From assembly GCA_947165025.1 (NCBI GenBank), contig CAMUYQ010000005.1, positions 62,001 to 126,000 on the forward strand: a stretch of DNA of 64,000 nt, read 5' to 3'. The notes beneath the pieces are model-generated. The model saw only the letters and a program-made list of their open reading frames with translations. It was not told where the DNA came from and did not search any database. Shown piece after piece: positions 1 through 64,000 of this stretch; the first letter of the stretch is position 1, and each line of letters begins with the position of its first letter. This DNA is from an uncultured Lachnospiraceae bacterium. Lineage in GTDB: Bacteria; Bacillota; Clostridia; Lachnospirales; Lachnospiraceae. Made by a program: the position numbers and the translations under genes.

Positions 1-1
1 A

Positions 2-169
2 GAGCAGGGCAACATGATCTCGGAATTCCGCAAGACGATCGCGGATATCGGAAAGCATTCCGCCGAGACAAATGAACATGTAAATGAAGCACTTGAAGAG
101 ATAACAAACGGAATCGACTACATGAAGAAGCTTACGGATAAAAGGAATCAGGCAGGCGGCAAGATCTGA
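2..169 (+). CDS. C-terminal end of a probable MotA/TolQ/ExbB-like proton channel protein (partial)
   Basis: An open frame enters from the left edge and stops with TGA at 167-169, overlapping the next start (ATG at 169). The visible 55 residues are polar and look helical, as in a cytoplasmic coiled-coil tail. The identity is inferred mainly from the partner: the next gene is a MotB/OmpA-like protein, and such genes normally follow a MotA/ExbB- or ZorA-like channel subunit, which often has a long helical tail. No membrane segment is visible in the part present, so the call is contextual. Confidence 0.45.
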   Translation, partial: EQGNMISEFRKTIADIGKHSAETNEHVNEALEEITNGIDYMKKLTDKRNQAGGKI

Positions 170-1080
170 TGAGAAGAGCATACAGCCGAAAGAGGGATGA
201 GGAAACTTCATACTGGCTGTCGTACTCGGACATGATGGCGGGACTGCTTCTTTGCTTTGTCCTGATAATCTCGCTTACCGTTTTAAGATCCAAGGTCCAA
301 TACGATCAGAAACAGAACGAACTGCTCGGTAAGGAGCAGGAACTGATCATACAGTCGGAGGAACTTGAGAACGAGAGACTTACGATAGAAGAGCAGGGTG
401 CAAAGCTCAACGCACAGGAGCTGAAGCTTTCCGAGCAGGAAGGAAGACTTCTGGCACAGCAGAAAAAACTCGAAGAACAGTCACAGCTCCTCAAGGACCT
501 TGAGAAACTCATGGGTGAGCAGCAGGCCAAGCTCGACAATATTATCGGTATCAGGAGTGAGCTTATCGAAGCATTAAAAGACGAGTTCAAGAATTCTTCT
601 CTGAGCATAGCGGTTGACGAGAAGACCGGTGCCATCACGATGGATTCAAACATACTTTTTGAGTACAACAAATCGATGCTCAAATCAGGCGGTAAGGATT
701 TTCTCGGAGAGTTCATGCCCAGGTATTTAAAGATCCTGCTCAGCCCCAAGTATAGGAGTTATATATCCGAGATAGTGATCGAAGGACACACGGATACGGA
801 CGGAGATTATCTGTCAAACCTTAATCTGTCACAGCAGCGCGCTTATTCCGTGGCGGATTACTGTACACGAAAGAACAGCGATTTTCTGACGGACAGGGAG
901 AAAGAGGAACTTGAAAAGGTACTGTCAACTGTCGGAAAATCATTCAGCGAACCTATCCTTACACCTGACGGAGAGGTTGATGCGGATGCTTCAAGAAGAG
1001 TGGAGATCCTTTTCAGATTGAGGGATGAGGAGATGATCCGCGAAATGATGGAAATACTCAACGACACATCAGCAAGATAG
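169..1080 (+). CDS. MotB/ZorB-like membrane protein with OmpA peptidoglycan-binding domain
   Basis: 303 residues. A short cytoplasmic N terminus is followed by one membrane segment (about 18-40) with an acidic residue at its start (Asp21 in SYSDMMAG), the position of the proton-carrying Asp of MotB/ExbD/ZorB proteins. Residues 41-130 are a long Q/E/L-rich coiled coil. Residues about 160-300 are an OmpA-like domain with EGHTDTDGD near 205-213 and SRRVEILF near the end, typical of peptidoglycan binding. The start overlaps the stop of the preceding channel-like gene, so the two are probably co-translated as a stator-type ion channel. The next genes are metabolic, not ZorC/ZorD, so a Zorya defence system is not supported here. 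It is distinct from a plain flagellar MotB because of the long coiled coil. Confidence 0.8.
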   Translation: MRRAYSRKRDEETSYWLSYSDMMAGLLLCFVLIISLTVLRSKVQYDQKQNELLGKEQELIIQSEELENERLTIEEQGAKLNAQELKLSEQEGRLLAQQKKLEEQSQLLKDLEKLMGEQQAKLDNIIGIRSELIEALKDEFKNSSLSIAVDEKTGAITMDSNILFEYNKSMLKSGGKDFLGEFMPRYLKILLSPKYRSYISEIVIEGHTDTDGDYLSNLNLSQQRAYSVADYCTRKNSDFLTDREKEELEKVLSTVGKSFSEPILTPDGEVDADASRRVEILFRLRDEEMIREMMEILNDTSAR

Positions 1081-1089
1081 GAGAAGAAA

Positions 1090-2109
1090 ATGCAGAGAGC
1101 TTTGTTTATCGGCGGGACCGGAACGATTTCGATGGCGATCACACGCGCACTTGCAAAAAGCGAAGACTGGGATCTGTATCTTATCAACAGGGGAAACAGA
1201 GAGGATGAGATACCCGAAAATGTTCATCTTATCAGTGCGGATATAAACGACGAGGAGATGATAGACGAGATCCTTGACGGAAGGCATTTTGACTGTGTCT
1301 GTGATTTTATCGGGTTTACCCCGGATCAGGTCGAGAGAGACTACAGGCTCTTTCGCGGCAGATGCTCCCAGTTCATATACATCAGCTCGGCATCGGCTTA
1401 CAACAAGCCCTGCAGGAGCCATATCATTACAGAGGGAACGGCTCTTGCCAATCCGTTCTGGGAATATTCAAGAAACAAGATATACTGCGAAAGCTTTCTG
1501 ATGGATAAATACGAAAAAGAAGGTTTTCCGGTTACGATAGTGCGTCCGAGTCATACTTACGACGAGAGGAGTATTCCGCTCGGAGTGCATGGCGACAGGG
1601 GAAGCTGGCAGGTGATCAGGCGTATGCTTGAAGGAAAGCCTGTTATAGTCCAGGGGGACGGAACAAGTCTTTGGACGATGACTTTCAATGAGGATTTTGC
1701 CAAGGGATTCATCGGACTTATGGGCAACTGCCACGCTATCGGTGAGAGCTTCCAGATCACAAGCGATGAGACGCTTACGTGGAATCAGATATACGAAGCC
1801 ATCGCGGATGCGCTGAATGTTGATTTTATTCCTTATTATGTTGCGTCGGAGTTTCTTGCGTCCGTGAGTGATTACGATTATTTCGGATCTCTTCTCGGAG
1901 ACAAGTCCAACTCGGTTGTGTTCGACAACAGCAAGATCAAGCGTATCGTTCCCGGATTTGAGTGCACCGTAAGGTTCGACCAGGGTGTCAGAAGGGCTAT
2001 CGATTACTGCCTGGAACATCCCGAATGTCAGATAGAAGATCCCGAATTTGATGATTTTTGCGACCGCGTGATAGAAGAGCTTGAAGAAGCAAAGGACAGA
2101 CTCAGATGA
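1090..2109 (+). CDS. NAD-dependent epimerase/dehydratase family protein
   Basis: 339 residues, extended short-chain dehydrogenase fold. The N terminus has a Rossmann nucleotide-binding loop (FIGGTGTIS, residues 5-13) and a catalytic YxxxK (Tyr126, Lys130 in YSRNK). It probably oxidises, epimerises or reduces a nucleotide-linked or free sugar; the substrate cannot be read from sequence. It starts 9 bases after the MotB-like gene and its stop overlaps the next start by 4 bases (2106-2109), so it sits in one operon with the phosphatase and acetyltransferase that follow. Confidence 0.8.
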   Translation: MQRALFIGGTGTISMAITRALAKSEDWDLYLINRGNREDEIPENVHLISADINDEEMIDEILDGRHFDCVCDFIGFTPDQVERDYRLFRGRCSQFIYISSASAYNKPCRSHIITEGTALANPFWEYSRNKIYCESFLMDKYEKEGFPVTIVRPSHTYDERSIPLGVHGDRGSWQVIRRMLEGKPVIVQGDGTSLWTMTFNEDFAKGFIGLMGNCHAIGESFQITSDETLTWNQIYEAIADALNVDFIPYYVASEFLASVSDYDYFGSLLGDKSNSVVFDNSKIKRIVPGFECTVRFDQGVRRAIDYCLEHPECQIEDPEFDDFCDRVIEELEEAKDRLR

Positions 2110-2837
2110 GACTGATCATGATCCGCCACGGCGACCCCGATTACGTAAATGATACGGTGACCGAAAAAGGAAGGAAAGAAGCAGAACTTCTGTCTGAAAG
2201 GTTACTTAAGATCAAAGCGGACAAGATATATGTATCACATCTCGGAAGAGCTATGGACACGGCAAAACCGTATCTTGAAAAGAGCGGACAGAATGCAGTG
2301 GTCCTCGACTGGCTCGAAGAATTCCACTGCCGTGTATGGCGTCCCGATGATGAAGAAAAGGAACATGTTGCCTGGGACTGGCTTCCACAGGACTGGACTG
2401 TTGACGGCAGGTTTTACAGTCTTGATGAATGGGGTAAAAATGACCGTTTTGTTGCCGGAAAAGTCAGGGAAAAATACGATGAGATCGTAACAAAGTTTGA
2501 CGAACTTCTGGCCGTGCACGGTTACGTAAGGAAAAACAATCTGTATCTTGCAAAGAGACCTAACAGGGATACGATACTGTTCTTCTGTCATTTCGGACTG
2601 GAATGTGTACTGATGAGCAGGCTGTTCAATATCCCGCCCATGCCGCTGTGGCACGGACTTTGCTGTGCACCGACGGGGGTCAGCGAGATAGTGACCGAAG
2701 AGCGACGCGAAGGATATGCTTCATTCAGGATGCTCACTTTCGGTGATGTTTCACATCTTACACAGGGAGGGGAAGAGGTATCCTTCCAGGCGAGATTCTG
2801 TGAGACTTTTGACAGCATAACGGAAAGGCATGACTGA
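2106..2837 (+). CDS. Histidine phosphatase family protein
   Basis: 243 residues. The N-terminal MIRHGDPDY contains the RHG signature of the phosphoglycerate mutase/acid phosphatase branch, where the His is transiently phosphorylated. A second His in FFCHFGLE (about residues 158-165) fits the second catalytic His of the family. It is longer than the minimal domain because of an insert with a Trp-rich stretch around residues 75-100. It is translationally coupled to the epimerase (ATGA overlap). The substrate is unknown; the pairing with an epimerase would fit a sugar-phosphate or nucleotide-sugar role, which is inference. Confidence 0.78.
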   Translation: MRLIMIRHGDPDYVNDTVTEKGRKEAELLSERLLKIKADKIYVSHLGRAMDTAKPYLEKSGQNAVVLDWLEEFHCRVWRPDDEEKEHVAWDWLPQDWTVDGRFYSLDEWGKNDRFVAGKVREKYDEIVTKFDELLAVHGYVRKNNLYLAKRPNRDTILFFCHFGLECVLMSRLFNIPPMPLWHGLCCAPTGVSEIVTEERREGYASFRMLTFGDVSHLTQGGEEVSFQARFCETFDSITERHD

Positions 2838-2849
2838 CCGGAAATATCC

Positions 2850-3320
2850 ATGAATATCAGAAGAGCTGAGAAAAAAGACATACAGGGTGTATTAAACCTT
2901 TTATCGCAGGTTCTTGAGATACACGCAAAGATCCGTCCGGACCTTTTCATTCCCGGAACGACAAAGTATTCACATGATGAACTTGAAGAAATGTTTTCCG
3001 ACGACAGCCGGCCGGTTTATGTTGCAGAGGATGATGACAGGATAACAGGATATGCATTCTGCCAGCTTCAGGAGCCTCCCTTTACAAGTACGATGATCCC
3101 AAGGAAGATCATGTTCATTGACGATCTGTGTGTTGATGAGAATACCAGGGGAGGCCATGTCGGAAGCAGACTGTTTGAACATGTTAAATCGGAAGCGGTA
3201 AGATACGGATGTTACGAAGTAACCCTCAACGTATGGGAGGGAAACGATGCTGCGCAGTCATTCTACAATGCAATGGGGATGAAACCGAAGGAAACTCAGA
3301 TGGAGCTGATCCTGGAATAA
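2850..3320 (+). CDS. GNAT family N-acetyltransferase
   Basis: 156 residues covering one GNAT domain. The acetyl-CoA-binding stretch is IDDLCVDENTRGGHVGSRL (about residues 90-108), an R/GxxGxG/A-type loop. The C-terminal YEVTLNVWEGNDAAQSFYNA with MGMKP matches motif B of the family. Last gene of the 169-3320 run. Its final 25 bases overlap, tail to tail, the end of hflX on the other strand, leaving no room for an ordinary intergenic terminator. The acceptor substrate is not predictable. Confidence 0.82.
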   Translation: MNIRRAEKKDIQGVLNLLSQVLEIHAKIRPDLFIPGTTKYSHDELEEMFSDDSRPVYVAEDDDRITGYAFCQLQEPPFTSTMIPRKIMFIDDLCVDENTRGGHVGSRLFEHVKSEAVRYGCYEVTLNVWEGNDAAQSFYNAMGMKPKETQMELILE

Positions 3321-4597
3321 ATAAGGTCCGCAAGCTGTTTCGTACATACGGCGCGTATACGGGTACCGTTTTCCTCAAAGTTTTCGGATATGACATCCGC
3401 TTCGTTGTGGATTCGGTTGATAAGATCCCCGTCCGTATAAGGTATCAGAATATCAATCTCCTGCCTTCCCGCACCTGTGGATTCGTATATCATATCAAGA
3501 AGCCGGTCGATCCCGGCCCCTTCCCTTGCGGAAATGTAAACACACTTCATGTCAGAGGAATCTCTGATCTCGGGAATGTTATCCCTCAGATCCGATTTGT
3601 TATACACATAAATTCTCGGTATCCCTTCGCAGTCAAGATCACGCAGTGTCTCTTCGGTTATCCTTCTGTGCTCTTCATGATGAGGATCCGATGAGTCCAT
3701 TACTATCAGAAGGATATCCGCAAATCTTACTTCCGCCAGAGTTGAACGGAATGCTTTTATCAGGCTGTGGGGGATGTCCTCAATGAATCCTACTGTGTCA
3801 GAAAGAAGAAAGGGCTTTCTTCCGGGAATATCGATCTTTCTTATTGACGTATCAAGAGTCGCAAAGAGCATGTCCTTTTCAAACACCTCTTTTTCGGTGT
3901 TTCTGTCGCCGACGGTTTCACTCATCGACAGGAGGCGGTTCATCAGGGATGATTTTCCGGCATTTGTATAGCCGACAAGCGCAACTGCAAGAAGCCCTCC
4001 ACGAATACGCCCGCTTCTCTGGATATCACGTGTACGCTCGATGTCAGCCAGTTCCTTTTTCAGTTCACTCAGCCGATGGGATATCTGACGTCGGTCAAGT
4101 TCGATCTGCTTCTCGCCGACACCTTTATTTGCACGGCTTCCTCCGCCTCCGCCCTGACGGCCCAGATGTTGCCACATGCCGGTAAGCCGGGGGAGCATGT
4201 ACTGAAGATAAGCAGATTCCACCTGAAGCTTGGCTTCACGTGTTCCGGCTCTTCTTGAAAAGATCTCGAGAATAAGACCGGTGCGGTCCCAGACGGTAAC
4301 ACCGATGATCTTCTGCAGGTTTTTCATTTGTGCGGGGGACAGGTTGCCGAGACATACGGCAAGTTCTGCATTGATGCCTGAAATGGCGCGCTCCAGCTCT
4401 TCCGCCTTTCCCGAGCCGATCCACGTCGCATTGTCGGGATGGGGCAGAGTCTGTGTCAGAACGCCCTTTACCTGAAGATCGCAGGCCTCGGAAAGACTTG
4501 CGAGTTCATCCATGGCATGTTGAAAATCATCCTCGGACTCGTTCGTCCGAAGCCCCACCAGAACAGCGGGGATCAAAACAGATTGGTCATTTGTCAT
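3296..4597 (-). CDS. hflX: GTPase HflX
   Basis: 433 residues from the ATG at 4597. N-terminal HflX domain, then a glycine-rich basic stretch (RQGGGGGSRANKG), a coiled coil, and a GTPase domain with P-loop GYTNAGKSS, switch II DTVGF and NKSD. HflX binds the 50S ribosomal subunit and rescues or splits stalled ribosomes. The frame stays open upstream to 4711, but that part is the translated antisense-sense of the tRNA-Pro gene, so I reject it. The chosen ATG lies only 4 bases past the tRNA 3' end and has no clear Shine-Dalgarno, so hflX is probably co-transcribed with the two tRNAs and may be translated from a leaderless processed mRNA. Confidence 0.88.
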   Translation of the reverse strand: MTNDQSVLIPAVLVGLRTNESEDDFQHAMDELASLSEACDLQVKGVLTQTLPHPDNATWIGSGKAEELERAISGINAELAVCLGNLSPAQMKNLQKIIGVTVWDRTGLILEIFSRRAGTREAKLQVESAYLQYMLPRLTGMWQHLGRQGGGGGSRANKGVGEKQIELDRRQISHRLSELKKELADIERTRDIQRSGRIRGGLLAVALVGYTNAGKSSLMNRLLSMSETVGDRNTEKEVFEKDMLFATLDTSIRKIDIPGRKPFLLSDTVGFIEDIPHSLIKAFRSTLAEVRFADILLIVMDSSDPHHEEHRRITEETLRDLDCEGIPRIYVYNKSDLRDNIPEIRDSSDMKCVYISAREGAGIDRLLDMIYESTGAGRQEIDILIPYTDGDLINRIHNEADVISENFEENGTRIRAVCTKQLADLIYSRISSI

Positions 4598-4601
4598 ATA
4601 A

Positions 4602-4675
<74 letters not shown>

Positions 4676-4734
4676 AAGTCTCTCTCTGAAAATAAAACCC
4701 CAATTCCGCACTTATCGCAAAACTGAGGCCTTAG

Positions 4735-4807
4735 TGCGCGATCAGGGGCTCGAACCCTGGACACCCTGATTAAGAGTCAGGTGCTCTACCAACTGAGCTA
4801 ATCGCGC
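4735..4807 (-). tRNA. tRNA-Lys (anticodon CTT)
   Basis: Minus-strand cloverleaf: acceptor stem GCGCGAT (4801-4807) with ATCGCGC (4736-4742), D arm AGCTCAGTTGGTAGAGC, anticodon stem CCTGA/TCAGG around CTCTTAA giving CTT, T arm with GGTTCGAGCC. CCA is not encoded. First gene of the tRNA-Lys, tRNA-Pro, hflX unit. Confidence 0.94.
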
Positions 4808-4830
4808 TCCCTATTTGTAACGCAAGTGCT

Positions 4831-4859
4831 ATTATATTATAATGTTTTTTGAATTGCAA
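4831..4859 (-). promoter_or_regulatory. SigA-type promoter for tRNA-Lys/tRNA-Pro/hflX
   Basis: On the minus strand TTGCAA (4854-4859), a 17-base spacer and TATAAT (4831-4836), 24 bases from the tRNA-Lys 5' end. It overlaps an open extension of the divergent tatD frame, which supports placing the tatD start at 4882. Confidence 0.65.
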
Positions 4860-4881
4860 GGCTTTTTTGGGGTTTTTTGTG

Positions 4882-5646
4882 ATGATATACGAAACACACA
4901 CGCATTTTGACGATAAAGCATTTGATATCGATCGCGATGAGGCGATCAGAGAGGCGATGGCAGCAGGCGTGACAAGGTTTGTCAATGTAGGTGCGTCGCT
5001 TGAAGGAAGCATAAGGAGTATGGAGCTTGCCGATAAGTATCCGGAGTTTCTTGCCGCGGTCGGAGTCCATCCGGAGGAGTGTGCATCTTTATCGGAAGCG
5101 GATATCGGACTTTTGGAAGAATATGCCGAAAGAGAGAACGTTGTCGCCATAGGAGAGATAGGACTTGATTATTACTGGGACAAGCCGGAGCGTGATATCC
5201 AGAAGAAGTGGTTTGCCGCCCAGATCGCTCTTGCGCGAAAGGTGAAGCTTCCTGTCATCATACATTCAAGAGAAGCCGCACAGGATACGTATGATATATT
5301 AAAAGCCGAAAAAGCAGATGAAACCGGAGGGATACTCCACTGCTTTTCATACGGATGCGAGATGGCAAAGCAATTTCTCGACATGGGATTTTATATCGGC
5401 GTCGGCGGAGTCGTTACGTTTAAGAATGCGAAGAAGCTCAAGGAAGTTGTCGGGTATCTGCCGCTTGACAGGATCGTTACCGAAACGGACAGCCCGTACA
5501 TGGCTCCTGTTCCGATGAGAGGAAAGAGAAACACTTCTGCCTACCTTCCTTATATAGTAAAACAGATCGCGGATATCAAAGGGGTATCCGTAGAAGAAGT
5601 TGAGAAAGTAACCTATGACAATGCGGTAAGGCTGTTTGGGAAATAA
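4882..5646 (+). CDS. tatD: TatD family metal-dependent hydrolase
   Basis: 254 residues. Shows the family's metal ligands: ETHTHFDD at the N terminus, GEIGLDYYWD (about 92-101), HSREA, LHCFSYG, and TETDSPYMAPVPMRGKRN near the C terminus. TatD proteins are TIM-barrel hydrolases with 3'-5' DNA exonuclease activity in characterised members. The frame is open to 4849, but those residues overlap the divergent tRNA promoter and do not look like protein, so I use MIYETHTHF. The gene ends 2 bases before rsmA, so both are probably one transcript; tatD-rsmA adjacency is common in Bacillota. Confidence 0.92.
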   Translation: MIYETHTHFDDKAFDIDRDEAIREAMAAGVTRFVNVGASLEGSIRSMELADKYPEFLAAVGVHPEECASLSEADIGLLEEYAERENVVAIGEIGLDYYWDKPERDIQKKWFAAQIALARKVKLPVIIHSREAAQDTYDILKAEKADETGGILHCFSYGCEMAKQFLDMGFYIGVGGVVTFKNAKKLKEVVGYLPLDRIVTETDSPYMAPVPMRGKRNTSAYLPYIVKQIADIKGVSVEEVEKVTYDNAVRLFGK

Positions 5647-5648
5647 AA

Positions 5649-6506
5649 ATGGAAAACCTTGTCAGTGCAAAAAATACATCGGAAGTCATAAAGCGTCATG
5701 ATTTTTCTTTTCAGAAAAGATTCGGACAGAATTTTCTGATAGACGAGCATGTTCTGAATAAGATAGTGGATGCTGCCGGGATATGCGGTGATGACTGTGT
5801 CCTTGAGATAGGCCCCGGTATAGGTACCATGACGCAGCGTCTGTGTGAGAGAGCAAAAAAGGTTGTAGCCGTGGAGATAGACTCAAAGCTCATCCCAATA
5901 CTGTCGGAAACGATGTCTTTATATGAGAACGTGAAGATCATAAACGCCGACATAATGAAAACGGATCTTAATAAACTGTTTGAAGCGGAGTTTGGCACTT
6001 CGGACGTAAAGGTCGTTGCCAATCTTCCGTATTATATAACCACACCGATCGTTATGGCGCTTCTCGAGCAGCACCTTCCGATATCGCAGATCACGGTCAT
6101 GGTTCAGAAGGAAGTAGCACAGCGTATGCAGGCAGGTCCGGGAACGAAGGATTACGGTGCCCTGTCGCTCGCGGTACAGTATTATGCAGACACGTACATC
6201 GCTGCGAATGTTCCCCCGAACTGTTTCATGCCCCGCCCGAAGGTCGGATCGAGCGTGATAAGACTGTCGGTAAGAAAGCACCCGGCGGTTGATGTTGAAA
6301 ACGAGAAGTTCATGTTCGAACTGATCAGGGCGGCATTTAACCAGAGGAGAAAGACTCTCGTCAATGCTCTTGTCAATCATGCGGCTCTGAGCTGCTCCAG
6401 GGATGAGGTTCAAAGCGCTCTCCGTGAGCTCGGACTTAATGAGAACATAAGGGGAGAAACGCTGGATTTACGGCAGTTTTCCGCACTCGCCAATATTTTG
6501 ACATAG
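5649..6506 (+). CDS. rsmA: 16S rRNA (adenine1518-N6/adenine1519-N6)-dimethyltransferase RsmA (KsgA)
   Basis: 285 residues, normal length. Motifs in order: KRFGQNFLID near the N terminus, SAM-binding EIGPGIGTMT, acidic VEID, catalytic NLPYYITTPI, and PRPKVGSSVI in the substrate-recognition part. It dimethylates two adenines in helix 45 of 16S rRNA late in 30S assembly, using S-adenosylmethionine. It follows tatD by 2 bases. The -35 box of the next promoter overlaps its stop codon. Confidence 0.95.
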   Translation: MENLVSAKNTSEVIKRHDFSFQKRFGQNFLIDEHVLNKIVDAAGICGDDCVLEIGPGIGTMTQRLCERAKKVVAVEIDSKLIPILSETMSLYENVKIINADIMKTDLNKLFEAEFGTSDVKVVANLPYYITTPIVMALLEQHLPISQITVMVQKEVAQRMQAGPGTKDYGALSLAVQYYADTYIAANVPPNCFMPRPKVGSSVIRLSVRKHPAVDVENEKFMFELIRAAFNQRRKTLVNALVNHAALSCSRDEVQSALRELGLNENIRGETLDLRQFSALANILT

Positions 6507-6526
6507 CACAACGCGTATGGTAAAAT
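6498..6526 (+). promoter_or_regulatory. SigA-type promoter for the large TPR/Q-rich protein gene
   Basis: TTGACA (6498-6503), 17-base spacer, TAAAAT (6521-6526). The -35 is perfect consensus and overlaps the rsmA stop codon (6504-6506 lies just after it). It is 45 bases upstream of the chosen TTG start at 6571. Confidence 0.7.
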
Positions 6527-6570
6527 AGCCAAGATAATGGGCACATGTTGTGCTTAAGGGAGTTTTTGTT

Positions 6571-9500
6571 TTGGATAAGTACGAATATCAGGTCTGTGCG
6601 GACCAGATAAAATCACTGATCAAAGAACATCGTTTCCAGGAAGCGATGGACATAGCAGACACGATCGACTGGAGAAGGGTAAAAAGCTTCTCCATGTTGT
6701 GCACCGTCAGTGAGATATATAAAGTAACAAAGCATTATTCCGAGGCCAGAGACATTCTTCTGCTGGCTTATGAGAGATATCCCGACAGGGCGAATGTCGT
6801 TTATGCGCTCTGCGAGCTTGCGATCAAGCTTGACGAGATAAGCGAGGCGATCGAGTACTATCGGGAATATGTTCATTTAAAACCCCACGATACAAACAGA
6901 TACGTACTTCTGTACAAGATCTATGACGCACAGGATGTGCCCATAGAGGAAAAGATCTCACTTCTCGAGGAGTTCAAGAGAGCCGAATATACGGAGAAGT
7001 GGGCTTATGAACTTGCGCTTCTGTATCATAAGGACGGACAGGAGACCAAGTGCGTGGAGACATGTGATGAGCTTGCGCTCTGGTTCGGTGACGGCCCTTA
7101 TGTGCGTAAGGCGCTTGAACTTAAGATGCAGCATTCTCCTCTTACAAAGGAGCAGCAGCAGAAGTATGACGGTGTATATGATGCACCGAAGATCCCCACC
7201 GGACAGACGGAAGAGACGGTCCACATTTACGAGACCCAGTCAATGCCTCTTTATGCAAAGGGCAGCAGCCCTTACGAAACGGCACCCATCGACAGCGATA
7301 CAGGATCACTTCTGCATCCGCAAAAATCATTTGCACCCGAAAATCCGATGCCCGCTCAGGTAATGCCGGCTCAGGGTTCTTTGATCCAGCAGACATCCGA
7401 TATCCAGATCACACCTTACAATAATGATAAATATTCGACAATGAACCTTCAGGAAGAGCTCGCCAGAAACATGGAGGAGTTCTATGCGAAGGAGAAAAAT
7501 GTCATGCCGTCGCCTTATTACGGGGTGACTTCACAGCTGTACGACCAGTCGCAGGAAGCATTCATGCAGCAGCTTAACAATGCTGGCCCTGCACAGCCGA
7601 CATACCAACAGCAGCCTGCATACGAACAGCAGCCTGCATACGAACAGCAGCCGGTATACGCACAGCAGCCGCAGGAACAGATGTATTACCAGCAGCCCGT
7701 GTATGAGCAGCAGCCTGCATATGCACAGCAGCCGCAGGAACAGATGTATTACCAGCAGCCTGTGTACGAGCAGCAGCCTGCATATGCACAGCAGCCACAG
7801 GATCAGATGTATTACCAGCAGCCCGTGTACGAACAGCAGCCTGTGTATGAGCAGCAGAACGCTTATGTCCAGCAGCCTCAGCAGCAGGTCGAGCCCGAGC
7901 CTGAGCCGGAGCCGGTAAGATACGATAATCCGATGGATCAGGCACCTGTTTATTCGGAGCCGGGATCCGTTCCCAAAACATACCCTGAACCCGAACCTGC
8001 ACCTGTACCGGAGCCTTCAGGCGTACCTGCACCTGTAATCGCGCCGGTGAGTACAGAGCAGCCTCAGGAGACAACTGTTGATGAGCAGGTACCCGGTCAG
8101 ATAGATCTCAGTGATTTTATGAAGGACTGGGAATCGAAGAAAAAGAGCGGCGAAGAGCAGCGTAAGCAGCAGCTTTTGAACCGCACAAAGGAACAGACCC
8201 AGGATATCATGGCACAGCTTGCGGGAGTGATCCCTGGACTTGATGCCGTTGAAACAAAAGAACCGGAAAGTATACCCGTAAAGGAAGAGGTTACACAGAA
8301 ACCTGAAGAAGAAAGCGCCGTCAAAGAGGAGATTCTCAAGGATGACAAAAAGGGTGTGGTCACAAGAACCACCATCCCTTCACCTGTTTTTGACAGGGAA
8401 AATGTAAAGAGAACGGAATCGGGTGCAAAGATCAACGGACCCGTCAAGGCTTCCATAACGGGAACGATACCGGATATACTTCCGAGTGCAAAAGAGAGTG
8501 TTCTTCCCGATGTTCCGATGAAGGGTGATGTACTTCCTTCCGGAAGAAAGCTTACTCTTGATGAAGAATACGGCGGAAACATCGCACAGATCCGAAAAGA
8601 AGATGTTGAGCTCGTAAAGAGAATGACCGGAGAGATCCCCGAGACTGAGGAAGAGGATAAAGAGCCGGAAGTTCAGGAAGATGAGATCGAGGATTACGGC
8701 GAGACAGAGGAGATCGAAGAGATCGAAGAGACGGGAGAGCTTCCGGAGGATGAGGAAGCAGAAGAAGATACTCCCGAAGAGGCTGTACCCGAAGAGAATG
8801 CACCTGAAGAGTCTGTGCAGGAAGAGCCGGTATCCGAAGAGCCTGAAGAAGCAGAGCCGGAGGAAGAGACTCCTGTTCTGTTTAAAAAGAATTCCGCTGA
8901 ACCTAAAGAAGAAAATAAAGAGCCGGAAGCCGGACTTCCGGATGAAAAGACGGCAGTACGTCACGGACTGACCGCACCGATACAATATCCGTACAATGTC
9001 GATGATCTCGGAGAGGTTGAGGAACTCGAGACGATCGACCAGCCGGATGAAGTGGACGACATGCTCAAAACGCGCCCCATCCCTCAGGAAGAGATAGAGG
9101 CAAGGATGCGTTATGAGGCAGGTATAGAAGAAGACTATAACGAAGAAGATGCCCCCGCGAAGAAGGCAAATCATCCTTCATGGATGACACTTGATGAGAG
9201 TGTCACGAGCCGCAGGGATTTCGATGAATCCGAGATGGCCATATTCGGAAGGTTTGAAGGTATTGAATCGTTAAAGGCCCAGATAGTCGATGTGATGGAT
9301 GACATGAGAATGGAGGCTTCACGCGGTAATGTCATCGTCATGGGAAGTGAGAATTTCGGACGTAAGAGCCTTGCGATCGACATAGTAAAGGCTATCCAGT
9401 CGATGGATTCTTCATTCTCGGGCAAGGTTGCCAAGATATCGGGTGAAGCCCTGAACAAGAAGAACATCCCCATGACGCTCCAGAAGCTTCGTAACGGAGC

Positions 9501-9960
9501 TCTCATAGTGGAAAACGCGGGTGGACTGACACCGGTCACGCTTAATGCGATAACCGAAACTCTTCAGAATGATGTTGATTCGATCCTTGTTGTATTTGAA
9601 GGGGAGAAGGATTCCCTTGAGCCACTTCTTAACGGCTGCGTCGAGACAAAGACCGTATTCGATGCAAGGATCGTGATAGATGATTTTTCCAATTCGGATC
9701 TTGTTGCATATGCAAAGGGTTACGCAAGAGAGCTTGAGTACAGCATTGATGATATGGGTACTCTGGCACTTTACAACAAGATCGGTGATATGCAGACGAT
9801 AGATCATGTTGTCAGTGTGGACGAGGTCATAGAGATCGTAGACGGAGCGATCAAGCACGTTGACCGTAAGAACATGTCACATTTCATGGATGTCCTTCTG
9901 GCAAAGAGATACGACGACGATGATTTTATCGTCCTCAGAGAGAAGGATTTCCTGAACTGA
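6571..9960 (+). CDS. Large cytoplasmic protein: TPR-like N terminus, QQP-repeat region, acidic region, degenerate AAA-like C terminus
   Basis: 1129 residues from a TTG at 6571; the frame opens with a GTG at 6550, but AAGGGAG (6556-6562) sits 8 bases before the TTG and so decides the start. Residues 1-190 are helical repeats of TPR type (for example AIEYYREYVHLKP). About 330-460 is a Q/Y/P-rich region with three 21-residue repeats, about 680-760 is very acidic, and 880-1129 resembles an AAA domain: GSENFGRKS looks like a worn P-loop and SILVVFEGEKDSLEPLL like the sensor region. No membrane segment or signal peptide. Function unknown; the layout suggests a scaffold that gathers partners through low-complexity sequence. 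glgB follows 13 bases later. Confidence 0.75.
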   Translation: MDKYEYQVCADQIKSLIKEHRFQEAMDIADTIDWRRVKSFSMLCTVSEIYKVTKHYSEARDILLLAYERYPDRANVVYALCELAIKLDEISEAIEYYREYVHLKPHDTNRYVLLYKIYDAQDVPIEEKISLLEEFKRAEYTEKWAYELALLYHKDGQETKCVETCDELALWFGDGPYVRKALELKMQHSPLTKEQQQKYDGVYDAPKIPTGQTEETVHIYETQSMPLYAKGSSPYETAPIDSDTGSLLHPQKSFAPENPMPAQVMPAQGSLIQQTSDIQITPYNNDKYSTMNLQEELARNMEEFYAKEKNVMPSPYYGVTSQLYDQSQEAFMQQLNNAGPAQPTYQQQPAYEQQPAYEQQPVYAQQPQEQMYYQQPVYEQQPAYAQQPQEQMYYQQPVYEQQPAYAQQPQDQMYYQQPVYEQQPVYEQQNAYVQQPQQQVEPEPEPEPVRYDNPMDQAPVYSEPGSVPKTYPEPEPAPVPEPSGVPAPVIAPVSTEQPQETTVDEQVPGQIDLSDFMKDWESKKKSGEEQRKQQLLNRTKEQTQDIMAQLAGVIPGLDAVETKEPESIPVKEEVTQKPEEESAVKEEILKDDKKGVVTRTTIPSPVFDRENVKRTESGAKINGPVKASITGTIPDILPSAKESVLPDVPMKGDVLPSGRKLTLDEEYGGNIAQIRKEDVELVKRMTGEIPETEEEDKEPEVQEDEIEDYGETEEIEEIEETGELPEDEEAEEDTPEEAVPEENAPEESVQEEPVSEEPEEAEPEEETPVLFKKNSAEPKEENKEPEAGLPDEKTAVRHGLTAPIQYPYNVDDLGEVEELETIDQPDEVDDMLKTRPIPQEEIEARMRYEAGIEEDYNEEDAPAKKANHPSWMTLDESVTSRRDFDESEMAIFGRFEGIESLKAQIVDVMDDMRMEASRGNVIVMGSENFGRKSLAIDIVKAIQSMDSSFSGKVAKISGEALNKKNIPMTLQKLRNGALIVENAGGLTPVTLNAITETLQNDVDSILVVFEGEKDSLEPLLNGCVETKTVFDARIVIDDFSNSDLVAYAKGYARELEYSIDDMGTLALYNKIGDMQTIDHVVSVDEVIEIVDGAIKHVDRKNMSHFMDVLLAKRYDDDDFIVLREKDFLN
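7672..7860 (+). repeat. Three 63-bp tandem repeats encoding 21-residue QQP units
   Basis: Units 7672-7734, 7735-7797 and 7798-7860, each beginning CAGGAACAG or CAGGATCAG and encoding QEQMYYQQPVYEQQPAYAQQ plus P, with the last unit diverged. Shorter YEQQPAYEQQP units precede them from about 7600. Such repeats can change copy number by slippage. Confidence 0.9.
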
Positions 9961-9973
9961 AAAGGGGGTAAAT

Positions 9974-11887
9974 ATGGCAGTATCCAAAAAGCTCAGCCCG
10001 TTTATTTCGGATATGGATATGTATCTGTTCGGAACGGGCACGCATTATGATATCTACAAAAAGCTCGGTGCGCATCTTTGTGAGAAGGACGGAAAGAAGG
10101 GTGTCTACTTTGCGGTTTGGGCACCGAATGCCAAAGAGGTCCGTCTGATCACCGATTACAACGGATGGAACGAAGACGAGTATCATATGACAAGGCTTGA
10201 GCCTGCAGGTATCCATGAGATATTTGTACCGGGCATGGGACTTGATCATCTTTATAAATTCCTGATATTTACAAATCGCGGCGATAAACTGTACAAAGCC
10301 GATCCTTTTGCAAACAAAGCCGAGCTCAGACCCGGTACGGCAAGTGTGACTGCGGATTATACCGATGTCCGCTGGACAGACTCTGCCTGGATGAAGAAAA
10401 GGGCAAAGACGAATCTGTTTGAATCTCCGATCGCAATTTACGAATGCCATATCGGTTCATGGATGAGACATCCCGGACGCGAAGATGAAGGTTTCTATAC
10501 GTATCGTGAATTTGCTGACAGGATGACGGAATATCTTCTTGATATGCACTATACGCATATCGAGCTCATCGGGATAGCAGAGCATCCGTTTGACGGATCA
10601 TGGGGATATCAGGTCACAGGGTATTATGCTCCGACGACAAGATACGGGTCGCTTCAGGACTTTGCCTATATGATCAACAAGTTCCATAAGAACAACATCG
10701 GTATAATCCTCGACTGGGTTCCGGCCCATTTCCCGAGAGATGCCCACGGACTGGCTGATTTTGACGGACAGGCACTGTTCGAGTATGCGGATCCGAGAAA
10801 GGGAGAGCATCCCGACTGGGGTACCAAGATATTTGATTACGGAAAGCTCGAGGTCAAGAACTTCCTCATAGCCAACGCGATATTCTGGCTGAAGGAATTC
10901 CACATAGACGGACTCAGGGTTGATGCGGTAGCATCAATGCTCTATCTTGATTACGGCAAGAAGGACGGTGCATGGATCCCGAACAAATACGGCGGAAATC
11001 ATAACCTTGAAGCGATAGAGTTTTTCAAGCATCTGAATTCCTATGTAAAGGGCGTATTCCCCGGAGTCATGATGATAGCGGAAGAATCCACGGCATGGCC
11101 GAAGGTTACGGATATTCCCGAAAACGACGGACTCGGATTTACGTTCAAGTGGAATATGGGATGGATGCATGATTTCTGTGACTATATGAAGCTCGATCCC
11201 GTTTTCAGAAGGGATAACCATTATAAGATGACTTTTGCCATGAGCTATAACCAGGCAGAGAAGTACATCCTCGTGCTGTCGCATGATGAGGTCGTTCATC
11301 TGAAGTGCTCGATGCTCAACAAGATGCCCGGATTCTATGTGGATAAGTTTGCAAACCTTCGTGTCGGATACACGTACATGCTCGGCCACTCCGGCAAAAA
11401 GCTCCTCTTCATGGGACAGGAATTTGCCCAGGATACCGAATGGAGCGAGGACAGAGAGCTTGACTGGTCGCTTCTTTCAGATGACCTTCACTCGGGAATG
11501 CAGAGCTATGTCAGAGAGCTTCTGAAGCTGTACAACGAATATCCGTGCCTGTATGAACTCGATCATGAGTACGAAGGGTTTTCGTGGATAAACGCCGATG
11601 ATACTTACAAGAGCATATATTCGTTCGTGCGTTATGACAGAACGAAGAAGAAGAGTCTTCTGTTCGTACTGAACTTCACGCCTATGGAACGCAGTGATTA
11701 CCGCGTCGGTGTTCCGAAGAACGCAAAGTACAAACTTCTTCTTGAAGCTGATGATAAACAGTTCGGCGGAAAATCGGAGCCTTCATCAAAGAAAACGTTT
11801 ACGGCCGAGAAGATCAGCTGGGACGGGCAGGATTACTCGATAGCATATCCGCTTGCCGCATACGGTGCAGCTGTTTTTGAGTTTTAA
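9974..11887 (+). CDS. glgB: 1,4-alpha-glucan branching enzyme GlgB
   Basis: 637 residues, the usual length of the shorter GlgB group. N-terminal CBM48 (VYFAVWAPNAKEVRL, DYNGW, about 35-70), then a GH13 barrel: ILDWVPAHFPRDAHGL, nucleophile region GLRVDAVASML, acid/base region MMIAEESTAWP, and LSHDEVVH. It moves alpha-1,4 segments to alpha-1,6 positions in glycogen. No other glg genes are adjacent. RBS AAAGGGGG lies 6 bases before the ATG. It is probably co-transcribed with the 1129-residue protein and is closed by a strong terminator at 11901. Confidence 0.95.
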   Translation: MAVSKKLSPFISDMDMYLFGTGTHYDIYKKLGAHLCEKDGKKGVYFAVWAPNAKEVRLITDYNGWNEDEYHMTRLEPAGIHEIFVPGMGLDHLYKFLIFTNRGDKLYKADPFANKAELRPGTASVTADYTDVRWTDSAWMKKRAKTNLFESPIAIYECHIGSWMRHPGREDEGFYTYREFADRMTEYLLDMHYTHIELIGIAEHPFDGSWGYQVTGYYAPTTRYGSLQDFAYMINKFHKNNIGIILDWVPAHFPRDAHGLADFDGQALFEYADPRKGEHPDWGTKIFDYGKLEVKNFLIANAIFWLKEFHIDGLRVDAVASMLYLDYGKKDGAWIPNKYGGNHNLEAIEFFKHLNSYVKGVFPGVMMIAEESTAWPKVTDIPENDGLGFTFKWNMGWMHDFCDYMKLDPVFRRDNHYKMTFAMSYNQAEKYILVLSHDEVVHLKCSMLNKMPGFYVDKFANLRVGYTYMLGHSGKKLLFMGQEFAQDTEWSEDRELDWSLLSDDLHSGMQSYVRELLKLYNEYPCLYELDHEYEGFSWINADDTYKSIYSFVRYDRTKKKSLLFVLNFTPMERSDYRVGVPKNAKYKLLLEADDKQFGGKSEPSSKKTFTAEKISWDGQDYSIAYPLAAYGAAVFEF

Positions 11888-11900
11888 TATGATATGATGA

Positions 11901-11943
11901 TGACCTCTTTTAGGGATAAAAGCCCCAAAGAGGTCATTTTTTG
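11901..11943 (+). terminator. Rho-independent terminator after glgB
   Basis: Perfect 10-bp inverted repeat TGACCTCTTT (11901-11910) / AAAGAGGTCA (11927-11936) followed by a run of T. Confidence 0.9.
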
Positions 11944-11971
11944 TTAATGAATCCGCTGATGATTCCGATAT
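11944..11971 (+). promoter_or_regulatory. SigD (sigma-28)-type promoter for the flagellar operon
   Basis: TTAA (11944-11947), 16-base spacer, TCCGATAT (11964-11971), close to the TAAA-N15-GCCGATAA pattern of flagellar sigma-28 promoters. It lies 42 bases upstream of the first gene, and the operon encodes late flagellar products, which fits. Confidence 0.6.
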
Positions 11972-12013
11972 ATACAGTAAATAATTGATTTCATATCAAA
12001 CGAGAGGACGCAT

Positions 12014-14860
12014 ATGAATATTGAAATGACAGGTATTCAGAAAGCGAACATCGTTAATGACGTGGATCACATCACATATGGTAACCCGGCATCGATCGGA
12101 TCAAGGATGAGTACGGAGAAGTCGGGATTTTCCTTAGACATTACGGGCAAAGTTAGGGAGAACGCTGCATACGGTAAGGAAGAGCTGAAATCTGCGGATG
12201 ATATCGCGCAGATCGCCGGTATGACGAACGTTTCCCTCCAGAGGGATTACATGGCCGTGATGTCTAATTCCATGTCAGACGAAGATTTCGCCGAATTAAT
12301 GAAGGACGGTGTCAATCCCGCAAAGATCCCGGCGGGGGAGGCTGTTACGAATCTTGACAGGATCAAGATCAAGATGGCCGAAGCCGGCACAACTATCGCG
12401 GGCTACAACGATGATATTTCCGAGGAGGACGTTAAGGCTGTTCTCGGGAACTCATTTAATGCGGGAAAAATCATATCCGACACTCTTGCATCCTCCGATC
12501 TGCCCGCTTCTTCGGATAACATATCCGCGGTAAAAGAGACTGTCAGGATGGCACAGAACTTAAAGCCGCTCACCGATGAAGCAAGATCGTTCATGATATC
12601 GCAGAATATGGCTCCCACGGTTGAAAACCTGTATATGGCCGAATATTCCGCGGCAGCGGTAACCGGATCATCAGCTGGGGTTCATTTTGACGGAGCTGCC
12701 ACTTATGCGGGAAGCGAATATACGGAAGCATCATGGTCTGACCTGAAGGACCAGGCACTTGAAGTGATAAATGAAGCCGGAATGGAAGATACAGAGACCG
12801 CTCTTGATGATGCAAAGTGGATCGCGATGCATTCACTTCCGCTTACAAAGGAAACACTTAAGGCATATGAAGATCTGAAGGATCTTGTGGTTCCGTGCGA
12901 GCCGAAGGATCTCATCGCTGCTATAACAGTAGCGGTCGAGAACGGACAGTCTCCTAAGGAAGCAGATCTTCTTAAGACCCGGAGTATATACGATAAAGCC
13001 TCACAGCTTGTGGAAACGTTCAGGAACATGGATGATCCGTCGGATCTGACACGTCACAGACAGCTTGAGGAAGTGCGTCTTGTAATGACAAAAGAGGCAA
13101 ATCTCACGCTTCTTCGCAAAGGTATCAGCATAGAGACGGAGCCTCTCGAAAAGCTTGTGGATGAGCTTAAGGAAGCTGAGCGCGAATTCTACAGACCGCT
13201 TCTTGCAAACGAACAGGATGAGACAAAGGTGCTTGATGACAGGATAGATCTGTATAAAGAGACACGTAATATCCTTGAACTTATGCCCTCTGTTCCCATC
13301 AGGGCTATCGCAGAAACAGCCGGATCGGATGATTTTAACCTTAACGGTATCGCCAGGGAAGGAGAAACTCTCAGGGCGGCATTTGAGAAGGCCGGAGAAT
13401 CATATGAAGCTCTTATGACGGCACCGCGTGCCGATATGGGCGATTCGATGAGAAAAGCATTCCAAAATGTTGATGATATACTCGAAGATCTTGATGTTGA
13501 GATCAACGACATGAACCGTAAGGCGGTAAGGACTCTCGGTTATGCGAACATGGAAATAAACCGTGACTCGATAGATAAGATCCGCACGGCCACGTATTCC
13601 GTGGAAAGGGTCATATCACTCATGACCCCGGCAAAGACTCTTTCAATGATCAGGGAAGGATTTAACCCGATAAGCGAGGATATATTCAGTCTGGAAAAGA
13701 AACTGTCTGAAGAGACGTTTGAAGAAACGGGCGATAAATATTCAAGATTCCTGCTTAGGCTTGAAAAGTCGGGAAACATCACCGAAGACGAAAAGCAGGC
13801 CTTCATCGGGATGTACAGGCTGTTCAATACGATCGAAAAGCAGGACGGGCGCGTGATCGGAAACGTGCTCTCATCGGGAAAAGAGCTTACGCTCAAAAAC
13901 ATGCTCGAGGCTTCAAGGAACAACCGCCATATGAACAGCGAGTTTGTTATAGACGATGATTTCGGACTTCTTGAAGATATCGTCAAAAAAGGAGATTCGA
14001 TCACATCCCAGATAGAGAGAGTCTTTACCCAGATGATCGATCCTGCGCCTGACAGGGATTATATTGAAGAGAAGCAGCGCGAGATAAGGACAGCGTCAAA
14101 GATAAAAGGAGCAGATGAGATACTTTCGCTCATCGCTGAGCCGGTAAGTGCCGAAAATATCCTGGCTGTCGGATCCATGACGGCGGATATGGGTAAAGGC
14201 TATAAAAAGATGTTCTCGGGACGCGGACAGGAAGACGATAAGAGAAGCGAAAGAAATGATATTTCCGAAGAGGAAGCCGGAAAGCTCATCGAGGAGTTTG
14301 CGGACAGGGAAAGCGCTTCGGCTGTATATACGCAATTCCTTGACAGGGCAGCAAGGGTTGCATCGGAAAGAGCGCTGGCATCCGAATCATATGAAGACGT
14401 CAGGACGTTTTCGATGATGTACAAACAGATCGGGTTTGCGGCATCGCTTGCGGGGCATGAGAGCTACGAGGTTCCGCTCCTTCTCGAGGACGGATGGACA
14501 TCGATACATCTGACGCTCGTTCACTCCAAGGATGAATCCGGAAAAGTCAGGGCTTCTTTTGAAAGTGACGTTTACGGCAGGGTTGAAGCGACTTTTTCAA
14601 TGAAACAGAACGGTGTCGACGGATTTATCGTATCGGATTCAAGAGCAGGGGTTGAGAAATTCCGGTCTCTTGACGATAAAATAAAAGAAGGGTTCTCAAA
14701 AGAAAACCTTGCTACGGCAAATCTGTCATATGTATTTTCAAATAATATAAACACGGATGTTTATATTCCAGGAACGGATTCCACTGAAGCTACAAACAGG
14801 AGCCTTTACAATATCGCCAGGGCATTTGTGGGCGCGATAGCAAAGGCTGACCTTGCATAA
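12014..14860 (+). CDS. DUF6240-like flagellar-associated protein, FliK-like C terminus
   Basis: 948 residues, mostly helical, no signal peptide or membrane segment. It resembles the DUF6240 proteins found beside flagellin genes in Lachnospiraceae. The C-terminal part (about residues 800-930; YEVPLLLEDGWTSIHLTLVH and then VRASFESDVYGRVEATF) has the beta-rich pattern of the FliK hook-length-control C-terminal domain, which switches export specificity. Together with its place 17 bases before flagellin and behind a SigD-type promoter, this points to a flagellar export or hook-length role. The family call is by memory of the pattern and should be confirmed by profile search. Confidence 0.65.
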   Translation: MNIEMTGIQKANIVNDVDHITYGNPASIGSRMSTEKSGFSLDITGKVRENAAYGKEELKSADDIAQIAGMTNVSLQRDYMAVMSNSMSDEDFAELMKDGVNPAKIPAGEAVTNLDRIKIKMAEAGTTIAGYNDDISEEDVKAVLGNSFNAGKIISDTLASSDLPASSDNISAVKETVRMAQNLKPLTDEARSFMISQNMAPTVENLYMAEYSAAAVTGSSAGVHFDGAATYAGSEYTEASWSDLKDQALEVINEAGMEDTETALDDAKWIAMHSLPLTKETLKAYEDLKDLVVPCEPKDLIAAITVAVENGQSPKEADLLKTRSIYDKASQLVETFRNMDDPSDLTRHRQLEEVRLVMTKEANLTLLRKGISIETEPLEKLVDELKEAEREFYRPLLANEQDETKVLDDRIDLYKETRNILELMPSVPIRAIAETAGSDDFNLNGIAREGETLRAAFEKAGESYEALMTAPRADMGDSMRKAFQNVDDILEDLDVEINDMNRKAVRTLGYANMEINRDSIDKIRTATYSVERVISLMTPAKTLSMIREGFNPISEDIFSLEKKLSEETFEETGDKYSRFLLRLEKSGNITEDEKQAFIGMYRLFNTIEKQDGRVIGNVLSSGKELTLKNMLEASRNNRHMNSEFVIDDDFGLLEDIVKKGDSITSQIERVFTQMIDPAPDRDYIEEKQREIRTASKIKGADEILSLIAEPVSAENILAVGSMTADMGKGYKKMFSGRGQEDDKRSERNDISEEEAGKLIEEFADRESASAVYTQFLDRAARVASERALASESYEDVRTFSMMYKQIGFAASLAGHESYEVPLLLEDGWTSIHLTLVHSKDESGKVRASFESDVYGRVEATFSMKQNGVDGFIVSDSRAGVEKFRSLDDKIKEGFSKENLATANLSYVFSNNINTDVYIPGTDSTEATNRSLYNIARAFVGAIAKADLA

Positions 14861-14877
14861 GACGGAAGGAGCATATT

Positions 14878-15990
14878 ATGAAGATCAACTCAAACATGCA
14901 GGCGCTTATAGCTCAGAACGTTCTTCGTACAAACGAGGAGAAGAATGCCGCTTCCACGGAAAGACTTTCTTCGGGATTCAAGATCAATCATGCCAAGGAT
15001 TCACCGGCCGGAATGGCTATCGGCAACCGCATGCATTCCCAGATCAAGAGCCTTTACAAGGCAAAAGATAATGCGAGCAATGCGATAAATGTAGTGCAGA
15101 CTGCAGACGGAGCACTTACCGAAGTGCATAACATGCTCCAGAGAATGAACGAACTCGGAGTCAAGGCATCATCGGGAACACTTACGACATCCGACAGGGA
15201 AGCGATCCAGAAGGAAGTTAATGCGCTTCGTGACGAGATCGAACGTGTTGCAAAGGATACTGAATACAATACCCAGAACCTTCTCGGCGGTGAGCAGAGG
15301 ATGAAGGGATACACAAACGATGAACGTGTCAAGGTCGTTGAATACGATGCTGGATTCCCCAAGGGTGTGTATACTGTCGTGTATAATGCAGATCCGGAAA
15401 AATCAAAACTGATGACGGAAAATGGTACAAAGCCTGTAAATGCCAAGTTCGATTATACCGGGGATGACAAGATGACAATAACGCTTGCTGACGGATCGGC
15501 ATTTTCGTTATCGTACAGTGACAAGGATGCGTTTGCCAGTACAGAGATCGATCTGACAGGTATCGGTGGTATGAAGATACAGGTCGGAACCGCAACTGGG
15601 CAGGAGATACAGGTCGTTGTGCCGAAGATGGATCCTAAAGCTCTCGGTATCGGAAAGGAATATAATGCTGCCGGTGAGCTGATCGATCATATCGACATGA
15701 GAACACAGGACGGGGCAAGAGAATCTCTTGATTATATAAAGGATGCGATAGAATATGTTTCGGCAGCCCGCTCGGGACTCGGTGCATATCAGAACAGACT
15801 TGAGTCAACGGTCGCATCACTTGCGGAAACAACGGAAAACCTTGAAGGTTCATACTCCACATTAAAGGATGTGGATATGGCAGAAGAAATGGTTGAATAC
15901 ACGAAGCTTCAGGTTCTCGTACAGGCAGGCACGAGCATGCTGAGCCAGGCAAACGAACAGCCGCAGCAGGCACTGCAGTTACTTCAGTAA
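14878..15990 (+). CDS. fliC: Flagellin
   Basis: 370 residues. The conserved N-terminal D0/D1 (MKINSNMQALIAQNVLRTNE, RLSSGFKINHAKDSPAGMAI, then TADGALTEVHNMLQRM) and C-terminal D1/D0 (NLEGSYSTLKDVDMAEEM, then QAGTSMLSQANEQPQQALQL) are intact. The central variable domain (about 150-270) is short and carries no large insertion. RBS GGAAGGAGC is 6 bases before the ATG. The next gene encodes its chaperone FliS, as expected. The filament is exported by the flagellar type III system. Some Lachnospiraceae carry several flagellin genes, so this may not be the only one. Confidence 0.96.
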   Translation: MKINSNMQALIAQNVLRTNEEKNAASTERLSSGFKINHAKDSPAGMAIGNRMHSQIKSLYKAKDNASNAINVVQTADGALTEVHNMLQRMNELGVKASSGTLTTSDREAIQKEVNALRDEIERVAKDTEYNTQNLLGGEQRMKGYTNDERVKVVEYDAGFPKGVYTVVYNADPEKSKLMTENGTKPVNAKFDYTGDDKMTITLADGSAFSLSYSDKDAFASTEIDLTGIGGMKIQVGTATGQEIQVVVPKMDPKALGIGKEYNAAGELIDHIDMRTQDGARESLDYIKDAIEYVSAARSGLGAYQNRLESTVASLAETTENLEGSYSTLKDVDMAEEMVEYTKLQVLVQAGTSMLSQANEQPQQALQLLQ

Positions 15991-16002
15991 AGCGAGGCAG
16001 AT

Positions 16003-16476
16003 ATGACAAAAGAGCGCATTCGCGAATACACACTTAAGATCACAAATGCATCCGCAACAGGTATCATAGTCATTTTGTATGATCTTGCGATCGAATACAT
16101 GCAGGAAGCCGTAAAATGCTTTGACGCATCGGATCATGACGGAGCAAAGGTGCAGTGCACAAATGCAGGAAGAGTCCTCGGCGATCTCATCGCATCTCTT
16201 GATTTTTCATATGGGATATCGTTCCAGCTGTTCAGGATATATGAGTTTGTCTCAAAAGAGGTATCAATGTCCGTGATCAGAAACGACGGAAAATCCCTTA
16301 AGGACTGTATCAGGCTGATGACTTCATTGAAAGGATCGTTTGAAGAACTAGCGGATAAGGATGAGTCAGGTCCTGTTATGAAGAATACCGATGCGGTGTA
16401 TGCGGGACTCACATACGGAAAGGGAACTTTGAACGAGAGTACTGTCACATCGGGTAACAGAGGATTTAAGGCATAG
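16003..16476 (+). CDS. fliS: Flagellar export chaperone FliS-like
   Basis: 157 residues, slightly longer than a typical FliS. Has the family pattern: a helical N terminus with VILYDLAIEYMQEAVKCF, then RVLGDLIASLDFSYG and a helical C-terminal half. FliS binds the C-terminal helix of flagellin and keeps it unfolded before export. It starts 12 bases after flagellin with GCGAGGCAG as a weak RBS. The C-terminal 30 residues (after about 125) are polar and not part of the usual fold. A terminator follows. Confidence 0.8.
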   Translation: MTKERIREYTLKITNASATGIIVILYDLAIEYMQEAVKCFDASDHDGAKVQCTNAGRVLGDLIASLDFSYGISFQLFRIYEFVSKEVSMSVIRNDGKSLKDCIRLMTSLKGSFEELADKDESGPVMKNTDAVYAGLTYGKGTLNESTVTSGNRGFKA

Positions 16477-16496
16477 TGATTTTTAACAAAAATACG

Positions 16497-16528
16497 GGTC
16501 TTCGGAAATATTCCGGAGGCCTTTTTTT
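16497..16528 (+). terminator. Rho-independent terminator after fliS
   Basis: Stem GGTCTTCGGAA / TTCCGGAGGCC with two G-U pairs and a 3-base loop, followed by seven T. Closes the flagellar operon. Confidence 0.88.
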
Positions 16529-16568
16529 ATTGAAAACAACGAAAAGGGAAAACCGTCATTTTGATATG

Positions 16569-16597
16569 TTTACGCTCGGTTTTGTGTACCGTATAAT
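16569..16597 (+). promoter_or_regulatory. SigA-type promoter for the Tad ATPase operon
   Basis: TTTACG (16569-16574), 17-base spacer, TATAAT (16592-16597), 28 bases upstream of the GTG start of the ATPase. Confidence 0.6.
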
Positions 16598-16624
16598 CAT
16601 CCGTAAATTTTAGGAGGCATGTAA

Positions 16625-17857
16625 GTGGCAACATACAATGAGATAAAAGCAGATGTCTTTTCGGCTGTATGTGACCGGCTTGTCAGGATGAGAGATGCTG
16701 ATGACGAGCAGGTATTGTCTGTGATCAGGGATTGCATAATCGCTGACAGGAACAGCAGGGACATTGACAGAACGCTAAGGAGCAGGCTCTGTCATGAGCT
16801 TTTTAACAGGATCAGAAGACTCGATGTTCTTCAGGACCTGCTGGAAGATGACGGGATCACCGAGATAATGGTGAACGGGACCGATGAGATATTCATAGAA
16901 CGGGAAGGGAGCCTTCACGGAACGGGCCTATGTTTTGAATCAAAGGAGAGACTTAAGGATATCATCGGAAAGATCGCATCGGATGTTAACAGGACGATCA
17001 ATCTGACGAATCCGATACTGGATGCAAGACTGTCTGACGGATCGCGTGTGAATGCAATACTGGATCCGGTTGCGATAAACGGACCGAGCCTTACGATCAG
17101 GAAATTTCCTCAAAGACCTGTGGATGCACAGGCGCTTGTTGCGATGCACAGTGTGTCTGAGGAGGTTCTTGCTTTTTTGCAAAAGCTTGTGATCGCAGGG
17201 TACAACATGCTGATCAGCGGATCTACCGGATCAGGAAAGACCACACTGTTAAACGTGCTTTCCGGGTTCATCCCGAAGGATGAGAGGCTGGTCACCATAG
17301 AAGACAGTGCCGAGATCAGGATAATGGGGATCAGGAACCTGGTGAGGCTTGAGACGAGAAACGCCACAATGGGCGGATGCTCGGAGATATCGATAAGAGA
17401 CCTGATAAGGGCGTCTCTCAGGATGAGACCGGACAGGGTCGTTGTCGGGGAAGTCAGGGGAGAAGAGGCGATCGACATGCTTCAGGCGTTCAACATCGGT
17501 ATGGACGGGTCTCTTTCGACAATACATGCAAACAGCGCGGCAGATGCTCTGTCCCGACTTGAGACAATGGTGATGCTGTCGACGAGGATCCCCATGGAGG
17601 CTCTGAGACGTCAGATAGTTTCGGGTGTTGATATCATTATCCATCTCGGAAGACTTCGCGACAGGAGCAGACATGTGCTTGAGATCAGGGAGGTTACGGG
17701 ACTTGAAGGAGGCCGGATCAGGACGGATCCGCTTTATGAGTTCTCGGAAAAAGGAGTAGTCAACGGAAAGATAGAAGGAGATCTTGAAAGAAGATGCGCG
17801 CTTACAAACACGGAAAAACTGATAAGGGCAGGCTTAATGCTTGGCAGTGGTGCTTAA
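16625..17857 (+). CDS. cpaF: Tad pilus secretion ATPase (CpaF/TadA)
   Basis: 410 residues with a GTG start; AGGAGG at 16612-16617 is 7 bases upstream. The N-terminal domain is short. The ATPase core has Walker A ISGSTGSGKTTLLN (about 198-211), an acidic TIEDSAEIRI Asp box, and Walker B/His box RPDRVVVGEVRGEEAIDML and GSLSTIHANSA. It powers pilin assembly at the inner face of the membrane. It overlaps tadB by 64 bases. A TadZ/CpaE partner, common next to it, is not present in this window. Confidence 0.93.
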   Translation: MATYNEIKADVFSAVCDRLVRMRDADDEQVLSVIRDCIIADRNSRDIDRTLRSRLCHELFNRIRRLDVLQDLLEDDGITEIMVNGTDEIFIEREGSLHGTGLCFESKERLKDIIGKIASDVNRTINLTNPILDARLSDGSRVNAILDPVAINGPSLTIRKFPQRPVDAQALVAMHSVSEEVLAFLQKLVIAGYNMLISGSTGSGKTTLLNVLSGFIPKDERLVTIEDSAEIRIMGIRNLVRLETRNATMGGCSEISIRDLIRASLRMRPDRVVVGEVRGEEAIDMLQAFNIGMDGSLSTIHANSAADALSRLETMVMLSTRIPMEALRRQIVSGVDIIIHLGRLRDRSRHVLEIREVTGLEGGRIRTDPLYEFSEKGVVNGKIEGDLERRCALTNTEKLIRAGLMLGSGA

Positions 17858-18549
17858 GTGCAGGCGGTTTTCTTTTGGCGACAGCTGTCCTTTCGTGGCT
17901 GTTTTATGATTCCATGATACCGGTCATTTTCTTTCTTCCGTTGTTCTTTCCGTTCATCAGGGTGGTAAAGCTGTTCATAAGGGACCGTATGAATGACGGG
18001 ATGACAGAAGAATTCATACACTCTCTCGGATCCGTATCGACATCGCTTGCCGCGGGGGTGTCTTCAGAGAATGCATTTGTAGCGGCCGCAGCGGATATGG
18101 AAAAACTGTATGGAAAGGGATCGGTAATGGTAAAGGAACTGTCGGTCATCAATTCAAATGTTGCCATGGGACAGAGGCTTTCCAAAGCATTATCCGATTT
18201 TGCCGCACGATGGGATGTGAGGGAGATATCGGATTTTGCAGTCGTGTTCAGAGTAGCTGAGGAGAACGGTTCGAATCTTTCGGAAGTGATATCGTCGTGC
18301 GCTGCGATCATGGAAGAGAGAAGAAGGACCGAGTCGGAGGTTAAGGTCATGATAAGCGGAAGGCGGTACGAACAGAGAATAATGTGTCTGATCCCGCCGG
18401 GGATAATAGCCTATCTTAAGCTGTCGTCGGAAAATTTTATCGGAGTTCTTTATCATAACATGCTCGGGATATGTGTCATGACAGCTGCTCTTATCGTATT
18501 TGTGCTTGCGATCGTGTTATCGGAGAAGATGGGAGATATAAAAGTATGA
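17794..18549 (+). CDS. tadB: Tad pilus platform protein TadB (type II secretion F domain)
   Basis: 251 residues. Two membrane segments near the N terminus (about 18-55), a cytoplasmic T2SSF domain (EEFIHSLGSVSTSLAAGVSSENAF through FRVAEENGSNLSEVI), and C-terminal membrane segments. TadB and TadC form the inner-membrane platform under the ATPase. The ATG at 17794 lies inside cpaF; the next in-frame Met would remove the first membrane segment, so the overlapping start is kept. Its stop overlaps the tadC start (ATGA at 18546). Confidence 0.88.
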   Translation: MRAYKHGKTDKGRLNAWQWCLSAGGFLLATAVLSWLFYDSMIPVIFFLPLFFPFIRVVKLFIRDRMNDGMTEEFIHSLGSVSTSLAAGVSSENAFVAAAADMEKLYGKGSVMVKELSVINSNVAMGQRLSKALSDFAARWDVREISDFAVVFRVAEENGSNLSEVISSCAAIMEERRRTESEVKVMISGRRYEQRIMCLIPPGIIAYLKLSSENFIGVLYHNMLGICVMTAALIVFVLAIVLSEKMGDIKV

Positions 18550-19877
18550 GACCTGCCGGGATGTTTGTGTCAAAAAAGACGGAAGGATATTTACGCGAGC
18601 TGTACCGTAAAAAGGAAGCGGACAAAAAGATACGTATCCTTGCAAAGGAAAAATCAAAACTGTTTGGTGTTATCTTCGGGATATCACTGATCGCGGCAAT
18701 TCCGGTGTTCGTATCCGATCATTCGCTGGCATCAGTTCCGGTAAGGATACTTGAAAGAAACGAATACGGAGACGGGGAAAGACAGGTCGGACTTATCGTG
18801 CATACAGACAGCGGAAGAAGCAGGAAAGTGACGGTAACGGTCAGACCGAGACGGTATACGGATGAGGAACTTTTGAAGTTTTCGAAAGATCTCGATGAGA
18901 TGCTGGATGAGATGATACTGGGCGGCAACCGGTCGACGGACTGTATTACTGAAGACCTGATGCTTCCCGCAAAAGTTGAAGGGTTCCCGTTTGAGATCAC
19001 ATGGAAAAGCGACAGGCCTCTCATCCTGAATGCGAAGGGAGAGATAAATAAAGAGCGACTGTCGCAGGAGGATGAAGAAGGAAAAGGGATCAATGTCAGA
19101 CTGTGCGCAACTCTCAAGTACGATGATTATTCGGAAGATAAATACATGTATACAGTTCTGTACAAAACAGTGGCAGAAACCGGCGGATCCGGTCTGCCGG
19201 ATATTGAGGGTCAGATAAGAACAAAGGATGAGGAGAGCAACACGGATCATGAGCAGATACTTCCTGATGAGGCCGGAGGTGACAGAGTCACTTTTTACAG
19301 AGATGATGTGAACAGGGGATGGTTTGTCCTGATCATCGGTCTGGCACTGGCAGTTTTTGCAGCCGAGAGAAAAAGCGGACGTATCAGAGATGAGGCCGAC
19401 AACAGAAGAAGACAGACTGAGGCGGATATATACAGGATACTGAACCAGTATGCCCTTTATTATACGGCGGGTATGAACCCGAGAGCCATCTGGGGAGCAA
19501 TATGTGCCGGATATGAGAGAAGCACAGAACGCTTAAAAGGCGAAAAGAGGTATGCATACGAGGAGATGATCGTCACAAAGAAAATGATGGATGAGGGGGT
19601 GGAAGAGACAGCCGCCTATGATGATTTTTCCCGAAGGATGCAGAGTATGGGATACCGGTCGTTCATCAGTCTGATAAAGCAGACTGCAGTAAAAGGAAGT
19701 GCCGGGCTTGATGATCTTCTGATGAAAGAGATGGAAAGGTCCCAGAGGGAAAGGATAAACAGGGTAAAAGAGGAGGCATCCAGGGCTCAGACGAAGCTTC
19801 TGCTGCCTATGTTCATGATGCTCATTGTCGTGATAGCGATCCTTATGATACCGGCATTCTGTTCTCTTAATACCTGA
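18546..19877 (+). CDS. tadC: TadC-like platform protein with an inserted Ig-like domain
   Basis: 443 residues from ATG 18546 (an upstream in-frame start inside tadB is rejected). A first membrane segment (about 37-56) is followed by roughly 200 residues outside the membrane, then a second membrane segment (WFVLIIGLALAVFA), a T2SSF-type cytoplasmic domain (IYRILNQYALYYTAGMNPRA to LIKQTAVKGSAGLDDLL), and a C-terminal membrane segment. The external part includes a stretch (EDLMLPAKVEGFPFEITWKS, then GINVRLCATLKY) that resembles an atrophied bacterial Ig repeat. Normal TadC lacks this insert. It ends the ATPase-TadB-TadC operon. Confidence 0.78.
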   Translation: MRPAGMFVSKKTEGYLRELYRKKEADKKIRILAKEKSKLFGVIFGISLIAAIPVFVSDHSLASVPVRILERNEYGDGERQVGLIVHTDSGRSRKVTVTVRPRRYTDEELLKFSKDLDEMLDEMILGGNRSTDCITEDLMLPAKVEGFPFEITWKSDRPLILNAKGEINKERLSQEDEEGKGINVRLCATLKYDDYSEDKYMYTVLYKTVAETGGSGLPDIEGQIRTKDEESNTDHEQILPDEAGGDRVTFYRDDVNRGWFVLIIGLALAVFAAERKSGRIRDEADNRRRQTEADIYRILNQYALYYTAGMNPRAIWGAICAGYERSTERLKGEKRYAYEEMIVTKKMMDEGVEETAAYDDFSRRMQSMGYRSFISLIKQTAVKGSAGLDDLLMKEMERSQRERINRVKEEASRAQTKLLLPMFMMLIVVIAILMIPAFCSLNT

Positions 19878-19879
19878 AC

Positions 19880-19908
19880 TTTACAAACGTTAGCGTTTGA
19901 AATACAAT
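19880..19908 (+). promoter_or_regulatory. SigA-type promoter with a palindromic operator in the spacer
   Basis: TTTACA (19880-19885), 17-base spacer, TACAAT (19903-19908). The perfect inverted repeat CAAACGTTAGCGTTTG (19884-19899) fills the spacer, a classic repressor position and similar to LacI-family operators. The ATG at 19917 is only 8 bases past the -10, so the mRNA is probably leaderless. Confidence 0.65.
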
Positions 19909-19916
19909 CAATCATT

Positions 19917-20624
19917 ATGAGCGATATAAGAGAACAGATCTGCGAGATCGGAAGAAGGATATATGACAGAAACATGGTCGCATCAAATGACGGAAACATT
20001 TCCGTCAGGATCGGCGATAACGAGTTTTTGTGCACGCCTACCGGAGTATCAAAGGGCTTCATGACACCCGAATGTATCGTGAAGATCGACAGGGATGGGA
20101 ATGTAATCGAAGCTTTTGGCGGATATCGTCCGTCAAGTGAGATAAAGATGCATCTTCGCGTATATGAAAAGAGAGATGACGTTAAAGCTGTTGTTCATAC
20201 CCATCCGAAGTTTGCGACATGTTTTGCCGTAAGCGGAAGACCGCTTAACAGGCCTATAACATCCGAAGCGGTTGTGGCGCTCGGCTGCGTACCGCTTGCG
20301 CCTTTTGCCACCCCTTCAACAAAGGAGGTTCCGGATTCGATAGAGCCGTACCTTGATGATTTTGATGCACTCCTTCTGGAAAACCACGGAGCACTTACAT
20401 GGGGTGATGATCTTACCGGTGCTTACATGAAAATGGAGTCGCTCGAATACTATGCAGAGCTTATGTACAGGACAGAAATACTTGGGACTGCGCAGGAGTT
20501 TTCAAAAGAACAGATCGAGAAGCTTATAAAAGTAAGAGAAAAAATGGGTCTTACCGGCAGATATCCGGCAGGGCGAAGTAAAGAAAACTGTTATAAGTGC
20601 GGGGAGTGTTTCTGGAAGAAATGA
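19917..20624 (+). CDS. Class II aldolase/adducin family protein (sugar-phosphate aldolase or epimerase)
   Basis: 235 residues. Shows GNISVRIGD, a Zn-ligand pair in VVHTHPKFATCFA (about 93-105) and a third ligand in LLLENHGALTWGDDL. Members include L-fuculose-phosphate aldolase, rhamnulose-phosphate aldolase and L-ribulose-5-phosphate 4-epimerase; the substrate is not decided by sequence. The C-terminal CYKCGECFWKK carries three Cys that could bind an extra metal. A palindromic operator in its promoter suggests control by a sugar-responsive repressor. It sits between two halves of the Tad locus and is coupled to an AEC transporter, so it looks like an insertion into that locus. Confidence 0.85.
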   Translation: MSDIREQICEIGRRIYDRNMVASNDGNISVRIGDNEFLCTPTGVSKGFMTPECIVKIDRDGNVIEAFGGYRPSSEIKMHLRVYEKRDDVKAVVHTHPKFATCFAVSGRPLNRPITSEAVVALGCVPLAPFATPSTKEVPDSIEPYLDDFDALLLENHGALTWGDDLTGAYMKMESLEYYAELMYRTEILGTAQEFSKEQIEKLIKVREKMGLTGRYPAGRSKENCYKCGECFWKK

Positions 20625-21562
20625 GTATCTGGGTCGTACAAAAACAGATGATGATCATCTTTGCCATGATACTTGTCGGAGTGTATCTGTATAAGAGCAG
20701 ACACCTTTCAAACGAGTCATCAAGGCAGTTGTCATGGATCATAGTCAATATCACGAATCCTATCACGCTCCTGTGTGCGGCGCTTCATGAGGAAGAAAAG
20801 GTCGGTGCCGCGGAAGTCGGGATCGCGTTTGGTGCATTCGCAATTATGTATGCGATTCTCATCCCGCTTGCTTATCTGATCCCGATGCTGCTGAATGTGG
20901 ATAAAAGCAGAAGATATGCATACAGAATGCTGGCGATATTCGGAAACGTCGGATTCATCGGGATCCCTTTTGCCAACGCGGTACTTGGTCCGAAGTCGCT
21001 CATATTCGTGTCGATATGCGGACTTTCATTTAATCTGATCATGTACACTTACGGTGTCGCATCCCTGAAGAAGACGGCACTTGAACAGCATCCCGGTGAA
21101 GAAGGAAACAGCGATTTTTCTCTTAAGAATATCATCAATTCCGGAACGGTAATGGCTGTCGTAACGATAGTTGTTTATCTGTCGGATATCCGTGTTCCGG
21201 ATGCGGTCAATTCGACGCTTACATACATCGGAAACTGTACAACGTTCATGTCCATGATCGTTCTCGGGGTGTCGGTCGCACAGATGGTCCCGAAGGAAGT
21301 GTTCACAAGGTGGAGACTGTATGTGTTTGTGATACTGCGGCAGATTCTAGTTCCGATACTTCTGATATTTATTCTGAAACCGTTCATCAAAAACGAACTG
21401 ATCCTTCATACGGTTGCCGTGATGTCGGCAATGCCTGCGGCAAACCTTCCGCTTATGATGGCAAAGCAGTTCAGGGTAAAAGAGGACATGATCTCGGCGG
21501 GAATAATACTGACCACAGTCGCAACGATCATAACTATCCCGGCGGTAATGTACTTTCTGTAA
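20621..21562 (+). CDS. AEC family (auxin efflux carrier-like) transporter
   Basis: 313 residues, about ten hydrophobic membrane segments. IVNITNPITLLCA in the second segment, FGNVGFIGIPFANAVLG and MPAANLPLMMAKQF match the AEC family, which exports or imports organic anions such as malate or auxin-like acids. The start is the ATG at 20621, which overlaps the aldolase stop (ATGA); an in-frame start inside the aldolase is rejected. Coupled translation suggests a transport step linked to the aldolase product or substrate. Confidence 0.85.
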   Translation: MSIWVVQKQMMIIFAMILVGVYLYKSRHLSNESSRQLSWIIVNITNPITLLCAALHEEEKVGAAEVGIAFGAFAIMYAILIPLAYLIPMLLNVDKSRRYAYRMLAIFGNVGFIGIPFANAVLGPKSLIFVSICGLSFNLIMYTYGVASLKKTALEQHPGEEGNSDFSLKNIINSGTVMAVVTIVVYLSDIRVPDAVNSTLTYIGNCTTFMSMIVLGVSVAQMVPKEVFTRWRLYVFVILRQILVPILLIFILKPFIKNELILHTVAVMSAMPAANLPLMMAKQFRVKEDMISAGIILTTVATIITIPAVMYFL

Positions 21563-21588
21563 ACGTCAACACTTCAGGGTGTAGAAAA

Positions 21589-21625
21589 ACAGGGACGCTT
21601 TTGAGCGGTCCCTGTTCTTTTTTTA
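21589..21625 (+). terminator. Rho-independent terminator after the AEC transporter gene
   Basis: Stem ACAGGGAC-GCT / AGC-GGTCCCTGT with one bulged C and loop TTTG, followed by a T-rich tract (21616-21625). Confidence 0.88.
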
Positions 21626-21698
21626 TGCACATCCGACAATTCTGATATCAACCCGCAATCAGCAGATTTGTGAACAATCACGTTTCTGAAAAAGGGTA

Positions 21699-21728
21699 TT
21701 TACAGGGGATAAAATCATACAATATAAT
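21699..21728 (+). promoter_or_regulatory. SigA-type promoter for the Flp pilin operon
   Basis: TTTACA (21699-21704), 18-base spacer, TATAAT (21723-21728). The long leader (about 118 bases before the ATG at 21853) is otherwise featureless apart from GGAGGG at 21841-21846. Confidence 0.6.
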
Positions 21729-21852
21729 CTGTCTTATCAAAGAACACGTTCTGTGTTTTTTAAACGATCGGATCGTGCCGTGTCGGCATTTTTCCAAAAC
21801 TGTTATGCGCAAACAGACAGCAACTTATGTGGTTTTAATGGAGGGTTAATCT

Positions 21853-22056
21853 ATGATCTTAAGAGTATTTAATTTAATAGCGGAAAAGGTCAGGTCATTT
21901 TGCAGTGCAAATAGCGATGACAGAGGAATAGGAGTAGTGGAGGTTATTCTGATACTGGTCGTTCTGATAGGTCTTGTTGTCATCTTCAGGGACCAGCTTA
22001 CGGGGATCGTCAACAACATTTTCGGAAGGATTGCCGAGGATGCGAACTCTCTATGA
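21853..22056 (+). CDS. flp: Flp1-type type IVb pilin (Tad pilus major subunit)
   Basis: 67 residues, normal for an Flp pilin. A 25-residue cytoplasmic leader ends with DDRG, then IGVVEVILILVVLIGLVVIF forms the hydrophobic helix. Cleavage after the Gly leaves Glu at position +5, the hallmark of prepilin-peptidase substrates. The prepilin peptidase is encoded downstream at 23169. First gene of a five-gene run with overlapping ends; it overlaps the DUF5702 gene (ATGA at 22053). Confidence 0.85.
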   Translation: MILRVFNLIAEKVRSFCSANSDDRGIGVVEVILILVVLIGLVVIFRDQLTGIVNNIFGRIAEDANSL

Positions 22057-22589
22057 GAAAAAGAGGTGAGATCACGGTATTTCTTTCCCTTATGATGGCG
22101 GTGATGTCTGCTTTCTTCATCACACTTTCAGGTGCGGCTCAAAAGCTTGCAGCCCGAAGTGAGGCAGCATATGCCGTGGACTGCGCGGTAAGATCGTGCT
22201 TTGCCGAATACAACAAAGAACTGTATGAAACGTACGGGGTGCTTCTGATAGACAGCTCATTCAAGATGAGCGACGGAGGGATAGAGAACATCGAGGATCA
22301 TTTTTCGATGTATCTTGCAAGCAGCCTGACGGTCAATGAACTTGTGGAGGCTAAGGTTTATGAGAGTACGGAAGATGTACGTGTGGCGGAAGAGTATATT
22401 TTTGATCACTGTGGGATCGGCGGGGAGGAACTTGATGATCTTGTCGGATATATGAGAGAGAACGACAGTCCCGGATTTGATCCCGGCAACTGTTTTCATG
22501 CTCTTTCATTTTCCGTAACACTTAAGGATCCTTTGTCTGAAGAATACACCGTCACGAGAGAATACGCATATGATCATGAGAGCATGTAG
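22053..22589 (+). CDS. DUF5702-like Tad-associated pseudopilin/secreted protein
   Basis: 178 residues. The N terminus MRKRGEITVFLSLMMAVMSA is a short basic leader followed by one membrane helix, the pattern of DUF5702 proteins found in Clostridia Tad loci. The rest is an acidic extracytoplasmic domain with three Cys. It replaces a TadG-like minor component in this layout, which is inference. The protein is short for the family, where 400 or more residues are common; the stop overlaps the next gene by 20 bases with no sign of a frameshift, so the short form appears genuine. Confidence 0.65.
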   Translation: MRKRGEITVFLSLMMAVMSAFFITLSGAAQKLAARSEAAYAVDCAVRSCFAEYNKELYETYGVLLIDSSFKMSDGGIENIEDHFSMYLASSLTVNELVEAKVYESTEDVRVAEEYIFDHCGIGGEELDDLVGYMRENDSPGFDPGNCFHALSFSVTLKDPLSEEYTVTREYAYDHESM

Positions 22590-23190
22590 AAGAGCAAGTC
22601 TTACGATAGAAGCGGCGGCTTCGCTTCCGCTGTTTGCCATCGCGCTTCTGGCAATAGTTTCGATCATACCGATGCAGAGACAGGCAATGGATCTTACTCA
22701 AGAGGTGTTCCTTTCGGCAGCAGAAGAGGCAATGCTTAGTACTGAGGGCCGTGAGTATATCAGTATATCGGAGGAAAGAGAGTTCGTTCCACTTACGGAT
22801 TTCTTCGGGATGATATCCGTAAAGTGCAGAAGGAACTGTCTTGCACACGCCTGGTGCGGATATGAGAACGACTATTTCGCGGATGAGGAATTTGTGTATG
22901 TGACAAGGCAGAGCGAGGTCTATCACAAGGACAGGTTGTGCAGTCATCTGAAGCTTACGGTGACTGAAACTTCTTCGGATGAGGTCAGGTTTCTTCGAAA
23001 CGATTCGGGCAGCAGGTATAAATCCTGTAACATATGTCACAGCCGGCTTTCGGATAATATACTGTACATTACTCCGGACGGCGACAGGTATCATAACAGT
23101 ATTACGTGCAGCGGTCTGAAGAGAACGGTATTTGCCATCAGAAAAAGTGAAACGGGGGACAGAAGGCAATGCAGCAGATGTGGCAGATGA
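22570..23190 (+). CDS. TadE-like pseudopilin with two Cys-rich motifs
   Basis: 206 residues. RRASLTIEAAASLPLFAIAL is a TadE-type class III signal: a basic leader, then Glu five to six residues into the helix. The external part carries two similar motifs: VYHKDRLCSHLKLTV with CNICH (about 118-160) and RYHNSITCSGLKRTVF with CSRCG at the very C terminus. Each has YH, then C-x2-L, then a CxxC, so each could bind a metal or form disulfides. The start at 22570 overlaps the DUF5702 gene; an ATG at 22576 is possible. Confidence 0.7.
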   Translation: MIMRACRRASLTIEAAASLPLFAIALLAIVSIIPMQRQAMDLTQEVFLSAAEEAMLSTEGREYISISEEREFVPLTDFFGMISVKCRRNCLAHAWCGYENDYFADEEFVYVTRQSEVYHKDRLCSHLKLTVTETSSDEVRFLRNDSGSRYKSCNICHSRLSDNILYITPDGDRYHNSITCSGLKRTVFAIRKSETGDRRQCSRCGR

Positions 23191-23624
23191 GAGAAGCGAT
23201 CGCACTGGTGATGCTGGCGATATGCACTTATACGGACATAAAGGAGAGGAACATCTATCTTGTTCCGCTTGCGATCGCATCGGCGGGAGCCGCTATCATG
23301 GAGCTTGTCGTGTTCTTCGCGATGACAGATCCCGGAGCGTATCAGAGACTGATCATGTATCTGTTATTGCCGCTGGCAACAGGCGTCCTGATGATCATCT
23401 TATCGCATTCAGGGTTTTTCCCCGCGGGCGAAGGAGACGGTTATCTTATAGCTGCACTGACGCTTGTGACGGGATTCACGAGCAGCCTGCATGCCGTTGC
23501 CGCAGGATCGATCATGGCCGCGCTGTATGCACTCATAAAGCTTGTTGCGAAAAAGAAAAGATCCGTACCTTTTGCACCGTTTGTCATGACAGGGTTCATT
23601 CTGGTTATTATTAATGAGATATAA
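23169..23624 (+). CDS. tadV: Prepilin peptidase (TadV/CpaA family, A24)
   Basis: 151 residues, multi-pass membrane protein. The two catalytic Asp are in CTYTDIKERNIY (Asp23) and FFPAGEGDGYLIAA (GxGD, about 88-92), the signature of aspartic prepilin peptidases. It lacks the methyltransferase domain, as usual for Tad systems. It should cleave the leaders of Flp and the two TadE-like proteins. Overlaps genes on both sides. Confidence 0.88.
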   Translation: MQQMWQMREAIALVMLAICTYTDIKERNIYLVPLAIASAGAAIMELVVFFAMTDPGAYQRLIMYLLLPLATGVLMIILSHSGFFPAGEGDGYLIAALTLVTGFTSSLHAVAAGSIMAALYALIKLVAKKKRSVPFAPFVMTGFILVIINEI

Positions 23625-23970
23625 GGGAAGTTTTACAATAGAAGCAGCACTTATAATGCCCGTGATACTGGGCGTTATAGTGCTGTTTGTCCGTATCGGG
23701 ATGATCTGCATGGACAGCTGCACAATGGAATATGCGTGCCAGACTGCATGCAGCAGTGCCGTATATGAATATGGAAATGAAGAAAATGCGGCAGAGGAAC
23801 AAATAAGGCAGATCCTTGACTCAAAGCTTTTGTGTGACTGGGACTGTGAAATAAACGTTTCATCGGACGCACGGAGCATTACGGCAACCGTCATTGCGGA
23901 TCCTCCGCTGTTTTCAAAACCTCTCGTCCGTACTGCAGGCGCAAACAAACACTTTTGCCCAAACTATTAA
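23614..23970 (+). CDS. TadE/TadG-like pseudopilin
   Basis: 118 residues. MRYKGSFTIEAALIMPVILG is a TadE-type N terminus with the conserved Glu early in the helix. The remaining 85 residues form a small external domain with several Cys (MDSCTMEYACQTACSS and LLCDWDC). Last gene of the Flp run. Its stop lies inside the -35 region of the rhomboid promoter. Fewer residues than typical TadE, but no truncation mark is seen. Confidence 0.72.
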   Translation: MRYKGSFTIEAALIMPVILGVIVLFVRIGMICMDSCTMEYACQTACSSAVYEYGNEENAAEEQIRQILDSKLLCDWDCEINVSSDARSITATVIADPPLFSKPLVRTAGANKHFCPNY

Positions 23971-23995
23971 CAGAATCAGTGCAATTTGATATAAT
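23967..23995 (+). promoter_or_regulatory. SigA-type promoter for the rhomboid gene, probably giving a leaderless mRNA
   Basis: TTAACA (23967-23972), 17-base spacer, TATAAT (23990-23995). The ATG at 24002 is 6 bases after the -10, where transcription would begin. No Shine-Dalgarno fits between them. Confidence 0.65.
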
Positions 23996-24001
23996 TCCCC
24001 T

Positions 24002-25075
24002 ATGATCGAAAAGATACAGGACCTTTTGGAAAAACAGGGTTATCTGAAGATCGAGTCCAATGTTCCGTTTGTCAAATTGTATGTTCAGTATGAACTGTCC
24101 TGTGCAAAGGTTATACAGGTCCTTGACTGCGTCGACGAGATTCCGATCACGACGGATCAATATACCGTTTTTTGCGAAAAATCCAAAGAGCATATAAGGG
24201 ATAGAGGATATGAGGCAATTGATTTTCTCACCCTTATCGTTACGCCGTGGATCACAGAGGCCCGGAAGTTCGTTCTTAACGATGATCACTGCTGGATCGT
24301 CAACTCGAACACGATGGCGCTGATACTTTATGATAATGAGCCGGATGATTTTTACGGTCTGAGGCAGCTTATAGAATCACAGGCGATTCCTGCGACGGGA
24401 GATGTTCCGGTAAATTACGCTCAGGAAGGCGCCGGAGGGTATGCGGGATATTATGACAGTAATCCACGGCAGGAAAAATCATTTGCCCGGGAGTTCACGC
24501 CGGTAAATACAGCACTCGTCATCATAAACGTCATGGTCTTTTTCGGCATGTCCTTTATCGGTTCAACGGAGAATGTGGAGTTCATGCTCGAACACGGAGC
24601 CATGTTTGTACCGTATGTTCTTGAGAACGGACAGTTTTACAGGTTTTTTACATGCATGTTCCTTCATTTCGGGTTCATGCATCTGATGGGAAACATGGTC
24701 GTGCTCATGTTTCTCGGAGACAATGTGGAGCGGGCAGTTGGCAAGGTCAAATTCATTCTGATATATCTGCTCGGAGGACTGTTCGGAAGTATAGGATCTT
24801 TCGTTTATGCCCTGCTTTATAATCCCGGTATCGTGTCTGCCGGAGCATCCGGTGCGATATTTGCGATCATAGGAGCCCTTCTCTGGCTTGTCATCCGCAA
24901 CAAGGGAAAACTTGAGGACATGACGACACTTCGTATGTGCGTGCTTATCGCATATGCGCTCTATAACGGCATTACGTCGGAAAACGTCGATATGGCGGCC
25001 CATCTGTTCGGGCTGGTCGGGGGATTTCTGGCGGCGATCGTGCTGTACAGAAAAAACGATAGGAGTATTGTTTAA
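24002..25075 (+). CDS. Rhomboid family intramembrane serine protease
   Basis: 357 residues. About 150 N-terminal cytoplasmic residues of unknown fold precede six or more membrane segments. Shows HFGFMHLMGNMVVL (the H-x3-H-x3-N pattern of rhomboids), the catalytic Ser in GASGAIFAIIGALL (about residue 282) and the catalytic His in AAHLFGLVGGF (about 328). It cuts membrane helices; its substrate is unknown. The stop overlaps the next start (TAATG), so the flavodoxin-SCP2 gene is coupled to it. Confidence 0.9.
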   Translation: MIEKIQDLLEKQGYLKIESNVPFVKLYVQYELSCAKVIQVLDCVDEIPITTDQYTVFCEKSKEHIRDRGYEAIDFLTLIVTPWITEARKFVLNDDHCWIVNSNTMALILYDNEPDDFYGLRQLIESQAIPATGDVPVNYAQEGAGGYAGYYDSNPRQEKSFAREFTPVNTALVIINVMVFFGMSFIGSTENVEFMLEHGAMFVPYVLENGQFYRFFTCMFLHFGFMHLMGNMVVLMFLGDNVERAVGKVKFILIYLLGGLFGSIGSFVYALLYNPGIVSAGASGAIFAIIGALLWLVIRNKGKLEDMTTLRMCVLIAYALYNGITSENVDMAAHLFGLVGGFLAAIVLYRKNDRSIV

Positions 25076-26079
25076 TGAAGATCAACATTTATTACGGCGG
25101 AAGAGGGATACTGGATGACCCCACATTGTTCGTGATCGGAAAGATGACGGAGGTTCTGACCGAGCTAAATGTGAACGTGGAAAGGTTTCCGCTGTATGAA
25201 CTGCGCAATCAGATCACATCTCTTCCGGCTTCTATAAATGAAGCGGACGGGATCGTACTTGCGACAACGGTCGAGTGGTACGGTGTCGGAGGATATATGA
25301 TGCAGTTCCTTGATGCGTGCTGGCTGTATGGCAACAAGGAGAAGATAAGCAGGACATATATGTGCCCTGTTGTGATGTCACTTTCAAGCGGCGAGCGTGA
25401 AGCCAAGACTAATCTCCAGGTCGCATGGGAGATGCTTGGAGGTCTTCCGTGCAGCGGGCTTTGCGGTTATGTCGATGACATGACAAACTTCGAGCTTAAT
25501 ACCGAATATATCAAGATCATAGAGAAGAAGACCGAAAATCTCTACCGCACGATATCGCAGAAGATGCCGTCTCTGCCTTCGAGCAATCAGGCGGTCAAAC
25601 AGATAGTCGGTGGGACCAAGAACATCCCGCTCACTCCCCAGGAGACGGAGCAGCTTTCAAAGTATGCTTCGGATGAGCAGTATGTCCAGAAACAGAAAGA
25701 GGATATCCAGGAACTGTCCGCTCACTTCAAGGGAATGCTTGAGAAGAAAGATATAGATGTGAATAAGCAGTTCATCAGGGATTTTGAGGATAACTTCGCT
25801 CCCGAGGGAACGGTGAACGCATCATACAAGTTCATGATCGAGGACCGTAAAAAGGCTCTGATCGTTGAGATCGTCGATTCAAGACTGAAATGCTATTACG
25901 GTAATCATGATTCACCGGATATACTCTGTAAGATCAAACCCGATGTTCTCGAGCATATCATTGCGGGGCAGATGAGCTTCCAGAGGGCATTCATGACCGG
26001 AGACATGCAGGTCAAGGGAGACTTCAGGATACTGCTTCTTCTGGACCAGGTGTTCACATTTTTAAGCGCCGAGGAATAA
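25075..26079 (+). CDS. Flavodoxin-like domain fused to SCP2 sterol-carrier-like domain
   Basis: 334 residues. The N-terminal half (about 1-165) has the alternating strand-helix pattern of the flavodoxin/NADPH-dependent FMN reductase fold: KINIYYGGRG, then ADGIVLATTVEWYG at the third strand. The C-terminal third (about 225-334) looks like an SCP2 domain: ALIVEIVDSRLKCYYGNHDS, ILCKIKPDVLEHIIAG, FMTGDMQVKGD. SCP2 domains bind lipids or hydrophobic ligands. I infer a redox or lipid-handling role near membranes, given coupling to a rhomboid protease. The ATG overlaps the rhomboid stop. Confidence 0.65.
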   Translation: MKINIYYGGRGILDDPTLFVIGKMTEVLTELNVNVERFPLYELRNQITSLPASINEADGIVLATTVEWYGVGGYMMQFLDACWLYGNKEKISRTYMCPVVMSLSSGEREAKTNLQVAWEMLGGLPCSGLCGYVDDMTNFELNTEYIKIIEKKTENLYRTISQKMPSLPSSNQAVKQIVGGTKNIPLTPQETEQLSKYASDEQYVQKQKEDIQELSAHFKGMLEKKDIDVNKQFIRDFEDNFAPEGTVNASYKFMIEDRKKALIVEIVDSRLKCYYGNHDSPDILCKIKPDVLEHIIAGQMSFQRAFMTGDMQVKGDFRILLLLDQVFTFLSAEE

Positions 26080-26110
26080 ACACTACCGAACAATACCAAG
26101 GAGATGACCT

Positions 26111-26521
26111 ATGAAAAAAGACGACTGTATATTCTGTAAGCTGGCAAACGGGGAGATCCCAACAAATACGATATATGAGGACAATGATTTTCGCGTGTTC
26201 CTGGACGCGGCTCCCGCAACGAAGGGACACTGCCTGATAGTTCCGAAGGAGCATTTTGATAATCTTGAGAGTCTTGATGAAAATATCGCTTCGGGTGTAA
26301 TGCCGCTTGCAAAGAAGATGATGAAGCTGCTCAAGGAGAAGCTTAACTGGGACGGGTTCAACATTGTCCAGAATAACGGTGAAGTCGCAGGCCAGACAGT
26401 TTTTCACTTTCACACGCACCTTATCCCGAGATACAAAGGGGACGGGCAGGATCTTGTAATGAAGCCCTGCGGTCTGTCGGATGATGACATAAAGGGCGTG
26501 CTTAAGGAAATAGTGTCATAG
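26111..26521 (+). CDS. HIT family protein (histidine triad nucleotide hydrolase)
   Basis: 136 residues. CIFCKLANGEIP near the N terminus (a CxxC that can bind zinc), and the histidine triad FHFHTHLIPRY with His99, His101 and His103. HIT proteins hydrolyse nucleoside phosphoramidates and related nucleotides. RBS AAGGAGATG lies 6-7 bases before the ATG. Confidence 0.93.
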   Translation: MKKDDCIFCKLANGEIPTNTIYEDNDFRVFLDAAPATKGHCLIVPKEHFDNLESLDENIASGVMPLAKKMMKLLKEKLNWDGFNIVQNNGEVAGQTVFHFHTHLIPRYKGDGQDLVMKPCGLSDDDIKGVLKEIVS

Positions 26522-26559
26522 ACCTGATTAGATGATATAATGTTAACGTTTTGAAAACG
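26513..26559 (+). promoter_or_regulatory. Promoter and palindromic operator upstream of pgi
   Basis: GTGTCA (26513-26518), 17-base spacer, TATAAT (26536-26541). Immediately downstream the perfect palindrome CGTTTTGAAAACG (26547-26559) covers the expected transcription start, a repressor-type position. The -35 overlaps the HIT gene stop and is a weak match. Confidence 0.5.
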
Positions 26560-26586
26560 CAAATAAAAAAGGAGACCAGATCGGCA

Positions 26587-27936
26587 ATGAGTTCAAAAGT
26601 TACTTATGATTACAGCAAAGCAATGCAGTTTATCAGCGAGCAGGAGATCGCATCGATGTGTGACATCGTTGAAAACGCCAAGGAAGTTCTTGTGTCAAAG
26701 AGCGGCGCGGGAAATGATTTTCTCGGATGGATCGATCTTCCCGTAGATTACGATAAGGAAGAGTTCGACCGTATCCTCAAGGCTGCGGACAAGATCAAGA
26801 ATGATTCGGACGTACTTCTTGTTATCGGTATCGGCGGTTCATATCTCGGAGCCAGGGCTGCGATAGAGTTTCTCCGTCACAGCTTCTACAACATAATCCC
26901 GAAGGAAAAGAGAAACACTCCGGAGATCTATTTTGTCGGAAACAGCATAAGCAGCACATATATCAAGCATCTGATGGATGTTATCGGGGACCGTGATTTT
27001 TCGATCAACATGATAAGCAAGTCCGGAACGACAACAGAGCCTGCGATCGCATTCAGGGTGTTCAAGGAGATGCTCGAGAAGAAGTACGGCAAGGCTGAAG
27101 CTGCAAAGAGGATATATGCGACAACCGACAAGGCAAGAGGGTCTCTTAAGAATCTTGCAAATGAGGAAGGTTATGAGAGCTTCGTAGTTCCCGATGATGT
27201 CGGCGGACGTTTCTCGGTACTTACGGCTGTAGGTCTTCTTCCGATCGCAGTATCCGGTGCGGATATAACAAAGCTTATGGAAGGTGCACAGGCTGCAAGG
27301 GAAACAGCTCTTACCGCACCGTTTGAGGAAAATGATGCCCTTAAGTATGCTGCAGTCAGGAACATCCTGCTTCGCAAAGGAAAACAGATCGAGATCATGG
27401 CAAACTATGAGCCTTCGGTTCATTTCATTTCCGAGTGGTGGAAGCAGCTCTACGGAGAGAGTGAAGGCAAGGATCAGAAGGGAATATTCCCGGCCAGCGT
27501 TGATCTGACAACGGATCTTCATTCGATGGGACAGTTCATTCAGGACGGTTCGAGAAACCTTTTTGAAACGGTCATCAACATCGAGAATTCCAGAGAGACG
27601 ATCACGATCAATGAGGAGCCTGTAGACCTTGACGGACTTAACTATCTTGCAGGCAAGACTGTTGATTTTGTGAACAAGAGCGCCATGAACGGAACGATAC
27701 TTGCACATACGGATGGAAACGTTCCTAACACCGTTGTTAACGTTCCCGAGGTGAATGAGTATTGTCTCGGACAGCTGTTCTATTTCTTCGAGTTCGCATG
27801 CGGTGTCAGCGGATACACACTTGGTGTCAATCCGTTCAATCAGCCCGGTGTTGAGAGCTATAAGAAGAACATGTTCGCACTTCTCGGAAAGCCCGGTTTT
27901 GAGGAGCAGAGAGAGGCACTTCTGGCAAGACTTTAA
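26587..27936 (+). CDS. pgi: Glucose-6-phosphate isomerase
   Basis: 449 residues, the usual bacterial Gram-positive length. Motifs: [12 protein letters not shown], the phosphate-binding [25 protein letters not shown] and [14 protein letters not shown] near the C terminus with the catalytic Lys. Interconverts glucose 6-phosphate and fructose 6-phosphate. The frame is open from a TTG at 26551, but that lies inside the operator palindrome, and AAGGAG (26569-26574) points to the ATG at 26587. It overlaps murG by one base (TAATG). Confidence 0.96.
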
Positions 27937-29009
27937 TGAAGAGGATCATACTTACCGGCGGAGGTACTGCCGGACACGTAACACCGAATATCGCACTGAT
28001 CCCGGCGCTTAGGACAGCCGGTTATGATATTCACTATATCGGATCATATGAAGGGATGGAGAAGACTCTTATAGGGGATTACTCCATCCCTTATCATGGT
28101 ATAGCCACGGGCAAGCTCAGAAGGTATTTCTCGCTGAAGAACTTCACGGATCCTTTCAGGGTGATCAAGGGATTCCGGGAGGCAAAAAAGATAATTAAGG
28201 AACTGAAACCCTCGATCGTGTTCTCCAAGGGCGGTTTTGTATCTGTTCCCGTTGTCTGGGCAGCTAAGAAAAATCATGTGCCGGTAATCATACACGAGTC
28301 AGACATGACTCCGGGGCTCGCAAACAAACTGAGCTTTTCAGCGGCAAAAAAGATATGCTGCAATTTTCCCGAAACAGAAAAGATACTTCCGCCTGACAAG
28401 GCTGTACTTACAGGATCCCCGATAAGAGCTGAGCTGATGCTCGGAGATGCGGATAAAGCCGAGAAGATATGTAACTTTGAGGACAACGACAAACCGGTTG
28501 TCATGGTTGTGGGTGGAAGTCTCGGAGCGGCTTCGGTCAATGATATGATCAGAAAGATCCTGCCGAGGCTAACTGAAAAGTTCAACGTTCTTCATCTTTG
28601 CGGAAGGGGAAAACTTGATGAATCCCTTGTCGGAACAAAGGGGTATTTCCAGATGGAATATGCCAAGGATGAGATGAAGGATCTGTTCGCGTTTTCTGAG
28701 ATCGTTGTCTCGCGCGCAGGGGCAAATGCGATCTGTGAGATACTTGCTCTTCATAAACCCAACCTGCTCATTCCGCTTCCCGCTTCGGCATCAAGAGGCG
28801 ACCAGCTTTTAAATGCTGAGTCGTTCAGAAAGCAGGGATTTTCGCTTGTACTTGACGAAGACAAGGACCTGACGGAGGATTCTCTTTATGAGAGTATCTG
28901 TGATCTTTATGAGAGACGCGAGGAATTCCGCAAAGTCATGTTGAAGAGCGAACAGACGAATGCGGTCTCTGTCGTCATGAAGCTTATAGAAGAGAACAGT
29001 CTGGACTGA
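27936..29009 (+). CDS. murG: UDP-N-acetylglucosamine-N-acetylmuramyl-(pentapeptide) pyrophosphoryl-undecaprenol GlcNAc transferase
   Basis: 357 residues, GT28 family. The N terminus has LTGGGTAGHVTPNIAL with the GGTAGHV loop that binds the lipid I diphosphate, then SKGGFVSVPVVWAAK. The C-terminal domain has VVGGSLGAASVN, SRAGANAICEIL and LPASASRGDQLLNA. Converts lipid I to lipid II at the inner face of the membrane. Usually murG lies in the dcw cluster; here it stands alone after pgi, overlapping it by one base. This cytoplasmic form may be a second copy, which cannot be judged from this window. Confidence 0.93.
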   Translation: MKRIILTGGGTAGHVTPNIALIPALRTAGYDIHYIGSYEGMEKTLIGDYSIPYHGIATGKLRRYFSLKNFTDPFRVIKGFREAKKIIKELKPSIVFSKGGFVSVPVVWAAKKNHVPVIIHESDMTPGLANKLSFSAAKKICCNFPETEKILPPDKAVLTGSPIRAELMLGDADKAEKICNFEDNDKPVVMVVGGSLGAASVNDMIRKILPRLTEKFNVLHLCGRGKLDESLVGTKGYFQMEYAKDEMKDLFAFSEIVVSRAGANAICEILALHKPNLLIPLPASASRGDQLLNAESFRKQGFSLVLDEDKDLTEDSLYESICDLYERREEFRKVMLKSEQTNAVSVVMKLIEENSLD

Positions 29010-29015
29010 AAATCG

Positions 29016-29678
29016 TTGGAAATACTGTATGAAGACAAATCAATAATCATAATCTTCAAGCCGGCGGGACTGGCAACGCAGTCAGCAAACGTCACCCGCC
29101 CGGACTGTGTCAGTCTTATCGCCAGACATATCAGGGAAAATGATCCCGACAGAAAACCAGATCCATATGTAGGTATCATCCACAGGCTCGATCAGCCCGT
29201 GGCCGGTATTCTTGTGTTTGCAAAGGACGAAAGGTCGGCGGCCGTACTGTCAAAGCAGGTGCAGAGTGATGTGATGAACAAACATTACATGGCCCTTGTT
29301 GAAGGCATCGTGGATTCTCAGGAGTATACTGAACTTGTCGATCACCTTTATAAGGATGGCAAAGAACGCAAGGCCGTGATAAGTGATAAAGCTGCCGGAA
29401 AGGAAAAACTTCAGGAGGCAAGACTTCTGTACCGCACCGAGAAGATAGACCGCGAAAATAACAGAACACTCCTGTCAGTTCATCTTGTTACGGGGCGGTT
29501 TCATCAGATTCGGGTCCAGCTGTCTCATATGGGTCATCCGATAGTGGGTGACAGGAAATACGGTGCAGTATCCGACTTCGGATCGGGTATCGCGCTGATC
29601 GCCGACAGGCTTGAATTCGTACATCCCAAGTCGGGTGAAAAAGTTGAAAAAATCGTTGACTTTTCATCTTTCCTCTGA
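29016..29678 (+). CDS. RluA family pseudouridine synthase
   Basis: 220 residues, shorter than RluA/RluD because the N-terminal S4 domain is absent. Catalytic motif IIHRLDQPVAGILVFAK (the Asp in HRLD is the nucleophile), preceded by IIFKPAGLATQS and followed by RFHQIRVQLSHMGHPIVGDRKYG. The start is a TTG at 29016, since no in-frame ATG exists near the N terminus; the RBS is weak. It begins 6 bases after murG. The target uridine is not predictable. The tRNA-Gly promoter overlaps its last codons. Confidence 0.88.
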   Translation: MEILYEDKSIIIIFKPAGLATQSANVTRPDCVSLIARHIRENDPDRKPDPYVGIIHRLDQPVAGILVFAKDERSAAVLSKQVQSDVMNKHYMALVEGIVDSQEYTELVDHLYKDGKERKAVISDKAAGKEKLQEARLLYRTEKIDRENNRTLLSVHLVTGRFHQIRVQLSHMGHPIVGDRKYGAVSDFGSGIALIADRLEFVHPKSGEKVEKIVDFSSFL

Positions 29679-29684
29679 TAACAT
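29656..29684 (+). promoter_or_regulatory. SigA-type promoter for tRNA-Gly
   Basis: TTGACT (29656-29661), 17-base spacer, TAACAT (29679-29684), 28 bases before the tRNA 5' end. The -35 lies inside the 3' end of the pseudouridine synthase gene. Confidence 0.65.
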
Positions 29685-29712
29685 ATACAAGTCGCAAGAC
29701 AAAGGAATACAT

Positions 29713-29785
29713 GCGCGAGTGGCTCAGTTGGTGGAGCGCGACCTTGCCAAGGTCGAGGCCGCGGGTTCGAGTCCCGTCTCGCGCT
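29713..29785 (+). tRNA. tRNA-Gly (anticodon GCC), integration site of a mobile element
   Basis: Acceptor stem GCGCGAG (29713-29719) with CTCGCGC (29778-29784), D arm, anticodon stem CGACC/GGTCG around TTGCCAA giving GCC, T arm GGGTTCGAGTCCC. CCA is not encoded. Its last 20 bases plus one are the left copy of a 21-bp repeat that recurs at 42188-42208. The native terminator now lies at the far end of the element (42216). Confidence 0.95.
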
Positions 29786-29786
29786 C
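29766..29786 (+). repeat. attL: 21-bp direct repeat at the tRNA-Gly 3' end
   Basis: Identical to 42188-42208. It starts in the T loop (TTCGAGTCCC) and runs through the acceptor stem (GTCTCGCGCTC). An integrase gene begins the inserted DNA, pointing away from the tRNA, the usual arrangement for tRNA-targeting integrative elements. Confidence 0.9.
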
Positions 29787-29794
29787 GGTAGGGA

Positions 29795-29838
29795 AACTCA
29801 GAGATGTTGATAATACAGCATTTCTGAGTTTTTTCTTT
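29795..29838. terminator. Hairpin after tRNA-Gly, inside the element's left end
   Basis: AACTCAGAGATG (29795-29806) pairs with CATTTCTGAGTT (29819-29830) at 11 of 12 positions, followed by TTTTCTTTTC. Probably supplies termination for the tRNA now that its native terminator is displaced; it also lies at the 3' side of the convergent integrase gene. Confidence 0.7.
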
Positions 29839-29852
29839 TCTTGAAATTGCGT

Positions 29853-31148
29853 TTATACTGCGTTTACTGCGAGTAACTGCGGTTTCTGGGACTTTGCTTC
29901 TTCAAATAAAAGCTGTGCGCCTTTAAGTTGATTCCGACGCTCAGACGCGTCTACAACATTCCTGATATAATCCCAAGTCTGTCCTACATTGCTGTGCCCC
30001 ATTTGTTCTTTTATAACATTGATGGGTGTTCCGCTGAGATATTCAAGTGATGCATAAGTACGTCTACAGTCATGAGGGCTTCTTGCTTCCCGTTCGCCTC
30101 CATATCCAAGGACTTCCGTATGGATAACCTCTCGCATATAGTCATCGATAGCTCTTAAGTGCATTTTTCCGTCGGTTGAGCAAGGATTAAGCAATAAGTA
30201 AGGGCTATTGTTCTCATCAGCCGTACGGAACGATAAACACGCTTTTACAACCGTTACTGCTTCATCAGAGAGATACACCTCACGGGCCTTGTTCTCCTTG
30301 ACGTAGTCGAGCATCTGGTATGTTTTGGTATCCTCCGTACGGTGGATCCAAATATATCCGTCATCAACATAGATATCATCGAGTTCCAGCCCAAGTAGTT
30401 CGCCGGCTCTCAATCCGGTTGTTATAAGTAGTGCAATTGATAAACTCTTATAATTTGGATTTTTAAGAGCATGACGCACAATTCTTGACGCCTCGGCACG
30501 TGTAAAAGCAAGATTTTTGGTCTGTTTCGATACTACTTTCCACAAATGTTTGCCTGTAAGACGAACTTTGCGGTATAAGGAAATAACCTCGCGGATGTTA
30601 ATAACCTCAATATGCTCATATTGACAGTAGTCCGCAATCTTGTTGAGACAGGTAATGGTTTGGTTAAACTCTTTCTCGGTGGGTTTTGTTGCCACAAGCT
30701 TATCCAAAGCAGCTCTTATGTCTGATTCCGTGAGCTGTGACAATTTTACATGGCTGAGTTGTGCCAGATTCTTATCAAAACGCTGAATAGTACGCTTGGG
30801 AGTTTTGGCAAAGCTCGACTCGTCGCCACCAAGAGCTTTTATCAAGGCTTTCCGGACTGTGATAGTCTCGTCTTCTTGGATATGTAGATAATACGCAATT
30901 ATCTTGTTTTCAAGGTCCGCTTTGGTTTTAGCATAGATCAAACCATTGTGATTACGGTTTTTTGGAGTTAGTTTAGTTGTATAATATCCTAATCCAGCAT
31001 AACCGGGCTCGTGAATGGTGTCCACATTGTTTATGTGTTCCGATAGTATAGCATCTCTTCGATCCATAACATATGTTTGAATCAGTGCCTTATCGGTAAG
31101 TCTACACTCTTTTGACAAAGTTGTCGATATGATTAGTTCTAAAGACAA
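29853..31148 (-). CDS. int: Tyrosine-type site-specific integrase
   Basis: 431 residues. N-terminal arm and core-binding helices precede a catalytic domain with Arg247 (TGLRAGEL), His359 and Arg362 (HDCRRTYAS), His385 (GHSNVG) and the nucleophile Tyr394 (WDYI). The complete set makes an active enzyme likely. It should recombine the 21-bp core at the tRNA-Gly 3' end. It is the last gene of a minus-strand run with the replication-like gene 24 bases upstream, and its 3' end faces the tRNA, as is usual for elements of this type. Confidence 0.93.
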   Translation of the reverse strand: MSLELIISTTLSKECRLTDKALIQTYVMDRRDAILSEHINNVDTIHEPGYAGLGYYTTKLTPKNRNHNGLIYAKTKADLENKIIAYYLHIQEDETITVRKALIKALGGDESSFAKTPKRTIQRFDKNLAQLSHVKLSQLTESDIRAALDKLVATKPTEKEFNQTITCLNKIADYCQYEHIEVINIREVISLYRKVRLTGKHLWKVVSKQTKNLAFTRAEASRIVRHALKNPNYKSLSIALLITTGLRAGELLGLELDDIYVDDGYIWIHRTEDTKTYQMLDYVKENKAREVYLSDEAVTVVKACLSFRTADENNSPYLLLNPCSTDGKMHLRAIDDYMREVIHTEVLGYGGEREARSPHDCRRTYASLEYLSGTPINVIKEQMGHSNVGQTWDYIRNVVDASERRNQLKGAQLLFEEAKSQKPQLLAVNAV

Positions 31149-31172
31149 GAGAAATCTCCTTATTCTATATGA

Positions 31173-31946
31173 TTAGTTGGACCCTACGATCTCATCGATC
31201 TCCTGGGAGGTATAGTTTCTCTGTTCGAAGTTATTGAATTCATTTACTTGCTTTGGTGTATAGGGAGTTTGAACATATCCCTTTTTTATACAGTCAATTA
31301 TGAAGCCGGCGACGTTGTTAATGGGGTTCTTTCTCGCTGACAAGATCATAGATACGGCATTACGTATCGGTTCAATATCGCCACTGGCTTGGCGATAGAT
31401 CACATCAATGGTTTTTTCATTCAGATTGAACGGTTTAAGAAGATCAACAACATCACTATAATTATCATTTGTTGTTGTTTGTATTTCTTTATCTTCAGTT
31501 ATTTCTCTTGAAGTAATTGATTCAGCGGTGTTTTCCTCCATCGGTTTATCAGAGATCGGGCTCGCCGCTACCGGATTCCCCGCTACCGGATTCCCCGTTG
31601 ACGAAAATACAGTGGGAAAAGTGTTATTGTCATTTGTGACAGTATGACTATTACGGGGAGGGCAGTTTAATATCCATTTTGATGGAGCATACTTGCCCGA
31701 TACTCTTCTTTGTTCAGGTCTGGTAATATAACCCTTTTCCTCGAGGGACTTGACAGCTGTATTAACTGCATCCTTCCCATCGGGAACAAGTGTGACTATC
31801 CCATTTACTGAAAACTTCCATCTATCCGAAAAACTTGCCAATGTAACCCATAGACCTCGCTCTCTGAGACTAAGAGAACGGTCGTAGAGAATCTCGTTAG
31901 GAACTATAGTGAAGTTTGATTTAGGTGTTTTGAAACTTTTTGGCAT
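31173..31946 (-). CDS. Replication-initiator-like winged-helix protein
   Basis: 257 residues. Residues 10-75 (FTIVPNEILYDRSLSLRERG, WKFSVNGIVTLVPDGKDAV, then KSLEEKGYITR) match the winged-helix N-terminal domain of Bacillota plasmid and ICE replication initiators. A low-complexity S/T/E/P linker with AGNPVA repeats (about 115-160) leads to a helical C-terminal domain. GGAGGGC lies 6 bases upstream of the ATG. It may support extrachromosomal replication or act as a regulator next to the integrase. It is preceded by the 84-bp hairpin repeat R1. Confidence 0.65.
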   Translation of the reverse strand: MPKSFKTPKSNFTIVPNEILYDRSLSLRERGLWVTLASFSDRWKFSVNGIVTLVPDGKDAVNTAVKSLEEKGYITRPEQRRVSGKYAPSKWILNCPPRNSHTVTNDNNTFPTVFSSTGNPVAGNPVAASPISDKPMEENTAESITSREITEDKEIQTTTNDNYSDVVDLLKPFNLNEKTIDVIYRQASGDIEPIRNAVSMILSARKNPINNVAGFIIDCIKKGYVQTPYTPKQVNEFNNFEQRNYTSQEIDEIVGSN

Positions 31947-31975
31947 AGTTGCCCTCCTTTGTTGTTTTGATAAAC

Positions 31976-32059
31976 AAAGACGACAGTGGATTCCGATGAT
32001 CGTAAGAGATCTTTGGAAAGCGCACTGCCGTCTTGCGGTCTGGCGAAAAGCTCTTTATG
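31976..32059 (-). repeat. 84-bp direct repeat, copy R1, with a stable hairpin
   Basis: Identical to 32449-32532. Read on the minus strand, AAGACGGCAGTG pairs with CACTGTCGTCTT (12 bp, one G-U) around a 35-base loop, and a T run follows. It lies 29 bases upstream of the replication-like gene, so it is in that gene's leader. Either a terminator/attenuator or a structured RNA. Confidence 0.85.
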
Positions 32060-32125
32060 TAGTTTTTTGCTGCCTTTTTGCCTGAAAGAACCTCAGGTTA
32101 GGGCAGAATTGACTTTTGTTCCTAC

Positions 32126-32362
32126 TTATTCCTGATTTGGGCAATATCCCAGTGGATAGTCTGCTAATGAATCAAGATCTTTACAAGAATATTCTCTCAT
32201 GGCTAAGGAATTAAAGAAATTGTGATCATATCGAATATGTTCGGATGTAGGATCGCTGCAAGAATCGTTGGTGCTTATACTCAATGTCAGCTTTGAATCT
32301 TCTCTCGAATTGATGGTCACACTCAAGATTTTGATATTATGGTTGAAAACGTTAATCTCCAT
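32126..32362 (-). CDS. Small hypothetical protein (78 aa) in the element
   Basis: 78 residues, polar, mixed strand-like pattern (FNHNIKILSVTINSR, then SKLTLSIST), no membrane segment. Not recognised. AAGGAGAC lies 4-5 bases before the ATG, a strong ribosome binding site, which supports it being real. It lies between the two copies of the 84-bp repeat, which form its upstream and downstream flanks. Its pattern resembles that of the 52-residue protein upstream (beta-rich, similar size), so the two genes may be diverged relatives; that is inference. Confidence 0.55.
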   Translation of the reverse strand: MEINVFNHNIKILSVTINSREDSKLTLSISTNDSCSDPTSEHIRYDHNFFNSLAMREYSCKDLDSLADYPLGYCPNQE

Positions 32363-32448
32363 ATACGTCTCCTTTCGTTAGTTCCATGTACGGAAAGCTC
32401 AGAGCTCTTTTTTTAGTGGTTTTGATCTAAATAGATTCAGGAAAAAAG

Positions 32449-32532
32449 AAAGACGACAGTGGATTCCGATGATCGTAAGAGATCTTTGGAAAGCGCACTG
32501 CCGTCTTGCGGTCTGGCGAAAAGCTCTTTATG
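32449..32532 (-). repeat. 84-bp direct repeat, copy R2
   Basis: Second exact copy of R1, offset 473 bases. On the minus strand the hairpin is followed by CTTTTTTCC, a terminator-like tail. Its first bases include the stop codon of the 52-residue gene, and it is 86 bases upstream of the 78-residue gene. Confidence 0.85.
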
Positions 32533-32686
32533 CGGTTTTCTTAATCTTCCTATATGTAAGTTGTAGTCTTCCATCAGAAGAAATGGTTATTATTGTCTTG
32601 CAATTTTTATATTTTTGTATAAAAACCGTACGACTATTGTTTAGATATCCTATAAGTGTGTTATCATGGTTTCTGACTTCTATCAT
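32528..32686 (-). CDS. Small hypothetical protein (52 aa)
   Basis: 52 residues: starts MIEVRNHDNTLIGYLNN and ends LTYRKIKKTA. Too short for most gene finders, but AAAGGA stands 8 bases before the ATG, and the codon pattern is consistent. It has a strand-rich look (TVFIQKY, TIITISSDGRLQLTYRK). The stop codon lies within repeat copy R2. The same-strand order is this gene, R2, the 78-residue gene, R1, the replication-like gene. Function unknown. Confidence 0.5.
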   Translation of the reverse strand: MIEVRNHDNTLIGYLNNSRTVFIQKYKNCKTIITISSDGRLQLTYRKIKKTA

Positions 32687-32758
32687 CTGCTGTTCCTTTC
32701 TGTCTAACTATGCTTAAAGTAGGATTTTATAAATCTATATTCAATTTTAAATTTATTG

Positions 32759-32787
32759 TTGACATCATCGATCGACAGTGATATAAT
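32759..32787 (+). promoter_or_regulatory. Consensus SigA promoter for the first TraX-like gene
   Basis: TTGACA (32759-32764), 17-base spacer, TATAAT (32782-32787): a perfect match in both boxes and spacing. The leader contains CGCGC/GCGCG hairpin arms (about 32815-32840) just before the ribosome binding site. Confidence 0.85.
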
Positions 32788-32855
32788 AACATATTAAACT
32801 TGATTTTGTCAAATCGCGCCTAATGCGGCATAGTTGCGCGGTTTCTATGAGGTGA

Positions 32856-33629
32856 TTGGACAGGTTAAAAGACAGGCTGATGGATACAGTAAAGCTGTCA
32901 CGAAACGGATTAAAACTGATCTGTACGGTATATATGGTGTTTGCACATATACTGTTCGGATTTTATTACAGCAATCATATATTATTTAGAGCGGTATATA
33001 CCATCGGCGAGTTTGTGCCGGTACTGTTTATATACTTCATGGCGGAGGGATATACTTATACTTCCAACAAAATAAGATATGGTATCAGACTCCTTATGTT
33101 CGGGATCCTGACACAGCCTCTTTACTACGTTAGTGTCGTGACAAACAGGGATAGACTGAATATCGTGATCACGTTTGCGGTATGTGTGTTTCTGTTCTGT
33201 ATATATGAACGAGAATGGAATGTGGCGGCAAAGATCGCAGCCTCTCTTCCGCTACTTGTCCTCATCAAGTTCTGCGAAGGTGATTATCTCTATCTTGCGA
33301 TTGCAATTATCTGCTTCGCTTACAAGAAGTACAATAAGACATCGTTGGAGGCCGCATTCCTGTATTCAGGGGCGGCTTTTATATTGTATTATGTGGTAAA
33401 TTCACTGATCATAGGAGCGAGCCTTGATACGTTCCTGTACTTTATGGGATGCGTTCCGGGGATAATGATAGGATATCTTCTGCTAAAATGTCACTATGAT
33501 CCTTCGATTAGAAGCGGTTCAAAAGCAGTTAAGTATGCGTTTTATGTTGCATATCCGGCACACTTTGTACTGCTTGCGATGATCCATGTGGCACAGTATT
33601 ACGGGTACCTTCCCAAAGCGGTGATGTGA
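32856..33629 (+). CDS. TraX-like multi-pass membrane protein (copy 1)
   Basis: 257 residues, about eight membrane segments. GLKLICTVYMVFAHILFGF, FMAEGYTYTSNKIRYGIRLL and LTQPLYYVS match the TraX family; TraX acetylates F pilin in conjugative plasmids, but chromosomal relatives have unknown acyltransferase-type roles. The start is uncertain: TTG 32856 is only 3 bases after GAGG, and ATG 32880 has no RBS. A second TraX-like gene lies at 34770 on the other strand. Driven by a consensus promoter, so it is probably well expressed. Confidence 0.75.
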   Translation: MDRLKDRLMDTVKLSRNGLKLICTVYMVFAHILFGFYYSNHILFRAVYTIGEFVPVLFIYFMAEGYTYTSNKIRYGIRLLMFGILTQPLYYVSVVTNRDRLNIVITFAVCVFLFCIYEREWNVAAKIAASLPLLVLIKFCEGDYLYLAIAIICFAYKKYNKTSLEAAFLYSGAAFILYYVVNSLIIGASLDTFLYFMGCVPGIMIGYLLLKCHYDPSIRSGSKAVKYAFYVAYPAHFVLLAMIHVAQYYGYLPKAVM

Positions 33630-33794
33630 ATGGAACTGATCTTTGCATTTATCTTCATAATTGCTTTCTTTGCACTGGCATTCAACGCGATGCTGGTATT
33701 ACTTCAGATTGGGATTGTACTTGGATGTGCATGGTGGGTATTGAAGATCATTGCGATAGGAATGAAAAAGATGTATAGGGCGATATTGAGATAA
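33630..33794 (+). CDS. Small membrane protein (54 aa)
   Basis: 54 residues: MELIFAFIFIIAFFALAFNA begins a nearly continuous hydrophobic stretch, ending with the basic tail KKMYRAILR. The ATG directly follows the TraX stop (TGA-ATG, no gap), so it is translationally coupled to it. A bidirectional terminator follows. It may be a small partner of the TraX-like protein; that is inference. Confidence 0.6.
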   Translation: MELIFAFIFIIAFFALAFNAMLVLLQIGIVLGCAWWVLKIIAIGMKKMYRAILR

Positions 33795-33795
33795 A

Positions 33796-33832
33796 AAAAT
33801 CGAGGCCTGCATTTGCAGGCCTCATTTTATGA
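33796..33832. terminator. Bidirectional terminator
   Basis: GAGGCCTGCA (33802-33811) and TGCAGGCCTC (33814-33823) form a perfect 10-bp stem with a 2-base loop region, with A-run upstream and T-rich downstream, so it can stop transcripts from both sides. Confidence 0.9.
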
Positions 33833-34408
33833 TTATTTCATAAAGATTGCTCTGACGATGTAGTCGTTGGTCATGACCTTGCCGTCGTAGTCCCACTTGT
33901 CAAAAGTCTTACCGTCAACATCTTCAACGGTTTTCGGGAACTGACTGTCGGCGATGGTAGTACCGGCTGTTACCTGGGATGAGCCTATCACGCGACCATG
34001 GGAGTCTGTAAAATAGACTGTAACCTTAACTGCAGCGGTCTGTTTACCGTCGGCCTTTCCGCCGGGCTGTGCCGGAGCAGAAGGTGATGCAGGAGCTGCC
34101 GGTGTTGATCCGCCGCCGGTTTTTCCGTGTTTTTTGAGTATTGCTTGGGCTTCAGGATCATTAAGATCGAATAATTCTGGATGATTAATAAGAGCATTCT
34201 CCATACGAGCTTCTGCGTCCGCTTGAGAAGGAAGAACTGAAAATCCGCTTGGGTCGCCTCCCATTGCGTTCCAGAGGTCCCAAGGCAAACAGTATTCCTT
34301 CACGCCACTAATCCCGATCAATCCAATAAAGCCGATCAGCGTTGCCAGTGACAGTAATTTTACAATCTTACTCATTCCTCTTCCATTTGTAAACTTTATG
34401 TTCTTCAT
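33833..34408 (-). CDS. Exported protein with a C-terminal InlB-type repeat
   Basis: 191 residues from ATG 34408 (AAGGAGC 9 bases upstream); the longer frame to 34456 lacks an RBS. One membrane segment or uncleaved signal (about 15-37), then a proline/alanine/glycine-rich linker (GGGSTPAAPASPSAPAQPGG), then a 60-residue C-terminal unit VTVYFTDSHGRVIGSSQVTA through DYIVRAIFMK that fits the InlB B-repeat/Listeria-Bacteroides repeat. Probably displayed outside the membrane. A perfect palindrome (34463-34485) stands in its promoter region. Confidence 0.65.
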   Translation of the reverse strand: MKNIKFTNGRGMSKIVKLLSLATLIGFIGLIGISGVKEYCLPWDLWNAMGGDPSGFSVLPSQADAEARMENALINHPELFDLNDPEAQAILKKHGKTGGGSTPAAPASPSAPAQPGGKADGKQTAAVKVTVYFTDSHGRVIGSSQVTAGTTIADSQFPKTVEDVDGKTFDKWDYDGKVMTNDYIVRAIFMK

Positions 34409-34462
34409 TATTATCTTGCTCCTTTTCTGATATTGTTCTGATGCTTTGTGATACATATGTTG

Positions 34463-34485
34463 TATATTACTCTGTTAGTAATATA
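34463..34485. promoter_or_regulatory. Inverted repeat in the leader of the exported protein gene
   Basis: TATATTACT (34463-34471) and AGTAATATA (34477-34485), a perfect 9-bp inverted repeat with a 5-base spacer. It is 55 bases upstream of the minus-strand start at 34408. Different in sequence from the operators beside the XRE gene. Confidence 0.55.
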
Positions 34486-34538
34486 ACATCTCAGTATTTA
34501 TCAGATTTTTGGATTAAAATATCGTACATATAGAAATG

Positions 34539-34581
34539 ATAGACCAATTTGGTCTATAAAGCAATAGTCCATCTCGGTCTA
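34539..34581. promoter_or_regulatory. Tandem operators beside the XRE regulator gene
   Basis: ATAGACCAATTTGGTCTAT (34539-34557) has perfect 8-base half sites with 3 central bases. A degenerate copy, TAGTCCATCTCGGTCTA (34565-34581), begins 25 bases after the first, about two and a half helical turns. Both lie between the divergent exported-protein gene and the XRE gene start at 34597, so they are likely autoregulatory. Confidence 0.7.
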
Positions 34582-34596
34582 CTGTATATATTTCTT

Positions 34597-34800
34597 ATGA
34601 TATACAAACGGATCCGAGATTTACGGGAAGATAACGATTTGAAACAAAGAACACTTGCCGAGTATCTCTCTATTTCGCAAAGAGCATATTCAAGATATGA
34701 AACCGGAGAAAGGGCTATACCAGTAGAGGCTCTTTCTAAGCTGGCGGATTATTATGGAGTTTCAGTAGATTATCTGATTGGAAGAACTGACAAAAAATAG
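34597..34800 (+). CDS. XRE family transcriptional regulator (67 aa)
   Basis: 67 residues from ATG 34597. A single helix-turn-helix domain: KRIRDLREDNDLKQRTLAEY, LSISQRAYSRYETGERAIP and LSKLADYYGVSVDYLIGRTD, the Cro/C1 pattern ending with the typical SVDYLIGRTD. Tandem operators stand upstream. It probably represses its own gene and the divergent exported-protein gene. Its 3' end overlaps the convergent second TraX-like gene by 31 bases. Minimal size, no ligand or protease domain. Confidence 0.85.
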   Translation: MIYKRIRDLREDNDLKQRTLAEYLSISQRAYSRYETGERAIPVEALSKLADYYGVSVDYLIGRTDKK

Positions 34801-35507
34801 ATAACGACAAACTGTATCGGATAAAACAAATAGAAAAAATACTTCGAAAACAGGGACGTGCTTTTATTATGGACTCGATCGCCATCATAAGCATAACTAA
34901 CGAGAAGAAACCCACCAAAAGCATGAATTAAAAAAACAAGAAAACATTCAAGTCCATAGCCCCGATATACTATGTTGCGGATAAGCGAATAATAGACAAC
35001 AGCACTGAAGTTCCATATGAATGAAACACACGCTGCCCCGATGAAGGCAGTTAATAGGTTGATCTGATTTCTTTTATAAAAAAACAGAAGACTTACAAAT
35101 ATTGGATATAGAAACTCACCTTCACACATGATGGAAGCTAAGAACAGGGCGAGAAGTAACAATATCTTTACGGCTGTACCGAGACTTTCGTTATTGAGGA
35201 CATAGAGAATGCCAAGACATATCACAAAGGAGAAGCATACATTAAGTCTTTCCTCACCAAGCAAATAAAGTCCTATCTGCGCGGCAATCCCACACAAAGT
35301 AAGCCTCAATACATATCGTTTGAGTGATCGGGTATGATAGTAACCTTCAAATATGAAGTAAGCCATAACTACACCGGTGAGCTGACTGGCGATATCAAAT
35401 GCCTCTCCCCATATGGTTTTGGGAGCGATGAAGTGACCTACGTGCCCCAAAGACATCAGTATTACAACGAATATTTTGATTTGAGATTGTGAAAGCTTAT
35501 ATTTCAT
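34770..35507 (-). CDS. TraX-like multi-pass membrane protein (copy 2)
   Basis: 245 residues, about eight membrane segments. SQIKIFVVILMSLGHVGHFI, YFIFEGYYHTRSLKRYVLRL and LFYPIQFVVIYFLSVLP match the TraX family. It differs strongly from the copy at 32856 in sequence but matches in layout (F-x-EGY-x-T near residue 55). It is the downstream member of a pair with signal peptidase I (14-base gap). Its 3' end overlaps the XRE gene. Confidence 0.72.
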   Translation of the reverse strand: MKYKLSQSQIKIFVVILMSLGHVGHFIAPKTIWGEAFDIASQLTGVVMAYFIFEGYYHTRSLKRYVLRLTLCGIAAQIGLYLLGEERLNVCFSFVICLGILYVLNNESLGTAVKILLLLALFLASIMCEGEFLYPIFVSLLFFYKRNQINLLTAFIGAACVSFIWNFSAVVYYSLIRNIVYRGYGLECFLVFLIHAFGGFLLVSYAYDGDRVHNKSTSLFSKYFFYLFYPIQFVVIYFLSVLPIR

Positions 35508-35521
35508 AGTATATCCGGGTA

Positions 35522-36058
35522 TCAGTAGTTGTGCAGTATATCATACTGGATTGAGAAATCTATCTGTCCCATGTACCTGCCTTTGATATTCTCAAAAGGT
35601 ATGTAAGGGTTCTGCCAAAATCTTGCATCAAGAGAGTTTTCTCTGTTGTCGCCGAGCATGAGGTAACAGCCTTCCGGTACATTGAATACCTTGTTACAGT
35701 TAGTCTCTATGTCGTTTGCGAGGTACTGGCTCTCATCTGTAAAGTGTCCGTTGATAACTACCTGTCCGTCGATGAACTCTACCTTATCTCCGCCGACTCC
35801 GATTATTCTCTTACCGAGCAGGCAGTTTGTCTCGTCTGACCACATGATCACAACATCGCCACGCTGAGGCGCATTGTTTTTGTAAGCGAGACGGTTATAG
35901 AACACTGTGTTGCCGGTCATTAACGTCGGCTCCATAGATCCGGACTGTACTACCGCTATCATGATTATCTGCGAGAACAATATCCATGCTACAAGGATCG
36001 GTATAAGAAGTTCTACTACATCGATAACCATCTTCTTGTTTATTTCGATTGTTTTCAT
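35522..36058 (-). CDS. lepB: Signal peptidase I (S26 family)
   Basis: 178 residues. One membrane anchor (about 16-37), catalytic Ser41 in QSGSMEPTL, catalytic Lys83 in LLGKRIIGVGGD, and GDNRENSLDARFW near the C terminus, so complete. It removes signal peptides at the outer face of the membrane. A mobile element carrying its own signal peptidase suggests that it processes exported products of the element, such as the 191-residue exported protein; that link is inference. Followed at 14 bases by the TraX-like gene. Confidence 0.92.
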   Translation of the reverse strand: MKTIEINKKMVIDVVELLIPILVAWILFSQIIMIAVVQSGSMEPTLMTGNTVFYNRLAYKNNAPQRGDVVIMWSDETNCLLGKRIIGVGGDKVEFIDGQVVINGHFTDESQYLANDIETNCNKVFNVPEGCYLMLGDNRENSLDARFWQNPYIPFENIKGRYMGQIDFSIQYDILHNY

Positions 36059-36107
36059 ACCACCAATATTATCATAAAAGAGACCGAAGGATGGTAAAAG
36101 ATCATAA

Positions 36108-36140
36108 AAAGAAGAGAGTACAATAAGTCACTGTACTCTC
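36108..36140 (-). terminator. Rho-independent terminator after the 222-aa gene
   Basis: On the minus strand GAGAGTACA and TGTACTCTC (36114-36122 with 36132-36140) form a 9-bp stem, followed by TTCTTTTTAT. Confidence 0.85.
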
Positions 36141-36167
36141 CATCATTATGACTACAACAGGCGCTGA

Positions 36168-36836
36168 TTAGGGATCTACCGCCCAGTAAGAGATCTCATA
36201 CTTCCCCTGACCAAAGTTGGCGGTAATATCCGTAAGTTCAAAAGCGATTCTGTCATGATTTATACCTTCGAAGAACTTTTTGACGTTAATTCCGAACTGG
36301 CTGTTCGACAAAAGAAACTCGCGCTCATTCCACGTAGGATCTTTTATCTGATCAAGGCATTTGAAAAGCTGTTTAACAGTCATCCTATGACCCCGTCCAT
36401 GTTCATCCTCTATAAGAGGAAGTTCAAGATAGCCATAAAACTCCTTAAGATCCATTTTGATCAGATCAATTACGTCATCGCGCGCGATTTTTGTGGAGTG
36501 CGGAGTTACTACAGTGATATACCAGGCATCTTTGTTAACCTCAGGAGAGTAACGTTTTTTCTTCATATTGCGAATCGTGTATCCATGCTCGTCTGCGACT
36601 GCCTTGTCGACCTGTTGTAATGCACGTTCGCGGGAAATGCGAAGAGCCTTCTGAAGGCCATTGTATTCTGACTTAGAGATGGTAACTGAATCATCGGATA
36701 TGGATGTATCATGTAATTCAATTAACTCATTGTAGTCAGCTATAGGGAGCTTAACCTGCTGAGCTTTTTCGGGTGTTGTCTTAACAGTTTTGCCATCGGA
36801 TTGTTTTCGTAAAAAGATATGTTTTTGTTGATCCAT
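36168..36836 (-). CDS. Hypothetical protein (222 aa)
   Basis: 222 residues, soluble, charged. Not recognised. N-terminal third is polar and likely flexible; a helix around 75-100 (YNGLQKALRISRERALQQVD) and a C-terminal mixed region (FELTDITANFGQGKYEISYW) follow. The AAAGGAGGAATCCTT before the ATG is an excellent ribosome binding site. It starts 15 bases after the second recombinase gene and probably shares its transcript, so a DNA-transaction partner is possible but unproven. Confidence 0.5.
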   Translation of the reverse strand: MDQQKHIFLRKQSDGKTVKTTPEKAQQVKLPIADYNELIELHDTSISDDSVTISKSEYNGLQKALRISRERALQQVDKAVADEHGYTIRNMKKKRYSPEVNKDAWYITVVTPHSTKIARDDVIDLIKMDLKEFYGYLELPLIEDEHGRGHRMTVKQLFKCLDQIKDPTWNEREFLLSNSQFGINVKKFFEGINHDRIAFELTDITANFGQGKYEISYWAVDP

Positions 36837-36851
36837 AAGGATTCCTCCTTT

Positions 36852-37892
36852 TTAAATTAGGTAGTGACCGGCGATAACTGATACTCGCCCGTGGCCGAGG
36901 GCGATACTTGTCTTTCTCATCGCGGCACGGTCGTAACGTTTGCCAGCTTTATCTTTTCTGCAGCAATACACATCGCTCTGATACTTTTGTTTGGTGCCGG
37001 AGTTAAAGCGATCATAAGGTATAGATTCTATGGGCCTTGCTATCTTATGATACAATTCGTTGGCATAGTCAGCACGGTAGCTGTGTATGTCGGCGTGAGC
37101 AGGAACATTCAACCAAACCTTTTCGGTTGCGGGTTTAGATTTCATACGCCTGATGACATCCTCTTTGTGATCTCCGATGATCGGGGCATATCTACTTTTT
37201 CCGCCCTTGTCGGTACGATGGTGCAGAAAATAGTCCTGACTGGGGAATGTCTCTAAAGCCTTTTTGAGTTCTTTCATATGTTTGATTTCCGACGGAGCAA
37301 GGTTGTTCTTTGACTTAAGCGACATTAATTCGGCGATCATCGATTTCCTGTCAGCAAGATCTGCTCCACGAAGCTTTTTTAAAATGTTTCGGCGACAGCC
37401 AGTTGCGCGGCAGAAGTTGACAAACTCCCTATTATTTCGCTCGCTGAAGTGTTTATCAGCATCAACGGGTACTCGGCTACGTTTGATGTCAACGCGACGA
37501 CGCTTTGGTGCGAAGAAATAATCTTTGTCATCGGGCGAGATACCAAATAGTTTGTTAAGTGCTTGTCGCTTGGTTGTTATGGTATACGGACTTAATGGCT
37601 GACCTCTGTTTCCGCCGTTATCAACAATATATTGAAGATACTCTTTGACATACTTCCTTGCCGACTTAAGTGTAGTGCAGTTCGGGTGATGTTCGGCAAT
37701 ATATCTTGCAAAATGTTTGCAGTTCTTCCAATACCCTCTGAAGGTATTATACGAGTATATTGCATCTCTATCTGCCTTGAGGATTTTTGCTGCATGTTTG
37801 CTTGTCCCGACGCCTTTGTGAAGCATCCCAGTGAGGCGTGTATATATCTGCTGTTTTAAGTCCCGTTTGTATTCCTTATTTCGTCTACCCAT
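36852..37892 (-). CDS. Second, divergent tyrosine recombinase
   Basis: 346 residues from ATG 37892 (GAGGTG 7 bases upstream). A SAM-like core-binding domain (about 20-115; YNTFRGYWKNCKHFARYIAE) is followed by a catalytic domain: box I ATGCRRNILKKLRGADL with Arg167/Arg168, box II HSYR with His270 and Arg273, LGHGRV with His334, and a likely nucleophile Tyr344 two residues from the C terminus. The box I to II distance is long. It is not related closely to the integrase at 29853. It may act on another site such as the hairpin cluster beside it. Confidence 0.72.
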   Translation of the reverse strand: MGRRNKEYKRDLKQQIYTRLTGMLHKGVGTSKHAAKILKADRDAIYSYNTFRGYWKNCKHFARYIAEHHPNCTTLKSARKYVKEYLQYIVDNGGNRGQPLSPYTITTKRQALNKLFGISPDDKDYFFAPKRRRVDIKRSRVPVDADKHFSERNNREFVNFCRATGCRRNILKKLRGADLADRKSMIAELMSLKSKNNLAPSEIKHMKELKKALETFPSQDYFLHHRTDKGGKSRYAPIIGDHKEDVIRRMKSKPATEKVWLNVPAHADIHSYRADYANELYHKIARPIESIPYDRFNSGTKQKYQSDVYCCRKDKAGKRYDRAAMRKTSIALGHGRVSVIAGHYLI

Positions 37893-38183
37893 GTGGTCAC
37901 CTCGTATCAGAAGAACTGCAAATAATACGTTAAAGCTAAAGCGGCTTAATGTGTCACTTTGTGAACGCAATCAGCCAACACTCTTTTTCATTCCCTTTCA
38001 GGCGGGTCTTATGTACGACCGACATTACACTTTTGTCTCGCTTATGTGTGCGGCCTTTTCTTTTTGTCTACGGGGGTGAAGGTCCCTCGGATCCTTGTGG
38101 AGTGGATCAACTCCTCAGAAATACGTTATTCTGACTCCATTTCTGGGGTAATACAAATTCAGGTTAATATTACCCTTATATCC

Positions 38184-38414
38184 GTTTACCCCGCCACCAT
38201 CGCCGGCTCGTTCCGATCCCGCGATCATGTCGCGGTAAACCGATATGAGGGCGGCAAGAAGTGGCTCTGTTGCTATCATCAAGACTCTCTGACCTGATGG
38301 GTCATCAAGCCTCTTTGATAACAAGCACCTTTCAAAAGATGCTCCGGTGCAATGCCTCACACGAAACGGAGATGTCCGCTTCGTGTGTAGGCAAAAGATG
38401 GTCATGCAACCATC
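38184..38414. other. Hairpin cluster in a non-coding region (candidate origin or recombination site)
   Basis: Between the second recombinase and the DUF5688 gene, with no convincing gene from 37893 to 38401. Stem-loops: GTTTACC (38184-38190) with GGTAAAC (38234-38240) enclosing CCGCGA/TCGCGG (38219-38235); TGACC/GGTCA (38290-38304); GCACC/GGTGC (38325-38350); a long near-perfect stem 38353-38393 (about 18 bp, 4-base loop); GATGGT/ACCATC (38397-38414). None has a T tail, so they do not look like terminators. The rest of the gap (37893-38183) shows nothing clear. Confidence 0.6.
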
Positions 38415-39202
38415 TCGATGGTTCTTGTTGCATCGTCATAGACAAAAACAGCCGGTTCCATCTGCAGGATATCCTCTACCTCAGAGGCATTTACCTCCCT
38501 TACCATTTCTACGTATTGAGCATAGTCTGGGTTATCATCGCTTACTACGATGAGTTCCTCTGTAGATGACGGAAGAATTACGCACCGACTGATACCATGT
38601 GAAGCTACGTAGTCGTGGAAAGCCTCAGGAAGGGCGAGAAGTCCGGCGCCGTGTGCAGAATTGGAATATGTTCCAACATACATAGGCACCACATCCTCCA
38701 TTTCGTCCGGCATACCCAGGATTTCCGCCATGGATCTGAAGCATGATTCCTTCAAGCTGTTCTTTTTTGCTGCAGCAATAAGCTCCTGTTCGGAGACTCC
38801 TGCTGCCTCAAGTATGCCTTTGTTGACTTTAATACTGCCAAGATTAGCACCACACTGAACCTCGATCCTGTAGTAGATCTCAAAGTTCAGGCAACTCTCC
38901 TTAAGAATGTCTTCATTGGATGGCTTCTGGGCACACACATAGGTGTGTTCGAGGATATAATCTCGAGACAAGATATCTTGGATGTTGATGTCCGGAACCG
39001 GTGTGTCAAGCAGGCTTCTTGCCCGGTCGACAAAGGCTTCAACGGTTTCATCCTGGGAGTGATAGATGACGGGAGAGATGGCTGGATCGGATGTTAAGAT
39101 CCTGAATCCGGTACACTTTACGCCATTTTTCACTGTCTCGATTTCCTCACAGTTGATGTTTGCTGCCTTAAGAGCATCTTCGATTTTCAAGGTACTGTTC
39201 AT
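38402..39202 (-). CDS. DUF5688 family protein
   Basis: 266 residues, soluble. VYYRIEV-type strands and MYVGTYSNSAHGAGLLALPE, CVILPSSTEELIVVSDDNPD and MVREVNASEVEDILQ match DUF5688 proteins, which are frequent in Clostridia integrative elements. Function unknown. GAAAGGACG precedes the ATG. It has an unusually long upstream leader of about 300 bases. The stop lies inside one hairpin of the cluster. Confidence 0.7.
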   Translation of the reverse strand: MNSTLKIEDALKAANINCEEIETVKNGVKCTGFRILTSDPAISPVIYHSQDETVEAFVDRARSLLDTPVPDINIQDILSRDYILEHTYVCAQKPSNEDILKESCLNFEIYYRIEVQCGANLGSIKVNKGILEAAGVSEQELIAAAKKNSLKESCFRSMAEILGMPDEMEDVVPMYVGTYSNSAHGAGLLALPEAFHDYVASHGISRCVILPSSTEELIVVSDDNPDYAQYVEMVREVNASEVEDILQMEPAVFVYDDATRTIEMVA

Positions 39203-39528
39203 TTTCGCGTCCTTTCTACCCGCTGTTTGCGGGTTTTAACATTGTTTAACCCGCATAACGGATATAAAGTTGCGACTGCATATATCTCTGATGTGAGATG
39301 TAACATATGCAGTTTTGTGCCTGTAACTGCCAAGATGTTGGTATTGTCACAAGCCGGTAAAAAAATTACCAACGAGCCGTTTTTTTTAGGCTCCGCTCAG
39401 GGCCTGATGGTCTATGCTTCTCGCCCTGACGAGATAAAAAAACGACCGGGGACAAACTGCACGTTTATCCTCGATCGTGATCTAATTATATTATAGGATA
39501 AGTTCTTCTATATGAACAGCCCCTGATT
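39203..39528. other. Long non-coding leader region upstream of the DUF5688 gene
   Basis: No convincing gene. On the minus strand a -10-like TATAAT lies near 39490, so a leader of about 290 bases would precede the DUF5688 start at 39202. It contains ACCCGC/GCGGGT (about 39219-39235), GGTAA/TTACC around A/T (39356-39370), and GAGCC/GGCTC around a poly-A (39374-39396). Such serial hairpins suggest attenuation or a structured RNA. No known riboswitch recognised. Confidence 0.4.
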
Positions 39529-39966
39529 TTATAGTATTGATACTATTTCGTATCGGGTCCTCAACCAATTCAGAATCACTTTGGCGACGTTGTCTTCAAG
39601 TTCGCCAAAACGGACTTTGTAACCTATCTTACGTTGCTCTTGGAGCAGATCTGACTTGTTTCGGATCAATGAAACATCGGCCATGATTTCGTCTATTACT
39701 CTGCTATAGTGCCTGTTCAAGACAATAGAGAGTTTAGTTTTTATCATTTCGGGGGAATTGGATTCGGCCGAGGCTTCAAGAATCGCATCAACAATATAAT
39801 CATACACTTTTTCACAAAAGACACCCTCATGTTTCATTCTCTGTAGCGAAGGAACAAACAAAGGATATAGTTTATTGCGAGGAACGGTTGTATACAGAAT
39901 AGATCTGGTAGTGTTTACAGCTCTGTCAATATTGTTAGAAATGACTGATTCAATGGCGATATTCAT
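39529..39966 (-). CDS. Hypothetical protein (145 aa)
   Basis: 145 residues, mainly helical and charged, no membrane segment. Not recognised. AAGGAGGG sits 7 bases before the ATG, so it is very likely expressed. Helices such as VCEKVYDYIVDAILEASAE-like (about 50-68) and ELEDNVAKVILNWLRTRY at the C terminus. It stands alone on the minus strand and is divergent from the lipoprotein gene; it may be a small regulator or effector of the element. Confidence 0.5.
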   Translation of the reverse strand: MNIAIESVISNNIDRAVNTTRSILYTTVPRNKLYPLFVPSLQRMKHEGVFCEKVYDYIVDAILEASAESNSPEMIKTKLSIVLNRHYSRVIDEIMADVSLIRNKSDLLQEQRKIGYKVRFGELEDNVAKVILNWLRTRYEIVSIL

Positions 39967-40097
39967 ATGAAAACCCTCCTTACATATATATTCTACTTCT
40001 GAGCTTGACGGATTTTAAGACCTTTTTTTGGCCATGTAGATCTTTGTGATATAATCGTATTACTTACTATTTGGGAGAAAACGAGGATTGCTATGCT

Positions 40098-41384
40098 ATG
40101 AAGAACAAAACTATTTTTGTTTCTGTATTGATTATGTCGATGATGTTGGCGGGATGTAACACTGCTGGGGTGTCAGATACTACCCAGAAGACTGAGCCAG
40201 CAAAAAATACTGAAGAAATTGCGACAACTACTCCAACGCCAACGCCAACGCCGGAGCCTACGGAAGAGCCGGCGCAGTTGATAGCGTTTGCGGGCGAGTA
40301 TGAAGAGACGATCACAGGTGATAACGGTGATGTCATTTTTGCATACAATTTGCCGATTGAAGAGGACTTGGAGGTAAGGGTCGAAGGAAAGAAAAGCATT
40401 ACAATGGAATATGTTGCGGATGAGTCTTCGATCATATGCTCTGTTACCTATTATAAGAGAACTGATAAAAACGATAGAGAGAAGGAACTGCAGGAGTATA
40501 TCGACAAACCCAAGACAGAGGAACGCGTGATAACGATTCAGCATGACGATGTAATGGAAGAAGGAACAGAGACATACAGCATCATTGCGAATAAGTTGGA
40601 TGATATTGTTACGGATATAGGTGAATTTTCTTATTATAGAGTCTACGAAGCCTCTGGTTCGGCGAGGTTTGATAATAAAAGGTTTACAGAAGAAGCATTT
40701 ATAAATACGGGTGACTATGTATTACATGCAAGAAAAGCTTCCGGAGATCCTAACAAGCTTTATGCTAAACATGCTGATGAGACGCTTGTAGAGATGCTCA
40801 AGGTAGCATTTAACGATGTGTCATATAAGAATAAGCTTGTTGCGGATAATTCATATGACCCGAAATTGTCATATGTAGCTATTTCAGGCATTGATGATAC
40901 ATCAGATGATAAGGTTACAGAAGATACAACGGATGTGGTTGCAGCTGATGAAGTTCAGATGGAAGTTCAGAAGGACCAAAACGTAAAAACTGAAAATGAT
41001 GAAAAGACAACAACGACTGATAAATATCTAAATAAGAAGACGGAGGCGAAAGAAGTCGCATCTCTGAGCGGATCCTTCTTTTATTCATGCACAGATATGG
41101 ATGGAGTCACCTGGTCGATTACAGGAAACTCATCCAAACCGGTTGAAGGAACAACAGTTAAATGGAGCGGAGTATATCCGGGATGTTATAACGCTATTGC
41201 ACCATTAAATGCTAACGGAAGCATTAATTATGGAGCTCAGGTTAAGAATGTGAATAGTTTTACACTAACTGGGGCATTTGCACAAAATGGAGTTATCATG
41301 TGGATAAATGCATGGGAGTCAGACGGTGACGGCGGAATGGATGCAGCTGTAAAGTGGTATCCGGACGGACATTATGAAGGATAA
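40098..41384 (+). CDS. Secreted lipoprotein (428 aa)
   Basis: 428 residues from ATG 40098. Lipobox MSMMLAGC gives a lipidated Cys at about residue 20, after a short signal peptide. A T/P/E-rich linker (TTTPTPTPTPEPTEEP) anchors a folded domain (about 60-270), then a second polar linker (DEKTTTTDKYLNKKTEAK) and a C-terminal beta-rich unit of about 95 residues (SFFYSCTDMDGVTWSITGNS to the end). Unknown function. An in-frame TTG at 40071 is also possible; GAGG lies 11 bases before the ATG. A terminator follows at 41411. Confidence 0.68.
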   Translation: MKNKTIFVSVLIMSMMLAGCNTAGVSDTTQKTEPAKNTEEIATTTPTPTPTPEPTEEPAQLIAFAGEYEETITGDNGDVIFAYNLPIEEDLEVRVEGKKSITMEYVADESSIICSVTYYKRTDKNDREKELQEYIDKPKTEERVITIQHDDVMEEGTETYSIIANKLDDIVTDIGEFSYYRVYEASGSARFDNKRFTEEAFINTGDYVLHARKASGDPNKLYAKHADETLVEMLKVAFNDVSYKNKLVADNSYDPKLSYVAISGIDDTSDDKVTEDTTDVVAADEVQMEVQKDQNVKTENDEKTTTTDKYLNKKTEAKEVASLSGSFFYSCTDMDGVTWSITGNSSKPVEGTTVKWSGVYPGCYNAIAPLNANGSINYGAQVKNVNSFTLTGAFAQNGVIMWINAWESDGDGGMDAAVKWYPDGHYEG

Positions 41385-41410
41385 AGATCCATATTAATTG
41401 TTCGAGATAA

Positions 41411-41436
41411 AGGTGTCCTAAAACAGGACACCTTTC
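41411..41436 (+). terminator. Terminator after the lipoprotein gene
   Basis: AGGTGTCCT (41411-41419) and AGGACACCT (41425-41433), a perfect 9-bp stem with a 5-base loop, then TTTC. Short T tail. Confidence 0.75.
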
Positions 41437-41547
41437 AAAGATATATAAAATAAAGGATTGCAGACATTTGGTGGGCTGTATAAAACGAAAGTAGCCAACT
41501 TATATTGTTTTACTGATTGAGAGGGAGTATTTATAGACATAAGAAAA

Positions 41548-41633
41548 GGACTCTTGCCCTCCGCTATTCAGCAGTGTATCGAGTCCAAAAAAATGGTGTG
41601 GCGAACCGCATATATCCAATGCAGACCCACACC
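41548..41633. other. Two tandem hairpins near the element's right end
   Basis: GGACTC (41548-41553) pairs with GAGTCC (41581-41586), and GGTGTGG (41595-41601) with CCACACC (41627-41633). They lie in the 270-base gap between the lipoprotein and the CdiA-CT-like gene. No gene is seen there. They may belong to a structured RNA or to recombination-related sequence. Confidence 0.45.
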
Positions 41634-41655
41634 TTGTATACTAATAATAGTCTTC

Positions 41656-42036
41656 TCACTTAGAAAAGTCAAGTATATCAGCGGATTTTGTAACAATTTT
41701 CATCCGTTTAAAGTGTTTGGATATATTGAACTCTCGCGTAAAGTCGCTTATTGCGTTCTCTTCGGTTAGTTTGCATCGACGAAGATCGATTATTACATTA
41801 CGAGATTGGCCGGCAGCACCTTGCATAACGTTCTGAGCTGTGTATTTTGACTTGCCTTCTGGAGACTTTATCTCCCACGGAATACCATTCATCATGATAT
41901 CTGGCATACGAAGATGCTTGATCTGAGAAGGTGGTATTAGCTCCACATCAAAGCCGTTTTGTAGCAATAATTTTACGGTTGCATATTCGTGATCCTGCAA
42001 GTGGACACCATTTGTTTTAAGAATACCTTTTTTCAT
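41656..42036 (-). CDS. CdiA-CT tRNase-like endonuclease domain protein
   Basis: 126 residues from ATG 42036 (a start at 42063 is also open; no clear RBS for either). PDIMMNGIPWEIKSPEGKS contains the PD-x-WEIK signature of PD-(D/E)xK-type nucleases, and QGAAGQSRNVIIDLRR fits the CdiA C-terminal tRNase family found in contact-dependent toxins and in Clostridia elements. It lies 150 bases from attR. No immunity gene of this system is obvious on the same side; a truncated immunity-like fragment lies at 43592-43750 beyond attR. It may be a free-standing nuclease. Confidence 0.6.
   Translation of the reverse strand: MKKGILKTNGVHLQDHEYATVKLLLQNGFDVELIPPSQIKHLRMPDIMMNGIPWEIKSPEGKSKYTAQNVMQGAAGQSRNVIIDLRRCKLTEENAISDFTREFNISKHFKRMKIVTKSADILDFSK
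41666..41688. repeat. 23-bp repeat, copy in the CdiA-CT-like gene end
   Basis: Exact match to 43751-43773. It encodes the last residues (KSADILD) of the nuclease. Outside the element, the other copy precedes an immunity-like gene fragment. Confidence 0.8.
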
Positions 42037-42187
42037 ACAGATGATTTTATCATATAAATCCATTAAGTAACATCAAAATGTTATTGCGTTTATAATGCGT
42101 TTACGGAGAAAACTGAATTAAGGCACTGATTCATTTCCTCCTTTATTTTCTAAGTAAAACTGATTTTTGTAATGACGAGTTCGGTAC

Positions 42188-42208
42188 TTCGAGTCCCGTC
42201 TCGCGCTC
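42188..42208 (+). repeat. attR: 21-bp direct repeat of the tRNA-Gly 3' end
   Basis: Identical to 29766-29786. No tRNA is formed here because the 5' part is missing, so this is the right attachment site of the element. The native tRNA-Gly terminator follows at 42216. Confidence 0.9.
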
Positions 42209-42215
42209 TTGCAAA

Positions 42216-42252
42216 GAAAGAAGGATACCCGAAGAGGTATCCTTCTTTTTTT
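42216..42252 (+). terminator. Native tRNA-Gly terminator, displaced by the element
   Basis: GAAGGATACC... stem: AGAAGGATACC (about 42219-42229) pairs with GGTATCCTTCT (42236-42246) around a 6-base loop, then seven T. It lies 8 bases after attR, as expected for a tRNA terminator before insertion. Confidence 0.85.
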
Positions 42253-42516
42253 GCAAAGAGCATCAGGATCGAGACGGGACGACCTGTCAGGATATGTAGA
42301 TAGGAGGGGCCCACGAAGTGGGAGGAACCTTCTGACGGCAACGATCCTGGAATTTATCGTGGCCATAGAGAATGTGGCTGCTCCGGCATCTTCCATCATC
42401 GACGATTTCCAGGCTGTTGATATACCCTTGAATTATGCGGCTCTCTTCATGCGACCGTTTCTGTTCGTCTAACTGACACTGGCCTATCGTGTCTGGTGCG
42501 ACAAAAAGAGACAGCT
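42253..42516. other. Gap with no supported gene
   Basis: Between the displaced tRNA terminator and the CmpB-type gene. Several short open frames exist on both strands, none with a convincing RBS or family. CCCAC/GTGGG (about 42309-42322) forms a small hairpin. Decayed sequence is likely. Confidence 0.4.
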
Positions 42517-43284
42517 TCAATGATCGTGCTTCTGAAATGACCCGATCCTGTCGAGGCTCTCTTCCATTTTTTCCGCCAGGGAACTATCGGAATTAAAAGC
42601 GAGGATGAAGCGTCCTTTCTTCTTCAGCGCATCTGTTTCAACGCGGATCTCCTGCTTGAGAGCTTCGTACTTGATTATGATATCGTTTTCCTTGGCGAAT
42701 CTGCGTACTTTTCCCATTATGTTCAGTGAATAGTTCAGATCTACGATAAGGATCCCGTAGAACATACCGACAACGAAGGTGAAGGCGATATTATCGTCAA
42801 ACCATATGACAAGCTTTATCACATATTTCTGTACGAAAAAATAATAGACAGCCGCAAGCAATGTCCAGATCACCGAGAATCTCAGGCATATGATCCCGCC
42901 GATATTAAACCGTTCGTCGGAATAGTCCCAAAGCTTGATCTTCATTCCTTTGATAAAGATCAGACCCGCGATAAACTCGATGAGTGTCATCATGGCTCCC
43001 ATAGAAAGTATCTGGACGATCACCTGCAGAAGATCCAGTTCGCGTATCACATCATCGCCTATATAGGGGATCAGCGACATAACGTATAACGCCAGAAGCA
43101 CAAACCCGTAGAGAGGAAGGCACGGCCCGGTAAGAAAGCCGGGGTTGATCCATTTTCTCTGCGGATTTTTTGTGGAGATGAATCTTCTGAAAAACAGCTC
43201 AAGTCCCCAACCGAACATACTGCCGACCATGAACAGGAATGCGACGGTAAGAAAAACAGCTTCAAAAGCAGTCATATTATCCAA
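42517..43284 (-). CDS. Putative ABC transporter permease (CmpB family membrane protein)
   Basis: 255 residues from a TTG at 43284, chosen because AAGGAG lies 11 bases upstream; ATG 43275 is the alternative and the longer frame to 43383 is rejected. Six or so membrane segments; FGWGLELFFRRFIST, RKWINPGFLTGPCLPLYGF and VEFIAGLIFIKGMKIKLWDYS match the CmpB family (PF06541). The C-terminal 50 residues are a charged helix. Substrate unknown. Probably the native neighbour of tRNA-Gly before the element arrived. Confidence 0.7.
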   Translation of the reverse strand: MDNMTAFEAVFLTVAFLFMVGSMFGWGLELFFRRFISTKNPQRKWINPGFLTGPCLPLYGFVLLALYVMSLIPYIGDDVIRELDLLQVIVQILSMGAMMTLIEFIAGLIFIKGMKIKLWDYSDERFNIGGIICLRFSVIWTLLAAVYYFFVQKYVIKLVIWFDDNIAFTFVVGMFYGILIVDLNYSLNIMGKVRRFAKENDIIIKYEALKQEIRVETDALKKKGRFILAFNSDSSLAEKMEESLDRIGSFQKHDH

Positions 43285-43380
43285 TATCAGAACAACTCCT
43301 TTGATAAAATGATGATCTTCGATCCGTAAACGGATAGATGAGACCATTATACCACGGGCGTGATATAATGATGCCAAAAG

Positions 43381-43595
43381 CACTTATCTCATCCTCGGAA
43401 CAATTGAATACCTCAGATAGCAAACTTCCATAATCATTGAATTCAGCCACATTATGTGCATCTTCAAATTCTTTAACTGATAAGATCAGTAAGTTCTAAA
43501 TAAGATAAATACTCTTGTGGTTTAATGTCTAAGTATGGTCTGGATACTTCTGTTTTTGTCTCAGAAGTATTCTTCACATTGTCGAGTTTGATCAT
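43381..43595 (-). pseudogene. Fragmented small gene (two frames)
   Basis: From ATG 43595 the frame runs 40 codons (MIKLDNVKNTSETKTEVSRP, then YLDIKPQEYLSYLELTDLIS) to a stop at 43475-43473. Shifted by one base, the reading continues SVKEFEDAHNVAEFNDYGSL and SEVFNCSEDEISAFG down to about 43381. The two parts join smoothly in sense, so a one-base frameshift is likely. Its ATG overlaps the stop of the upstream fragment, implying a former operon. Not recognised. Confidence 0.45.
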
Positions 43596-43750
43596 CTTTT
43601 ATGTTTGTCAGCCTCTTTAAATCTTTTGAGAATATAATCAAAAAGCTTCTCTTTTAATTTGCTTAGTTGGTCTTCTTCGGACGAATACTCGTAAACATTA
43701 TCATCAGTTCCCACAACTATGTAATTCCCCTCACCTGTATTCTCCAGCGC
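43592..43750 (-). pseudogene. C-terminal fragment of an immunity-like protein
   Basis: Open frame without start, beginning directly at the edge of the 23-bp repeat (43751-43773): ALENTGEGNYIVVGTDDNV, YEYSSEEDQLSKLKEKLFDY and ILKRFKEADKHKR then stop at 43592-43594. The GEGNYIVVGTDDNVYEY pattern resembles SMI1/KNR4 (SUKH) immunity proteins, at low confidence. The sharp edge at the repeat suggests a recombination scar. Confidence 0.4.
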
Positions 43751-43773
43751 AAGTCAAGTATATCAGCGGATTT
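43751..43773. repeat. 23-bp repeat outside the element
   Basis: Exact match to 41666-41688 (end of the CdiA-CT-like gene). Here it is fused, out of frame, to the immunity-like fragment, so it is a probable junction scar. Confidence 0.8.
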
Positions 43774-43862
43774 GATTTACGCTATCAATCAATTGCCCGG
43801 TATTGACAAAAAAACGGATTGATATTATAGCGTAACTATAAATTAGTTGCAAAGAGCTTTGT

Positions 43863-44125
43863 ATGTCAAAAAAGGAAAATTTGCTAAAAAAGTTAATACA
43901 AAAGCCGAAACCAACAAATTTTACCACACGTGAACTTGACACACTTATGAAAAACTATGGGTGTAAAAAGATCGAAGGGGGGGCAGAGGATCGGGTATTG
44001 GATATTTGCATGAAACTACTAAACGTATAATTCAATTTGATGGACCTCATCCGGGTAATGAACTATACAGGTATCAGATTAAAATGGTGATTCAGTTTTT
44101 GAAAGAAGTAGGTGATATAAAATGA
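43863..44125 (+). pseudogene. hicA: hicA toxin gene with a frameshift in a G7 run
   Basis: From ATG 43863 the frame reads MSKKENLLKKLIQKPKPTNF, TTRELDTLMKNYGCKKIEGG, then goes out of frame at G7 (43977-43983). One extra G would restore GRGSGIGYLHETTKRIIQFD and GPHPGNELYRYQIKMVIQF, a good match to HicA mRNA interferase, with the stop at 44123-44125. The conserved His that is usually catalytic in HicA is in the GGSGSR/H region, which falls after the shift. No hicB follows; only a 9-codon frame starts at 44122. So: pseudogene, sequencing error, or slippage-controlled gene. Confidence 0.75.
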
Positions 44126-44204
44126 TTACATCATTAATGGAGTTTATGTAAAAAGGGAGTTAAAGACCGAAGAGACATGATATAATCAAGTAGAGGATAG
44201 AAAA

Positions 44205-44540
44205 ATGATCTTAACAGAAATCACTGAATTGAAAGATATATGGGCCAATCACAATCATTATTATGATGATATGGTTAAGTTCTGCATAGACCGAAAGAAG
44301 AGAATAGTAGCGTTAGATGCGGATATGCACATCGATCTTGAATATGAATTATATGATAATGGATCTGATCTTGAAGATATATATGGCGGCAACATTATGA
44401 AAGATCCTGTCGAGGTCATTTGGGAAGCCCATCCGAATATTGAACGTAACCGAACTCTTGGTATAGGAAGAGGCCGTGAAATCACAGATGAAAAAACGGC
44501 GGATGAATTGTTTGAGATCCTGAAAGAGTGGATAAGGTAG
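44205..44540 (+). CDS. DUF5674-like protein
   Basis: 111 residues. MVKFCIDRKKRIVALDADMH, DLEYELYDNGSDLEDIYGGN and NIERNRTLGIGRGREITDE follow the DUF5674 pattern (hydrophobic-D-x-x, HxDxE, LxxNGSxxxDxxGGN). Function unknown; the small size and pairing with a helical protein 7 bases downstream give a toxin-antitoxin-like look, which is only a hint. No standard promoter was found, and a hairpin terminator follows the pair. Confidence 0.6.
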   Translation: MILTEITELKDIWANHNHYYDDMVKFCIDRKKRIVALDADMHIDLEYELYDNGSDLEDIYGGNIMKDPVEVIWEAHPNIERNRTLGIGRGREITDEKTADELFEILKEWIR

Positions 44541-44547
44541 GGGTTTT

Positions 44548-44853
44548 ATGTCTAAAGAGTTGTGGTATTCCTTAGGGATAAAGGAACAGATGTCAAATAT
44601 CCATGGAGAAGTAGTTCGTATGGTCAGAGCGAGAAATAACTATACGGACGGAAAATCATCTGAAGATCGTTCCCAATCATATTTGAACAAAATACATGAT
44701 CTTATCATCATGACATATGAAGATCCCAAAAATGTTCAAAGAGAACAGGAACTTGTTGATGAAGAAAATGAGCTTAAGAGATGGATGAATAAAGAAGTCG
44801 ACGACAGATATATTTTGAGATACTGGGAGCAGTACACAAACGCTATAAGCTAA
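44548..44853 (+). CDS. Small helical hypothetical protein (101 aa)
   Basis: 101 residues, almost wholly helical and charged (VVRMVRARNNYTDGKSSEDR, EQELVDEENELKRWMNKEVD). Not recognised. It starts 7 bases after the DUF5674-like gene with GGTAGG upstream of the ATG, so it is its operon partner. Confidence 0.5.
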   Translation: MSKELWYSLGIKEQMSNIHGEVVRMVRARNNYTDGKSSEDRSQSYLNKIHDLIIMTYEDPKNVQREQELVDEENELKRWMNKEVDDRYILRYWEQYTNAIS

Positions 44854-44922
44854 CGAGATTAATCCGCGTCCAAAGTGCGTCAACAAAGGAAATAGTTAAG
44901 TAGGAGAAATGAAGGAATAAAA

Positions 44923-45060
44923 TTACTGCAAATAATCATGCACCGTCTTCTTGAAGGCGGTGTATTTCTTTTCCGGAATAGGTATCTCTTTGCCGTTCGA
45001 GAGAGTAACCATGAATCTCTTGATACAATCGTTGTTATCCTTACACGATATTCGGCGTTA
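44923..45060 (-). pseudogene. Remnant of a LytTR-type response regulator DNA-binding domain
   Basis: Reading from the minus strand, the last 29 residues before a stop at 44925-44923 are MVTLSNGKEIPIPEKKYTAF then KKTVHDYLQ, the conserved C-terminal strand-helix of LytTR domains, preceded by DNNDCIKRF. A stop codon lies upstream (about 45062), so only the tail of the gene remains. A LytTR regulator could once have controlled the adjacent ABC transporter/peptide genes; that is inference. Confidence 0.55.
44941..44974 (+). terminator. Terminator after the DUF5674-like gene pair
   Basis: CACCGTCTTC (44941-44950) pairs with GAAGGCGGTG (44953-44962) with one G-U, followed by TATTTCTTTTCC. It coincides with the LytTR remnant on the other strand, so the hairpin could also be a chance product of that sequence. 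Confidence 0.5.
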
Positions 45061-45131
45061 TCGGTGTGTATAACCGAACTCCTTCCGTTATTAATACTGT
45101 CGACCCATACGAGTTATTAGAGACAAATATA

Positions 45132-45160
45132 TTGACATGGATATTTATATTTGCCATAAT
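45132..45160 (+). promoter_or_regulatory. SigA-type promoter for the M13 peptidase/ABC operon
   Basis: TTGACA (45132-45137), 17-base spacer, CATAAT (45155-45160). Only 53 bases before the ATG at 45214. Confidence 0.75.
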
Positions 45161-45213
45161 TTTCCCACTATTACAATTGTTTTCAGAAAATAAGAGGAGG
45201 AATTGTAACGTAT

Positions 45214-47325
45214 ATGGAGGATAAACAGCCAAGACTGAAAAAACCGATCATAAGTCGTATATTGGTGCTTATGATTGCAGGCATTCTTATCGCCGGAGCT
45301 TTTTCGGGCTGCGGAAGCTTTGCAACAAATGACCCCAACTTTGCAAAAGGGGATCCATGGATCGATTCCGATTTGCTGGGTAGCGTGTCGGAAAGTGATG
45401 AGATAAGGCTACAGGATGATTTTGCGGCAGCGGCAAACAAGGATTGGATTTTGACCGAAGGGGCAGTCCTTCAGGGCAGGAATTTTGATCATATTGCTGA
45501 TGTCATAAATGATAATAAGCTTGTACTTCTTGAAGATGATTCGCTGACCGGAAAGGAAGCGGAGGAACTGAAGAAATTTGCGGATCTGGAAAAGGACTGG
45601 GATTACAGAGCATCTACAGGGGTGGAACCGTTGCGTCCGTATATTGATTCCATAGAAGAAATTTCGAGCATTGATGAGTATTACGGCTGGATAACGGATA
45701 TAGAGAAGAATCCTCTCGGGATCGCTCCCGTTGGGGTTGTAACGGCTCCAACCAGATTGAGAGCGTTTCCAGATGAAATGATGGTTCAATATACACCGGC
45801 GGATCTCTCTCTCGGTAGTCAGAGCGCATATTACAGCCTTCTCGGACCTTCGCTTGAAATAAAGGAGATGACGGACCGAAAGGTTTCCTATATCCTGGGC
45901 AGACTCGGCTATGCTGAAAAAGATATCGACAGGATATTGAAAGAAAACTATGCTGTCGAGAAGGAGTTTGCGGCTATCATAGAACCCGATGATAATGATG
46001 AGGATGCCGAACTTAAGTATACGGACAGTTATGACGACATCATTGCAGCAGCGGGCACATATCCCCTTGATGCTTATATGAAAACGCGCGGATTTACGAA
46101 TATTGAGCATATGGTAGGATACAAAAATTATCTGAAGAAGGTGTCCGGGATATGCACGGATAAGAATCTTGCCGGGCTTAAATCCATGCTGACGGTAGAA
46201 TTGATATTGAAACTGGGATCTTACCTTGACCGGGATACATATGATACGTTTGATAAATTATCCAAAACCGGAACCAAAAAGGAAGTGCCCGATAATAAGA
46301 GCGATGCCGACAAAGAAAGGGATCTTCTGTGCGAAAACATAGCGACGAGCGGTCTTGTGGCGGCTATGGATAAGCTCTATCTTGAGAAGTTTGTTGATCC
46401 GGAATCGGCCGAGGAGCTTACCAACCTGACAAAGGATATCATAGAGGTATACAGGAACGATATTTTTCCCAATGAGGACTGGATGTCGGAAGAGGGAAGG
46501 GCTCTTTGTATCGAGAAACTTGATGCTATAACTCTGAATGTTATCTATCCCGATCTTTCACAGATCGACTACAGCAGCCTCAATATAGTTCCTAAAGAAG
46601 AGGGCGGTACTTATCTTGATGCTTATCTTGAAAGCATGCGGTACTTAAGCAGGATGAAAGGTCAGAGGGCAGGAAAGAAATATGACGCGTCAGAATGGTT
46701 TCCTTACGAAACGCAGCTTAGTACCACCATCACCAATTCGGTATATGTACCGATGGCTAACAGCATAAACATTTATGCCGGCATCTTGTCAGATCCCGCT
46801 TATCACAAAGGGATAAGTAAAGAGGAACTGATGTCTGGAATCGGTGTTGTAATCGGGCATGAAATAACGCACGGGTTCGATAATAACGGTGTTAAGTTCG
46901 ATAAGGACGGGATCAAGAACAAATGGATGTCTGAGGAAGACCAGAAGGCGTTTTCCGAAAAAGCAGGAAAAGTCTCGACATTCTATACACTGCTTCAGCC
47001 GTATAAAGGCTCGGGATTTTATGTAGGTTCAAACGTTGTAGGGGAGGCCGTTGCCGATATGGGCGGCCTGAAGGCGGTGCTTACACTGGCTTCTAAAGAT
47101 CCGGACTTTGACTATGATAAGTTCTTCCGTCATTATGCACTCCTGTGGGCATCACAGATATCCCCGGAACAGGAACAGTATTACTTCAAGAATGATGAAC
47201 ATCCGCTGAACGTTTATCGTATAAATGTTGGCGTACAGCAGTTTGATAAGTTTTATGAGACATATAACGTACAGCCCGGGGACGGGATGTATTTGGAAGA
47301 AAAAAAGAGGATAGCAGTCTGGTAA
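45214..47325 (+). CDS. M13 family (neprilysin-like) metallopeptidase lipoprotein
   Basis: 703 residues. A membrane segment (about 13-30) ends with AGAFSGC, a lipobox-like site. The catalytic zinc site is GHEITHGFD (His549, Glu550, His553) and the third ligand is in GEAVADMGGL (Glu611). M13 enzymes cut short peptides from the outside of the cell. The C terminus ends VW in place of the usual C-x-x-W, a common change outside animals. RBS AGGAGG stands 13 bases before the ATG. First of the 45132 operon with an ABC transporter and followed by a peptide cluster, so it could trim or degrade exported peptides. Confidence 0.9.
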   Translation: MEDKQPRLKKPIISRILVLMIAGILIAGAFSGCGSFATNDPNFAKGDPWIDSDLLGSVSESDEIRLQDDFAAAANKDWILTEGAVLQGRNFDHIADVINDNKLVLLEDDSLTGKEAEELKKFADLEKDWDYRASTGVEPLRPYIDSIEEISSIDEYYGWITDIEKNPLGIAPVGVVTAPTRLRAFPDEMMVQYTPADLSLGSQSAYYSLLGPSLEIKEMTDRKVSYILGRLGYAEKDIDRILKENYAVEKEFAAIIEPDDNDEDAELKYTDSYDDIIAAAGTYPLDAYMKTRGFTNIEHMVGYKNYLKKVSGICTDKNLAGLKSMLTVELILKLGSYLDRDTYDTFDKLSKTGTKKEVPDNKSDADKERDLLCENIATSGLVAAMDKLYLEKFVDPESAEELTNLTKDIIEVYRNDIFPNEDWMSEEGRALCIEKLDAITLNVIYPDLSQIDYSSLNIVPKEEGGTYLDAYLESMRYLSRMKGQRAGKKYDASEWFPYETQLSTTITNSVYVPMANSINIYAGILSDPAYHKGISKEELMSGIGVVIGHEITHGFDNNGVKFDKDGIKNKWMSEEDQKAFSEKAGKVSTFYTLLQPYKGSGFYVGSNVVGEAVADMGGLKAVLTLASKDPDFDYDKFFRHYALLWASQISPEQEQYYFKNDEHPLNVYRINVGVQQFDKFYETYNVQPGDGMYLEEKKRIAVW

Positions 47326-47347
47326 ACATTTTCGGGAGGATATAGAA

Positions 47348-48169
47348 ATGAGCGATACACAGGCAATGATAAAACTTGAGAATATAAAAAAGTCCTATGG
47401 GAAGATTGAGATCCTGAAGGGTGTCAACATGCAGATCAACAAAGGGGATATATATGGACTTATCGGCAAGAACGGTGCCGGTAAGACTACGATATTCAAG
47501 ATGATACTTGGCCTTTCTGAAAAGAATGACGGTACAGTATCGATTGAGGGTAGCACGAACGAAAAAGAACTTATGCAGAACAGGAGTAAGATAGGGTTCC
47601 TTGTCGGAACAAAGTTCTACAATTATCTATCGGCCAGAGAGAACCTGAAGTATTATGCGACTGTTAAGGGAATTAAGAACAGTAAGGAAGAGATAGACAG
47701 AGTTCTTGAGGTTGTCGGACTTAAGGATGAAAAGAAGCCGTTTAAAAACTTCTCTTTAGGTATGACTCAGAGACTCGGTATAGGGAATGCGATACTCGGT
47801 AACCCGGATATCCTTATACTTGACGAGCCGACAAACGGACTCGATCCACAGGGTATAGCGGATGTAAGACATATGGTCCAGCGTTTCAGAGATGAATTCG
47901 GTATGACGGTCATAGTCAGCTCGCATATTCTCGGAGAACTTGAGCACACAGCGGACAGGTTCGGTATCGTTAACGGCGGTGTTGTTGTTCGCGAGATAAC
48001 TCAGGACGACCTGAAGGAGAAGCAGGCCTCGGTCGAGATAGCAGTTGATGATCTTCCCAAAGCCAAAGAGGTGTTGACTGCCAATAACATACGTATTGTG
48101 CGCGAGGTTGAGGAGAAGTCGACACTTGAAGATTACTACTTCAGACTTGTGGGAGGTAGCAAAGAATGA
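47348..48169 (+). CDS. ABC transporter ATP-binding protein
   Basis: 273 residues. Walker A GLIGKNGAGKTTIFKM (about 39-54), signature FSLGMTQRL, Walker B ILILDEPTNGLDP, and the switch His in SSHILGELEH. The C-terminal 60 residues carry a DUF4162-like domain. It matches the CcmA/BcrA/LanF group. It lies 22 bases after the M13 gene and overlaps the first permease by 4 bases (ATGA). Confidence 0.93.
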   Translation: MSDTQAMIKLENIKKSYGKIEILKGVNMQINKGDIYGLIGKNGAGKTTIFKMILGLSEKNDGTVSIEGSTNEKELMQNRSKIGFLVGTKFYNYLSARENLKYYATVKGIKNSKEEIDRVLEVVGLKDEKKPFKNFSLGMTQRLGIGNAILGNPDILILDEPTNGLDPQGIADVRHMVQRFRDEFGMTVIVSSHILGELEHTADRFGIVNGGVVVREITQDDLKEKQASVEIAVDDLPKAKEVLTANNIRIVREVEEKSTLEDYYFRLVGGSKE

Positions 48170-48879
48170 GACAGCTTATAAAGGGAGATATCGCAAGGAT
48201 ACTCAGAAAGAAAGAGATATACATCTTTGCTTTTATTCTGTATGTCATACTCTTTTCCGTAAAGAGCAAGACAGAGGTGGAGGATCAGATAGACAGTTTT
48301 GAGAGCATGGTCGCACTTATAGGAATGCTTATGTGTCTCGTTCCTGTATATATTACGGTATATGGAGATGAGATTCGCACAGGTTCCATGCAGACCGTCA
48401 TTGGACGGGGAATGTCAAGACGTAAAGTCATCATCAGTAAACTGATCGACTGTGCGATACTGTTTACCATGATGTTCATGGTCTTCCTGCTTCTCTTCTT
48501 CGTCAAGAATGCAATTGCAGGTTTGACTCTTACACCGAAGCAGAATTTTATGGCATCAGTATATGTACTGTTAACCTGCATAAGAGCCACAGGATACTTT
48601 GCCGTAACAGGTCTGTTCCTGTTTTCCTCATGGAATGTCGCCATAGGCCTTACAGCATGCGTGATGCTCGTGTTTGCAAATGTTGCATTTGGTCTCGTTC
48701 AGACAAACATGCATATTCCCATACATGATTATTGGATAGATGGACTTGTCAGTTCCGCATATAATGATCTGCTGATCGGTGATTTTCCGTGGAAGCTGAT
48801 TGCGATGGTGGCGATATACATCGTGGGTGCCGTGATTATTACGATTAAGATCTTTGACAGGAAGGAGCTCGATCTATGA
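48166..48879 (+). CDS. ABC-2 type transporter permease (1)
   Basis: 237 residues with six membrane segments after a basic N terminus (RQLIKGDIARILRKKEIYIF). The start overlaps the ATPase stop. It is a diverged paralogue of the next gene: both open with xLI-GDI-RI-KK and end with IFDRKELDL or FNKKELDF. Two small permeases with one ATPase is the LanFEG/BcrAB pattern of self-protection or small-peptide export systems. Confidence 0.85.
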   Translation: MRQLIKGDIARILRKKEIYIFAFILYVILFSVKSKTEVEDQIDSFESMVALIGMLMCLVPVYITVYGDEIRTGSMQTVIGRGMSRRKVIISKLIDCAILFTMMFMVFLLLFFVKNAIAGLTLTPKQNFMASVYVLLTCIRATGYFAVTGLFLFSSWNVAIGLTACVMLVFANVAFGLVQTNMHIPIHDYWIDGLVSSAYNDLLIGDFPWKLIAMVAIYIVGAVIITIKIFDRKELDL

Positions 48880-49628
48880 ATAATCTTATCAGAGGAGATA
48901 TCAGACGCATTATATCCAAGAAGTCGCTGTGGGTGGCTTTTGTTGCTGCGCTTATTACAAATATTTTACTTGTCGTGTTCTACCTTTTCACCATGAATTA
49001 CAGTTCTATCAACTATATGCAGGGAAATATTGAAGGGGTGGCGGATTTAGGAGGGATGATTATCGGCATAGCGGTGTTCATTGCGGTTTATTCCGATGAT
49101 TTCAGGTCCATGATTATAATCAGTATCATCGGAAGAGGCACTTCAAGACTGAAAATCATCATCGCCAAGTTCATAAACAGCGTCATCATAACGATTATAC
49201 TGTATGCACTGTTTGCCTTGGAGGTCTGTGCCATGACAAATGTAATGGGTATTGAACTGTTACCTGATGAAAGACTGGCATTGTGTCTTGGAGTGTTCAG
49301 GGGAATATACCTTACGATCGGATACGTGACTATGGCATCTATAGTGATATATGCGACCGGAAATAACGCTTTTTCCGTATTCATGCTTGTAATGTTTTAC
49401 CTTATCATACCGAATGTACTTCCATTGGCGTCCAATTTGCCGGTTGTTAAGAACATACATATCGAAAGGTATGACTACAGCGGACTTTGCTCAAACGGCA
49501 TTTCTGACATAATACTCGGGATGAAACCCCGGGGAGTATTGATACTTATATCAGCTTTCATAATTTATGTGGGAGCATCTCTTGCAATCGTTTTCAAGGT
49601 ATTTAACAAAAAGGAATTGGATTTTTAA
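48876..49628 (+). CDS. ABC-2 type transporter permease (2)
   Basis: 250 residues, six membrane segments. NLIRGDIRRIISKKSLWVAF at the N terminus parallels the first permease. Overlaps it by 4 bases (ATGA). With the ATPase it should form a 2+2 or 1+1+2 exporter. It ends 139 bases before the precursor peptide, and a weak promoter lies between, so the transporter may be expressed with or apart from the RiPP genes. Confidence 0.85.
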   Translation: MNNLIRGDIRRIISKKSLWVAFVAALITNILLVVFYLFTMNYSSINYMQGNIEGVADLGGMIIGIAVFIAVYSDDFRSMIIISIIGRGTSRLKIIIAKFINSVIITIILYALFALEVCAMTNVMGIELLPDERLALCLGVFRGIYLTIGYVTMASIVIYATGNNAFSVFMLVMFYLIIPNVLPLASNLPVVKNIHIERYDYSGLCSNGISDIILGMKPRGVLILISAFIIYVGASLAIVFKVFNKKELDF

Positions 49629-49653
49629 TATAAGTGAACTAATGGAAAGTCTT

Positions 49654-49666
49654 CCGTCTCGCGCTC
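49654..49666. repeat. 13-bp partial copy of the att core
   Basis: CCGTCTCGCGCTC matches the last 13 bases of the 21-bp attL/attR repeats. It lies between the ABC exporter and the RiPP precursor, in an otherwise non-coding gap. It could be a worn third attachment site or chance. Confidence 0.45.
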
Positions 49667-49695
49667 CGGTCCGTGCTCGAAGATGTATAAGAGCA

Positions 49696-49725
49696 TTGAA
49701 GACCGGAGGGGGAATATGGTACTAT
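49696..49725 (+). promoter_or_regulatory. Candidate promoter for the RiPP precursor
   Basis: TTGAAG (49696-49701), 18-base spacer, TACTAT (49720-49725), 42 bases before the ATG at 49768. Moderate match; expression from the upstream operon is an alternative. Confidence 0.45.
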
Positions 49726-49767
49726 TACAATGTAGCACGAACCTGTTTAGGAGAAGGAGGTCCTGTT

Positions 49768-50034
49768 ATGAAATCTATGGAAGAGTTATACAGAGAGATA
49801 CAGGCGAACGAAGACCTGAAAAAAGAGTTTGTCTCAGCATTCAAAGAGGGACAGATCGAAACATTTCTGAAAAATCATGAATGTGATGCAGCTGCCTCGG
49901 ATGTAATGGCATTTTTGACAGGTGTTAAAGATGAATCCATATCTGACGATGATCTTGAGAAGGTTGCCGGAGGATGTGATGTGACTCCGCATTGCACGGA
50001 GATATGCACTAAGCGAATCGAGTATTGCTGGTAA
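49768..50034 (+). CDS. Nif11-type RiPP precursor peptide
   Basis: 88 residues; AAGGAGG lies 7 bases before the ATG. The leader (residues 1-69) has the Nif11/nitrile-hydratase-type pattern: SMEELYREIQANEDLKKEFV at the start and SISDDDLEKVAGG at the end, a double-glycine site. The core is CDVTPHCTEICTKRIEYCW (residues 70-88): Cys70, 76, 80, 87; Thr73, 77, 81; no Ser. A longer frame opens upstream from 49567 inside the permease gene, but the RBS decides the start. It is followed by a radical SAM enzyme and a LanM, so it is very likely the substrate of both. Confidence 0.85.
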   Translation: MKSMEELYREIQANEDLKKEFVSAFKEGQIETFLKNHECDAAASDVMAFLTGVKDESISDDDLEKVAGGCDVTPHCTEICTKRIEYCW

Positions 50035-50066
50035 TATGATTTTTAACTGTACAGTAGTGATATTAT

Positions 50067-50100
50067 AGGGGCTGCCGCATCAGTTTGGTGCGGCGGCCCT
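50067..50100 (+). other. Stem-loop between precursor and maturase genes
   Basis: AGGGGCTGCCGCA pairs with TGCGGCGGCCCT (with one G-U and a bulge) around TCAGTTTGG. There is no T run, so it likely slows or partly terminates transcription, giving more precursor than enzyme, a common layout in lantibiotic operons. Confidence 0.6.
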
Positions 50101-50117
50101 GTATATAGGTGCTTATC

Positions 50118-51512
50118 ATGGCTGTTTATGTACTGAATGATACTGCTCTTAGGTCCTGGTGGATGCTTCAGAGAGCTGTCGTCAAAAATATCAGCGGGGA
50201 GCAGCGAAGTGTCGCATCAGTCTCTAAGGAAGAGTTTGACCTGTTATTGAAATGCGATGGACAAACAATGATCCCGGAATCAGAGCTTTCAAAGAATCTT
50301 CTTGAACGGAGACTGATCCGTGTGGCAGAAGACGGCGAGAGAAATGATCCGTATCTGGACCACCGCTCTTACGACAACAGGTGTGTCCCCAACATGGGTA
50401 TAAACATCACGGAGCGGTGCAACTTCAACTGCCTTCATTGTTATGAGGCTGTTGATAATCAGATACCACGTTCCGAAATGTCTCTTTCATCCTGCAGAGA
50501 GCTTTTAAAAGAAGCAGCAGACTGTGGAATCCAGAATATAAAGATTACCGGCGGAGAGCCTCTGATCCACAAGGACTTTATGGATATCGCAAAGAGCGTA
50601 TATGAGTACGGTATGACCATTGACCGTATCAACACCAACGCTTTTTTTGTGACGTCTGATCTGTGTGAGGATCTACGGTCTTTAGACGATCATATCTTAT
50701 TCAATGTTTCGTATGACGGGGCCGGATACCATGACTGGATGCGCGGAAAGAAAGGTGCCGAGAAGGATCTCATTGAAAAGATAAAAATGCTCGTTGACAG
50801 CGGCTTTTCTGTAAGAGCAGCCATGACACTCAACCGTGTCAATGCCGGAGCTGCTTCTGAAACCATGCACCGGATGGAAGAACTTGGCGTCCGGGAGTTT
50901 CGTATAATCAGGACTTCGGAGGTTCCGCGCTGGCGTTTGAATGCAGGCGATGCATGTCTGACAATGGAAGAGTATTACGATTCCATGCTGGAACTTTTCC
51001 GTCAGTATGCGGCCGGCCGGCCAAAGATCGCTCTGGATGTCTGGCATTTCGCAAAGGTGATTCCGGAAAATAAAAGTTATTATCTGGCACCGGTGATGTG
51101 TGCGGCAGATGATTTTCGGCCGGACCTGGTCATGTGCGGGAATGCGCGCGAGAATATCACGATCACACCGGACGGAGATGTATTTCCCTGCACACCGAGT
51201 CCGGGTCTATACAAATCATGCGGCATGGAATTCGGAAACGTGTTCAGGACAGGTCTGAAAAAAATACTGCAGGACAGCGACTACCTGGCATTTGTTTGTA
51301 AAGGCGTCCATGCAATATCCGATAACGATAAGAAATGTGCATCCTGCCGTTATTTCAGGCAATGTCTCGGAGGATGCAGGTTGTTCGCGCTGGGCATGAA
51401 CGGTGATGTATTATCGCATGATCCCACAAAGTGCCTGTTTTTCGAGAACAGATATTATGAAAGAATAAAGGACGCTTTACCGGGATACCGGTGTATGAAC
51501 AACGTGGATTAA
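50118..51512 (+). CDS. Radical SAM/SPASM peptide maturase
   Basis: 464 residues from ATG 50118 (AGGTG 6 bases upstream; GTG 50109 is an alternative). The N-terminal 90 residues (VYVLNDTALRSWWMLQRAVV) could be a PqqD/RRE-like leader-binding winged helix. The radical SAM cluster is C101-x3-C105-x2-C108 (ERCNFNCLHCYEA), with GGEPLI. C-terminal SPASM Cys: VMCGNARENITITPDGDVFP, CTPSP, CASCRYFRQCLGGC. SPASM enzymes make thioether, C-C or ether links in peptides. It lies 84 bases after the precursor and overlaps the LanM region by 0-22 bases depending on start. Confidence 0.85.
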   Translation: MAVYVLNDTALRSWWMLQRAVVKNISGEQRSVASVSKEEFDLLLKCDGQTMIPESELSKNLLERRLIRVAEDGERNDPYLDHRSYDNRCVPNMGINITERCNFNCLHCYEAVDNQIPRSEMSLSSCRELLKEAADCGIQNIKITGGEPLIHKDFMDIAKSVYEYGMTIDRINTNAFFVTSDLCEDLRSLDDHILFNVSYDGAGYHDWMRGKKGAEKDLIEKIKMLVDSGFSVRAAMTLNRVNAGAASETMHRMEELGVREFRIIRTSEVPRWRLNAGDACLTMEEYYDSMLELFRQYAAGRPKIALDVWHFAKVIPENKSYYLAPVMCAADDFRPDLVMCGNARENITITPDGDVFPCTPSPGLYKSCGMEFGNVFRTGLKKILQDSDYLAFVCKGVHAISDNDKKCASCRYFRQCLGGCRLFALGMNGDVLSHDPTKCLFFENRYYERIKDALPGYRCMNNVD

Positions 51513-51514
51513 AG

Positions 51515-54253
51515 ATGGAAAGACCCAAAGATTATATACAGTATTATGAGCCGCGGTTAAAGGAACTGGCAGATTCTCTTGCAAAGAAAACGGGAGGATA
51601 TCTGCTTTCCGAAAGCGCAAAGGAAAAAGTGATACAAGCCGGGGAAATGAGAGTCAGAAGATGCACTGCGGATTATTTTAATGATCTGAGCGCCCGGATC
51701 ATAAAGGACGAAAATCCTCTTGCGCAGTTTGATCTTTCCCTGCTGACATCCGAAGACAGAGAAAAAGCCGCTTCTGTGATCCTGAAGGGGCTTGAGACAG
51801 GAGAGCTTGTCCTTCCCGAACGGCTGCAAAAGACAGTGGATGTGGTCTTTTCCAACTTTGAGAATTATTTCATCTATATGCTGAAGCTTATGAGCGATCA
51901 CCGGGAGGCGGTCTGCGCACTTCTGTTTGAAGGAAAACCTTACACAAAGATCACGGATATTACTTTTTCGGGAGACATACATAACCACGGAAAATGCACT
52001 ACGATCATAAAGACCGACGCCGGCAGATTTGTCTTTAAACCCCATAGCTGCAGGATAGATGAAAAGGCGTATGAATTCATCGGAAAATATTTTGGCGATG
52101 TTATCGTAATGCCGAAGGTATATGCGGTGGATGAGGAATTCGGAATATGCGAATTCCTTGAAAAAAGGATCGCAAATGGTGAAAAAGGAGCGAGGGAGTA
52201 TTATTATTCCCTCGGTGGAACAGCTGCGGTCATTAAGATGCTCGGAAGCATCGACATGCATATGGAAAATCTCTTCGCGCACGGAACGAAGCTTGCTCTT
52301 GTTGATATCGAAACGCTTTTATATCCGTATCAGGAGGGTTTGGGACGTGGGAAAAACGTCGGATATTATGATCCGGAAGATGAGAAGGCCTTATCAAATT
52401 CCATGCTCAGATCAGCATTTCTGAACATGTACTATGTGGATAAGAATTTTGAAAAGGAATTCAGCATTCTTTTAAGTACCGATGAAGACGGAAGCGCTCC
52501 GGAAACGGACGGACAAAAACGGACGGTCCTTGATTTTCCGGAAGAATTTATCAGAGGATTCTCTGCGATATACGACCGGTGTCTGGAGAGAAAAGAAGAA
52601 TTAAAGCGCGATATACCGGAATACTTTTCGAAACATATTCTTCGTGCGGTCGTCTGGGCCACAAGGTCTTACGGTGAAGTATTAAAAAGGCTGAACAGCA
52701 GTTATTCCTACAGGTCCGAAGAGTATTATCAGTCACAGCTTGACAAGCTTCCGGAAGTTCTCGGATCGGGAAAGGCCGTAAAGAACGACAATGTCACTTT
52801 ATCGGAGATCAGGCATCTGAGTGAAGGAGAGATCCCGTATTTTTATACATATGCCGACAGCAGGGACATTTATGCTAACGGTTCAATGGTTGCCGCCGAA
52901 TATTATACTTTGTCGGCGATCGAGAGAGTGTCCGGTATTCTGGACTCCATGGGAGAAGAGGAAAAACAGTTTGAGATCCGGCTGATGCGTCTGTCTCTTT
53001 CATACACAAGGGTCAAAAGGGAAAAGGAATCTCCCACACGCTCTCTTCGCAAAACGCAGTCGATCACAAAAGAAAAAGCCCTCTCTGTTGCAGAGGAGAT
53101 CCTTGAACGGATTTATGACGACTCTCTGGAGCTGAAGTCCGGAGAGAGGACCTGGTTCTGCTTTGATCCAGGAACGGAAAACTGCAGTCTGATGAACGTC
53201 GGTCTGTATTCGGGAGTTGCAGGCATGGCGGTCTTCTTTGCGGCAATGACAAAGGCGTCTGTTACGGATGCCATAAAAAGAAAAGCGGAAAAATCCCTTG
53301 ATTCTGCAATGCGAATGATTAAAAGGTTCGCAGATGGTATACAACTGACCGGAACCAAGGAAGACAGGCAGATAATATCCCTTGGGGAAGGCAACGGACT
53401 GGGAGGGATACTGAAAGCAATTGTCCTTGTTAACAGATATACGGACGGCGCATATGAAGACCTTCTGAAGAAGACAAAAGAACTTACCTGCAGTCTGGAT
53501 CCCGCTGCCTTTGAAGATACGGATAAATCCGGCGGCATTTCCGGACTTATCGTCACGTTATGCCGGTACACGGAACTGTATTCTGATGAAAACATACAAA
53601 CAATGATACAGAAGCTATCGGAAAGGCTTCGCGCACTAAAGACTCTGAAATATAAGGATATGCTCCTGTGGAAGACCATTAAACCCCATCCGATCTCAGG
53701 AGCGGTCCACGGAATGACGGGTATCGCGGAAAGTCTTATGATGGCGGATATGCGGCTTGGCAATACGGAATTTACAAAAGATGCAGAAGATGCGCTTGAG
53801 TTTGAGGACTCATGTTTTGATGCAGAATTGGGATGCTGGACGGACAGGCGCACCCCCGGTACAAGAAAGCCGGCAACAGGTAACTGCTACGGTCCGCAGG
53901 GAATGGGTATTATATGCACCCATTTGAAGAATGAGGGCATTGCGAACCGCCTGACGGAACATATCCGTAAGAATGCAGGGATTGCGATCCCGGGTTCAGA
54001 GCTTCACAGACTTGACCATCTTTGCTGCGGAAATATGTCGACCGTTGATTATTATCTGGAGACAGGTGATACGGACCGTGCCGGGGCTATCCTGGAGCAG
54101 ATCACAGAAGATGCGGATCAAAACGGGGAATTCCGGCTCGGATTTGCCCAGTGCCGGTCCAATAATAATGTCACTCTCTTTTACGGACTTGCAGGCATTG
54201 GGTATGAACTTTTAAGATATACGGACAGCGAAAAATATACGACTGTATTATAA
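51515..54253 (+). CDS. lanM: Class II lanthipeptide synthetase LanM, three-Cys (CCG) type
   Basis: 912 residues from ATG 51515; GTG 51491 is an alternative that overlaps the radical SAM gene. Residues about 110-440 are the kinase-like dehydratase domain (DUF4135): TITDITFSGDIHNHGK-like stretch, FVFKPHSCRIDEKAYEF and MHMENLFAHGTKLALVDIETLL. Residues about 520-912 are LanC-like: HGMTGIAESLM, Cys791 (GNCYGPQGMGI), Cys837-Cys838 (HLCCGNMSTVDYYLE). Thus the zinc ligands are three Cys, as in ProcM-type enzymes, which usually also act on Nif11-type leaders. It dehydrates Ser/Thr and adds Cys thiols. fdhD follows 13 bases later. Confidence 0.93.
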   Translation: MERPKDYIQYYEPRLKELADSLAKKTGGYLLSESAKEKVIQAGEMRVRRCTADYFNDLSARIIKDENPLAQFDLSLLTSEDREKAASVILKGLETGELVLPERLQKTVDVVFSNFENYFIYMLKLMSDHREAVCALLFEGKPYTKITDITFSGDIHNHGKCTTIIKTDAGRFVFKPHSCRIDEKAYEFIGKYFGDVIVMPKVYAVDEEFGICEFLEKRIANGEKGAREYYYSLGGTAAVIKMLGSIDMHMENLFAHGTKLALVDIETLLYPYQEGLGRGKNVGYYDPEDEKALSNSMLRSAFLNMYYVDKNFEKEFSILLSTDEDGSAPETDGQKRTVLDFPEEFIRGFSAIYDRCLERKEELKRDIPEYFSKHILRAVVWATRSYGEVLKRLNSSYSYRSEEYYQSQLDKLPEVLGSGKAVKNDNVTLSEIRHLSEGEIPYFYTYADSRDIYANGSMVAAEYYTLSAIERVSGILDSMGEEEKQFEIRLMRLSLSYTRVKREKESPTRSLRKTQSITKEKALSVAEEILERIYDDSLELKSGERTWFCFDPGTENCSLMNVGLYSGVAGMAVFFAAMTKASVTDAIKRKAEKSLDSAMRMIKRFADGIQLTGTKEDRQIISLGEGNGLGGILKAIVLVNRYTDGAYEDLLKKTKELTCSLDPAAFEDTDKSGGISGLIVTLCRYTELYSDENIQTMIQKLSERLRALKTLKYKDMLLWKTIKPHPISGAVHGMTGIAESLMMADMRLGNTEFTKDAEDALEFEDSCFDAELGCWTDRRTPGTRKPATGNCYGPQGMGIICTHLKNEGIANRLTEHIRKNAGIAIPGSELHRLDHLCCGNMSTVDYYLETGDTDRAGAILEQITEDADQNGEFRLGFAQCRSNNNVTLFYGLAGIGYELLRYTDSEKYTTVL

Positions 54254-54266
54254 TGGACCGGGGGAT

Positions 54267-54980
54267 ATGGATATTACAAAGAATATTACTACATCAGTTC
54301 TGTCTCCTGACGGACAGACAAAGACAAAAGAAATTACGGTCATAAGTGAACACACTCTTAATGTGGTCATAAATGAGCAACCCGTATACAGGATAGTATG
54401 CACGAAGGATCATCTCAGGGAACTTGTGGTCGGAAGGCTGGTTACGGACGGTGTTATCAAGATGAAAGATGACATCTATAACATTTTCTTCTGCAAGTAT
54501 GAGAATGAAGCCGGTGTATTTCTGAATTCGGATATTTCATGGGAAGAAACGCAGCAAAATATACTTAAAAAGCTTCCGGACCATGACTGGAAAAGGGAAT
54601 GGGTATTTAAGCTTGCAGAGGAATTTGGTAACGGAGCACCTATCCATGATAATACCGGGGCCAGTCATATCTGTATTTTGGCAAGACACGGAGAGACTCT
54701 CTTTATAAGTGAAGATATCGGCAGACATAATGCCGTTGACAAGGCGGTGGGATATGCCGTTCTTAACGATATCCCGCTTTCGGAATGCATGATTTTTACT
54801 TCAGGACGTGTTCCGGCGGACATGGTGGAGAAAATCATTGCCGCCGGGATCCCGGTTCTTGTATCAAAGTCGGTCCCAACTGCGGAATCAGTTAAACTGG
54901 CTGAAGAATACAATCTCAATCTGATATGCAGAGCCTGGCCGGATCAGTGCGAGGTGTTCACCGAATATAAAGATGAATAA
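54267..54980 (+). CDS. FdhD-like protein lacking the sulfur-transfer Cys pair
   Basis: 237 residues. The C-terminal half is typical FdhD: DNTGASHICILARHGETLFI, SEDIGRHNAVDKAVGYA, TSGRVPADMVEKIIAAGIPV and VSKSVPTAESVKLAEEYNL. FdhD moves sulfur from a desulfurase to the molybdenum cofactor of formate dehydrogenase, using a CxxC in the mid part. Here the mid part (about residues 80-130) has no Cys pair, so classic sulfur transfer is unlikely. The gene is 13 bases after lanM and has GGGGGA before its ATG, so it is in the RiPP operon by position. No formate dehydrogenase gene is seen. Confidence 0.75.
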   Translation: MDITKNITTSVLSPDGQTKTKEITVISEHTLNVVINEQPVYRIVCTKDHLRELVVGRLVTDGVIKMKDDIYNIFFCKYENEAGVFLNSDISWEETQQNILKKLPDHDWKREWVFKLAEEFGNGAPIHDNTGASHICILARHGETLFISEDIGRHNAVDKAVGYAVLNDIPLSECMIFTSGRVPADMVEKIIAAGIPVLVSKSVPTAESVKLAEEYNLNLICRAWPDQCEVFTEYKDE

Positions 54981-55001
54981 TTTATGAAGGAGGATTAATT
55001 T

Positions 55002-55514
55002 ATGAGCAGGAAAAAGAAGAGACAGGTATCATCGGAGGTAAAGACCTGCTTCAGCTTTGCAGCCGGTTTTCTGATTGCCGGAATATTGTGCATCCTTTAC
55101 GGTAAGATGTTTTATCATACGGATGATATGGTAAGTCCGGATGATATTGTTACCGGGAAAACGGCGACTGTCACGTCCGTAGAAAAAAGAGAGAGGAACC
55201 TTTCTCAGGACGATATTGAACATGAACGTAAAAACGGATTCACCGAGGATGAGATCCGATGGGAGTACTACGTTACATATTCCGTTGAAGACAACGGAAG
55301 AGAGTATACTTATTCGGATACCGCAAGATACAGGGAAGACGGATCCCACACACCACATGTGGGCGATACCGATGTCATAAATTATGCGATAAAGGACGGA
55401 AAGTTTATCCCTCATCCCGAAACTCAGAGCACGAACGGTGCTGTCATAGGAGGATGGATACTTATTGTTCTTTCCCTGCTTGCAGGCGGAGTGGGATTGT
55501 TTTTGAAAAAGTAG
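55002..55514 (+). CDS. DUF3592-like membrane protein
   Basis: 170 residues. One membrane helix near residue 17-36 (CFSFAAGFLIAGILCILYG), an external domain of about 100 residues (ATVTSVEKRERNLSQ, TYSVEDNGREYTYSDTARY, HVGDTDVINYAIKDGKF), and a C-terminal helix (VIGGWILIVLSLLAGGVGLF). The layout matches DUF3592 proteins. Function unknown. GGAGGA stands 9 bases before the ATG. It opens a run of membrane proteins to 57175. Confidence 0.65.
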   Translation: MSRKKKRQVSSEVKTCFSFAAGFLIAGILCILYGKMFYHTDDMVSPDDIVTGKTATVTSVEKRERNLSQDDIEHERKNGFTEDEIRWEYYVTYSVEDNGREYTYSDTARYREDGSHTPHVGDTDVINYAIKDGKFIPHPETQSTNGAVIGGWILIVLSLLAGGVGLFLKK

Positions 55515-55526
55515 AAAGAAACGCAC

Positions 55527-56204
55527 ATGACTGACGATAAGATCACAACAAAAAACAGCCGCGAATCGATATTCTTAAGTGAACATCTGATGACAGCGGC
55601 ATGCATATTTGTTGCCGTAACGAGCATCATCTCTCTCTTTGTCATACGTATGGACGGTGATGCCTTTGAACTGTTTGAGGCTCTTGTAAAGCTTGTGACA
55701 GCCGTGGGAATGTATCTGGCATTCAGGCATTACAACTGGGATGTTGCAAAGGGCCTGATGGGAGGTGTCCTGTTCTGTCTGATGTACAGGGAGGCGTACC
55801 TTGTCCTTGCAAGGCTCTGGGCGGAAGAGGATTTTGACACGTATCTCGTGGTAGGAGTATCAGGAAGCCTTTATCTGGCTGCAGCAGGTATGTCATTTCT
55901 GATGACCATCATCATAACGGTCAATCATTTCTTTATAAACTATGCAAAACACGGAAACCCGGAGAACGTGATATTTAACCGTATGGCTATCATATTCAAG
56001 TTTGCGGTGTATGTTGTCCTTCTGTCTGCAAACGCATTTTTGGGGTTTGATCCGGTGATCCTGTGGAAGAATGCTCTTCAGTATCTGAACGATATGGCAA
56101 TACTGCTTCTTGTCGTAAACATCGAATCGCAGTTTGATTCGTTCAAGGTGCTTCGACAGGAGCTTCTTGCCGCCAAGCGTGAAAGAAGGAGAGCCGGCCG
56201 ATGA
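55527..56204 (+). CDS. Hypothetical multi-pass membrane protein (225 aa)
   Basis: 225 residues, about six membrane segments, with a basic C-terminal tail (VLRQELLAAKRERRRAGR) in the cytoplasm. Not recognised. 13 bases after the DUF3592-like gene; its stop overlaps the next start (ATGA), so the two downstream membrane proteins are co-expressed. Confidence 0.55.
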   Translation: MTDDKITTKNSRESIFLSEHLMTAACIFVAVTSIISLFVIRMDGDAFELFEALVKLVTAVGMYLAFRHYNWDVAKGLMGGVLFCLMYREAYLVLARLWAEEDFDTYLVVGVSGSLYLAAAGMSFLMTIIITVNHFFINYAKHGNPENVIFNRMAIIFKFAVYVVLLSANAFLGFDPVILWKNALQYLNDMAILLLVVNIESQFDSFKVLRQELLAAKRERRRAGR

Positions 56205-57175
56205 ACATGAAAAAACGTCTGTCCGGAATATGGCTCATGGCAATGGCACTTCTGTCCCTCGGTGCATTTACCGCTTTCTTTGTTGCGCAGATGTGGCTTA
56301 ACCTGCTGTTTGCGGTATATCTGTCCCTTGCGATCATCCAGGTTGTTACGCTGATCGTATATCTGTGGGGAACCGAAAAGCTCCGCTTCAGACCGCTGAT
56401 TCTGCTGTACAGGCTGTGTTACGCAACATCGTTTCTTGTGATACCGACATTTGTGTTCATATTCATGGGGCTCATCTCGCAGTACCATGTGAAGATTCCC
56501 GAGAGCATCGACGCGACAAACATGCCTGTTACCGATATAGTACCCGGTGACGGGACCGTGATCTACAACACGGGAACGGTCTATGTTTTCTTTCCCGAAT
56601 ATACTTCGATCGATCTTGAGTGCGAACACCGTCCTTCCAAATCGGATGATACGATAACCTGGTGCTCGGGCGCAGCTTTCCAGCACACGGTAAGCCTTTC
56701 ATTTACCCAGGAGAACATAGAAGGCGATCACGCATCAAAGGGATCATTTTACGAAAGTCCTTATGAGAAAAATGCTTATGTTGCATTTACGTGCGCCAAC
56801 GGTGAGTTTTCATTTGAATCCGATAACCGATCGGAGGCGATCAGGAAAGCTGCAGATGCCGGCGGAAGCGGATTCATGCAGTTCGGCCTTATCAGGGACG
56901 GGGAGACGGTCATGAACTTTGACAGGCCCAGAGCCAGATGTTACAGGACTCTTGCCGAGCTTAACGGTGCGATATGTATCATCGATTCGGTAAACATGAT
57001 GCATTTTGACGATTTCATGAAGGAGCTGGAGAGACTGGGTGTAACAAATGCGATCTACATGGATATGGGTGCGGGCTGGAACTATTCGTGGTACAGAAAT
57101 ACCGCCGGAAAGGTCGTAACGCTGTTCGGGCTGCCGGTTCCGTGGTCCCATAACTGGATGGTATTCCGCAAATGA
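56201..57175 (+). CDS. Membrane protein with a phosphodiester-glycosidase-like external domain
   Basis: 324 residues. Three membrane segments (about 10-95), then an external domain of about 225 residues. Its C-terminal part (ARCYRTLAELNGAICIIDSV, NAIYMDMGAGWNYSWYRNTA, WSHNWMVFRK) recalls the NAGPA/DUF2233 phosphodiester glycosidase domain, where an acidic motif closes the active site. This is a low-confidence resemblance. Cys near 153 and 190 could pair. Overlaps the preceding gene by 4 bases. Confidence 0.5.
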   Translation: MNMKKRLSGIWLMAMALLSLGAFTAFFVAQMWLNLLFAVYLSLAIIQVVTLIVYLWGTEKLRFRPLILLYRLCYATSFLVIPTFVFIFMGLISQYHVKIPESIDATNMPVTDIVPGDGTVIYNTGTVYVFFPEYTSIDLECEHRPSKSDDTITWCSGAAFQHTVSLSFTQENIEGDHASKGSFYESPYEKNAYVAFTCANGEFSFESDNRSEAIRKAADAGGSGFMQFGLIRDGETVMNFDRPRARCYRTLAELNGAICIIDSVNMMHFDDFMKELERLGVTNAIYMDMGAGWNYSWYRNTAGKVVTLFGLPVPWSHNWMVFRK

Positions 57176-57256
57176 TTTTTAATCTTTTTTTAATGATTCC
57201 TCAAAGATGATTTAAGAATACCCGTGTAATATTGTCTTCAGAAAAGGAGGAAGACA

Positions 57257-57469
57257 ATGTTTACGATCATCTGTTTAATACTGTTTCTTATGGTTTTTTT
57301 CAAGCTTCTCGGCCTGGCGTTCAAGGTTGGCTGGGGAATACTGAAGATTGCGGTTTTCCTTATATGCTTCCCGGTCATCGTGGTTGGGCTGATATTCGGA
57401 GGACTTGTGTTTGTTGCTCTCCCGGTGATCCTGATTGGAGGAGCATGCGGTATCGCCGCGGCGGCGTAA
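57257..57469 (+). CDS. Small hydrophobic membrane protein (70 aa)
   Basis: 70 residues with two or three membrane segments (ICLILFLMVFFKLLGLAFKV, FLICFPVIVVGLIFGGLVFV). AAAGGAGG lies 6 bases before the ATG, so it is probably translated. No family recognised. It precedes the UBA/DUF4342 gene by 38 bases. Confidence 0.65.
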   Translation: MFTIICLILFLMVFFKLLGLAFKVGWGILKIAVFLICFPVIVVGLIFGGLVFVALPVILIGGACGIAAAA

Positions 57470-57507
57470 ACGGTAATCGTGCATTCGTTATATAAGGAGG
57501 AAAAATC

Positions 57508-57894
57508 ATGCAGATCACACTTGAATCGGTAGAAAAGGTTATGGAACTTACGGGAGTCGGATATGAGGCTGCAAAGGAAGCACTTGTAAAGGCCGACGGG
57601 GATGTTGATGAAGCTGTAAAGCTCATATCTCCCGAAGAGAAGAATGATGACAAGATCAAGGAGACGATAGAAAAGCTTAAGGAAAAGGTCAAAGAAGGAA
57701 ATGTTGACAAGATCCTTATCTCAAAGGACGGTGAGACTGTTCTGAAGATCCCGGTAAATGTTGGTATCATCGGAGGCATCATCGGAGTTGCGGCCGCACC
57801 GTGGGCATTTATAGCTGCAACACTTGCGACTATCGGATTCGGATGCAGGATCGAGATAGTTAAAAAGGACGGCACCACAGATGAGATAATCTGA
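57508..57894 (+). CDS. UBA-like and DUF4342 protein
   Basis: 128 residues. Residues 1-42 (SVEKVMELTGVGYEAAKEAL then ADGDVDEAVKLI) are a UBA/TS-N-like helix bundle. A charged helix follows, then a C-terminal DUF4342 domain (KILISKDGETVLKIPVNVGI, WAFIAATLATIGFGCRIEIV) that is partly membrane-like. Function unknown. ATAAGGAGGAA upstream is a good RBS. A terminator closes the gene. Confidence 0.75.
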   Translation: MQITLESVEKVMELTGVGYEAAKEALVKADGDVDEAVKLISPEEKNDDKIKETIEKLKEKVKEGNVDKILISKDGETVLKIPVNVGIIGGIIGVAAAPWAFIAATLATIGFGCRIEIVKKDGTTDEII

Positions 57895-57916
57895 CGATCC
57901 AGTATTGGAACGCGCC

Positions 57917-57948
57917 AAAAAAGAGAGTGAGAATTCACTCTCTTTTTT
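57917..57948. terminator. Terminator after the UBA/DUF4342 gene
   Basis: AAAAAAGAGAGTGA (57917-57930) and TCACTCTCTTTTTT (57935-57948), a perfect 14-bp stem with a 4-base loop; works in both directions. Confidence 0.92.
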
Positions 57949-57966
57949 GAATTTTGCCGAAAAAAC

Positions 57967-57995
57967 TTGAATGGACGGGAAAAATAGCCGATAAT
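57967..57995 (+). promoter_or_regulatory. SigD- and/or SigA-type promoter for the C1A surface protein
   Basis: GCCGATAA at 57987-57994 is an exact sigma-28 -10, with TGAA 15 bases upstream (57968-57971; consensus TAAA). The same bases can be read as a SigA pair: TTGAAT (57967-57972), 17 bases, GATAAT (57990-57995). 49 bases before the ATG at 58044. Confidence 0.6.
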
Positions 57996-58043
57996 ACTAT
58001 TTGTATAAGTATGTCTATTTTTGCAAAGACAGAGGTTAGGGGT

Positions 58044-61000
58044 ATGAAGAAAAGAAAGTTTCAACTGATAACAACGGCAGTAATAGCGGCAGTTGCGGCC
58101 ATCGTGCTGACTCCTGCGGCTGTGTTCGGTGAGCCTTCAAAGCCGGATGATAATAATATTGAGGAGGAAATGGCAACGGGTTACATGCCGGACCCGTATG
58201 CTGAAGATCCGGACAGTATCACCGTAGTCGGAAGCGGGAAGAAATCAGGATATCAGAGTCTCAGGAGCAGCTCGGTTCCCCCAAAATATCCGAGTGATCT
58301 GTCAACTCTTGACAGTACCATGCCTCCTCTTCGTAATCAGAATCCGTACGGATCATGCTGGGCACATTCGGCCATGGCGCTGGCAGAGATCAACCTTATG
58401 AAAAAAGGTGAGACATCTCCTGACCTGTCTGAACATCATCTTGCGTATTTCACATATAACAATCAGGAAGATCCTCTTGGTGGAACCCATGGCGATAAAA
58501 ACAAAAATAACACCTCAAAGGACTATCTGGATGTCGGGGGAAATCTTGATTTTGCAACGACCACTCTTTCAGGCTGGGAAGGTGCGGCAGCTGAATCAAC
58601 GGTTCCTTATCCGACAACTACGCCTGCACCGGGTGTTGATGACAGTCTGGCATATACTGATGCCGCACATCTTCAGAATGCATATTTTGCACTGATCAAA
58701 GGAGAAGCTGAAGATATCGCTGCAGCAAAAAGACTTGTCATGGACTATGGAGCGCTCAGTGTTACGTATTATGCTCCATCGGGGATTTCCGCTGAGACAA
58801 CATCGGAGGTATATGATCCGGTAACAAACGCGTTTTATGATCCCGATCCTCATAACAACCAGACGAACCACGTTGTAACTATAGTCGGATGGGATGATAA
58901 CTTTTCAAAGGATAAGTTCGCTCAAAAACCTCAAAATGATGGAGCCTGGCTTATCAGGAACAGCTGGAAGAGCGGGGGCAAATATACTGATACGGACAGT
59001 CAGAGCTACAGAGGATATTTCTGGATGTCATACGAAAACAAAAGTCTTTCTGAAAGGGCTTTTGCTTATGATTTTGATCTGACCGGTGATTATGACCATA
59101 ACTATCAGTATGACGGTGCCCTGGCGACCAGGTACAGGATATTTACCGGTGGAGCGCTGGTTGCAAACGTGTTTATGTCTAAAGGAAGCGAAGAATTAAA
59201 GGCGGTCTCTTTTGAAACGCCTACAACCAACCTGAACTATACGATCAGGATATTTAAGAATCTTCCTGAAACAGGATTGGATCTGTCGGATAAAGAGCCG
59301 TATGATGCGGCTACAACTTCAGGTACAACAACATATGCGGGTTATTTTACCATCCCGTTAAGCAAAGCGGTGCCACTCGGTGAGGATGAGAGATTTGCGG
59401 TAGTGATCTCTTTTTCAAAGCCGGGTGAGGAGATCCGCGTTGAACAGGAAAGAGAAGAGACGCAGTCAACGATGTTTTTCAACTGTACTACAGCCGCAAC
59501 AGAGGGACAGAGTTATTGCTATAATGGCGTTAAGTGGATTGATATCGGAAAAGATGAAAACAGGAATCTCAGGATCAAAGCTTTCACGGACAATGCGGAT
59601 ACTCCCGCGACAGATAAACTTGATGTAACGATCGCTCAGAAGGATCCTCTTACTTATAACGGAGCCAACCAGAGGGCGGATCTTGATATAACTGCCAAGG
59701 TAGGGACAGAGACTGTTCCCGTATCGGATGTTACCATTACATATGCTGCTTCTGTTGCCGGAACATACTCATCGACTGTTCCCGCCTTTAAGGATGCGGG
59801 AAGCTATCGTGTATATTTCAAGGCCCAAAAGGATGATAAAGAAGACAGCGGTGATTTTACTGTTACGATCGGTAAGAAGCCTCTTTCTGTAAGCTGGAGT
59901 TCAGCCGGCCCCTGGAAGTACGATGGGAACGAGCATGGGGAAACGCCCACGGCCGAAGGAGTTGCGACGGGTGATACGGTAACGTTCGTGATAGAGAACG
60001 AGAAGCAGAAACATGCCGGAACCTATACTGCAAGGATCACAAATATTGATACAGAAAACAGGAAAAACTATTCACTTCCGACGAGTGATCTTACAAAGAG
60101 TTATACGATAACCGAAAGAAATGTGACGATCAGGACCGATGATATTACGTCGCCGTATACCGGAAGTCCTGTCACGAAAGACTCCTATTCCTTCTCCGAT
60201 GACGGGTTTGTCGGAACGGAAGGTGTGGACGTTACGGTAACAGGTTCCAGGACAGCACCGGGAGACAGCGAGAACTCGTTTACATATACATTTAAGAGCA
60301 ATACTTCGGCCGGGGATTATATCATTACAACGATACCCGGAACGATACACGTAAACTGGTGGGATCCGAGCGAGAAAGATGCTCATATCATTACTATAAG
60401 ATCGATAAGTAAAACCGTTGATTATAACGGAGACGAACAGACAGTAAGCGGTCTTGAGGACGGATGGCAGAAGCAAACGATAGATGGTGTGCAATATGTC
60501 GTTTCGGGCCTGAGGGCTGAAGGAAGCGGTACAAATGTCGGAACGCACACCAACCGCATTTTGGGTACAGCGACTATTGTTGATGATGACGGAAATCCTG
60601 TCACCGATCATTTTAAGATCGTATATGATGAGGGTAAGCTTACTATCAGACCGAGAGACCTGTCCGATTCAACGATAACGCTTACAAAGGATCTGGTGTA
60701 TACAGGATCAGAGCAGACTCAGGAGTTCAAAGTCACACTGGACAACAGGGTACTGACGAGGGACACCGATTATGAGGTTACAGGCGACAAGGCAAGGGAT
60801 GCGGGTGATCATACCCTTACGATCACGGGAAAGACGAACTATAAAGGGTCCGCGTCCAAGACTTATACGATAAAGGATCTTGAGATAACCGGAGCAAGCG
60901 TGACCCAGGAAAACACTCTGACCTATAACGGATCGTCACAGACTCCTACGTTAAAAATGAGATCGGATCAGGATAATGTCACGTTCACTTTTGCAAAATC

Positions 61001-62414
61001 ATCCGATTCCACATATACTTCGGAGCTTCCAAGCTTTACTGATGCCGGAGAGTACAAGGTATATTTCAAGGCCGAGAAGTCGGGATACAAATCGGCAACA
61101 GGATCGTTTACCGTGACCATCGAAAAATACGAGCTCGGAGCGAACTGGGGAACAACAAGCTTTACGTATGACGGAAGCGCCCATGTTGCAAGAGCTGTTC
61201 CAACAGGAGTAAAGGGCGGAGACGGTATAAGGTTCACGATGTCGGGAGAGCATACCGAGCCCGGCACATATACCGCTACCATAACGGGTATTGAAGGAAG
61301 CGGAGCGGGCAATTACAAACTGCCTTCATCCAATACAACAAAGACGTTTACGATCACAAAGGTCTCATCGAGTTCGTCGAGCAGTTCCTCAAGCAGTTCG
61401 AAGAGTTCGACAACGTCAAACAGTTCGAAGAGTTCGACGACATCAAACAGTTCAAAGAGTTCGTCAACGTCAAACAATTCGAAGAATGCAACAACGTCAA
61501 ACAATTCAAAGAAAACGACAACGTCAGGCGGTTCAAATACAACGAACAGCAAGAACACCTCGAAAACGACGGCCGGTGCCTCAACCGGATCCACCGGAAA
61601 CAGCGGCAGTGGAAGCAAGACCGACAATAAGACAGAAAACAAAACCGATAACAAGACCGAGAACAAAAAGGAAAGCACCGAAAAGGTTCCCGATAACGTA
61701 AAGAGCACAAAGCTTGCCGACAACGAGGCTGCTCTTAAAGCCGTTCTCGGTGAGGAAAAGCTTAAGAAGCTTATCGATGAGAAGAAGACACCCGCAGTCC
61801 GTCTGGATATCAAGCCTCTTGATAAGAGCAAGGTTTCGGACAGCGAAAAGAAGCTCGTTGAGGATAAGATCGAGGAATATAAGTCTTCGATACCGGGACT
61901 TGCGGCCGGAGAATACATGGATCTGACTCTTGAGATCAAAGAGGATGCCGACTGGAAACCGGTAAGTGAGACGAAGGAACCGATAGGAATAGTATTCCCC
62001 GTTCCGGAAAAGCTGAAGAAGCTTGCGTTAAAGTTCTTCGTTCTTCATATTCACGGATCGGAGGCAACGCTTCTTGAAGACAGAGATGATGATCCTGATA
62101 CGGTATCGGTTGATACTGACGGATTCTCAACGTTTGTCCTTATGTATCAGGAAAAAGAGGCAACTGCTGATAACAGTAAGTCCGAAGATAGCGAGGAGAT
62201 CAAAGTAACATCTGCTCAGGAGACTGAGAACAGGACCGACACACCTGAGATAACCGAGAAGGCTCCGGATACCGGATCCCAGAGCATGGCAGAGCCGGAG
62301 GGTAATCCGATGGATAATGATCTGTGGAGGATCATAGTATTTGTTGTTGTCGTTGTGGTCATAGTGGGACTGATAATCCTGTGCGTATACGGTCCGAAAC
62401 TTATGAAAAAGTAG
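58044..62414 (+). CDS. Surface-anchored C1A (papain-like) peptidase with Ig-like repeats
   Basis: 1456 residues from ATG 58044 (TAGGGGT upstream); earlier in-frame Met codons precede the promoter and are rejected. Signal peptide (about 1-28). Peptidase residues 95-330: oxyanion Gln and Cys105 in NQNPYGSCWAHSAM, His276 in TNHVVTIVGWDD, Asn306 in IRNSWKSG. A lectin-like domain (about 330-530) follows, then five or so MBG/Ig-like units (VTYAASVAGTY, KYDGNEHGETPT, YNGSSQTPTL). An S/T/N-rich stalk with 9-residue repeats, a second stalk, a C-terminal domain, and a membrane helix with the short tail YGPKLMKK end the protein. It anchors by this helix; no LPxTG. A secreted protease or adhesin. Confidence 0.82.
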   Translation: MKKRKFQLITTAVIAAVAAIVLTPAAVFGEPSKPDDNNIEEEMATGYMPDPYAEDPDSITVVGSGKKSGYQSLRSSSVPPKYPSDLSTLDSTMPPLRNQNPYGSCWAHSAMALAEINLMKKGETSPDLSEHHLAYFTYNNQEDPLGGTHGDKNKNNTSKDYLDVGGNLDFATTTLSGWEGAAAESTVPYPTTTPAPGVDDSLAYTDAAHLQNAYFALIKGEAEDIAAAKRLVMDYGALSVTYYAPSGISAETTSEVYDPVTNAFYDPDPHNNQTNHVVTIVGWDDNFSKDKFAQKPQNDGAWLIRNSWKSGGKYTDTDSQSYRGYFWMSYENKSLSERAFAYDFDLTGDYDHNYQYDGALATRYRIFTGGALVANVFMSKGSEELKAVSFETPTTNLNYTIRIFKNLPETGLDLSDKEPYDAATTSGTTTYAGYFTIPLSKAVPLGEDERFAVVISFSKPGEEIRVEQEREETQSTMFFNCTTAATEGQSYCYNGVKWIDIGKDENRNLRIKAFTDNADTPATDKLDVTIAQKDPLTYNGANQRADLDITAKVGTETVPVSDVTITYAASVAGTYSSTVPAFKDAGSYRVYFKAQKDDKEDSGDFTVTIGKKPLSVSWSSAGPWKYDGNEHGETPTAEGVATGDTVTFVIENEKQKHAGTYTARITNIDTENRKNYSLPTSDLTKSYTITERNVTIRTDDITSPYTGSPVTKDSYSFSDDGFVGTEGVDVTVTGSRTAPGDSENSFTYTFKSNTSAGDYIITTIPGTIHVNWWDPSEKDAHIITIRSISKTVDYNGDEQTVSGLEDGWQKQTIDGVQYVVSGLRAEGSGTNVGTHTNRILGTATIVDDDGNPVTDHFKIVYDEGKLTIRPRDLSDSTITLTKDLVYTGSEQTQEFKVTLDNRVLTRDTDYEVTGDKARDAGDHTLTITGKTNYKGSASKTYTIKDLEITGASVTQENTLTYNGSSQTPTLKMRSDQDNVTFTFAKSSDSTYTSELPSFTDAGEYKVYFKAEKSGYKSATGSFTVTIEKYELGANWGTTSFTYDGSAHVARAVPTGVKGGDGIRFTMSGEHTEPGTYTATITGIEGSGAGNYKLPSSNTTKTFTITKVSSSSSSSSSSSSKSSTTSNSSKSSTTSNSSKSSSTSNNSKNATTSNNSKKTTTSGGSNTTNSKNTSKTTAGASTGSTGNSGSGSKTDNKTENKTDNKTENKKESTEKVPDNVKSTKLADNEAALKAVLGEEKLKKLIDEKKTPAVRLDIKPLDKSKVSDSEKKLVEDKIEEYKSSIPGLAAGEYMDLTLEIKEDADWKPVSETKEPIGIVFPVPEKLKKLALKFFVLHIHGSEATLLEDRDDDPDTVSVDTDGFSTFVLMYQEKEATADNSKSEDSEEIKVTSAQETENRTDTPEITEKAPDTGSQSMAEPEGNPMDNDLWRIIVFVVVVVVIVGLIILCVYGPKLMKK
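61406..61513 (+). repeat. Four 27-bp tandem repeats in the stalk region
   Basis: Units 61406-61432, 61433-61459, 61460-61486 and 61487-61513, each 27 bases encoding a 9-residue S/T/N/K unit (SSTTSNSSK). The fourth is diverged. Copy number may vary and change stalk length. Confidence 0.85.
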
Positions 62415-62430
62415 GCAGAGAATACTTTAA

Positions 62431-63501
62431 ATGGAAACAAAGAGTAAAAAGATAGTATATATAGCAGATATCAAAACAGTCTGCATACTGCTTGTGTTCT
62501 TCTGGCACTGCACCCTGTTCTACGAGGATAATGTATATTTTGCGGAGAGTACGGGGATAATATCCCCGGCTGCAACGTTCATAGGAAATATTTTCAACGT
62601 TACGCTCATAGCGTCGTTCGTATTCTGTGCGGGTTTTCTGTATACCCGTTCGCTTGAGAGACACAACAGGACGATGCCCCAGAGTATATGGGAACGCGTT
62701 AGGAGACTTCTGTTTTCATACTACCTGATCGGAACGGTATGGCTCGTTCCGCTGTATACGTTTTTTGACATCAAGGCATTCGGGCGTCCCGATAATGCGG
62801 GATACATTGAAGGATACAAGTGCATGCTCCTTGGACAGTTCTCGGACCACCTGTGGTTTTTGTGGATGCTGTTCTGGGTCGCATTGTTCTTTATCCTTCT
62901 TACGCCTCTTATAAAAAGGAACCTGATGATCCCGTTATTTTTGATCACGATGGCTTCGGCGCTCATCATCGATCTGTATCTGTATGATTTTCCGTATTTC
63001 AAGTTCAGTCAGATCGCGCCGTATCTTCTGTGCTACTTTGCAGGAATCTGCTGTTACAAAGTAAGGGAAAAGCTGGAAGCACTGTCTGTTGCGGTTAAAC
63101 TTACGATCGCAGGGATACTGTTTGCCGGTATTATCGCCTATGCGGTGATAGTTCCGCAGCATTTTGCGTGGTTTTATATTGCAAGACCGGCGGGCGCGTT
63201 CTTTACGTTCTTCCTGTTCATGGTAGTATCCGATACAAAGTTCTGGAAAAAGGTGTCATGCCTCAGGGTGTACAGTTTCATGAGAGAGAGCCAGCTGAAT
63301 GTTTATCTTATCCATATGCCCCTGCCGTATCTGTTTTCCAGACTTTTCAGGCCGTATATCGGAAACATACCGTGGCTGTGCATCCTTTGCTGTTATATAC
63401 TTGTTGTTCTGACAGGTATACTGATCGTTAAGATCCATGATCATGTCGTGTCGGGAACATCACGGCTTATTAATTCCGGTGGAGTCGATAATGAAAAATA
63501 A
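62431..63501 (+). CDS. Acyltransferase 3 family membrane protein
   Basis: 356 residues with about ten membrane segments. YIADIKTVCILLVFFWHCTL at the N terminus has the conserved His of the family (H in WHC), and LDHLWFLWMLFWVALFFILL-like and RESQLNVYLIHMPLPY stretches follow. These enzymes move acyl groups onto surface sugars or lipids. It starts 16 bases after the C1A gene, so it could modify a cell-surface product. It overlaps the next gene by 11 bases. Confidence 0.82.
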   Translation: METKSKKIVYIADIKTVCILLVFFWHCTLFYEDNVYFAESTGIISPAATFIGNIFNVTLIASFVFCAGFLYTRSLERHNRTMPQSIWERVRRLLFSYYLIGTVWLVPLYTFFDIKAFGRPDNAGYIEGYKCMLLGQFSDHLWFLWMLFWVALFFILLTPLIKRNLMIPLFLITMASALIIDLYLYDFPYFKFSQIAPYLLCYFAGICCYKVREKLEALSVAVKLTIAGILFAGIIAYAVIVPQHFAWFYIARPAGAFFTFFLFMVVSDTKFWKKVSCLRVYSFMRESQLNVYLIHMPLPYLFSRLFRPYIGNIPWLCILCCYILVVLTGILIVKIHDHVVSGTSRLINSGGVDNEK

Positions 63502-64000
63502 ACAGGGTACAATTCTTAAACAGATAACAAAACCGTTCGTAGTGTTCATGGTCATTCTGATCATTGCCAATGCGATAGTGCTTGGTATGTTTTCCACATC
63601 ATACTATCTGAACGAGCAGTACAACGATGCTTCAAGACTTGCGCATAACGCGGTTTCCGAGTTTGAAAGCTACAAGAGCCTGGGATGGCTGTTTGAATAC
63701 TGGGAAGCAAATTATACGGAAATGGAGCTCATATACGGAAATGAAGAACTGTATGGGGCAAAGGACAGGGAATTAAGAAGGCTGAACCCTGAAATAGGAG
63801 ATCTCGTCAATGTAAAGGAAGAGACAGTTTCAAAAATGGATAAAGAGAGCCAGAAGCTGTTTGCCGAGCTTTGTTACAGTGCTCTTTCCTCGGAATTTGA
63901 CAGGATGAAACAGGCATATGAGCCTTTGTATCTGTACAGTTTCAAGATCCGGTCGAATGAGATGTTCATTTTCGTGACCGGAACAAGAGGCGAAGAAAAG
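63491..64000 (+). CDS. Membrane sensor protein, N-terminal part (cut off by the window)
   Basis: Open frame from ATG 63491, no stop before 64000 (170 residues seen). One membrane segment (about 15-38, VFMVILIIANAIVLGMF), then an external helical domain. The N-terminal layout resembles sensor regions of SpoIIE-family phosphatases, histidine kinases or diguanylate cyclases; the catalytic part lies beyond the window, so the type is open. Its start overlaps the acyltransferase stop by 11 bases. Confidence 0.5.
   Translation, partial: MKNKQGTILKQITKPFVVFMVILIIANAIVLGMFSTSYYLNEQYNDASRLAHNAVSEFESYKSLGWLFEYWEANYTEMELIYGNEELYGAKDRELRRLNPEIGDLVNVKEETVSKMDKESQKLFAELCYSALSSEFDRMKQAYEPLYLYSFKIRSNEMFIFVTGTRGEEK

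What the first reader, a model, noticed from the sequence alone, without database searches (positions are those of the whole stretch)
49768..54253. RiPP cluster with one precursor shared by a radical SAM/SPASM enzyme and a LanM
A Nif11-type precursor is followed by a radical SAM/SPASM maturase and a class II lanthipeptide synthetase. LanM installs thioether rings from Ser/Thr and Cys. Radical SAM/SPASM enzymes make other cross-links (for example C-C, ether, alpha-thioether). The two in one operon with a single visible substrate would make a doubly modified peptide, which I do not know as an established class. Family identities are established knowledge; joint action on one peptide is inference.
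Basis: partly seen in the sequence, partly recalled or inferred. Interest (0 to 1): 0.88.

Follow-up and report, generated by a model that had tools for sequence, protein, structure and literature searches.

The report
Peptide operon: radical-SAM plus lanthipeptide enzyme
A bacterium related to gut and rumen species carries one small precursor-peptide gene followed by two different kinds of peptide-modifying enzymes, so the same peptide may receive two kinds of chemical modification; comparable pairings are known, but with another type of radical enzyme.

Summary
At 49768-54253 lie an 88-aa double-glycine precursor with a weak Nif11-type leader (core CDVTPHCTEICTKRIEYCW), a radical SAM enzyme with a complete 7-Cys SPASM domain, and a LanM with the expected catalytic residues and the ProcM-like CCG zinc motif. 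A strong hairpin separates precursor and rSAM; LanM starts 2 nt after the rSAM stop. One LanM and one linked precursor were found in the 99%-complete genome. The trio recurs in a Murimonas intestini record with reversed enzyme order, and the enzyme pair on a rumen Lachnospiraceae contig that ends before any precursor. Of 26 fetched relatives of the rSAM, 24 lack LanM. Of 40 double-glycine peptides beside this rSAM family, 28 have a Cys in the first four core residues (12.9 expected); both known LanM-linked cores start with Cys. Best reading: one peptide, LanM making methyllanthionine rings, rSAM acting at or near Cys1. Joint action is inferred. Against it: Murimonas has a second Nif11 peptide, and the window's genome has an unlinked candidate. 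Precedents (landornamide, carnazolamide) pair a LanM-type enzyme with an rSAM epimerase; a SPASM maturase with a CCG LanM is a new variant of a known kind.

The parts
49768..50034 (+). RiPP precursor, 88 aa: Nif11-type double-glycine leader (49768-49974) and 19-residue core CDVTPHCTEICTKRIEYCW (49975-50031)
   Evidence: ORF and codons; TIGR03798 19.3 bits, below cut-off; leader 31/69 identical to the Murimonas LanM-linked precursor
50068..50100 (+). 15-bp RNA hairpin between precursor and rSAM; attenuator or mRNA stabiliser is an inference
   Evidence: 50035-50117 folds at -34.3 kcal/mol, z -4.1, 0 of 200 shuffles as stable; the simple terminator scan lists no terminator-like site there
50118..51512 (+). 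radical SAM/SPASM peptide maturase, 464 aa: N-terminal RRE-like domain (about residues 1-70), CX3CX2C, 7-Cys SPASM
   Evidence: Pfam; invariant Cys columns in 25 sequences; AF2 pLDDT 92.8; Foldseek best hits SkfB, SuiB, 5why
51515..54253 (+). LanM class II lanthipeptide synthetase, 912 aa, CCG (ProcM-like) zinc motif
   Evidence: Pfam, TIGR03897; residues K175, D247, H249, N252, D264, R377, T383, C791, C837, C838
47348..49628 (+). ABC ATPase (47348-48169) and two permease-like genes (48166-48879, 48876-49628); LanFEG-like self-protection is an inference
   Evidence: TIGR03740 lantibiotic protection ABC 214.9 bits, below its 309.75-bit cut-off; first permease hits ABC2_membrane_5 below cut-off, the second has no Pfam hit; 139 nt upstream of the precursor; ATPase has no tblastn hit in the Murimonas locus L020 at E 1e-3
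45214..47325 (+). M13 (PepO-like) metallopeptidase in the same direction; a role in the cluster is only possible
   Evidence: Peptidase_M13 and M13_N; no tblastn hit at E 1e-4 in the other fetched rSAM loci

Best explanation
A RiPP operon in which one Nif11-type precursor is modified by two unrelated maturases. The LanM (CCG type, which is linked to broad substrate tolerance) dehydrates Thr4, Thr8 and Thr12 and closes methyllanthionine rings on Cys; the rSAM/SPASM enzyme, holding the leader through its RRE-like domain, makes a radical modification at or near the Cys next to the double-glycine site, most simply a thioether or other cross-link. The core has four Cys and three Thr, so one Cys is left over after three rings. 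A C39 peptidase transporter then removes the leader after GG; none is in the operon, but close homologues of the transporter pair that stands beside the Murimonas trio lie elsewhere in the same genome. Shown: gene content, intact motifs, gene spacing, recurrence, the GG-proximal Cys enrichment. Inferred: joint action, sites, chemistry, export in trans.
For: Own genome: one LanM match and, with the precursor as query, one match. rSAM stop and LanM start 2 nt apart. Same trio in the Murimonas intestini record, order precursor-LanM-rSAM; enzyme pair at 68% (rSAM) and 54% (LanM) identity on a rumen Lachnospiraceae contig cut upstream. LanMs of the three loci form one clade, 100/100, all CCG, while the 10 other Clostridia LanMs in the tree show CHG. 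No LanM over the thresholds lacks the rSAM neighbour, but those calls found only the own genome and Murimonas. All radical-SAM and SPASM Cys are kept in 25 of 25 aligned rSAMs. Cys in the first 4 core residues in 28 of 40 peptides (12.9 expected by shuffling within cores, 0 of 10,000 shuffles as high), 15 of 20 at one per locus (7.3 expected, p 2e-4). C39 transporter pair in own genome 68% and 60% identical to the Murimonas pair; PCATs cut Nif11 leaders at the double-Gly motif (PMC10885120, passage). A LanM that depends on a prior rSAM step is on record: landornamide, from preliminary heterologous expression (PMC10028609, passages).
Against: No biochemical evidence. Murimonas has a second Nif11 peptide (L039:1261-1488, core without Cys, Ser or Thr) whose leader resembles those of rSAM-only loci, so its rSAM could serve that peptide. 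On the rSAM tree Murimonas groups with a locus without LanM, 99/97, apart from the window/rumen pair; at least two changes are forced. 24 of 26 fetched rSAM loci have no LanM hit, and 7 of those 24 have no such peptide either. The own genome holds further leader-profile hits on contigs 13, 1 and 2 (E 3e-6, 8e-4, 0.05). The GG-proximal Cys may serve another step: 12 of 40 peptides lack it, and the own genome's NHLP precursor, in an epimerase cluster, also has Cys after GG. The Murimonas record is titled UNVERIFIED_CONTAM, so its host is uncertain. No precursor is seen with the closest relative, L037.
Confidence: 0.6

Rival explanations
1. Neighbours with separate substrates. The LanM modifies the linked precursor alone; the rSAM acts in trans on another double-glycine peptide, such as the contig-13 peptide with a zinc-ribbon-like Cys-rich tail.
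For: 17 of 24 LanM-less rSAM loci have Nif11-type peptides, several with CxxC-rich tails; a similar peptide exists unlinked in the own genome (E 3.1e-6); Murimonas has a second Nif11 peptide; the rSAM tree does not unite the trio loci.
Against: Precursor, rSAM and LanM adjacent, the enzymes 2 nt apart; enzyme pair kept at 68%/54% identity on another contig and the trio in a third with changed order; the linked core carries the GG-proximal Cys while the contig-13 peptide does not; the rSAM family profile finds no member within the 16.5 kb fetched around that peptide.
Confidence: 0.23
2. The rSAM is a peptide epimerase or other non-cross-linking enzyme, and the product is a D-residue-containing lanthipeptide, as in landornamide A.
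For: The two natural precedents whose passages I read pair LanM-type enzymes with rSAM epimerases; another Clostridia locus seen here has a YydG-like rSAM beside a LanM (L097); by sequence YydG structures are among the 11 PDB hits (E 1.2e-6).
Against: Neither the PoyD nor the YydG model is among the 25 listed of 80 matching families, whereas two own-genome proteins score 415 and 378 bits to the PoyD model; in the PDB by sequence SkfB, PqqE and 5wgg score better than YydG, and in the fold search EpeE first appears at rank 33.
Confidence: 0.13
3. The cluster is decayed or silent and the rSAM no longer acts.
For: Leader scores low; no transporter with a C39 domain in the operon; rare: 1 of 36 other genomes of the genus has an rSAM match at E 1e-30, at 30% identity and without LanM.
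Against: Catalytic Cys, LanM residues and reading frames intact; AGGAGG before the precursor.
Confidence: 0.04

Closest known systems
Landornamide A cluster (OspA/OspM/OspD/OspR)
   Same: One precursor modified by a lanthionine synthetase and a radical SAM enzyme; OspM activity reported to depend on the prior rSAM step (PMC10028609, passages)
   Different: Proteusin precursor, not Nif11-type; rSAM is an epimerase, not a SPASM maturase; a peptide arginase acts there, while no arginase is among the trio and seven neighbouring proteins scanned here, three of which have no Pfam hit
Prochlorosins / ProcM-like LanM
   Same: Nif11-family leader, double glycine, variable core, CCG zinc motif (hallmark stated in PMC10783134, passage)
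   Different: One linked precursor here instead of many; an rSAM gene is part of the operon; precursor scores below the Nif11 cut-off
Radical SAM/SPASM peptide maturases: nif11-class maturase 3 (TIGR04103), WgkB, SkfB, CteB (the name CteB for 5wgg/5why is recalled)
   Same: CX3CX2C and 7-Cys SPASM here; double-glycine precursors beside relatives
   Different: Far below the cut-offs (TIGR04103 75 of 725 bits, WgkB 109 of 650); chemistry unknown; LanM partner
Dehydrazoles / carnazolamide (cca cluster)
   Same: LanM-like dehydratase and rSAM epimerase in one pathway (PMC10676384, passages)
   Different: NHLP precursor, YcaO azoles, class III-type cyclase domain and no lanthionine rings in the isolated product
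Engineered hybrid RiPPs made with chimeric leaders (Burkhart 2017)
   Same: By its title, hybrid RiPP products
   Different: Man-made; I saw only the title in a reference list

Membership tests
Class II lanthipeptide cluster | LanM with DUF4135 dehydratase and LanC cyclase domains and their catalytic residues | tested here: met
   (roles of the residues recalled)
Class II lanthipeptide cluster | Adjacent leader-core precursor with Ser/Thr and Cys in the core | tested here: met
   3 Thr, 4 Cys, no Ser
Class II lanthipeptide cluster | (Methyl)lanthionine in the product | not testable with these tools
   needs MS
ProcM-like (CCG) LanM | Cys-Cys-Gly in place of Cys-His-Gly at the zinc site | tested here: met
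   C791, C837, C838; hallmark stated in PMC10783134
Nif11-leader RiPP precursor (TIGR03798) | Score over the curated cut-off | tested here: not met
   19.3 against 32.3 bits, profile positions 3-68 of 68; Nif11-like, not filed as a formal member
Radical SAM/SPASM RiPP maturase | CX3CX2C and 7-Cys SPASM | tested here: met
Radical SAM/SPASM RiPP maturase | RRE-like leader-binding domain | tested here: inconclusive
   AF2 N-terminus shows strands 2-6, 9-14, 17-23 and helices 37-45, 56-63; no RRE model was scanned
Sactipeptide or ranthipeptide | Radical thioether from Cys to an alpha, beta or gamma carbon | not testable with these tools
   needs MS/MS and NMR
Landornamide-type LanM plus rSAM epimerase proteusin | NHLP precursor and PoyD-family epimerase | tested here: not met
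   precursor has one NCBIfam hit, TIGR03798; the PoyD model is not among the 25 families listed for the rSAM. The own genome's separate proteusin cluster does match both models

The most novel reading that the evidence does not exclude
A natural hybrid RiPP family in which two thioether chemistries share one Nif11-leader peptide: a SPASM rSAM claims the Cys beside the double-glycine site by a radical cross-link, and a CCG LanM claims the remaining Cys through Thr-derived methyllanthionine rings. The Nif11-type leader acts as a common docking port, so LanM and rSAM modules can be added or dropped in evolution.
Probability: 0.34. Interest if true: 0.75.

Novelty: new variant of a known kind. Interest (0 to 1): 0.52.

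Why it matters
If both enzymes act on one peptide, nature has combined a radical maturase with lanthionine rings on a single short core. That would give a ready-made tool for making doubly constrained peptides and a clean test of how two maturases share a leader and divide four Cys between them. The GG-proximal Cys enrichment of this rSAM family is also a direct, testable handle on an uncharacterised group of maturases.

Tried and rejected
Tried: rSAM pair alignment against the species-wide genome contigs gave four loci, one of them (L040, Williamsia, 28% over residues 87-161) discarded as unrelated. LanM search of viral contigs: no relative. LanM against plasmids: 170 records, all below 60% identity, not followed. 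Promoter scan: 8 promoter-like sites against 7.8 expected, nothing usable.

Considered and rejected: that the genes are an assembly artefact (frames intact, relatives show the same pair); that the rSAM is one of the NCBIfam equivalogs (all 25 listed are far below cut-off); that the trio is simply one old inherited unit (the rSAM tree needs two changes, though the LanM tree needs one).

Rows left out: rSAM alignment A5 (25 rows) leaves out L028 and L066 (fragments of 209 and 351 aa), L039 (same place as L020) and the second rSAMs of L067, L068, L070. The LanM tree (13 rows) leaves out L097 (in-frame stop, not mended), L099-L101 and the shorter LanM of L093. The first Cys count used 30 precursors picked by eye from the regex list (25 of 30); 10 dropped ones, 3 of them with the Cys, were then added (28 of 40). 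The 40 include the two LanM-linked precursors and near-duplicates from one locus, hence the count at one per locus. Several fetched loci end at contig ends (L022, L025, L028, L032, L037, L066, L069, L072), so absence there is weaker. The regex read only the rSAM strand within 6 kb; one search repeated the search on both strands with the leader profile (trained on most of these peptides) and found matches in 18 of 26 loci.

Changed on checking: confidence in the best explanation lowered from 0.62 to 0.60 after counting the seven loci without any such peptide and the UNVERIFIED_CONTAM title of the Murimonas record.
Full report
WHAT IS THERE. The finding's coordinates are exact. Precursor 49768-50034, rSAM 50118-51512 and LanM 51515-54253 are intact frames on the + strand. 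The precursor is 88 aa with a 69-residue leader ending in VAGG and the core CDVTPHCTEICTKRIEYCW. It hits the Nif11 leader model almost end to end but under its cut-off (19.3 against 32.3 bits). The rSAM carries Radical_SAM and SPASM domains; CX3CX2C, CX12GX4C, CX2CX5CX3C and the last Cys are invariant in 25 aligned sequences, the window's included. The LanM has DUF4135 and LANC_like domains. Residues that line up with conserved LicM2/CylM positions are present: K175, D247, H249, N252, D264, R377, T383, C791, C837, C838 (their catalytic roles are recalled). C837-C838-G is the CCG motif that PMC10783134 calls characteristic of ProcM-like enzymes (passage).

OPERON LOGIC. An AGGAGG sequence precedes the precursor. 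A 15-bp hairpin follows it (-34.3 kcal/mol, z -4.1); such a hairpin could let the peptide be made in excess (inference). LanM starts 2 nt after the rSAM stop. Upstream, in the same direction, are an ABC ATPase nearest to lantibiotic-protection ATPases (TIGR03740, below cut-off), two permease-like genes and an M13 peptidase. FdhD follows 13 nt downstream and is probably unrelated (judgement).

ONE SUBSTRATE? The genome (99.17% complete) has one LanM match. A search with the precursor finds only itself; the Nif11 family model gives the precursor and two weaker matches, none over the cut-off, and the same search also rings below the cut-off in 9 of 14 control genomes. A profile of 30 leaders, the window's included, finds the precursor (1e-17) and three more places: contig 13 (3.1e-6), contig 1 near 149 kb (7.8e-4), contig 2 (0.05). 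The contig-13 frame is a 141-aa protein with a double-glycine leader and a Cys-rich, zinc-ribbon-like tail (weak DZR hit); the rSAM family profile finds nothing in the 16.5 kb around it. So the operon has one visible substrate, the genome more than one conceivable substrate.

RELATIVES. rSAM-first searches covered 37 genomes of the genus, 397 of the family, 392 of the order, the own genome counted in each, and a species-wide contig scan. I fetched 26 loci with a homologous rSAM besides the window (L020-L033, L037, L038, L063-L072; L039 is the same place as L020). A LanM hit is present in 2 of 26, L020 and L037. L020/L039 is a Murimonas intestini record, titled UNVERIFIED_CONTAM; its order is transporter, transporter, precursor, LanM, rSAM. 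L037 is a rumen Lachnospiraceae contig: transporter (cut), transporter, rSAM, LanM, and no precursor in view. Of the 24 loci without LanM, 17 have Nif11-type peptides and 7 (L021-L023, L025-L028) have none in the DNA fetched. LanM-first searches gave the own genome and Murimonas among 397 family genomes (E <= 1e-60) and the own genome alone among 398 phylum genomes (E <= 1e-50), so they confirm rarity and give one independent pairing only. A general LanM search found LanM in 11 of 371 class genomes. Among the 13 regions fetched for the ten other genomes, only L097 had hits to the rSAM profile; the one next to LanM is YydG-like, 205 bits, below the 300-bit cut-off. CX3CX2C frames of other kinds appear in L091, L097 and L101 and were not pursued.

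TREES. The three LanMs form a clade (100/100) apart from 10 Clostridia LanMs that show CHG (long branches meet in that tree, and letter make-up differs). The three rSAMs do not: window and L037 pair (100/100), Murimonas pairs with L038, which has no LanM in the DNA held (99/97); at least two changes are forced. Either LanM was lost in rSAM-only lines, or LanM joined this rSAM family more than once, or an rSAM was replaced.

WHAT THE rSAM MAY DO. AF2 gives a confident model (pLDDT 92.8, pTM 0.90). Best fold matches are SkfB, SuiB, 5why/5wgg (sactipeptide thioether enzyme), PqqE and anSME; the epimerase EpeE first appears at rank 33. By sequence the best PDB hits are SkfB, PqqE and 5wgg, with YydG lower at 1.2e-6. 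Across 40 double-glycine peptides beside this rSAM family (the two LanM-linked ones included), 28 have a Cys within four residues of GG (12.9 expected from within-core shuffles, 0 of 10,000 as high); one per locus 15 of 20 (7.3 expected, p 2e-4). Some cores have that single Cys only (L065, L066:1012, L064:13218). Both known LanM-linked cores begin with Cys. The window core has Thr4, Thr8, Thr12 and Cys1, Cys7, Cys11, Cys18: three methyllanthionine rings leave one Cys. I therefore propose that the rSAM acts at or near Cys1. This is inference: 12 of 40 peptides lack such a Cys, and an NHLP precursor beside PoyD-family epimerases in the same genome also has Cys after GG.

LEADER REMOVAL. No C39 domain lies in the operon; two C39 genes lie elsewhere in the genome. 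The pair on contig 3 is 68% and 60% identical to the Murimonas pair, so export in trans is plausible (inferred).

LITERATURE. Ten searches of open PMC papers, seen as listings plus passages of ten papers, showed no LanM plus SPASM rSAM on one Nif11 precursor; most subscription papers are not held and no whole text was read. Precedents: landornamide (PMC10028609, passages) and carnazolamide (PMC10676384, passages). Walker et al. 2020 note that radical SAM genes occur in lanthipeptide clusters (PMC7268733, passages). A Bacteroidales survey tabulates rSAM plus LanC-like areas but no rSAM plus LanM column (PMC10352776, passages). The Hungate1000 survey of rumen isolates lists 30 putative class II clusters; the words radical, rSAM and Nif11 do not occur in its main text (PMC13289728).

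VERDICT. Real, intact, rare, with one independent recurrence of the trio and one of the enzyme pair. A hybrid RiPP operon is the best reading (0.60), with the chemistry open. New variant of a known kind rather than a new category.

Noticed in passing
G000 contig 1, about 404-416 kb (L044:4574-15380): A separate proteusin cluster in the same genome: NHLP precursor (53.9 bits, over cut-off) with a core starting GG-Cys, two PoyD-family rSAM epimerases (415 and 378 bits), a probable membrane-fusion protein and a C39 transporter pair.
   Followed up: partly
L024, L038, L063, L064, L066, L072: Nif11-type leaders in front of CxxC-rich, zinc-ribbon-like tails beside this rSAM family; unusual cores for RiPPs.
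   Followed up: partly
L105:7937-8359 (G000 contig 13): Orphan 141-aa double-glycine peptide with a zinc-ribbon-like tail (weak DZR hit below cut-off) and no rSAM of this family found nearby.
   Followed up: partly
L097:6576-10941: Another Clostridia locus with a 60-aa peptide, a YydG-like rSAM (below cut-off) and a LanM interrupted into two frames; a LanM plus rSAM pairing of a different kind.
   Followed up: partly
L039:1261-1488: Second Nif11 peptide in the Murimonas record with a core lacking Cys, Ser and Thr (LAPKGIFNIRKDNNNKYL), upstream of the transporter pair.
   Followed up: partly
window 57954-62414: 1486-aa protein with papain-like C1 peptidase and lectin-like domains.
   Followed up: no
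window 54267-54980: FdhD-like protein 13 nt after LanM; may be co-transcribed.
   Followed up: no
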